Positions 1-26,455 of a DNA stretch of 26,455 bases are shown piece after piece (the first letter of the stretch is position 1; the number at the start of each line of letters is the position of its first letter). Source of the stretch: a virus; IMG/VR virus record IMGVR_UViG_3300025168_000561, positions 1 to 26,455 of that record. One strand, written 5' to 3'. A program made the translations under genes and the position numbers. A model generated the notes under the pieces. It was given only the letters and a program-made list of their open reading frames with translations. It was not told the DNA's origin and made no database searches.

Positions 1-69
1 TAGGTACCATGCTGTTGCAAGCCCAGCTGTGATAGCTAGTGTAGTTAGACCAATTATTTCCATAACCAT
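1..69 (-). CDS. Small membrane protein, N-terminus only (runs off the left edge)
   Basis: The reverse strand opens with ATG at 69-67, preceded by AGGAG at 76-80 and a six-base spacer, and stays open for 23 codons to the window edge. The visible peptide (MVMEIIGLTTLAITAGLATA then WYL) is almost wholly hydrophobic from residue 4 on and would form one membrane helix starting right at the N-terminus. This fits a small phage inner-membrane protein; a holin or a host-takeover membrane peptide are both possible, but the C-terminus is missing so no family can be assigned. It is the first gene after the 70-407 non-coding block and is separated by the long hairpin from the leftward terminator at 351-384, so it probably has its own promoter. 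Confidence 0.6.
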   Translation of the reverse strand, partial: MVMEIIGLTTLAITAGLATAWYL

Positions 70-85
70 TTTTTACTCCTATATG

Positions 86-148
86 TTAAGAAGGCGTGCC
101 CGGTGGGGCGCGGCCAAAGGCCACCGCGCCCCGACGGGTGCGTCTTAA
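86..148. repeat. Long GC-rich imperfect hairpin
   Basis: The left arm 86-113 and right arm 124-148 pair over about 25 positions with a few bulges. The outer part is TTAAGA/TCTTAA, the middle CCCG/CGGG, and the inner nine base pairs are perfect (GGGGCGCGG at 105-113 with CCGCGCCCC at 124-132). The short centre also contains GGCC-AAA-GGCC. No T-tract follows on either strand, so it does not look like a simple intrinsic terminator. On the - strand it would lie in the 5' leader of the gene starting at 69, ending just before its ribosome binding site. Its GC content contrasts sharply with the AT-rich flanks. Possible roles are an RNase III processing site, an mRNA 5' stabiliser or a structured DNA element. 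Confidence 0.75.
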
Positions 149-164
149 CTATAGAAACTAATAT

Positions 165-185
165 AAGTTCGAGTTTACTCGACTT
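165..185. promoter_or_regulatory. Operator-like palindrome
   Basis: AAGT-T-CGAGT, a two-base centre TT, then ACTCG-ACTT forms a 9-bp-arm inverted repeat with one bulged T. It lies between the tandem repeat and the long hairpin, upstream of the leftward gene at 69, next to TATATT- and TATAGT-like boxes on the - strand (around 150-165) for which I find no good -35 partner. It may be an operator or a small RNA hairpin. No binding protein is evident in the window. Confidence 0.35.
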
Positions 186-290
186 AGCTCTGGCTTAGTT
201 TATCCTAGTTTAGCCTAGTTTATCCCAGTTTAGGTCAGCTTAGCTTAACCTAGTCTAGTCTAGTCTAGTCTAGTTTAGTCTAGTCTACCT
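181..290. repeat. Degenerate 10-bp (5-bp sub-unit) tandem repeat, CTAG-rich
   Basis: Reading in blocks of ten from 181 gives eleven related units; from 201 on every unit starts with TA, and the consensus is close to TAGYCTAGTY. The units from 251 to 290 are nearly pure TAGTC pentamers, while those at 191-230 alternate TTAGTT, TATCC and TAGCC. The stretch holds eight CTAG tetramers. Because a 5-bp period shifts frame, TAG stops fall in all three frames on both strands, so the block is non-coding. The 10-bp period is about one helical turn, which is compatible with protein-binding iterons, bent or easily melted DNA at an origin, or a packaging/terminal region. The CCTAGTTTATCC version recurs inverted at 395-406 beside the terminator. 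Confidence 0.85.
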
Positions 291-350
291 GTGTGTTAGC
301 TCTGCGCCCACGATGATAGTAGTCTGAGAATATAGGCCTAAACTTAAGGT

Positions 351-384
351 AAAAATAAAACCTAGCATACTAAAGTATGCTAGG
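351..384 (-). terminator. Intrinsic terminator of the leftward small-gene operon
   Basis: A perfect 10-bp stem (CCTAGCATAC at 361-370 with GTATGCTAGG at 375-384) has a 4-base loop. Read on the - strand it is followed directly by TTTTATTTTT (351-360). It lies 24 bases after the stop codon of the last gene of the leftward operon (408). Stem, loop and U-tract are all classical. CTAG occurs inside the stem. Confidence 0.9.
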
Positions 385-407
385 TCTAGGTTTAGGATAA
401 ACTAGGT

Positions 408-710
408 TTAAACGTAGTTTTGTTGCTCTTTAGTATACATGTAAAACATTACTGCACCTACAAAACGAGTACGGTTAGTCTCGTCTAATTGTAGGTACCA
501 ACTGTCGAACCTATTCTGTAGCGCATCTACTTTACCTGCACAGTATGTATCCTTATCGTCATACTCTCTATTGTAAGTAGCCTCGAAGACTGCAACCCCG
601 TTTACATTATTGATATACAGTAAAGCATTAGTAAGGAAGTTCTTGGCTAGGAACTTATGCTTATCGTAATCTTCACCATACCATGTAACCATATCTTTAT
701 GTTTACCCAT
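408..710 (-). CDS. Hypothetical protein, 100 aa, aromatic-rich
   Basis: I chose ATG at 710 because GGGAGGT lies just upstream with a good spacer; a TTG further upstream at 725 is in frame but would put the ribosome binding site inside the gene. The protein is soluble-looking, with mixed charge and many Tyr/Phe/Trp residues and no membrane segment or motif I recognise. It is the last gene of the leftward early-type operon: its start lies just beyond the stop of the 712-942 gene, and the terminator at 351-384 follows. By position and size it is likely an early host-interaction protein, but the function is unknown. Confidence 0.75.
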   Translation of the reverse strand: MGKHKDMVTWYGEDYDKHKFLAKNFLTNALLYINNVNGVAVFEATYNREYDDKDTYCAGKVDALQNRFDSWYLQLDETNRTRFVGAVMFYMYTKEQQNYV

Positions 711-711
711 C

Positions 712-942
712 TTATACCTCCCCAAATGTAACGAACATTACTGTATTCATATTGTGCGGCTTAAACCTAATCATATCTCCCCAGTCTTCTTTAGTTCCTC
801 TTACCCCAGTTAGCCCTACGGCAGCTTTAGCCCGTCGCATAATGGTACGGTTACTAGCGTCCTCAGGTATTTCTAGTGTGTGGCGTTCTACCCAAGCGTA
901 GTTTGCCTCTCCTCCAAAGGTATCTGTATACTCTACGGTCAT
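712..942 (-). CDS. Conserved phage hypothetical protein, 76 aa (GGEANYxWV type)
   Basis: The start ATG at 942 is preceded by AGGGAGG on the - strand. Near the N-terminus is TFGGEANYAWVER, then RAKAAVGLTGVRG in the middle and an MFVTFGE ending. This layout (GGEANYxWV, AKAAxGLTGxR, hydrophobic strand at the end) is one I recall from many short uncharacterised proteins of tailed phages; no biochemical role is known to me. There is no membrane segment. It sits in the leftward operon between the 44-aa gene and the 100-aa gene, and its stop codon overlaps the next gene's ribosome-binding region, so the two are probably translationally coupled. Confidence 0.8.
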   Translation of the reverse strand: MTVEYTDTFGGEANYAWVERHTLEIPEDASNRTIMRRAKAAVGLTGVRGTKEDWGDMIRFKPHNMNTVMFVTFGEV

Positions 943-954
943 CTTATCCTCCCT

Positions 955-1089
955 TTAGTCCATGTTGTAGACGTGAAAACGTCCGTCTAGTTCTTTCTCT
1001 ACCATCAAGTTCATCTTAGGATTACGGTCGCAGAAGTGCATAGCCTCTGCTTCTGTATAGAAACTTACAATACTAGTTTTATCCCACAT
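955..1089 (-). CDS. Micro-protein, 44 aa
   Basis: ATG at 1089 is preceded by AAAGGAGGT, about the strongest Shine-Dalgarno in the operon, and the frame runs 44 codons to TAA at 957-955. The peptide starts MWDKTSIVSFYTEAEAMHFC and ends HVYNMD; about half the residues are charged or polar, with a short helix-like middle. The gene fills what would otherwise be a 148-base gap between the 89-aa and 76-aa genes, and its start abuts the stop of the 1091-1360 gene. These features argue that it is real despite its size. Function is unknown; SFYTEAEAMHFC resembles the beta-alpha pattern of small modification or inhibitor peptides, but this is only a shape resemblance. Confidence 0.75.
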   Translation of the reverse strand: MWDKTSIVSFYTEAEAMHFCDRNPKMNLMVEKELDGRFHVYNMD

Positions 1090-1090
1090 C

Positions 1091-1360
1091 TTATACCTCC
1101 TTTAGTTGTGCGCCAATCTCAGCTAGAAACTTAGCTTTCTCTTCATCGTTGATGTCGCTAGTTTTAGTCCACAGTCTAACGACGTTCTTTAGTATTACGT
1201 CATACTCATAGATGTAGCTTACTGACATGTGTCGGCTACAGTAGTCTGCGATCTGATCGTCTTCGAATACTTCATCTACATCTAGTGTAGACTCAGCGAC
1301 TGCGTTTATGATTTCATCATTGTCTAAGTCAATCTCAAGATATTTATACATAGTAATCAT
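1091..1360 (-). CDS. Hypothetical acidic protein, 89 aa
   Basis: ATG at 1360 has AAGGAAAG seven bases upstream. The protein is strongly acidic (LEIDLDNDE and VDEVFEDD near the N-terminus), with two Cys/His-containing residues around position 40 (YCSRH) but no complete metal-binding motif. Strong negative charge in a small early phage protein is typical of DNA mimics or inhibitors of host enzymes, but nothing in the sequence proves such a role. It is the first gene after the structured 1361-1479 gap. TAA at 1093-1091 is immediately followed by the ATG of the 44-aa gene at 1089. Confidence 0.75.
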   Translation of the reverse strand: MITMYKYLEIDLDNDEIINAVAESTLDVDEVFEDDQIADYCSRHMSVSYIYEYDVILKNVVRLWTKTSDINDEEKAKFLAEIGAQLKEV

Positions 1361-1479
1361 CTTCTTTCCTTTTGTTCATGAGCCCCACGATTGGCGCTCG
1401 TCTCCAACGTATCAACCCCGACAGGTCGAGGCAAGTATCGAGGTCGAACCCCGTTTTTCCCGCAGCAGCCCAACAGAAG
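1361..1479 (-). other. Structured, GC-rich intergenic leader within the leftward operon
   Basis: These 119 bases separate two halves of the leftward operon and are GC-rich, with no CTAG, unlike the genes around them. On the - strand they can fold CCTCGA-CCTG-TCGGGG (1416-1431), and GAGCGCC with GGGGCTC around a 6-base loop with one mismatch (1380-1399). A direct repeat GGTCGA/GAGGTCGA is also present. A mini-ORF of 11 codons (ATG at 1379, MNKRKEDDYYV) begins just after the second hairpin and overlaps the start of the 89-aa gene in another frame. No U-tract follows, so I read it as an mRNA leader or processing region rather than a terminator. Confidence 0.45.
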
Positions 1480-1734
1480 CTACTCCGGTTGTTTAGTTCT
1501 ATAGCCCTTGGCTGTCTCTAGTAAGACTTCAAGACTTCTGTACTTAGTCTTGCAGATCTTACACTCTAGTACCCTAGCAGTAAACGGCACATGGGGCTTA
1601 ACCCTTAGTACCTCTAGCTGTAGGTTAGCCCACTTGTCTAGGTACTCTCGGCCCTTGCCTATAACGTAAGGCTTATGACTCTGAGCAATATCTTTTACTT
1701 TTGTTGAGAACTCCCGGCATTTAGGGCAGTACAT
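1480..1734 (-). CDS. NrdR-like zinc-ribbon protein without ATP-cone, 84 aa
   Basis: Two cysteine pairs are visible: C3-PK-C6 at the N-terminus (MYCPKCREFSTKVKD) and C58-KI-C61 (VLECKICKTKYRSLE). Both knuckles resemble the zinc ribbon of the bacterial ribonucleotide-reductase repressor NrdR, where the second reads RRxECxxCxxRFTTxE. The spacer between pairs is about 50 residues, roughly twice that of NrdR, and the ATP-cone domain that normally follows is absent. It is therefore likely a small DNA- or protein-binding zinc ribbon, perhaps a regulator. The start at 1734 has AGGAGGAG upstream and shares its A with the TAA of the preceding gene (TAATG). The stop is TAG. The NrdR link is a motif resemblance only. 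Confidence 0.65.
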   Translation of the reverse strand: MYCPKCREFSTKVKDIAQSHKPYVIGKGREYLDKWANLQLEVLRVKPHVPFTARVLECKICKTKYRSLEVLLETAKGYRTKQPE

Positions 1735-1913
1735 TACTCCTCCTCGAAGTCAATAGTGAAGGGAAATACTATGGTTTCGCTATCGTCTAGGCTGAACCGG
1801 TACTCGACGACGTACTCCGAGGGCTGACGGTTAGTCTTAGCGTCCTCTAGACTAGCGAACATGGCCCTTGGTGTGCCGGTCTTATCTTCTACTGAATACA
1901 TATACATGTTCAT
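1734..1913 (-). CDS. Hypothetical protein, 59 aa
   Basis: ATG at 1913 is chosen because CAGGGAG lies about five bases upstream; an in-frame ATG at 1934 would place that ribosome binding site inside the gene. The protein begins MNMYMYSVEDKTGTPRAMFA and ends with an acidic FTIDFEEE. The pattern of a short strand, a glycine turn and an ASLEDAK helix start suggests a compact alpha/beta peptide. The stop TAA overlaps the next ATG by one base, so it is translationally coupled to the zinc-ribbon gene. No family recognised. Confidence 0.7.
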   Translation of the reverse strand: MNMYMYSVEDKTGTPRAMFASLEDAKTNRQPSEYVVEYRFSLDDSETIVFPFTIDFEEE

Positions 1914-1915
1914 GG

Positions 1916-2083
1916 TTACTCCCTGTCGTCCCATGGTGGATTAGCTGATTGAATATCTTTTACTTTCTCGCTTTCTTCCCATTCGAATTGCTTAATAGCT
2001 TCCTCCTCTGTTACTTTTTTACCCGCGTCCCATAGCCACCAGTTCTTATCGTTGGTATCAATTAGCCAATAACCGCTCTTCAT
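1916..2083 (-). CDS. Hypothetical protein, 55 aa, Trp-rich
   Basis: This is the first gene of the leftward operon. ATG at 2083 has AAAGGAGG with an ideal spacer and lies about 16 bases after the transcription start predicted from the promoter at 2106-2135. An upstream in-frame TTG at 2107 overlaps the -10 box and is rejected. The protein contains several tryptophans (NWWLWDAG, PPWDDRE) and an acidic EEEAIKQFEWEESE helix. No family recognised. As the promoter-proximal gene it should be among the first and strongest expressed. Confidence 0.75.
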   Translation of the reverse strand: MKSGYWLIDTNDKNWWLWDAGKKVTEEEAIKQFEWEESEKVKDIQSANPPWDDRE

Positions 2084-2105
2084 CCTGCCTCCTTTTGGCT
2101 CTGGC

Positions 2106-2135
2106 AATATACCTCAGCGGGCGGGGTTCCGTCAA
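2106..2135 (-). promoter_or_regulatory. Sigma70-type promoter for the leftward small-gene operon
   Basis: On the - strand TTGACG (2135-2130) is separated by 18 bases from TATATT (2111-2106). Both boxes match the sigma70 consensus at five of six positions. Initiation would fall near 2099, giving a very short leader before the AAAGGAGG and the ATG at 2083. It faces the promoter at 2184-2211. Confidence 0.8.
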
Positions 2136-2183
2136 GGTCCGGGCCGAGGAATTGCTCAACCATGCGGATCGACAGCGATTTTC

Positions 2184-2211
2184 TTGACGGTTGGCGGCGG
2201 AATCGGATAAG
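2184..2211 (+). promoter_or_regulatory. Candidate promoter for the rightward replication operon
   Basis: TTGACG at 2184-2189 is followed after 16 bases by GATAAG (2206-2211). The -35 is good; the -10 matches TATAAT at four positions. The extended -35 word TTGACGG is shared with the divergent leftward promoter, so the two may be co-regulated. The start site would be near 2218, giving a leader of about 50 bases before the ATG at 2267. It is weaker than the leftward promoter. Confidence 0.5.
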
Positions 2212-2266
2212 CCGTTGGGGCCGACAGGGAATGTCATTCGGCATCAAACAACGACAAGGAGATCAC

Positions 2267-2575
2267 ATGATAACATATGACGAGCACTTAGAGAGGGAAT
2301 ATCCGGAGCATCCGTTAGATCAGATGGACCTAAAGGATATTGCGGCCCATCTACACGCTGTCTCTCTAGAAGAATTCTTTAGGTGTAAGTACGAGTTTCA
2401 ACCACTGGACCGTGTATTTGATGAGCTACTAGACGACCTATACCTAGCGATGTTCCCCGAGCCGGTCCTTACCCTACTAGTTACTAGAGCCCTTGAGGTC
2501 TATGGAGAGGATGGTCGCCGGGAGATTGAAGCTGCGCTAGCTAAGTTTAATACTAAAGGAGAGAAGAATGTCTGA
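2267..2575 (+). CDS. Hypothetical acidic protein, 102 aa, first gene of the rightward operon
   Basis: ATG at 2267 has CAAGGAG six bases upstream. An in-frame ATG at 2162 would run back through the predicted promoter and encode an unrelated Arg-rich stretch in GC-rich sequence, so I reject it. The protein (MITYDEHLEREYPEHPLDQM...) is acidic and largely helical by eye, with LDRVFDELLDDLYLAMF and VTRALEVYGEDGRREIE helices. No motif identifies a family. Its 3' end overlaps the next gene by eight bases (ATG at 2568, TGA at 2573), which suggests coupling. Confidence 0.7.
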   Translation: MITYDEHLEREYPEHPLDQMDLKDIAAHLHAVSLEEFFRCKYEFQPLDRVFDELLDDLYLAMFPEPVLTLLVTRALEVYGEDGRREIEAALAKFNTKGEKNV

Positions 2576-2723
2576 TTGGGAGAAGATGCTTGCCGATTCA
2601 CTGGTAAGAGCAGAGACTATGAGTAACGTAATGAAGATGGTAGATGAGGCTGTCCGTAAGAGTCAGGCCGATTATGAGAAGCGAACCACTAAAGAACAAC
2701 GAAAAAAAGAAGAGGGGAAATAA
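2568..2723 (+). CDS. Small charged helical protein, 51 aa
   Basis: ATG at 2568 has AAAGGAGAG upstream and the frame runs 51 codons to TAA at 2721. The peptide starts MSDWEKMLADSLVRAETMSN and ends in a very basic/acidic tail (TTKEQRKKEEGK). It looks like one continuous amphipathic helix, possibly a coiled-coil. It overlaps the previous gene by eight bases, and its stop is one base before the next start (TAAGATG). This tight packing plus the ribosome binding site supports a real gene. Function unknown; a dimerising adaptor is possible. Confidence 0.7.
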   Translation: MSDWEKMLADSLVRAETMSNVMKMVDEAVRKSQADYEKRTTKEQRKKEEGK

Positions 2724-2724
2724 G

Positions 2725-3768
2725 ATGAGTCACGAACTAGATATGAGTAATGGTAGAGCGAACATGATGTATGCTGGTGGTACACCATGGCACGGTTTAG
2801 GACAGCATGTAGGGGACGAGGCAGTAACTGCCGAAGAAGCTATTATGGCAGCGGGCCTAGACTTTAGTGTTGGCCTTCAGAAGATGTACGCTGAGTATGA
2901 CGTAGACGGTAGTCAGATTGAGATTCCAAACAACTTTGCTGTAGTCCGAGACGACACTAAGTCTGTACTAAGTGTAGTCGGCGGCAAGTACACTCCTATT
3001 CAGAACAAAGATTGCTTTGAGTTTATGGATGCTATCGCCGGTCCCGGTAAGCTAGTTCGCTACAATACAGCGGGCTCTCTTCACGGCGGTCGTAAGATCT
3101 GGCTACTAGCTGAGCTTACTAACCTTACCTTTGAGCCTGTACCCGGCGACGTAGTTAAGCCCTACCTCGCGCTTATCAAGGGCCACGACGGCATTACCCC
3201 GTTGACTTCGTTCTTTACTTCTACTCGTATTGTATGTCAGAATACAGCGAACATGGCACTGGGCGAGGCTAGGAAGAACAAGGATACTATGGTTAAGATC
3301 CGACATACCCAAATGGCTATGAACAAGGTTGAGGAGGCCCAACGTATTCTTGGTCTAGCAGTAGAGCGAGCCGAGCAGTACGGTGAGGTCATGCAGAGTC
3401 TAGCCAAGAAGCAAATGAACGGACTAGACTGGGCTGTATTCCTTAACGATATGTTCCCAGTACCTGAGATCCCAGAGGGCAAAGACTCTAGTCGTGCTGC
3501 TACTATTGCTAACAAGCGGCACGAGCAGCTTACTGAACTATTCGAAGCTGGTGTAGGTACTGACATCCCGGGTGTTAGAGGTACAGCTTGGGGCGCTTAC
3601 AATGCGGTCACCGAGTTTACTACTCACCACGCTCAGACTAGAACTGGTGTGGCTAAGGAAGATACTAACTTCGACCGAGCTAGGAACGAGAGCCTACTGT
3701 CCTCGTCTTGGTTTGGTACCGGCGCTAAGACTAATGCCAAAGCTATGGAGCTTTTGGTCGCAGTCTAA
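2725..3768 (+). CDS. DUF932 / phage-plasmid-like protein (TIGR03299 type), 347 aa
   Basis: The N-terminus carries a GGTPWHGLGQHV segment and then a VVGGKYTPIQNKDCFEFMD segment, followed by LRYN-type and FFTSTRIVCQNTANMAL segments. These are the landmarks I know from DUF932 proteins (TIGR03299), which are widespread in phages and plasmids and often sit near recombination or replication genes. Their biochemical activity is not established; links to DNA recombination or processing are guesses from context. ATG at 2725 is used because AGAGGGG precedes it and the previous stop lies immediately before; the longer frame from 2644 only repeats the previous gene in another frame. A terminator-like hairpin follows at 3775-3832, which suggests that this protein is made at a higher level than those downstream. 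Confidence 0.85.
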   Translation: MSHELDMSNGRANMMYAGGTPWHGLGQHVGDEAVTAEEAIMAAGLDFSVGLQKMYAEYDVDGSQIEIPNNFAVVRDDTKSVLSVVGGKYTPIQNKDCFEFMDAIAGPGKLVRYNTAGSLHGGRKIWLLAELTNLTFEPVPGDVVKPYLALIKGHDGITPLTSFFTSTRIVCQNTANMALGEARKNKDTMVKIRHTQMAMNKVEEAQRILGLAVERAEQYGEVMQSLAKKQMNGLDWAVFLNDMFPVPEIPEGKDSSRAATIANKRHEQLTELFEAGVGTDIPGVRGTAWGAYNAVTEFTTHHAQTRTGVAKEDTNFDRARNESLLSSSWFGTGAKTNAKAMELLVAV

Positions 3769-3774
3769 TACTTA

Positions 3775-3832
3775 AGGTCATGTCTGCTAAGGTTTGTTGT
3801 TTTGTTGTTGTCCTTAGCAGGCATGTCCTTTT
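3775..3832 (+). terminator. Intra-operon intrinsic terminator after DUF932 gene
   Basis: Arms 3775-3792 and 3812-3829 pair over 18 positions with one mismatch and one G-T pair (core CTGCTAAGG with CCTTAGCAG). The 19-base loop is made only of T and G (TTTGTTGTTTTG type). A short TTTT follows. The U-tract is weak and the loop large, so read-through is likely. No promoter is seen between it and the next gene at 3845. Confidence 0.7.
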
Positions 3833-3844
3833 GCCGGAGGTACC

Positions 3845-4045
3845 ATGCCAATATACGAGTTCAGATGTAGAGACTGTAGTCATCGATCAGAGAAGCTAGT
3901 TCGTAATGAGCTAGCTATTCCTGATTGTACTTGCGATGACTGCGGTAGTAATAAACTAGAGAGGCTTATGTCATCCTCTACCTTTATCCTTAAGGGAGGA
4001 GGTTGGTACGCTGATGGCTACACTAAAGGGGGTAACGATGAATGA
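3845..4045 (+). CDS. FmdB-family zinc-ribbon protein, 66 aa
   Basis: The start MPIYEFRCRDC, the second cysteine pair C-DDC-G and the end ILKGGGWYADGY match the FmdB-type small regulatory zinc ribbon (MPxYEYxCxxC ... PxCxxC ... LKGxGWY). Four zinc ligands are visible in two pairs (RCRDC and CTCDDC). The family is found in bacteria and phages and is thought to be regulatory or DNA-associated, but its precise role is not known. GGAGGT precedes ATG 3845 with a good spacer. The stop TGA overlaps the start of the helicase gene (ATG 4038), so the two are probably co-translated. It is the first gene after the 3775-3832 terminator. Confidence 0.85.
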   Translation: MPIYEFRCRDCSHRSEKLVRNELAIPDCTCDDCGSNKLERLMSSSTFILKGGGWYADGYTKGGNDE

Positions 4046-5501
4046 GCCATGGAATATGCCTAAGGTAAAGAGCCGCGTTAAACCTTGGGTCTTAGAAGAT
4101 TACTTAACAGACTACCAGAAGGAAGCATGGAAGTGGAGTACTAACCGTAACGACGCTATGTTATGGTGGGCCTGCGGAGCGGGTAAGACTTTAGCGGCGC
4201 TGCTCTGGTTGATACTAAAGTCTAACGATAAGAAGCTAGTTGTTACTAGAGCACCGGCTAAGAACCAATGGAAGTTTCAAGCCGCTCAGTACACCGACCT
4301 TAAAGCCAACGTACTCACGGGCTTTAAGCCCGCTAAGATCGGAAAGGATGTAGAGTGTGTCATTATCTCTTGGGAGATGCTGCCTCATTGGTGGAAAGAG
4401 ATACTGTGCTGGTCTAAAGATGAGGGCCTAGCTGTAGTCTGGGATGAACTACACAAAGGTAAGGACTGGAAACGTAAAGAGAAGTACGTCTCATCAACAG
4501 GCTATGTAGGCTACCGGTGGAAAGACAATAGGGCAGCGGCAGCGGCTAGGCTTAGTAACGCCGCTAAGCGTAGGCTAGGACTCACGGCTACGCCGATTAG
4601 AGATCGAAGGTCTGACCTATGGGCACAACTAGACTTAGTTTATCCCGGAGAATGGGGATCTAACTGGGACTTTATTCATAGGTACTGCGATGCCAAGCCC
4701 GGGGAGTACGGCGGCTTAGACACTACTGGAACTAGTAACTGTGACGAGCTTAAAGGAAAGCTGTCTGACGTAGCACATACTGTAGCTTACGCTGAGATGG
4801 CTAAGTCCCTACCAGCTAAGCGTAGGCAACAAGTGTACTTACCTCCTGAAGATCAGAACCGCCCCGTAGGTTTTAAGGCTGAGTTTAAGAGGATGGCCAA
4901 AAAAGGTAAGCAAGCTCAATTCGAGATGCAGTTACTAGAGGCAGCATCCCGTAAGCATAAGTGGATAGCAGAGACTGTGGCCGGACTCGTAGAGTCAGGT
5001 CAGAAGGTAACTGTGTTTACTGGTAGGCGTAAAGACTGTGAGAAGCTGGCTAAAGCTATAGCCACTAAGCTCAAGAAGCTAAAAGGTTCTCAGCTATGGA
5101 GTGGACATGGGGGTAATTCTTTAGCAGATAGACAGCAGATGGTAAAGGAATACGCAGAGTATGATGGGCCGGGTGTCTTAGTCGGTACGACTGACGCTTT
5201 TGGTGAAGCTATCGACGGACTCCAAAATACTGACACGGCGATATTCGCCTTACTTCCTTGGACACCGGGACAAATAACTCAAGCAGAGGGACGATTTTCA
5301 AGACAAGGCTCGACACGTCCAGTGCTTATCAGTTACGTCATCGCCGAGGGAACGGTAGACGAACGAGTGGCAGACGTACTACTGGCAAAATTAGAAGACG
5401 TACAAGATACATTAGACGACGAAGAGGCAGGAGGAGTGGCCCGTACCCTGTCAGGGCAAGACGATGAAGAAGCAATACTAGAAAAACTATTTAATATGTG
5501 A
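4038..5501 (+). CDS. SF2 DNA helicase/translocase (SNF2-like), 487 aa
   Basis: Helicase motifs are in order: Q-like YQKEA near residue 26, Walker A GAGKT at 47-51, DELH (motif II) at 136-139, LTATP (motif III) at 182-186, a LVGTTDAFGEAID segment near 381-393, and QAEGRFSRQG (motif VI) at 415-424. Spacing and the QAEGRxxRxG ending fit SNF2/DEAH-type SF2 ATPases that move along duplex DNA. The C-terminal tail (from about 455) is very acidic. ATG 4038 with AAGGGGGT upstream is preferred to an in-frame ATG at 4014 that lacks a ribosome binding site. The likely role is unwinding or fork remodelling during phage replication or recombination. No DnaB-type helicase or primase is seen in the window, so this may be the main helicase visible here. 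Confidence 0.92.
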   Translation: MNEPWNMPKVKSRVKPWVLEDYLTDYQKEAWKWSTNRNDAMLWWACGAGKTLAALLWLILKSNDKKLVVTRAPAKNQWKFQAAQYTDLKANVLTGFKPAKIGKDVECVIISWEMLPHWWKEILCWSKDEGLAVVWDELHKGKDWKRKEKYVSSTGYVGYRWKDNRAAAAARLSNAAKRRLGLTATPIRDRRSDLWAQLDLVYPGEWGSNWDFIHRYCDAKPGEYGGLDTTGTSNCDELKGKLSDVAHTVAYAEMAKSLPAKRRQQVYLPPEDQNRPVGFKAEFKRMAKKGKQAQFEMQLLEAASRKHKWIAETVAGLVESGQKVTVFTGRRKDCEKLAKAIATKLKKLKGSQLWSGHGGNSLADRQQMVKEYAEYDGPGVLVGTTDAFGEAIDGLQNTDTAIFALLPWTPGQITQAEGRFSRQGSTRPVLISYVIAEGTVDERVADVLLAKLEDVQDTLDDEEAGGVARTLSGQDDEEAILEKLFNM

Positions 5502-5508
5502 GAGAACG

Positions 5509-5784
5509 ATGGGATTGAAATCAAATATAAGTAATGACTATGCGTCGGTGGCCCTAAGGGAAACTTTGATGGACGCAGTTGCCGAGGCAGAGTGTACTGA
5601 TGAACAAGTACTACATGAACTCGCCGCTGCTTTAGCCTGTAGCGTAGCATACGTTAAGCTCTGGACTAGAGCCGAGATGCTAGAGGCAGTGAGCACACTG
5701 TACGACGTTTCCTTAGAGCTAGAAGAACTCAAGGAACTGAACCCGTTTGTTGGTGCTGACTTAGAGAATCCAGCAGAAGCATAG
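5509..5784 (+). CDS. Hypothetical acidic helical protein, 91 aa
   Basis: ATG at 5509 lies eight bases after the helicase stop, with GAGAGAA just upstream. The protein is strongly acidic and rich in Ala/Leu/Glu (LMDAVAEAECTDEQ, LHELAAALACSVAYVKLW, VSLELEELKELN), and would be mostly helical. No recognised family. Codon use resembles its neighbours, including a TAG stop. Its place between a helicase and a nuclease suggests an accessory role in the same complex, but that is position only. Confidence 0.7.
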   Translation: MGLKSNISNDYASVALRETLMDAVAEAECTDEQVLHELAAALACSVAYVKLWTRAEMLEAVSTLYDVSLELEELKELNPFVGADLENPAEA

Positions 5785-5792
5785 AGGTTAAC

Positions 5793-6638
5793 ATGGCTAA
5801 GTTCTTGATCGATCCCGGTCCTTCCCGTAAAGGGTGGCACCGGCTGTCTAAGGCATTGCGTTGTCCTAGACTATATGCTCTGTCTTATAAGACGGAGAAG
5901 CGTACATCTGACATACCTCCGGCAGAACCGTTAATCAAGGGCTCCCTGTTCCATGTCGGACTGGCTCACCACTACGGACTACAGTCTAATCTGTACGAAG
6001 ATAAAGAGCTTTACTCTGGTGCCGACGCGATTCAGGCTCTGGCCCAGTTACAGCCTCCGGGACATAGAGCCGCATGGCAACGCTATGTACCTCAAATGCA
6101 GGAGACACTAGCCGCCTACATACTACACTGGTCCGCAGAGCAGTGGAACGTAGAGGCGATTGAACATGAGCTATGCGTTAACGTTTACGACGAGAAGATG
6201 AATGACACCTACTTCTACACCCAACGTGTAGATTTAGTGTGGCAGCATCCGATCACCGGTAAGGTCTACTTTGTAGATCACAAAACGACAAACAGATTTA
6301 GCGGTAAAACAGTAGGCGGCTACTCTATGAACGGACAGTTCATTGGCTACCAGATGATCGGAGAGAAGATGTTCGGTGATCGATGGGGCGGAGTACTACT
6401 GAACGTGATTGAGTGGGGCAAGGGTGGAGCGTCTCCAACCTTTAATCGTACGTCTATCGACCCAGCCCCTCACAGCGTTGCCAATTTTAAGACGACAATA
6501 ATTAGTGCAGAAAGAATGATAAGGGAGTTTGAAGACGTGGAACCATCACTTTGGCCCGCTACTCATCATGAGTCAGCATGTTGGGCCTACCGTAAATGTA
6601 AATTCTATGAGACGTGCCAATGGGGGAGTAAGACATGA
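5793..6638 (+). CDS. PD-(D/E)XK nuclease, Cas4/RecB-like with Fe-S cysteines, 281 aa
   Basis: HRLSKALRCPRLYAL at 16-30 matches the SxxxxxxCPRxY start of Cas4/AddB-like nucleases. The core RVDLVW (D147) then VDHKTT (D162-x-K164) is the PD-(D/E)XK active site, and QFIGYQ at 182-187 is the following QxxxY-type motif. C24 together with C263, C269 and C275 (spacing C-x5-C-x5-C near the end) is the arrangement that binds a 4Fe-4S cluster in this group. Such enzymes degrade or resect single strands from DNA ends. The start at 5793 has AGAGG upstream. The next gene starts inside its stop (ATGA). With the neighbouring Sak4-like ATPase and SSB it probably forms an end-resection and annealing module. 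Confidence 0.9.
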   Translation: MAKFLIDPGPSRKGWHRLSKALRCPRLYALSYKTEKRTSDIPPAEPLIKGSLFHVGLAHHYGLQSNLYEDKELYSGADAIQALAQLQPPGHRAAWQRYVPQMQETLAAYILHWSAEQWNVEAIEHELCVNVYDEKMNDTYFYTQRVDLVWQHPITGKVYFVDHKTTNRFSGKTVGGYSMNGQFIGYQMIGEKMFGDRWGGVLLNVIEWGKGGASPTFNRTSIDPAPHSVANFKTTIISAERMIREFEDVEPSLWPATHHESACWAYRKCKFYETCQWGSKT

Positions 6639-7525
6639 GTATATTCGCTATCCAATATGGACCTGCTAAGACAGGCAAGACACTTGCAAGTGTGAGAGCT
6701 TTCCCTGACGGTTTGTTCATCGCACCAAAGGGCGCGCTCACTTGCGCTAGATGGCTCAACTGGGAACCCAAGGTCATCGAAGCCGGTGAGTCGCTTAACT
6801 TTGGGCACATCACTACTATGATCAAACAAGGACAAGATAAATACCCCGCTATTATTGTGGATGACTTTAGCATCTTGTGTGACCAAGAACTTGCTAGGTG
6901 CAAGCAGAGTCACTCGGGGTGGTCAGCCTTTGATGCCTTTAACCAGAGGGTCTATGACTTGCGAGACGCAGCCCGGGCGGCTGACTGCCACGTTATCCTA
7001 AATATGCACGAGCAACCTCCTAAAGAGGTAAAGAAAGATACTGGGAATAAGTACATCCCGGGCTCACCGCTTATCCCCGGATGGCAGTTACCTGAGAAGC
7101 TGCCCGCTATGGCCGACCTCGTGATCCGAGTGATCTACGACGAGGACAGTTCGATCGGATGGCCCTACATGTACCAGTCAGGCCCCGATGCGGACTACAT
7201 CACAGGCGATCGCCTAGCCATTACGCCCGAAAAATTTCCCCTCAACTTGAGGGAGGTGTTACTACTGGCGGGCTACGATGTCCCGAGGCCAAAGGCATTG
7301 CAGTTTATGGATGAGCATGTAGAGGCTATTAGCCTTGAGCTTGCCGAGCAGTTGGAAGAGAGGAGACCTAAGCTAAAGCCGATATTGGCTTTCCACGCTA
7401 AGAAACTAAAAGAGGAGGGAGTAGACGACAGACATATTAGATGGATATTTGCAGATGCCCTTGACCGGGCACAACTTAGAAAACATAACAATAATTTGCT
7501 AACTAATTTCGTGAACACACTATAG
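6635..7525 (+). CDS. RecA-fold ATPase, Sak4-like single-strand annealing/recombination protein, 296 aa
   Basis: Walker A GPAKTGKT lies at 9-16 and the Walker B strand AIIVDD at 72-77, followed by a sensor-like HVILNMHEQ segment around 134-142. A P-loop right at the N-terminus and a RecA-like core without RecA's N-terminal domain is the plan of phage Sak4-type ATPases, which promote strand annealing or exchange together with a cognate SSB. The next gene is indeed SSB-like. The C-terminal part (from about 225) is charged and helical and is not recognised. The start overlaps the nuclease stop by four bases (ATGA), with GGGGGAG upstream. Other RecA/AAA phage ATPases cannot be excluded. Confidence 0.8.
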   Translation: MSIFAIQYGPAKTGKTLASVRAFPDGLFIAPKGALTCARWLNWEPKVIEAGESLNFGHITTMIKQGQDKYPAIIVDDFSILCDQELARCKQSHSGWSAFDAFNQRVYDLRDAARAADCHVILNMHEQPPKEVKKDTGNKYIPGSPLIPGWQLPEKLPAMADLVIRVIYDEDSSIGWPYMYQSGPDADYITGDRLAITPEKFPLNLREVLLLAGYDVPRPKALQFMDEHVEAISLELAEQLEERRPKLKPILAFHAKKLKEEGVDDRHIRWIFADALDRAQLRKHNNNLLTNFVNTL

Positions 7526-7536
7526 GAAAATAAAAA

Positions 7537-8025
7537 ATGTTTAACTTTGATTTCAGTAACGTCAGTATCAATCAGTCTCCTCGATCTTCGGGAGTCTTTC
7601 AAGTCAAGATTACTAGCATGGAGTGCTACGAGTCACAGACCGGCAACGCCCGTATCCGAATCAAGGGTACCGTAGAGGAGGGAGAGTCTAAAGGCTGCTC
7701 CATCAACGACGGTATTAACTTGCCTAAGACTCCGGACGATAAGGTTCTGGGTATCTGGTTGCGGTTCTTTAGCTCTCTTGGCATGAGCCCTTCAGAGGTT
7801 CGGGAGACCTTTGCTAAAGACTTCAAGACTATGGAAGAGGCAGCGGACTACATTGCTAAGGAATGTACCGGACTCATCGGCTACTGCTACTACGCTCCGG
7901 CGGTAGACGACAAGAGTTGGCCTACTCGTAAGTGGGTTACCGCTGATCAGTACACTTCATCTCAGGAAGTGTCCAATGGTAAGGGCAAGTCTGACGATGC
8001 TCTCGGCGAGTTCATGAGCTTCTAG
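7537..8025 (+). CDS. Single-stranded-DNA-binding-like protein (DUF669 type), 162 aa
   Basis: The N-terminal 60 residues read as OB-fold-like strands (GVFQVKITSMECYESQTG, ARIRIKGTVEEGES), as in DUF669 phage proteins. The last ten residues DDALGEFMSF form an acidic, Phe-ending tail like the protein-interaction tip of bacterial SSB. It directly follows the Sak4-like gene, the expected partner. The start at 7537 is preceded by TAGGAAAATAAAAA. A strong terminator just after the stop (8034-8071) fits a protein needed in large amounts. The function as SSB is inferred from shape, tail and context, not from a firm motif. Confidence 0.75.
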   Translation: MFNFDFSNVSINQSPRSSGVFQVKITSMECYESQTGNARIRIKGTVEEGESKGCSINDGINLPKTPDDKVLGIWLRFFSSLGMSPSEVRETFAKDFKTMEEAADYIAKECTGLIGYCYYAPAVDDKSWPTRKWVTADQYTSSQEVSNGKGKSDDALGEFMSF

Positions 8026-8033
8026 TTCATGTG

Positions 8034-8071
8034 GGGCACCTTGGACTAACACTTCAAGGTGCCCTTTTTTT
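8034..8071 (+). terminator. Strong intrinsic terminator after the SSB-like gene
   Basis: GGGCACCTTG (8034-8043) pairs perfectly with CAAGGTGCCC (8055-8064) around an 11-base loop, followed by seven T residues (8065-8071). It begins nine bases after the SSB stop and ends 16 bases before the next start, so the downstream polymerase genes depend on read-through or an unseen promoter. Confidence 0.92.
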
Positions 8072-8087
8072 CTCCGGGGGCCAGACG

Positions 8088-8309
8088 ATGACATTAGATG
8101 CACCTGAAGTAGATGCCCTAGAGCGTCTACTAAGAGAGTGGCAGGTAACACGCGCAAGCTGTTCGCCACTAGAGCGGCTAGGGTTCTATCGACTAAAGAA
8201 GAAGGGACGTGTCCGCATTAGACGCGGGGTGTACTACGCACCCGAGTTAGAATCCGACGAAGAATTCGATGAATGGTTTAAGTGGTTTGAGGTGAGTCTT
8301 GGGATTTGA
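8088..8309 (+). CDS. Hypothetical protein, 73 aa
   Basis: The frame is open from 8031, but the first 19 codons lie across the terminator, so I use ATG 8088, preceded only by a weak CCGGGGG. The protein has an acidic N-terminal helix (PEVDALERLLREWQ), a basic middle (LKKKGRVRIRRGVYYAP) and an acidic aromatic end (DEEFDEWFKWFEV). No family recognised. The basic RVRIRRG strand could touch nucleic acid. Its last codons overlap the TTG start of the polymerase, and its coding sequence supplies the polymerase ribosome binding site (GAGGTGAG), so polymerase translation may depend on it. Confidence 0.65.
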   Translation: MTLDAPEVDALERLLREWQVTRASCSPLERLGFYRLKKKGRVRIRRGVYYAPELESDEEFDEWFKWFEVSLGI

Positions 8310-10758
8310 TAAAGCTAAATGTGATAAGTGTCCGTTGAAACAATACTGGAAAAGAGAGAAGTGTTGGGACCCGGTAGATTTCATCCACGCTGAAAACAAA
8401 GAGGGAATCCTTATTCTGGGCGAGGGACCCTCTAAGACTGACGCCCAATTAAATGCGCCGTTCTCTGATGCTAACGGCGCGTTCGTTGTAGAACAAATAC
8501 AAGAGAACGGACTGAAGCGTAGCGACATAGCATGGGGAAACATCGTGGGCTGTAGGTGGCCTCACGACGACCCTAAGACATACCTCGCACGCCTTAGGGC
8601 AACCAATAGGCGTAGGGCTAAGAAGGGCCAAGAGCCCTACCTGAGTCCGATAGAGGCGTGCTCGGCTCACGTCCGTGAGAGTATGGACACCTACCAAACC
8701 ATCTTACCCATGGGCTCTTACGCTACTAAGTTTGTGTACGAAGGTAACCCAAAGCTAGACGCAGTTAGAGGTGGACCCGCAGTACGGGGCGATTTCAAGG
8801 TACTACCTACTTATTCTCCTAGTTATATGGTTAAGCAACCCAAGTTTAAGGGCATACTAAGTGCCGACATCGCTAAGATGTTACGGCACCATAAGGGAGA
8901 ACTGAACTGGAAAGACCCTAGTGTAAGGTACACGCCCGACTACGAGGAAGCCAAGGCTTTCTTCGAAGACGTAAGGGGCCAGCTTCTAGCTTACGACGTC
9001 GAGACTGACGGTGTGGACTGTTTAACTACCGACCTACGTTGTGTGGGTATCGGTACTGTAGACCGCGTACTAATCATACCGTTCGTGGGCATCGACGGGG
9101 TAAGCAGATTCTACAAGGCTGATGAAGAGCAGTGGATGAAAGACTTGCTCCGGGATGTATTTACGGATCCGGGACACCTAAAGGTCGGACACAACGCAGG
9201 TTACTTCGATAGGCTTGTAGTAGAGCAGCACCTCGGCGTAACGCCTGAGCCCTTGGTAGACACCATCCTGCTCCATAAACTAGCCGCCTCCGAGCATCGC
9301 CACGGACTAGGGTTCATCGGTTCGTTCTTAACTGACGTACCAGCATGGAAGGCAGACCACACTGGAGTAGTAGCTAGGACAGACCGAGAGTTACACGAGT
9401 ACTGTGCAACCGACGTAGCCGTCACCGCACGCATTACCAAGCCCTTGAGGGAGAGTGCTAAGCGCCGAGACCAGCTTAAGTTGTATGGCTTCGACGCTAA
9501 GGTACAGGACATCTGTGTCGGTATGCGTAGGATGGGTATGCGTATCGACGAAGGCCGGAGAGCGGCGCACGAGAAGCGACATAAGGAAAGCTCGGAGAAG
9601 TGGCAACGCATACTCTACGGGCTACAACCTGATGTACATCCTAATTCACCGACTCAAGTTAGAGAGTTATTGTTTAGTGACTGGTGCTTGCCACCTAAAG
9701 AATTCACCAAGACAGGCGAGCCTAGTGTGGGTGCGGATGTACTACGGTCACTGGAGGCTAGCAGTGCAGTTGCAGAAGAACAGCGTAAGTACATTAACGC
9801 TTTACGTTTCTACCGTCGTGACGAGAAGATGCTATCTACTTACTTAAAGAAGCTCCGGCCTAACGCTGGACTAGTACGGGATAGCTATGTTTACCCCAAC
9901 TGGAACTCACATGGTACGGTTACGGGACGCCTCTCATCTAGTGGTCCTAACTTCCAGAACATACCACATAGTCTCCGTGACATGTTCATACCGCCGAAAG
10001 GATGCGTATTCGTCGGGGCAGACTACGACCAATTGGAACTACGCTTCGCCGCAGCATTGGCAGGAGCCTCGCACTACCTAGATGCCTTTGAGAAGAAGGA
10101 GATCGATCCCCACAACCTAACTGGGGATCTCATGTTCGGAGCTAGGTTCTGGGAATCAGAGGGCGCACCTACAAACAAGATGGGTAAGGGTAAAGGTCAG
10201 TTCAAGCGGATGCGTAACTTGGCTAAGACTATTTGCTTTGCCTCACTGTACGGCGCGGCAGCACCTAAGATCTACGATCTAGTTACGAGTAACGAGGACA
10301 ACGATGGCAACCTACTGTACGCTCATTACAAGCTCCAGCAGATCCGTGTCCTCCACCGGAGATGGAAGGATCGAGCCCCACAATTTGCAAAGTGGTGGAA
10401 GAAAACCTTGTCAGGATGCCGGTCCACGGGATACGTCGAGGAGGTCGTGATGGGACGGCGGCGCTTCTTCGCCCAAGAGGATTACAATGCAATCCTCAAC
10501 TTCGGGGTACAAGCGGGGGGCTTCGCCGTAGTCGCTAACGGCATGATTGAATTGGTAGAAGACCACCTACCATTCGACTTTAACAACAAGATTGGCTTAG
10601 TGAACCAGCTTCACGACGCTGTAGTATTCACGGTGAAGGAGGGAAAAGCAGAAGAGACGCAGAAGATTGTAACTGAAGTGCTAACGAGGAGGGTAGAAGG
10701 TCTACCCGTAGAATTCACAGCAGAGGCCGACATTGGCCAAACATGGAAGGAAGTATGA
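8299..10758 (+). CDS. UDG-like / 3'-5' exonuclease / family A DNA polymerase fusion, 819 aa
   Basis: Residues 1-200 resemble family 4 uracil-DNA glycosylases: C8-DK-C11, LILGEGPSKTD at 38-48, FSDANGAFV, NIVGC85RW and the EAC121 cysteine, together a full set of Fe-S ligands. The usual TYHPxxLL motif reads TYSPSYMV, with Ser173 in place of the histidine. Residues about 225-390 are a proofreading exonuclease (YDVET with D233/E235, GHNAGYFD, YCATD). Residues about 400-819 are a family A polymerase: TGRLSSSGPNFQNIP at 542-556, motif A DYDQLELR from D575, motif B R639..K643..F647..YG at 651, motif C LHDAVV at 771 (HDA, not HDE). TTG at 8299 is used because TGA lies in frame at 8293, AGGTGAG precedes it and CDKCPL must be included. 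It is the replicative polymerase. Confidence 0.92.
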   Translation: MGFDKAKCDKCPLKQYWKREKCWDPVDFIHAENKEGILILGEGPSKTDAQLNAPFSDANGAFVVEQIQENGLKRSDIAWGNIVGCRWPHDDPKTYLARLRATNRRRAKKGQEPYLSPIEACSAHVRESMDTYQTILPMGSYATKFVYEGNPKLDAVRGGPAVRGDFKVLPTYSPSYMVKQPKFKGILSADIAKMLRHHKGELNWKDPSVRYTPDYEEAKAFFEDVRGQLLAYDVETDGVDCLTTDLRCVGIGTVDRVLIIPFVGIDGVSRFYKADEEQWMKDLLRDVFTDPGHLKVGHNAGYFDRLVVEQHLGVTPEPLVDTILLHKLAASEHRHGLGFIGSFLTDVPAWKADHTGVVARTDRELHEYCATDVAVTARITKPLRESAKRRDQLKLYGFDAKVQDICVGMRRMGMRIDEGRRAAHEKRHKESSEKWQRILYGLQPDVHPNSPTQVRELLFSDWCLPPKEFTKTGEPSVGADVLRSLEASSAVAEEQRKYINALRFYRRDEKMLSTYLKKLRPNAGLVRDSYVYPNWNSHGTVTGRLSSSGPNFQNIPHSLRDMFIPPKGCVFVGADYDQLELRFAAALAGASHYLDAFEKKEIDPHNLTGDLMFGARFWESEGAPTNKMGKGKGQFKRMRNLAKTICFASLYGAAAPKIYDLVTSNEDNDGNLLYAHYKLQQIRVLHRRWKDRAPQFAKWWKKTLSGCRSTGYVEEVVMGRRRFFAQEDYNAILNFGVQAGGFAVVANGMIELVEDHLPFDFNNKIGLVNQLHDAVVFTVKEGKAEETQKIVTEVLTRRVEGLPVEFTAEADIGQTWKEV

Positions 10759-11732
10759 TTAAGACACTAGTAACGAATGTTAAGAACAGAATGACCACAC
10801 GGTTTAGGTTCGAATCTAAATACGTCATAGTGAATGGACGCAACGGCGCAGGTAAAAGTGCCTTGATCCACGCCCTAGAGCTAGCCTGCTTTAATCAGGT
10901 GTACGATGCAGCGGGCAAGGACATCAAACTCAAACGCCACATTGAGTTCATGACTGAGGGGGCAACCGTTACTGCCTCTATCTTGACTAATGACTTCGCT
11001 AAGTACGAGTACCGAGGCGAGACAGCGGGCTACCGAAATGCGGTACAGGAAGCTATGGCTGCTATGAATGGTGGTTCAGTCAGTATGTACAAGTTTCTAC
11101 TTAAGCATGTCGATAATGACATGCCCTTGATGGTCGTACACCAACAGTGGGATGCTCAGGTTAAACAGCATGGGGGCTACCGCCAAGCCCTGTTGAAGAT
11201 GGACGAAGTAGTCGGCAAGGCACTACGCGCACATAGAGCTAAGCTAAAAGAACTAGACATCGCCATGAAGTATATGTCGGAGCCGAGTCAAGAACTGATT
11301 GCAGAGAGGTCACAGACTGTACTCCACGAGGCACAGTCTAAGGACCTGTCTGAGCAGATCAAACGTGAGATGCATAGGTTCTACTTGGAGATAGCTCCGG
11401 CTCTTGAAGAGAGGATGAACCAATATATGCCAGAGGGTATGCAGCATCCTCGGTTCGTTAAGACAGGTAAGGACGCCAAGCTAGGACTACAGCGACGTCC
11501 GGCTCCGTCAGGTGCTGAGTCTGTGGCACTAGCTATAGCCCTTGCGGCGGCTGTGCTTCCTATGGATAAGAGTGTTATCATATTCCCAGACCGGGGCTAT
11601 GACCCGGTTACACTAGGGAAGATGATGAGGGCAGCGCGGACCATACCCGCACTTGGGGTATACGTTCAGAGCACCGTGATGCCAGAAGACTATGAGCCAC
11701 AGGATATGGGATGGCAGATAATCAAACTGTAA
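10755..11732 (+). CDS. Small ABC/RecF-SMC-type ATPase, 325 aa
   Basis: Walker A GRNGAGKS lies at 28-35 after an IVNG strand. Near the C-terminus an ABC-signature-like SGAES at 252-256 is followed by a helix of alternating Ala/Leu and a Walker B strand VIIFPD ending at D279, then R280 where ABC ATPases have the catalytic Glu. The middle (about 150-220) is helical and charged but far too short for a Rad50 or SMC coiled-coil. This layout fits RecF/SbcC-related phage ATPases that bind DNA ends or gaps. The start at 10755 overlaps the polymerase stop (ATGA) with GGAAGGAAG upstream; an in-frame ATG at 10743 is less well placed. The role is probably repair or recombination during replication. Confidence 0.8.
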   Translation: MIKTLVTNVKNRMTTRFRFESKYVIVNGRNGAGKSALIHALELACFNQVYDAAGKDIKLKRHIEFMTEGATVTASILTNDFAKYEYRGETAGYRNAVQEAMAAMNGGSVSMYKFLLKHVDNDMPLMVVHQQWDAQVKQHGGYRQALLKMDEVVGKALRAHRAKLKELDIAMKYMSEPSQELIAERSQTVLHEAQSKDLSEQIKREMHRFYLEIAPALEERMNQYMPEGMQHPRFVKTGKDAKLGLQRRPAPSGAESVALAIALAAAVLPMDKSVIIFPDRGYDPVTLGKMMRAARTIPALGVYVQSTVMPEDYEPQDMGWQIIKL

Positions 11733-12259
11733 CCGAGAGAATCCTTCACGCCCTCCCATCATGGGAGGGCTACAGCTACGGACACAAGGCGGATATGCCG
11801 TCTTGTGTTCGTGGCGTCTCATCTAAGCTTATCGACACAGGTACTAAGCAAATAGACTGTTCGACATTCACTTGGGCCATCTTATGTCAGCTATACCCGG
11901 ACGCGGACTGGACGTTTAGTCGGTATAAGAAGTGGCAAATGTGGGACCGCAAAGACCTATGGGGTCCGATCACCATGGCAAAAGAACTAGGCATCACGGC
12001 TAACGGTGACGGTGATGGTTGGTATCTATACCAAGTCTGGAAGGGCCAGTGGAAGCAAGGCCACTCCTTCCTAGCGTGCGAGGCAGGAGGCCGTCTGTTG
12101 GTCCTAGAAGCCACCAAGTCTACGCGGAACGGTATTGACCACAACGGTGTCGTGTGGCGCGGTGTAGGCCCCGGTGAGGCTTACATGCCACCGTTCCCGG
12201 AGTACGGGGAGCGAGACGCTACCCGAGGTTACGTCTACGCTAAGACTAAACTAGCTTAA
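11711..12259 (+). CDS. NlpC/P60-like cell-wall peptidase, endolysin candidate, 182 aa
   Basis: A catalytic-type motif QIDCSTFTWAIL places Cys50 at the start of a helix, and GHSFLAC places His118 on a following strand, with a third polar residue in LLVLEAT (Glu133). This Cys-His order and the D-C-S-x-F context match NlpC/P60 and related papain-like amidases that cut peptidoglycan stem peptides. There is no signal peptide, so export would need a holin. It overlaps the ATPase gene by 22 bases and is the last gene of the rightward operon. Its stop (12257-12259) overlaps the stop of the convergent gene. An intact 21-base palindrome lies at 11750-11770 within its first codons. A virion-associated or non-lytic amidase is the alternative. 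Confidence 0.7.
   Translation: MADNQTVTERILHALPSWEGYSYGHKADMPSCVRGVSSKLIDTGTKQIDCSTFTWAILCQLYPDADWTFSRYKKWQMWDRKDLWGPITMAKELGITANGDGDGWYLYQVWKGQWKQGHSFLACEAGGRLLVLEATKSTRNGIDHNGVVWRGVGPGEAYMPPFPEYGERDATRGYVYAKTKLA
11750..11770. repeat. Perfect 21-base palindrome inside the endolysin gene start
   Basis: GCCCTCCCAT, one central C, then ATGGGAGGGC: the two 10-base arms are perfect reverse complements. As RNA it would make a 9-bp GC-rich stem with a 3-base loop, 18 bases after the ATPase stop. No T-tract follows on either strand. It may be a translational pause, an mRNA-stabilising hairpin or a protein site. Confidence 0.7.
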
Positions 12260-12630
12260 GGTGAGTAGATCAACGTGAGTCCCACAGTGTTTGTGGGGGC
12301 AACTTGGGTCGCATCGTTCGCTTGAGTGCTAGTTGCAATGTACGTTAAGTTAGTCGTGAACGTGAGCGTCGTAGGGATGGTCATGTACTGCTTCGTACTG
12401 CCCGCAATCTTTATGATGAAGTAAGGTTCCGTGACCCCAAGACTTACAGATCCAGTTGCGAGCGCCCAGAACTTATAGTACGTCGCCGCGGTATTTGTCG
12501 TGTTATCGAATTCCATATGAGTCACGTCACTTGTCGCAGCAGCGGGCTGCACTTTAGTGTTGGTGACCGCTGTGTCCTTCCAGACCAGCGTGTTCATAGG
12601 GGATTGTATAGTATAGTTGGTTGTCGTCAT
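12256..12630 (-). CDS. Beta-rich virion protein, paralogue A, 124 aa
   Basis: The protein is Thr/Asn/Ala-rich and low in charge, with YYKFWALATGSVSLG, an EPYFIIKIAGSTKQYMTIP segment, then LTFTTNLTYIATSTQAN. The same order of strands (xxKFY..., xPxFxIxIxxGxxKxxxxP, xTFxxxLxYxxxxxxAN) is seen in the next gene upstream, so the two are tandem paralogues. I recognise this layout from small phage structural proteins that precede or follow tail and capsid genes; a head decoration or fibre-tip role is plausible. It is the last gene of the leftward late cluster, and its TAA shares bases with the stop of the convergent endolysin gene. Upstream of ATG 12630 there is only a weak AAGTGAG. Confidence 0.7.
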   Translation of the reverse strand: MTTTNYTIQSPMNTLVWKDTAVTNTKVQPAAATSDVTHMEFDNTTNTAATYYKFWALATGSVSLGVTEPYFIIKIAGSTKQYMTIPTTLTFTTNLTYIATSTQANDATQVAPTNTVGLTLIYSP

Positions 12631-12638
12631 GACTTAAC

Positions 12639-13037
12639 TCACTTGTAAACGAATACGATTTTAGAAACGCCAGCGTCGAGAGTACTGTCCCCTCGTGTAG
12701 TACCCTTACCGTTGGCAAAGTCAGACACTGCCCAACTTAGTCCTGCACTAAAAGTCACACCTTCAGGGAACAAGAACACTTCTTTAACTCCTGACTTAAT
12801 GCCGAAACCAAAGTCCGGGTGTGTGGTCCCATTGGTAGGAGCAGTCACAGTGTCGTACATTTTAAGGAACACGGCTTCGTTACTAGACTCTACGTTTTGG
12901 ACGTAAATAGCGTACAGTGTACCCGACGTACCAAAAATGTTTGTGTACACAACTGAAGTGTCAGTGCTAGTAACATCGACTTTCCAGAATCGAAAGTCGG
13001 CGTTGGCTAACTGATTAGTAGCGGTCAAGGTAGGCAT
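12639..13037 (-). CDS. Beta-rich virion protein, paralogue B, 132 aa
   Basis: This protein shows the clearer version of the family pattern: EAVFLKMYDTVTAPTNGTTH, PDFGFGIKSGVKEVFLFPEG, VTFSAGLSWAVSDFANG, and a final strand IVFVYK. The VFLKxYD...P..G...P.F...I..G.....F..G..F..GL..A pattern is common in small uncharacterised proteins of tailed-phage structural clusters. A jelly-roll or Ig-like beta sandwich is likely. It lies directly upstream of its diverged paralogue at 12256-12630. ATG at 13037 has only a weak TGGGAT element upstream. Fibre, decoration or tail-tip function is inferred from context. Confidence 0.75.
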   Translation of the reverse strand: MPTLTATNQLANADFRFWKVDVTSTDTSVVYTNIFGTSGTLYAIYVQNVESSNEAVFLKMYDTVTAPTNGTTHPDFGFGIKSGVKEVFLFPEGVTFSAGLSWAVSDFANGKGTTRGDSTLDAGVSKIVFVYK

Positions 13038-13040
13038 TGA

Positions 13041-13217
13041 TTATCCCATTACTTCGTCGAGGTACGCAGTGACCTCGGACAGCAAGAGTGCGATGATCTC
13101 GTCACGCTCATCGGGGCTGATCTTCTGATCGTCCGACAACGCAACTGTAATCTTACGTCCCACGCGAAGGATGCGAGCGACGAGCTTGAAGATGTTAAAC
13201 TTTTTGTTCTTGGCCAT
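13041..13217 (-). CDS. Small basic/acidic helical protein, 58 aa
   Basis: ATG at 13217 has CCGGAG seven bases upstream, so I reject the longer frame from 13379, whose extra residues are antisense-like and overlap the phosphoesterase. The protein opens with a very basic amphipathic segment (MAKNKKFNIFKLVARILRVG) and then has an acidic part (DDQKISPDERDEIIALLLSE) with two helices. The first helix could lie on a membrane. No family recognised. The start sits one base after the phosphoesterase stop region, which indicates co-expression with it. Confidence 0.65.
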   Translation of the reverse strand: MAKNKKFNIFKLVARILRVGRKITVALSDDQKISPDERDEIIALLLSEVTAYLDEVMG

Positions 13218-13218
13218 T

Positions 13219-14370
13219 TTAGTCTCCGGTAAACTGTCGCCAGCCGGTTTCGAAGGCGATGCGTTCGTAAGGGTCTTCGCCCTCAAAGATCTGGTTATTG
13301 TACGCAAGCCGCCCGTTAGTGATCGAAAGTACCTGCATGTGAACATCTTTAGTTCTCTCGTCAAGTATAGCAAGCCCAAGCCCTTGTTGCCAATCGGGAG
13401 CTAAAGAAACTCCCGGCGTAGGTCCCGGTACTCTAACTAAACAACCGGGACTCATTGCAGTTACACACTGTGGACCATCGGGACCATGGTACGTTTTCTG
13501 TACAAACTCTACCTTGTGGATGTGCCCGTAGACCTCGGACCAGCGGGCAGTTTTGGCGATTGCCGTAGCTGTTCCACCGGAGCCCCCGCGGACTTTGGTG
13601 CCGTGGTTAACGCGGATGGGCGAGTTGGAGTCAGGCCATAGCCACCAGTCAGTACCGTAAGGACCAATGTAATCTATGTCTAGTTTGTCTAGGTGTAGTA
13701 GATGATTGAGACTTAAGATCGGGTCATTCGACAGGGCAGGCGAAAGCCCGGTAGCTTCAGGCAATAGCTCTACTGCCGCCTTGCTTATCCGGGCCTCGTG
13801 GTTGCCAGCCATGTACACTATTTTACTAGCAGGAGATGCGTCTCGGATGTCAGCTAACCACCAGTGTAGCTCGTCAATCGCAGGCTGTGTGGTCTGTCTG
13901 TACTCCGGCTTCCGGGGAAACCGCGTACTCCAAGGGGCTAGGTCAAGCATATCTCCTAAGAGAACTATAACGTCGGGTCGAGCGTGACGTACAAACCGTA
14001 CCACCGCATCCATAGCCTTGCGATCGTGCATTGGATCTAGGTATGTGTACTTATTCTTCCACGCGTATCCCAACTGGGTGTCCGGGATAAAGCACGCGGT
14101 CTTAAGTCCGTCGGTTCGAGGTGGACGCTCGGTTCGTGGGATGCACTTAGGTGGGTACGCGGGCTGACGGTCGGGCTCGATCTTACGCTCTAGGTACGCC
14201 TTGACCTGATAAAGCGTGATAGTAGATTCGCCGCCTTTAACGCTTTGTTCCCAAGAGTTACATTTCCATGAAGAAACACGCCAACGTTTTTTATCGACGT
14301 TAGCGTGCCTCAGAAGTTGATTAAGCGTGCGTACACGGGTGCCTTGGGCACTTACCGTAATCTCCTCCAT
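13219..14370 (-). CDS. Calcineurin-like metallophosphoesterase, 383 aa
   Basis: All five metal-binding blocks are present in order: IPDTQLGY (D97, with Gln99 in place of the usual His of D-x-H), LLGDMLD at 138-143, AGNHEAR at 188-194, VNHG with His256, and YGHIH at 281-285. These coordinate two metals in phosphodiesterases and phosphatases, including nucleases of the Mre11/SbcD type. About 90 residues precede the catalytic domain, with a helix-turn-helix-like TLNQLLRHANVDKKRW portion that may bind DNA. The start at 14370 has AGGGAGA upstream. It lies among virion genes, which is odd for a replication nuclease; 2',3'-phosphate or cyclic-nucleotide hydrolysis is an alternative. The substrate cannot be read from the sequence. 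Confidence 0.88.
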   Translation of the reverse strand: MEEITVSAQGTRVRTLNQLLRHANVDKKRWRVSSWKCNSWEQSVKGGESTITLYQVKAYLERKIEPDRQPAYPPKCIPRTERPPRTDGLKTACFIPDTQLGYAWKNKYTYLDPMHDRKAMDAVVRFVRHARPDVIVLLGDMLDLAPWSTRFPRKPEYRQTTQPAIDELHWWLADIRDASPASKIVYMAGNHEARISKAAVELLPEATGLSPALSNDPILSLNHLLHLDKLDIDYIGPYGTDWWLWPDSNSPIRVNHGTKVRGGSGGTATAIAKTARWSEVYGHIHKVEFVQKTYHGPDGPQCVTAMSPGCLVRVPGPTPGVSLAPDWQQGLGLAILDERTKDVHMQVLSITNGRLAYNNQIFEGEDPYERIAFETGWRQFTGD

Positions 14371-14379
14371 ACAATCTCC

Positions 14380-14940
14380 CTAGAAACAGGGCTCGATCTC
14401 AAGCGTCATAGTAATCTTTTCTAGGCCTGTCCAGTCAAAACCGCCAGTCCAGAGAGTAACGAACAGGGTCGCATCATTTGAATCCGGACCCAGTACTCCG
14501 CCCGACAAATCGTAAGCTAGTTCGTCGGGTACGTTTTCTTTATTGCTATCTAACAGTTGAATTTGAGCACTGTATAGCTCAGGGGTAGTCGGACCCGTCG
14601 TGACTGCATGTACGTTGAGCGCACCTGAGGGTGCGTCCGAAATCTTAAACGTACTGACAAAAATAGCGTCGTCCGCTGTGATGGTACTAATTCCGTTATC
14701 CCCATCGGCAACGGCAGACACAGTACCTAGAGAGTTAAAGAAAATTGCGTTTACTCCCGTATTGCTTAGCGCAGTAAGATCCCTCAGTTTGAGTGATGCC
14801 GCGTGAACAATACCTCTATTGGGAATACCCTCAAATTTCCAAGTACTAGTCGTCTTGCCCGAAGCAGCACTCGGTAGATTACCTTCATTTATAGTTACCG
14901 TGTAGATATTTCTAGACGGTCTGACGCGTGCTACGCCCAT
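14380..14940 (-). CDS. Putative virion protein, 186 aa
   Basis: ATG at 14940 is preceded by CTAGGGAGG with a good spacer. The protein is low in Lys/Cys and rich in Thr, Ser, Gly and hydrophobic beta strands (NIYTVTINEGNLPSA, SLGTVSAVADGDNGISTI, ATLFVTLWTGGFDWTG), and ends with a strand KITMTLEIEP. This composition fits a beta-sandwich structural protein. No family recognised. It follows the decoration-like gene and is probably transcribed from the promoter at 15416-15444. It may be a head or tail accessory protein. Confidence 0.65.
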   Translation of the reverse strand: MGVARVRPSRNIYTVTINEGNLPSAASGKTTSTWKFEGIPNRGIVHAASLKLRDLTALSNTGVNAIFFNSLGTVSAVADGDNGISTITADDAIFVSTFKISDAPSGALNVHAVTTGPTTPELYSAQIQLLDSNKENVPDELAYDLSGGVLGPDSNDATLFVTLWTGGFDWTGLEKITMTLEIEPCF

Positions 14941-14950
14941 CTGAGCCTCC

Positions 14951-15376
14951 CTAGATTACTTGGATGCCCATCTCACCGGAGAACAACCATGTACCATCGG
15001 AAGCATCCAAGACATGCCCAACGACACGCGCTTTCGCGGGGTCCCCGGAAGTAGCGGTAAGTGTCCCGTCGTCGTTAATGTACAGAACTGCGCCATCAGC
15101 GAAGCCAGTGACTGCACCTGTACATTTCTTCCACGGCAAAGCTACACCGTAGCCGTTTGCGGGAAGGTCATGCTTCATAATCAGCAGCCGACCTTGAGCG
15201 TTGCCCACAGTACCAAGCGCAGCTTCGACCATCAAGAACGGACCTTGTGCGTCTTTTGCCATAACGATTGTATCGGCGGTGATGATTGAAGCGGTATTGT
15301 TGAGGACCTTGACGCCTTCTGCGTAGTTAAAGTCGCGTCCCGCTTTGATTAGTCTTTGCTTTAGATTACCTGCCAT
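14951..15376 (-). CDS. Capsid decoration / head-fibre-like protein (DUF2190-like), 141 aa
   Basis: The pattern KVLNNTASIITADTIVMAKD, then GRLLIMKHDLPANGYGVALPWKK, then FADGAVLYINDDGTLTATSG and a VVGHVLDASDG ending resembles DUF2190-type capsid cement proteins: strands around a G-x-V-L-Y-x-(N/D) turn and a final (I/V)G...A...G segment. Such small beta proteins coat the head in hundreds of copies. A near-consensus promoter (15416-15444) and a 5' stem-loop lie right upstream, fitting very high expression. ATG 15376 has CAGGAG ten bases upstream, a slightly long spacer. The family assignment is by pattern, not by a decisive motif. Confidence 0.65.
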   Translation of the reverse strand: MAGNLKQRLIKAGRDFNYAEGVKVLNNTASIITADTIVMAKDAQGPFLMVEAALGTVGNAQGRLLIMKHDLPANGYGVALPWKKCTGAVTGFADGAVLYINDDGTLTATSGDPAKARVVGHVLDASDGTWLFSGEMGIQVI

Positions 15377-15397
15377 GACCGAATGTCTCCTGTATAA

Positions 15398-15409
15398 ATC
15401 CTAAAGGAT
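15398..15409 (-). promoter_or_regulatory. 5'-terminal stem-loop of the decoration-gene mRNA
   Basis: ATCCT-TT-AGGAT on the - strand starts at the predicted transcription start, so the message would begin with a small hairpin just ahead of the AGGAG (15387-15391). Hairpins at the extreme 5' end of a message are known to slow RNA decay; here that role is inferred. Confidence 0.5.
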
Positions 15410-15415
15410 GTAAAG

Positions 15416-15444
15416 TTTATAAACTACCTAAGGTACGATGTCAA
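15416..15444 (-). promoter_or_regulatory. Near-consensus sigma70 promoter for the decoration-type gene
   Basis: On the - strand TTGACA (15444-15439), 17 bases, then TATAAA (15421-15416): eleven of twelve consensus positions at ideal spacing. The -10 box lies in a perfect 12-base palindrome AGTTTATAAACT (15414-15425) that may be an operator. The -35 and spacer lie in the last codons of the upstream holin-like gene. The transcript would start near 15409. Confidence 0.85.
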
Positions 15445-15730
15445 GGGAAGGACCCGCTAAAGCTGGATTCATTGCTGTAGACGCTAACATCATAGTGTCG
15501 TGTCCCAACAATCCTCCGATAAGAATAAGGCCGAGGACGATGGTTTGCGGGTTTTTAAACGCGGTACTCCAGTCGCCTTGGTTCTGTACTGAAAGTATTG
15601 TAAGTTGAGCTTCAATGCGATCTAAGGTTTTGACCGAATGTTTCTGTTCGTTTTGTACCATAGCAAGAGTCTCACGGATTCCGCCAACTTGGTCTTCTAA
15701 ATTGGTTACTCTTTGATCCAGACTGGACAT
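15428..15730 (-). CDS. XhlA-like coiled-coil plus membrane-segment protein, holin candidate, 100 aa
   Basis: Residues 1-50 form a heptad-like coiled-coil (LDQRVTNLEDQVGGIRETL, then VKTLDRIEAQLTIL), followed at about 63-76 by a hydrophobic stretch (IVLGLILIGGLLG) and a second weak one ending the protein. This is the plan of XhlA-type haemolysin/holin accessory proteins and small tail-associated membrane proteins. No endolysin sits next to it; the endolysin candidate is on the other strand at 11711. The ATG shares its A with the stop of the giant gene (TAATG), so translation is coupled. The promoter for the next gene lies in its last codons. Lysis is likely, a virion membrane role possible. Confidence 0.6.
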   Translation of the reverse strand: MSSLDQRVTNLEDQVGGIRETLAMVQNEQKHSVKTLDRIEAQLTILSVQNQGDWSTAFKNPQTIVLGLILIGGLLGHDTMMLASTAMNPALAGPSLDIVP

Positions 15731-18700
15731 TATCGCTTGCCTTTTCTTTTATTAGACTGCCTAAGTTGTTCGGCCTCTACGTTTATCGTACCAATTAGAG
15801 CATCGATCTCGGCGCTAGGCCACTTATCGTCGTCACGGTAGTTACTAATTAGTTCTAACAGTTCTTGGCCTTCGGGGGAAGACTTAAATTCATCTGTTAT
15901 GCGACCGTCTGTTGGGCCGTACCGTAAAGCAAAATACGCCTGACCCGTGTCGCTTAGTTGCCAGTCAACAAGCTTTTTGTAATTGGCCTTGTAGATCTTA
16001 AGCTGTGCGGCGTCTAAATTAGCTGCAATGTTAGTGGGGATGTTGTCACTATAATCGGTATCGAGACTTGCGATTGCTTTAGAACGATTAACTTGTTCTT
16101 GGTGTGCTTTCTGATTGCTAACCGTCAAAGATATATCACGTTCAGTGTAATACACTTGATCGGATGGATCCCAGTTCCGGCGAGGCATAAGGTCCATTAA
16201 TACTCGGACTGTCTGGAGCCGTGTTTCGAAGCCGGTAGGATCTTCGCTCGCGTACTGAAGGACTTCTTCCGGAGTCATACCCGCAAACACAAGCCCAGCG
16301 AGTTGCTCGTACATCCCAAACTGCCGAGTACCTAGTTGCCATAGCATGTCAAATACTGGATCAATCGGACCTACAAACCCAATACGTCTCTCACCTTTGG
16401 CCGCGATATTGCCCCGACCCATCGTCTGATCTTGTAGATAAACTACGCGCTCCATTGGGAACCCGAACGCAGTGAGGAACTCGTACATTGCAAGGTCACC
16501 TTTCTTGACCTTTCTTGATTCCGCCTGAGAGCCCCAGCTTCCGGGGGTAGTCAAGCCCGATTGCTTCGCAAGGGCCTGACCCGCGGACGCATACACCGGA
16601 GCCATCAGTTCTAACACTACGTCAGCCGCCAGTTCTTTAGCTTTCTTTGGATTCGTAGCAAGAGGTACCTTAGTACCGTCGGGAGCCAGCATCGTAGCAG
16701 TTGAAACTCCGACGGAGATCATAGCTGTAGCTAAATGGTAGAACATAAGGCCAGTCTGTACGTCCGAGAATGGCCTGAGAGTGTCTGCATACGCAGGTCG
16801 GAAGTAACCTTCTTTGCGTTGTAATTCGATTGCATGTTCGGGGTACACACCTGTGCCCACGATAGGCATATCTTGAATGTAGTTAGGCATATCGGTCCAC
16901 TTAGCCCATTCACGCTTAAGGTCTTCGCCCGTGGGTTGTTCCCCGTCCCACTCAGGGCTGATCGGGGGCGTGCCCGCGTGTAGTAGTAAGTGGCCCTTAT
17001 GTCGTTGAAGCTGAGTACTACCACGAGCGTACCGCTTGGCCCATTCACGTCCACCCACACGGCTGTGCTCGGTAAACATACGCAAGTAGTGTGCTACTGC
17101 GTTTTTTTGTAGGGTGTAGAACAAGATCCAAGACGCCAGATAATCTCTTTCCAACTTAGAGATAGAGGTTGTCCAATCGAACAGTGCGTTGTTCATCAGC
17201 CCGCGAGCCTCGTCAGGTGTCTTACCTCGCATCCGTTGTAGTAGGTAGAAAAAGGCACGTTGACGTGTCGTAGCTTCAGAGATCACGTCTTGGAACCACC
17301 GATACGCCACGAACAGCGGTACGCCTGCGGATGCGCCCGCCTTTCCAAACCAGATCACCCCGTCAGTCACGTTATAGCCACGCATACCTACCATACGTCG
17401 TACTGCGTCTTTGTTGGCGGCATCGGATAATGTGTTTACAAACTGATCTTCAACGCCCGCAGACCGCATTTCGACCAACGCCTCGCCAGCAGTCATCTTT
17501 AACTCAGGAATAAATGTGTCCCCACCTTCCATCAGTTTCAAAAACGCCGCGTTGGTGTTGGCGTCTAAAACGCCGGGAACTCCACCTGACGTACCGTTAG
17601 CTTTAAGGAACTCGGATGCTTTAGTCTGTACGTTGAAAGGTAGATAGCCCATGGCGGTGAAGGCGCTGAGGCCGATTGCGTCCTTGAGACCTAGAACGAT
17701 GTGTTTCTGACCCATATCGCCCCATAAAATAGACGCGACAAACGAAGGCCGACCACCGTACCCAAACAAAATCTGAGCAAACAGTGCTCTTTGCATCGTA
17801 AGTAGCTTATCGAGAACTGAACTCCCCATTCCGTTAGCCATGTACCGAAGCATTACAGATTTAGACCCCGTAGCTAAGTCAGCGGATACGAGTTGATCGA
17901 TCTCTTTACCCATCTTCTGATGTATTTCGGCAAGATCTGAGATTCCACTCGCAGGAAATTGCTGAAGTAAGTAGCCGTCTCCCGCTAGGCCTACGGTAAT
18001 TAACTTCTGGTACGCCGTAAACGCTTCCGCAGCTAAGTCTGTAAGCTTACGGACATTTCCTTTTACCGCCGCGTCCTTGCCTGCGTCAGATCGCCCAACA
18101 CTGTCAATGTACGCCATACCCAATGCTTCAGAGGCGACATACGCATCCAACAAAGAGAAGTTAGCATTGCGATGCGCTATCTCATCAAGCCCGAGGCCTT
18201 TGACGACAGTCCCAGTATTTGGATCCCAAACGTCGATTAGTACACGTTCGGTGTCGGTAGCCACCGCCAACTCCCGCACTCGCTCCGGGGTTAGTGGAAC
18301 ACCTTCACCTTCAACAACGTCTGTTTTAGGACGCTCTGTAGTGTACATTCTGACAATCTGAAAGGGCTGCTTGTTTAAGTGCTCAGCCCCTAGTTGCTCA
18401 ATAGTCATGTCCCGACGTATTGGTGGTGCATCACCTTCTTCCAAACGCTGAGTTACGGGAACAGTACCGAGGTCATCGCTCTTAAACGGACGAGCCCCAA
18501 CTTGCCTCTCGGGCTCAAAGAACGCTGGGGCAGTGCCTGCTATTTGCTCAGCTACGTCGCGCTTCTGAGGTGCTTTACCGGATACTGGACGTTCTTTATC
18601 TTGTACAATCCAGTCGGTCCACGCTTGTAGGTCCGTTCGTAACCAGACACGATCGTCTACTCGAAAGGTCCGATTGGCGGCTTGAGTACCTTCCATCTGC

Positions 18701-21700
18701 CCCTGACCCGTAATTGTATTCAGTGCCATTCCATAATCGTAGGCGCTGGTCCGAGGCCCTGTAAGCTCTAGAAAACCTTTGATGGCATCATCAAACAACG
18801 CACCTTGAACGATAGCCATTTGGAACCTAAACATAGACAACCGTTCAGATTTACTAACGCCTCCGTCCCGTACAACGGTCTGTAACGGCATTTCCGCTTC
18901 AATGGCTTCGAGGATCGCGCCGCGTAGGTCGTTCATCTCGTAGTTACCAAACCGAAAAGGCTCGTCGGCCCTAGACTCTCCAATCAACCACTCATACACC
19001 CTTTTCTTAATCGCGGGTAGTTTTTCCGAGTGCCAATCTTCACGCGCAATTACAGATAAGTCACTGACGAACGATGAAATCGCAGCATCCATTGCAAAAT
19101 CGGGCATGTTTTCGCCCATAGGTTTTAGTCGCACTGCTTGTGCCAGTTGCCACGATCGGTCGAGCATTCGATCTAACATCGACGTACTGAAGCCCGCTGC
19201 GGCCCAGATGTGTAGGCCCGTCCGCTTTGTGTAGGGCAACAATCGGTACCGAGCCTCTACCGTCCGTACTCGCTGGTCAGTAGTCGTTAGGATGTCGTTA
19301 ATCATAGTGTTGGCTTCGTCGTACCGCATCCGGGCCGTGTCTGTGGTGTCCGAGTAATCTACCCTACCGGCAACGTGGTCCCAGATTTTATAAAAATCGG
19401 CGGCAATATGGGTGTACTGTACAAACTTACGGCGAGCCACGTCGTCAATCTCAGGGGCAAGACGGGCGCTTAGGGCACGTTGTCGCATCCGGAACATCGG
19501 AAGTAGCTCAAACACTCGCTGAGACGCAGTAACTGCCCAGACTTGCCAGACATTCTGAGAATGAAACACCGGACTAGGAATAAACCAGTGTTGGTTCCTA
19601 TGATTTAAATGCAAGATCCCAGTGGGGTTCTTTAATAGTTTAACGGCTGCGCGTGCGGAGATAATGGTGTGGCCGACATCGTTAATCTCGAAACCGCCGG
19701 GATCTCGTGCCTTAGCGTCTAGGTCATCAATCCAGCTTTCATCAAACACACCTAGAGATCTTGTATCCTCTGGAAGACCAAACTCTGTCCGCACATCGTT
19801 TACGGTACGATCCGCTTCTTTGACAGCACTCTCCGCGACTTGGTAGGCTTGACTGTTCATTACTTCAACAGGGTTATCAGCGTCTTTAAGTAATGCTCTT
19901 TTCTGTTCGTCGGCCTTCAACCACACACGTTGTGCGGCTTTAACCACCCGACGAGCCGTTGCCGTAGACTTAGTAGTTACAGGAGCGTCTTGACGTACGT
20001 CCGCAATTTCTTCCCGGACAATATCCAAAGCTGCTTTTATATCTGGATTAGTCTTGGCCGCGCCTTCGACTGCTGCGGTCATTTCTTCGGGAGTAGCTTT
20101 ACCTACGATAGCATTTTCTAGTGCAGTCCACTGCTTTGGAGTTAAGTCACCAGCCGCCGCAATCGCTCGGGCCTGCCGGTACAAGGACCGAACGTAATCT
20201 TGAAGGTATTTTGCTGTAACGGCGTCAAACTTAGCGTTGTCAATTAGATCGCCTAAAAAAGCCTCGCGATCAGTCATCTTTTCGACGTTAGCTTTATGTC
20301 GTTCTAGGTCCGATCTGACTACCGATATTTCTTCCAATACATTGGTCGTTCTTGCGGTAAAAGTACCGTCGCTTTCAACCTCTCGTCCCGGCCTTTCGGG
20401 TACAAGCCCGTCGGCGTCCTGTGTTCTCCGGTTTGTAGCTATTTCCGCAATCTGCGCGTCAAGCTCGTCGGCTTTGGCGCTTAGTTCCGCAGCCGTACCC
20501 TCAGCACGTTCTTTCGCTGTTTTTAAGCTGAGGTCTACATCCGAGTCCCCTATGGCTTTATCGGGAGCACCCTCTAGAATTTGAGACATCCGTTCAAAAA
20601 GCACCGCACGAATAATGGCATCACCCTCCGCGGTTCCAATTAATTGAAGCAAATCCGTCATCTTCTGTTGAGGAAGGATACCTTTGTTCAAGAGTCCTTG
20701 GGCGAGGGCAATCAGTTTTCCCTGTTTAGAAGGATCTGAAAAGTCGCCTGCTTCCCTAAGATAATCAAATACATCCTCTAGGAATTTTAGGTCAGATACA
20801 CTAGCATTAGGTAGTAGTTCTTGGACCCGGTTCTGTACGCCTTCATGGGTCAATCGTTCGGCTAAGCCCTGTTGGACGATTAGTTCTTGTTGGAACCTAA
20901 GTTTTAGGTCCTGTACGTCTGATGCCACAGAATCTAGTAAGTGGTTCAGCGCCTCTTCTGACCCTGCGGCACGCTCTTGGGACAAACGCTTCGACTGTGC
21001 AGCGTTCTCACGGGCCTCCGTGGCACGTTGTCCTAGCTCTTTATACGCTTCGACTAACGCTAGATTGGATGTGTCCCGCAGCGAGGACTTTACCCCTCTT
21101 TGTGACTCGGCGTCTAAGCGCGCCGTCATTTGTAGTGGGATACCTACACCGTCGTCGGCGTCAATGATTGCTTGTACGTCACGGACTAACTTGTCGGCTG
21201 CTTCTACGTCCAAAGTACCCGACATAGCTTTATCAAAATTAGGTACACCTTCGATGCCGTCCGCAATGGCCTTACTAGACCGTGTGGCCACATTTTCCAT
21301 ACGCCGCGCTCTACGCGCTCTGCCGGATTTAGCCAGAGACGTCCCAAGAGCCGCGGCCTCTAGTGCTCCCGGGGTACGCATCATCGCAGCAATGGCCACA
21401 ATGCCACCCAAGCCAGTTGTTCCGGCTTCAAACTTCTTACTGGCGTCCTCGCCAATCACACGCGCCAGTAGCGGGCGGATAAACGCCTCGCCAAATTCGG
21501 CTACAAACGTGCCTCCAGCGTAAGAGTCTTCGGCCATGTACACGAGGTTGTCAGGTGTACCTACAACCTCCAACATGTATTTAATAATCCGTAGTTCACG
21601 GCCAATAATTCCATTACCTTCCGCTATCTCCCTGTCCATCGCCTGTACGAATGCGCGAGTGTACACTTCAGTCAAAGGATCTACGGTCTTAAGAAAATAA

Positions 21701-23361
21701 TCTACTTCATTCGTACCTACGACATCGCCGAGCAGTGGATGGGCCAACTCCCCTTCCTTCAAGGGCTCCTCTAGAAGTACTAAATTTCCGTCCTCTTCAC
21801 GCCTTTTCCGTACGGCTCCACCATGGAGCTTAGTTACTCCGGACATAAACATAGCGTCAATGATACGGGAAGGGAGTGTACTGTCGCCGTAAGTACGTCC
21901 GGATAGTTCAGGTAACATCAAGAAATCAGATGTCGCCTGTGCAGTAGCACGGCCCGCAAACGCTGCGATGTCTCCGGGCATACTTACCTCACCCTCGGGC
22001 ATTACATCTCCACGGATATAGGAGTCTACTACTCGGTATGGATCTTTGTGTACCGTAGTTCGGTACCCTTTGTACGCGCTCTGGTAGTCCGTCTCAGCGC
22101 GGGCAATAGCCCGGTCGCGGATACTCTCTACAGTCAGGTCAGCGGACAGCATTGGCTGTTCAGCTTCTGTACCTGATTTCTGTGCCTGCTTAAGACGTCG
22201 GTTGTAACTCCACACCATGTCGTTCCACTTGTCGATTGCGATGCCGTCGTCTAGGGCAATCTCAGTGGCGATCATAGGTATCATGGATTGAAATGCGGCG
22301 TCAGACGCGAACATGACCCCGGTAGGAGTTGCATGAAAAGGGGCTACTACCCGCATAGGGTTGTACTGTTCTTCGTTATTGAGTTGTCTAACACTAGGTA
22401 GCGTCTCGCGTACTACAGCGCCTGACATAGACTGGGGAAGTAGTGCCGCCATCTCAGGATGCGCTGCCATCATGGTCATACCTGCGGTAGACATCATGTA
22501 GACTCTGGGATCTGTTTGGTCCCCAAGAATCTCGTCAATAATCGGGTTGTTATTCAGACTACGCAATTCTTCATTAAGTTCGTCGTCCATGAATTTAACA
22601 ACACTACTAACTATCTTACCATCCATAGAGACGTGTACGGTAATATGGGAGTTACCTTCTTCCGTTAGCTCCGTCATCCGATCATTAAACTTCTTTGACT
22701 GATCGTTTTCGGCTTTGTAATCTGCCCCAAAGTTGTCCCAGAGTTCAGGTATGGTTTCGTAATCTCTACCTAGATTGTCTTTGGCCCACAGCCCGACAAT
22801 CTCTGCGGCGGGAAGACTGATAGCCTGATAAGGGTCTACATCGCCGGGGTCTATGTCACCTAAATCATTAAACGCAGGGTGCCCAAACTCGTAAGGGGTC
22901 CGGTTCGCAAAAGCGTCTACTAGGTCTTTTTGGAGAACATTTAAATTCTCAGCAGTAGGCTCCATTTTGTATTCTTCGAGCATGTTAGCCAGACGAGTGT
23001 CGATGTCGTCGTAGCCCGTTTGACCCATACCTGCGCCCGAAGGCCCACCACCCAACCAAGTAGGTGCGATTGCCTTATACGTTCCGACAAGGAACCCACG
23101 CGGATCCGAAAATAGCGTCCGACGTTCGCCCATTTCGTCCGCAATCTCACGCTTTGTACCAATGTCTACAAGTTCGCGCTCCGGCTTCTCTTCCTCAGAA
23201 AAAGCTGTAGGGTCAAACTCGGGTAAATCAGAGGTAGTGTCCGACGTCTGATCAATTTCCGGTAGGTCTAGACCAGCGTCCGGGGCAGATGTTTCACTGC
23301 TTGGACTTACTGCCTTGGTAGAAGATGTTACGGTACGGGAGGCGCGACTTGGCAGACTCAT
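15730..23361 (-). CDS. Giant internal virion / DNA-ejection protein, gp16-like position, 2543 aa
   Basis: It takes up over a quarter of the window. The first 60 residues are Ser/Thr/Asp/Pro-rich and disordered. Long charged helical stretches follow (about 780-1150, with LRFQQELIVQQGLAERL and ELSAKADELDAQIAEIA). Hydrophobic segments occur near 648-672 (GLGGIVAIAAMM), in the 1840-1910 region (LFAQILFGYGGRPSFVASIL) and near 2205-2227 (FYHLATAMISVGVSTATML). Around 2054-2094 is FDWTTSISKLERDYLASWIL followed by FYTLQKN, a segment I associate with large phage polyvalent/internal proteins (LPD38-like). No lysozyme, RNA polymerase or protease motif is found. By size, order and membrane-interacting segments it corresponds to T7 gp16-type ejected proteins. 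It overlaps the previous gene by 68 bases and has CCCGGAG before ATG 23361. Confidence 0.75.
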   Translation of the reverse strand: MSLPSRASRTVTSSTKAVSPSSETSAPDAGLDLPEIDQTSDTTSDLPEFDPTAFSEEEKPERELVDIGTKREIADEMGERRTLFSDPRGFLVGTYKAIAPTWLGGGPSGAGMGQTGYDDIDTRLANMLEEYKMEPTAENLNVLQKDLVDAFANRTPYEFGHPAFNDLGDIDPGDVDPYQAISLPAAEIVGLWAKDNLGRDYETIPELWDNFGADYKAENDQSKKFNDRMTELTEEGNSHITVHVSMDGKIVSSVVKFMDDELNEELRSLNNNPIIDEILGDQTDPRVYMMSTAGMTMMAAHPEMAALLPQSMSGAVVRETLPSVRQLNNEEQYNPMRVVAPFHATPTGVMFASDAAFQSMIPMIATEIALDDGIAIDKWNDMVWSYNRRLKQAQKSGTEAEQPMLSADLTVESIRDRAIARAETDYQSAYKGYRTTVHKDPYRVVDSYIRGDVMPEGEVSMPGDIAAFAGRATAQATSDFLMLPELSGRTYGDSTLPSRIIDAMFMSGVTKLHGGAVRKRREEDGNLVLLEEPLKEGELAHPLLGDVVGTNEVDYFLKTVDPLTEVYTRAFVQAMDREIAEGNGIIGRELRIIKYMLEVVGTPDNLVYMAEDSYAGGTFVAEFGEAFIRPLLARVIGEDASKKFEAGTTGLGGIVAIAAMMRTPGALEAAALGTSLAKSGRARRARRMENVATRSSKAIADGIEGVPNFDKAMSGTLDVEAADKLVRDVQAIIDADDGVGIPLQMTARLDAESQRGVKSSLRDTSNLALVEAYKELGQRATEARENAAQSKRLSQERAAGSEEALNHLLDSVASDVQDLKLRFQQELIVQQGLAERLTHEGVQNRVQELLPNASVSDLKFLEDVFDYLREAGDFSDPSKQGKLIALAQGLLNKGILPQQKMTDLLQLIGTAEGDAIIRAVLFERMSQILEGAPDKAIGDSDVDLSLKTAKERAEGTAAELSAKADELDAQIAEIATNRRTQDADGLVPERPGREVESDGTFTARTTNVLEEISVVRSDLERHKANVEKMTDREAFLGDLIDNAKFDAVTAKYLQDYVRSLYRQARAIAAAGDLTPKQWTALENAIVGKATPEEMTAAVEGAAKTNPDIKAALDIVREEIADVRQDAPVTTKSTATARRVVKAAQRVWLKADEQKRALLKDADNPVEVMNSQAYQVAESAVKEADRTVNDVRTEFGLPEDTRSLGVFDESWIDDLDAKARDPGGFEINDVGHTIISARAAVKLLKNPTGILHLNHRNQHWFIPSPVFHSQNVWQVWAVTASQRVFELLPMFRMRQRALSARLAPEIDDVARRKFVQYTHIAADFYKIWDHVAGRVDYSDTTDTARMRYDEANTMINDILTTTDQRVRTVEARYRLLPYTKRTGLHIWAAAGFSTSMLDRMLDRSWQLAQAVRLKPMGENMPDFAMDAAISSFVSDLSVIAREDWHSEKLPAIKKRVYEWLIGESRADEPFRFGNYEMNDLRGAILEAIEAEMPLQTVVRDGGVSKSERLSMFRFQMAIVQGALFDDAIKGFLELTGPRTSAYDYGMALNTITGQGQMEGTQAANRTFRVDDRVWLRTDLQAWTDWIVQDKERPVSGKAPQKRDVAEQIAGTAPAFFEPERQVGARPFKSDDLGTVPVTQRLEEGDAPPIRRDMTIEQLGAEHLNKQPFQIVRMYTTERPKTDVVEGEGVPLTPERVRELAVATDTERVLIDVWDPNTGTVVKGLGLDEIAHRNANFSLLDAYVASEALGMAYIDSVGRSDAGKDAAVKGNVRKLTDLAAEAFTAYQKLITVGLAGDGYLLQQFPASGISDLAEIHQKMGKEIDQLVSADLATGSKSVMLRYMANGMGSSVLDKLLTMQRALFAQILFGYGGRPSFVASILWGDMGQKHIVLGLKDAIGLSAFTAMGYLPFNVQTKASEFLKANGTSGGVPGVLDANTNAAFLKLMEGGDTFIPELKMTAGEALVEMRSAGVEDQFVNTLSDAANKDAVRRMVGMRGYNVTDGVIWFGKAGASAGVPLFVAYRWFQDVISEATTRQRAFFYLLQRMRGKTPDEARGLMNNALFDWTTSISKLERDYLASWILFYTLQKNAVAHYLRMFTEHSRVGGREWAKRYARGSTQLQRHKGHLLLHAGTPPISPEWDGEQPTGEDLKREWAKWTDMPNYIQDMPIVGTGVYPEHAIELQRKEGYFRPAYADTLRPFSDVQTGLMFYHLATAMISVGVSTATMLAPDGTKVPLATNPKKAKELAADVVLELMAPVYASAGQALAKQSGLTTPGSWGSQAESRKVKKGDLAMYEFLTAFGFPMERVVYLQDQTMGRGNIAAKGERRIGFVGPIDPVFDMLWQLGTRQFGMYEQLAGLVFAGMTPEEVLQYASEDPTGFETRLQTVRVLMDLMPRRNWDPSDQVYYTERDISLTVSNQKAHQEQVNRSKAIASLDTDYSDNIPTNIAANLDAAQLKIYKANYKKLVDWQLSDTGQAYFALRYGPTDGRITDEFKSSPEGQELLELISNYRDDDKWPSAEIDALIGTINVEAEQLRQSNKRKGKR

Positions 23362-24739
23362 TCTGGGCTCCGGGAGTTACTGTGACCTGTTCTGTGTCCG
23401 CACCTTGGTTTAACTCAGCACCCGCCGTCGGGACGGACTCATCTTCTTTAGGCTGGTTCCAATTGTTTTGCAAGGCTTCAAACGCACGAATACTTTCCGG
23501 CGCTCGTCCTGACTTTTTGGCCCGCAAGAGTAGTCGGTCGTGTTTCTTTTTAGTCTTATCGGCCTCTTTAAGTTGTTGCTGTAGATCTTTCAGCGCACCC
23601 ATATTTGTTTGGTAGCCGTGTTTGCTTTTGAAGGCCTGAAACTCAGGGTTACCAAAAACCATGTCCCGTGCAGCCCGGACTCCGGGAGTCGCGTTATTGC
23701 TCTGCATGTTCTCCATCAGCATTTGGGTGTATCGGGTATTAGAGTCGAGGAAGCCCTGTTGGGTGTCTGACAGGCCCATACTACCGTAGAGGTGCTCTAG
23801 GAAAATCTCTGTCTGAGGTGTATTTCCACCAAAGAAAGACCCAAGAGTGTTCCCTAGTGACGAAACAATGGACGTCTCCATTTCGCCAAGACCATACCGA
23901 GCGGCGTTGTTATGGAATTCAGTGACTAGATCTGGCATCTTGTCGGGAGACATAGACGCCATTAGTTGCATCCGTACCAGTTGCCGAATAAATTCTTCGT
24001 TCACGGGTACACCCGCTTGGTCGAGAATTAACTCAACGTCTGCTGTTCCCATACCTTCACCGGGTAACGCATGATTTACTCCCAAGTTAAACTCGCTCAT
24101 TGCACTTGCAAACGCAGATCCGTTTGGGCCAAGTGCGGGGGGATCTAGACGGTACATGGTGTCAATCATGTCCATGAACTTTTCGCGATATTCTTCCGGT
24201 ACTTTAGCCCCTGCTTTTAGGCCCTCAGCTTTAAAATGCGAGGGTGTTACATCGTTGATTAGCTTAGCAAATGTGTTAGTCGCAAGCGTTTCAAGTTCCG
24301 CGTCCGCCTCGCCGGGAGACATGCTCGCCCAGTTAGCACTACCACTACTGCCACGTTGTCGGGTCAACGCTTCGGCCACGCGGTAGTACTGCTGTGCGGT
24401 AGTCATTGCACGCGCAACACCGTTGATTTTGGCCACATCCGCACTGCCAGATGCGCGTACCCTACCAGCAACATCTCGGAGTACATTGGTCATCAGGTCG
24501 TCTACGGACCTACCACGCAGTTTTTTAAGCTCATTCTCGTCACCACTCAGCGCAGATTGCTGTCGGGTGTAAGCGTTTAGGATAGGTCCGATAGACTTAT
24601 TGTACGCGGCCTTAGCAGCGGCCTTTTGACTCTCTGCGGAAGCAAATTGACGTGGAAACATGACACGCTTAACGGAATCGGCTCGGCGTTGTCCGCGAGC
24701 CGCCCGTAGTGTTCTGAGGCTATCTTCTAATTTTGCCAT
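23294..24739 (-). CDS. Putative internal virion protein, gp15-like position, 481 aa
   Basis: ATG 24739 has CTAGGAGAC upstream, eight bases after the previous stop. The protein is helical and rich in Ala, Gln, Ser and charged residues, starting MAKLEDSLRTLRAARGQRRA, with a long middle lacking hydrophobic segments and a Pro/Glu/Thr-rich tail (about 435-470). It carries no enzymatic motif. Its place between an Ala/Gln-rich small protein and the giant protein matches gp15 in the T7 gp14-gp15-gp16 run, although at 481 aa it is shorter than T7 gp15. It is probably packaged with the giant protein and ejected. The C-terminal 22 codons overlap the giant gene in another frame. Confidence 0.6.
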   Translation of the reverse strand: MAKLEDSLRTLRAARGQRRADSVKRVMFPRQFASAESQKAAAKAAYNKSIGPILNAYTRQQSALSGDENELKKLRGRSVDDLMTNVLRDVAGRVRASGSADVAKINGVARAMTTAQQYYRVAEALTRQRGSSGSANWASMSPGEADAELETLATNTFAKLINDVTPSHFKAEGLKAGAKVPEEYREKFMDMIDTMYRLDPPALGPNGSAFASAMSEFNLGVNHALPGEGMGTADVELILDQAGVPVNEEFIRQLVRMQLMASMSPDKMPDLVTEFHNNAARYGLGEMETSIVSSLGNTLGSFFGGNTPQTEIFLEHLYGSMGLSDTQQGFLDSNTRYTQMLMENMQSNNATPGVRAARDMVFGNPEFQAFKSKHGYQTNMGALKDLQQQLKEADKTKKKHDRLLLRAKKSGRAPESIRAFEALQNNWNQPKEDESVPTAGAELNQGADTEQVTVTPGAQNESAKSRLPYRNIFYQGSKSKQ

Positions 24740-24747
24740 GTCGTCTC

Positions 24748-25488
24748 CTAGTAATTTTCCTTACTAATGCCGAGTTTACGTCTGAGTGCTTCGGCTGCGC
24801 TAGATTCGTCTCCCATCAGTTGCTCAGCGGTCATGTCCCCTACACCGCTAACTGATTCTGCACCTTTCTTAGCGAAGTCACCCTTTAAGAGTCCGATCAA
24901 GCCGCCGACTTTGGACCCACTACCAGAGCCGCCAGTGGGGTCGTTTTCGGCAGTAGCGTTGTCCGCTTGTAAATTTGTTATGTTGTCGATGAGCCCGAAA
25001 GCCCCGGGAGCAGCGAGTTGGGCGACTTGAGTCGCGATCTCCAGTCCGGAACTAATGTCCGACATGGTTTGCTGTCGCTTGCGTACTTGCTCTTGAATTG
25101 CAGCCTGTTGTGCCGCTTGCTTCTCTTGCTCAGCCGCTTGCACGGCTTGAGCACTGGCCTGCTCTCCCGCAAGGGCTCCTTGGTAAGCCGCGTTTTGAGT
25201 ACCCTGTTGGATTTGGCTAGCCGCACCGGAAAGGGCACTACGGTCTCCCGTCATGGCGGCTTCGGCAAGAGTTTGCATCGCGCCTGCGCTAGACTTTTGT
25301 GCTGTATCAACTGCGGTCACAGCCGCGTCTGCTTTCTGTTGTTTACTAAACGCAGCTTTCGACGCGTCTTGAGTACCCTTTTCGAGCAAACCGGCCATAT
25401 ACTCGCCCTGTATACTACCCCCGCCGATGCCTTTGCCGGAGCGTAGTTTCTTGGCGCGCTCTTGAATTCGTTGGGACCTAGTAGGCAT
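24748..25488 (-). CDS. Putative internal virion protein, gp14-like position, 246 aa
   Basis: The protein is extremely Ala- and Gln-rich between residues 30 and 150 (TLAEAAMTGDRSALSGAAS, QASAQAVQAAEQEKQAAQQA), giving one long amphipathic helix or coiled-coil, then a hydrophobic GLEIATQVAQLAAPGAFGLI region (about 148-168) and a Gly/Ser linker (GGSGSGSK). The basic N-terminus MPTRSQRIQERAKKLRSGKG and this composition resemble T7 gp14-type internal virion proteins that insert in the outer membrane during ejection. It is the first of the three. The ATG shares bases with the previous stop (TAATG) and GGAGCGG lies upstream. The stop is TAG. Confidence 0.6.
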   Translation of the reverse strand: MPTRSQRIQERAKKLRSGKGIGGGSIQGEYMAGLLEKGTQDASKAAFSKQQKADAAVTAVDTAQKSSAGAMQTLAEAAMTGDRSALSGAASQIQQGTQNAAYQGALAGEQASAQAVQAAEQEKQAAQQAAIQEQVRKRQQTMSDISSGLEIATQVAQLAAPGAFGLIDNITNLQADNATAENDPTGGSGSGSKVGGLIGLLKGDFAKKGAESVSGVGDMTAEQLMGDESSAAEALRRKLGISKENY

Positions 25489-26237
25489 TAGAAAGCCGCT
25501 CCTTTTCTAAAGTAAATATATTTTAATGACCGTGACCGTATCTTAGTAGTCTTTAGCCTATTTTTACCGAGACCGGTAGTACATAACTTTAAGCCTATGT
25601 CGTGGAAGCCCGTGGATAGATCTACTAAAAAATGACCGCTATATGTACGTCCTTTGTATCGATCTTGAATACGGTCGTACCCAGAAGGTGTCGATCCGAT
25701 CAGATCTTCTTCGTTACCAAATTGGCCCCGACGTAGCCTTCTAGCTAGCGGGTTATTACCTAACGTGGTTGAGGTATTGAATGCAGCCGGATCATCATCA
25801 ACAAATAAACAAATGTGAGATTCCCCGGTCTCGTTGTTAATCTGTGAGTCATTAGCCCAAGTGACCGTCCATAGTACCAAAACGTGGGAGTCGTACGGGA
25901 CGTACATTTTAGCACACGCGCCGGGGATTGAGAGCCATGCTTTTGGGCGGGAATTGGGGTCAATAATGCCGGAAAACCACCCCGCTCCGGGCTCTAGGTC
26001 AGACGCGCCAGAGAAAAAGTCCATATTAGCAGACCCGCCCACTTGGCTTCCACCGGCAAAAGTCTCAGATTGAATCTGCAAATACGACAAATTTCGAGTA
26101 TCTCTGATATTAGTGTACTCTAGGTTACCGTTTACAGTGCCGTATAACGAAGGACTAGAGTACCCGTTGAACGCTTCGTAAATACGAGAGGCTACGTTAG
26201 TTTCTGTAGACAAACTAAGTAGTGGTAGATTAGCCAT
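25488..26237 (-). CDS. Putative tail/virion structural protein, 249 aa
   Basis: ATG 26237 is preceded by GGAG around ten bases upstream. The protein is rich in Ser, Thr, Asn, Gly and aromatics (YEAFNGYSSPSLYGTVNGN, GSANMDFFSGASDLEPGAGW) and has a basic C-terminal tail (LGKNRLKTTKIRSRSLKYIY). The body reads as alternating beta strands, with a HVLVLWTVTWAND strand in the middle, like a carbohydrate-binding or jelly-roll fold. No family recognised. In T7-like order the slot before the gp14-like gene holds gp13 or tail proteins; a tail-spike, nozzle-associated or head-tail protein is possible. It is only three bases from the upstream gene's stop. Confidence 0.6.
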   Translation of the reverse strand: MANLPLLSLSTETNVASRIYEAFNGYSSPSLYGTVNGNLEYTNIRDTRNLSYLQIQSETFAGGSQVGGSANMDFFSGASDLEPGAGWFSGIIDPNSRPKAWLSIPGACAKMYVPYDSHVLVLWTVTWANDSQINNETGESHICLFVDDDPAAFNTSTTLGNNPLARRLRRGQFGNEEDLIGSTPSGYDRIQDRYKGRTYSGHFLVDLSTGFHDIGLKLCTTGLGKNRLKTTKIRSRSLKYIYFRKGAAF

Positions 26238-26240
26238 TAA

Positions 26241-26455
26241 TTACTCCACAATGTCGGCGTATATGGGCAGTACACTCACATTATACTTAGTGTAATTTAA
26301 AGTGAAACCAATCCACTCTAAGTTAGCCACAAAACGACTGATAAAAGTACGGCACTTACAGCGTAATCCGTACACGCCATCCGCACGAATATCAGACGGT
26401 ACAAGAGTAGCCAGATCAATTACAGTACGAATAGTAACTTCTTTATCCGACTTAT
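26241..26455 (-). CDS. Tail-type protein, C-terminal 71 aa only (runs off the right edge)
   Basis: The reverse strand is open from the window edge (26455) to TAA at 26243-26241, giving 71 complete codons. The visible end includes VIDLATLVPSDIRADGVYG, a LRCKCRTFISRF segment, EWIGFTLNY and a final VLPIYADIVE. The GVYGLRxKxRxxxxxxxxNLEWIGFTL pattern is that of a final beta domain of a large structural protein; a T7 gp12-like tail nozzle (tail tubular protein B) would fit by position. The N-terminal bulk is outside the window, so this is tentative. Confidence 0.6.
   Translation of the reverse strand, partial: KSDKEVTIRTVIDLATLVPSDIRADGVYGLRCKCRTFISRFVANLEWIGFTLNYTKYNVSVLPIYADIVE

Follow-up and report, generated by a model that had tools for sequence, protein, structure and literature searches.

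The window analysed here is a whole stretch of 26,455 nucleotides of viral DNA (IMG/VR record IMGVR_UViG_3300025168_000561, positions 1 to 26,455). It carries a polymerase ORF preceded, on the same strand, by a replication module between positions 4014 and 8025. The genes and domains are, in window coordinates:

4014-5501, plus strand, helicase (Pfam/PHROG match)
5793-6638, plus strand, PD-(D/E)XK exonuclease (Pfam/PHROG match)
6635-7525, plus strand, Sak4-like AAA protein (Pfam/PHROG match)
7537-8025, plus strand, putative SSB (Pfam/PHROG match)
8299-10758, plus strand, ORF of 819 amino acids with a TTG start, uracil-DNA glycosylase (UDG)-like / 3'-5' exonuclease / family A DNA polymerase
8299-8913, plus strand, N-terminal UDG-superfamily domain, residues 1-205 (PF03167)
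8938-9453, plus strand, 3'-5' exonuclease domain, residues 214-385 (PF01612, E=1.3e-12; Exo motif YDVET present)
9574-10752, plus strand, family A polymerase domain, residues 426-818 (PF00476 DNA_pol_A, E=1.2e-51)

Upstream of the replication genes, a DUF932 / phrog_1221 protein is encoded at 2644-3768, and the minus strand at 15730-23361 holds an ORF of 2543 amino acids with zero Pfam or PHROG matches.

The Pfam UDG family PF03167 matches residues 36-182 of the polymerase ORF (E=1.1e-13), and the domain scores 52.0 bits against a gathering cut-off of 24.3, which places it in the UDG superfamily. phrog_17 spans residues 30-818, and by both Pfam and PHROG the UDG, exonuclease and PolA parts lie in a single ORF. 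Phage polymerases having this layout are an established group (PHROG 17). The start position is shared with close relatives, the codon being TTG in loci L004 and L005 and GTG in L002 and L003.

An AlphaFold2 model of residues 1-217, made with 22 relatives as input, has a mean pLDDT of 88.5, and a model of the full-length polymerase from 30 relatives has a pLDDT of 82.8. The best fold and sequence matches of the N-terminal domain are family-4 UDGs, from Thermus thermophilus (Tth UDGa, 1ui0/1ui1), Thermotoga maritima (TM0511, 1l9g/1vk2) and Sulfolobus tokodaii (4zbx). In Foldseek the best PDB entries were 1l9g, 1ui1, 1vk2 and 4zbx, with E-values of about 1e-13 to 5e-12 and TM scores by target of 0.73-0.75. 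UdgX of Mycobacterium smegmatis ranks second after family 4, a phage family A polymerase (9qhs) was also matched, and many of the fold matches in a viral structure library are phage PolA polymerases. The UDG-like fold proposed in the original prediction is thereby supported, although the end of the domain moves from position 8898 to about residue 205 (nucleotide 8913).

The following residues and segments of the domain were located by alignment and from the model:

8320-8331, plus strand, C8-x2-C11, first pair of predicted [4Fe-4S] ligands
8419-8430, plus strand, motif A (motif 1), G41-E42-G43-P44, at the aligned position of family-4 GEGP/GEAP
8461-8463, plus strand, F55, corresponding to F54 of Tth UDGa, which stacks on the base (alignment)
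8539-8541, plus strand, N81, corresponding to N80 of Tth UDGa, which reads uracil (alignment)
8551-8553, plus strand, C85, third predicted cluster ligand
8572-8622, plus strand, Arg/Lys-rich helical insertion, residues 92-108 (DSSP of the model; alignment)
8659-8661, plus strand, C121, fourth predicted cluster ligand
8809-8832, plus strand, motif B (motif 2), T171-Y172-S173-P174-S175-Y176-M177-V178, where S173 (8815-8817, TCT) replaces the catalytic His
8866-8910, plus strand, C-terminal helix and linker to the exonuclease, with D190, R196 and W204

The four cysteines align with those of family 4, motif A has the GE(A/G)P form of that family, and the Asn of motif 3 that pairs with uracil is present. 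Motif B departs from the family pattern HP[SA].(L/V)(L/V)R and reads SPSYMVK. The intact cysteines and GEGP, and the change of TYHPxxLL to TYSPSYMV, were thus found where they had been predicted. An Arg/Lys-rich insertion had been placed at about residues 96-112; it does lie between the third and fourth cysteines, but is predicted as a single helix covering 92-108. Besides Ser at the motif-2 His, the domain differs from family 4 in having Gly84 for K83 and Asp90 for N89 of Tth UDGa (by alignment), in the helical insertion and in being fused to a polymerase.

The insertion (LARLRATNRRRAKKGQEPYLSP) has no His. From R86 to C121 there are 36 residues, as compared to 16 in the plain fused family-4 domains L100, L101 and L105. 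UdgX, also an Fe-S UDG, likewise carries a basic insertion between its third and fourth ligands, and the window's insertion sits where UdgX has its R-loop but lacks the cross-linking His. It differs from UdgX in that the KRRIH His and Q53 are missing, the motif-2 His is lost, motif A reads GEGPS and not GEQPG, and the insertion is a helix and not a loop.

A sequencing or assembly error was considered as the source of Ser173 and rejected, since contigs of several metagenomes (L002-L005, L007-L009) have the same Ser. The search of relatives suggested in the original prediction thus did recover the same fusion with the same substitution in independent metagenome contigs, the Ser codons at position 173 being TCT, TCA or TCC. 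No compensating His was found elsewhere in the domain on the alignment: the window has His at 30, 89, 124, 197 and 198, none of them enriched in proteins lacking the motif-2 His. At position 16, His occurs in 50% of the non-His proteins vs 24% of the His proteins, but the window has another residue there.

A related ORF was present at 140 loci, collected by scanning IMG/VR and supplemented by a few annotated phages. Of these loci, 74 were complete enough for alignment, and they reduced to 55 representatives under 97% identity, of which 49 belong to the window's own family. Cellular or prophage relatives were looked for in genome contigs, where 60 pattern matches gave 0 confirmed cases. The same phages have no second, free-standing UDG; each matching record has one, within the polymerase ORF.

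All 49 family representatives carry the UDG domain, and all four cysteines, D190, R196 and W204 are invariant among them, as is R157 in the family alignment. Asn103 of the insertion helix is present in 46 of the 46 representatives that have the insertion. At position 173 we found His in 29, Ser in 10, Ala in 6, Thr in 2, and Gly and Pro in 1 each, all 20 replacements being small residues; in one protein (L129) the His is shifted one residue earlier (PAHAP), making its state at 173 less sure. Position 81 is Asn in 22, Tyr in 13, His and Thr in 5 each, and Phe and Leu in 2 each, and position 55 is Phe in 31, Trp in 11, Leu in 6 and His in 1. P44 is invariant, and the position of E42 is Asp in 31 of the 49. 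The catalytic Asn and His are conserved no better than an average position of the domain, 58% and 44% of positions, respectively, being more conserved.

The whole active site is retained in only 11 of the 49. Among the positions compared, the window, L002 and L004 depart from a complete site solely at the His. Most relatives keep the His yet often lose the Asn, a pattern absent from the original prediction. In one branch of 11 members (L016 and ten related proteins) the His is kept, with Tyr81 and Trp55 instead of Asn and Phe; this is a different route to losing the pocket.

A tree was built from the exonuclease and polymerase columns only, with the UDG columns excluded. By parsimony on the 52-row tree the His changes 7 times, the Asn 10 times and the cysteines 0 times; on a mixture-model tree of 42 rows, with the longest branches left out, the figures are 4, 10 and 0. 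Within the window's supergroup the AU test does not reject a single loss of His (p-AU 0.089), and we therefore speak of several His changes overall and give no precise number; some of the apparently repeated losses may be one event. The direction was probably loss from an intact ancestor, as suggested by intact outgroups and controls. As controls, 22 further viral UDGs were retrieved with a Moorella phage UDG, and every one retains Asn and His; the Asn figure is biased by one search pattern that included this residue, and the His was in no pattern. At least 6 of the 22 are also UDG-exonuclease-PolA or UDG-PolA fusions, and therefore fusion alone does not bring about loss of the site.

Between L002 and L004, both of which have Ser, dN/dS is 0.056 for the UDG domain, 0.060 for the exonuclease and 0.063 for the polymerase; the values against the window itself are similar, but there dS is saturated. 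Since its ratio is like that of the other two domains, the Ser-bearing domain is not decaying, and strong purifying selection of this kind indicates that it is kept for a purpose.

What the domain may still do chemically can be judged from mutants of the two closest families. In Tth UDGa, H155S essentially keeps Km (7.6e-7 M against 9.7e-7 M before the change), whereas k2 drops about 3000-fold, from 0.23 to 7.2e-5 per s; N80A and F54A also lower the efficiency (PMC5387724). UdgX H178A and N91A are folded and inactive, and K94, the equivalent of Tth K83, is required for folding and activity (PMC10776899). By alignment, the window domain is a natural counterpart of H155S, with Gly and Asp in addition at the K83 and N89 positions. 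From H155S, its uracil excision is predicted to be about 1000-fold or more below wild type. We infer, with good support from H155S and H178A, that excision has been lost, which bears out the original emphasis on a changed active site with intact cluster cysteines.

Cysteines, N103, R157, R196 and W204 are held while the pocket residues vary, and this argues for a structural or DNA-holding role over base recognition. We therefore regard it as fairly probable that the domain descends from a family-4 UDG, does not excise, and is kept as a structural or DNA-holding part of the replicative polymerase. A conserved Fe-S cage, fold core, Asn103 and C-terminal helix with linker fit such a domain. On this reading a [4Fe-4S] cluster would still be bound by the cysteines and would stabilise the fold, which together with the basic helix and the C-terminal linker would dock on the exonuclease/polymerase as a non-catalytic module and help to keep DNA near it. 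Were the domain to excise uracil while the phage copies its own DNA, an abasic site would be left ahead of the fork, and it is plausible that catalysis was repeatedly abandoned for this reason. Against the structural or DNA-holding role, E42, G43, P44, F55 and N81 of the window could be read as a retained binding pocket.

Archaeal family B polymerases have a read-ahead pocket for uracil. An analogous role here, in which the domain binds template uracil uncut and stalls or signals to the polymerase, is rather unlikely. It draws on the purifying selection, on GEGP, F55 and N81 standing next to Ser173 in the window, L002 and L004, and on the retained Km of H155S on uracil DNA (PMC5387724). Near kin vary in the pocket, however, with His81 in L031, His55 in L037, Tyr81 in L007 and both His81 and Leu55 in L038, L039 and L114, and the reading Asn is retained in fewer than half of the family. 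Gly84 stands where the equivalent Lys of UdgX is needed for folding and activity, and no match to dUTPase (21 records), ThyA (17) or ThyX (21) was found in records that may be incomplete. The template sensor of the original prediction is thus weakened by the altered pocket in close kin, where uracil binding is not conserved, and may hold only for the window's own small lineage; the structural alternative raised with it fares better. That this lineage has a natural pseudo-glycosylase of the H155S type, coupled to the polymerase as a uracil read-ahead sensor of an origin unrelated to the archaeal pocket, is unlikely, and if true would mean such a sensor in a bacterial virus.

We consider it decidedly unlikely that the domain is a glycosylase that remains active by an altered mechanism or on another substrate (such as a different deaminated or modified base), with Ser173 and E42 working in a manner like family 2. 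Motif A is intact, the domain is under purifying selection, and motif B differs between UDG families, that of family 2 being without His (PMC10359453). In the two closest families, however, H155S and H178A leave little or no activity, and the relatives share no common new residue, motif B having Ser, Thr, Ala, Gly or Pro, and position 81 varying as well. A vestigial domain heading for loss is very improbable: the UDG part does evolve faster (window/L002 identity 0.75, vs 0.84 for the exonuclease and 0.88 for the polymerase), and the domain of SPO1 gp31 is also without the cysteines, but a dN/dS of about 0.06, the invariant residues listed above and the presence of the domain throughout the family stand against it.

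The UDG-polymerase fusion itself is already known, as the original prediction stated. In the passages of PMC7412058 consulted, PaBG gp205 and the polymerases of the Lupandier group have an N-terminal UDG domain followed by 3'-5' exonuclease and PolA; these passages present the domain as a uracil-removing activity and report no loss of the active site. Bacillus phage SPO1 gp31 likewise has an N-terminal UDG-like domain on PolA (PF03167, E=4.8e-23). It is the mirror image of the window (L102:3450-4100), the four cysteines and motif A being lost (QENP) and the His kept (MIHPNT). The phiLo phage family A polymerase 9qhs (1142 amino acids, released 2026-03-25) matches the UDG fold in its N-terminal part (Foldseek E=1.6e-6). 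The sequence match to the window domain covers chain residues 13-119, and thus would start too close to the N terminus for the first Cys pair.

What is new, as read from the sequences, is how the domain has evolved in a family of marine phage polymerases: the cysteines are fixed, and the catalytic residues appear to be lost repeatedly. A partial literature search turned up no earlier account of a UDG domain on a polymerase in which the cysteines are conserved and catalytic residues have been lost more than once, which leaves novelty unproven. Within the family, the polymerase-fused UDG domains form a natural series, ranging from a complete site (11 of 49) to disarmed ones with the Fe-S ligands fixed throughout, by which a role of the Fe-S UDG fold in a phage replicative polymerase, beyond excision, becomes testable. 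It also follows that a 'uracil-DNA glycosylase' label given automatically to a phage polymerase is no proof of activity.

In several other phages (L097, L100, L101, L102 and L105), thymidylate-synthase-like, dUMP-hydroxymethylase or dCMP-deaminase genes lie close to the UDG-PolA gene, and the description of 9qhs states that its structure was solved with a modified template. From these neighbours and this template, a link between the fusion and modified-thymine DNA is worth testing. Unlike SPO1 and some other fusion phages with adjoining thymidylate-synthase-like genes, the phages of the window's family have no such hint of uracil or modified-thymine DNA; a genome of this kind in the window's lineage was rejected as a candidate, with thymidylate synthase, dUTPase and ThyX unmatched in 17-21, possibly incomplete, records. 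In Pseudomonas phage ZY21 (L107) an ORF carrying the annotation DNA polymerase III alpha subunit has a UDG-like match at its 3' end, possibly a fusion to another polymerase family.
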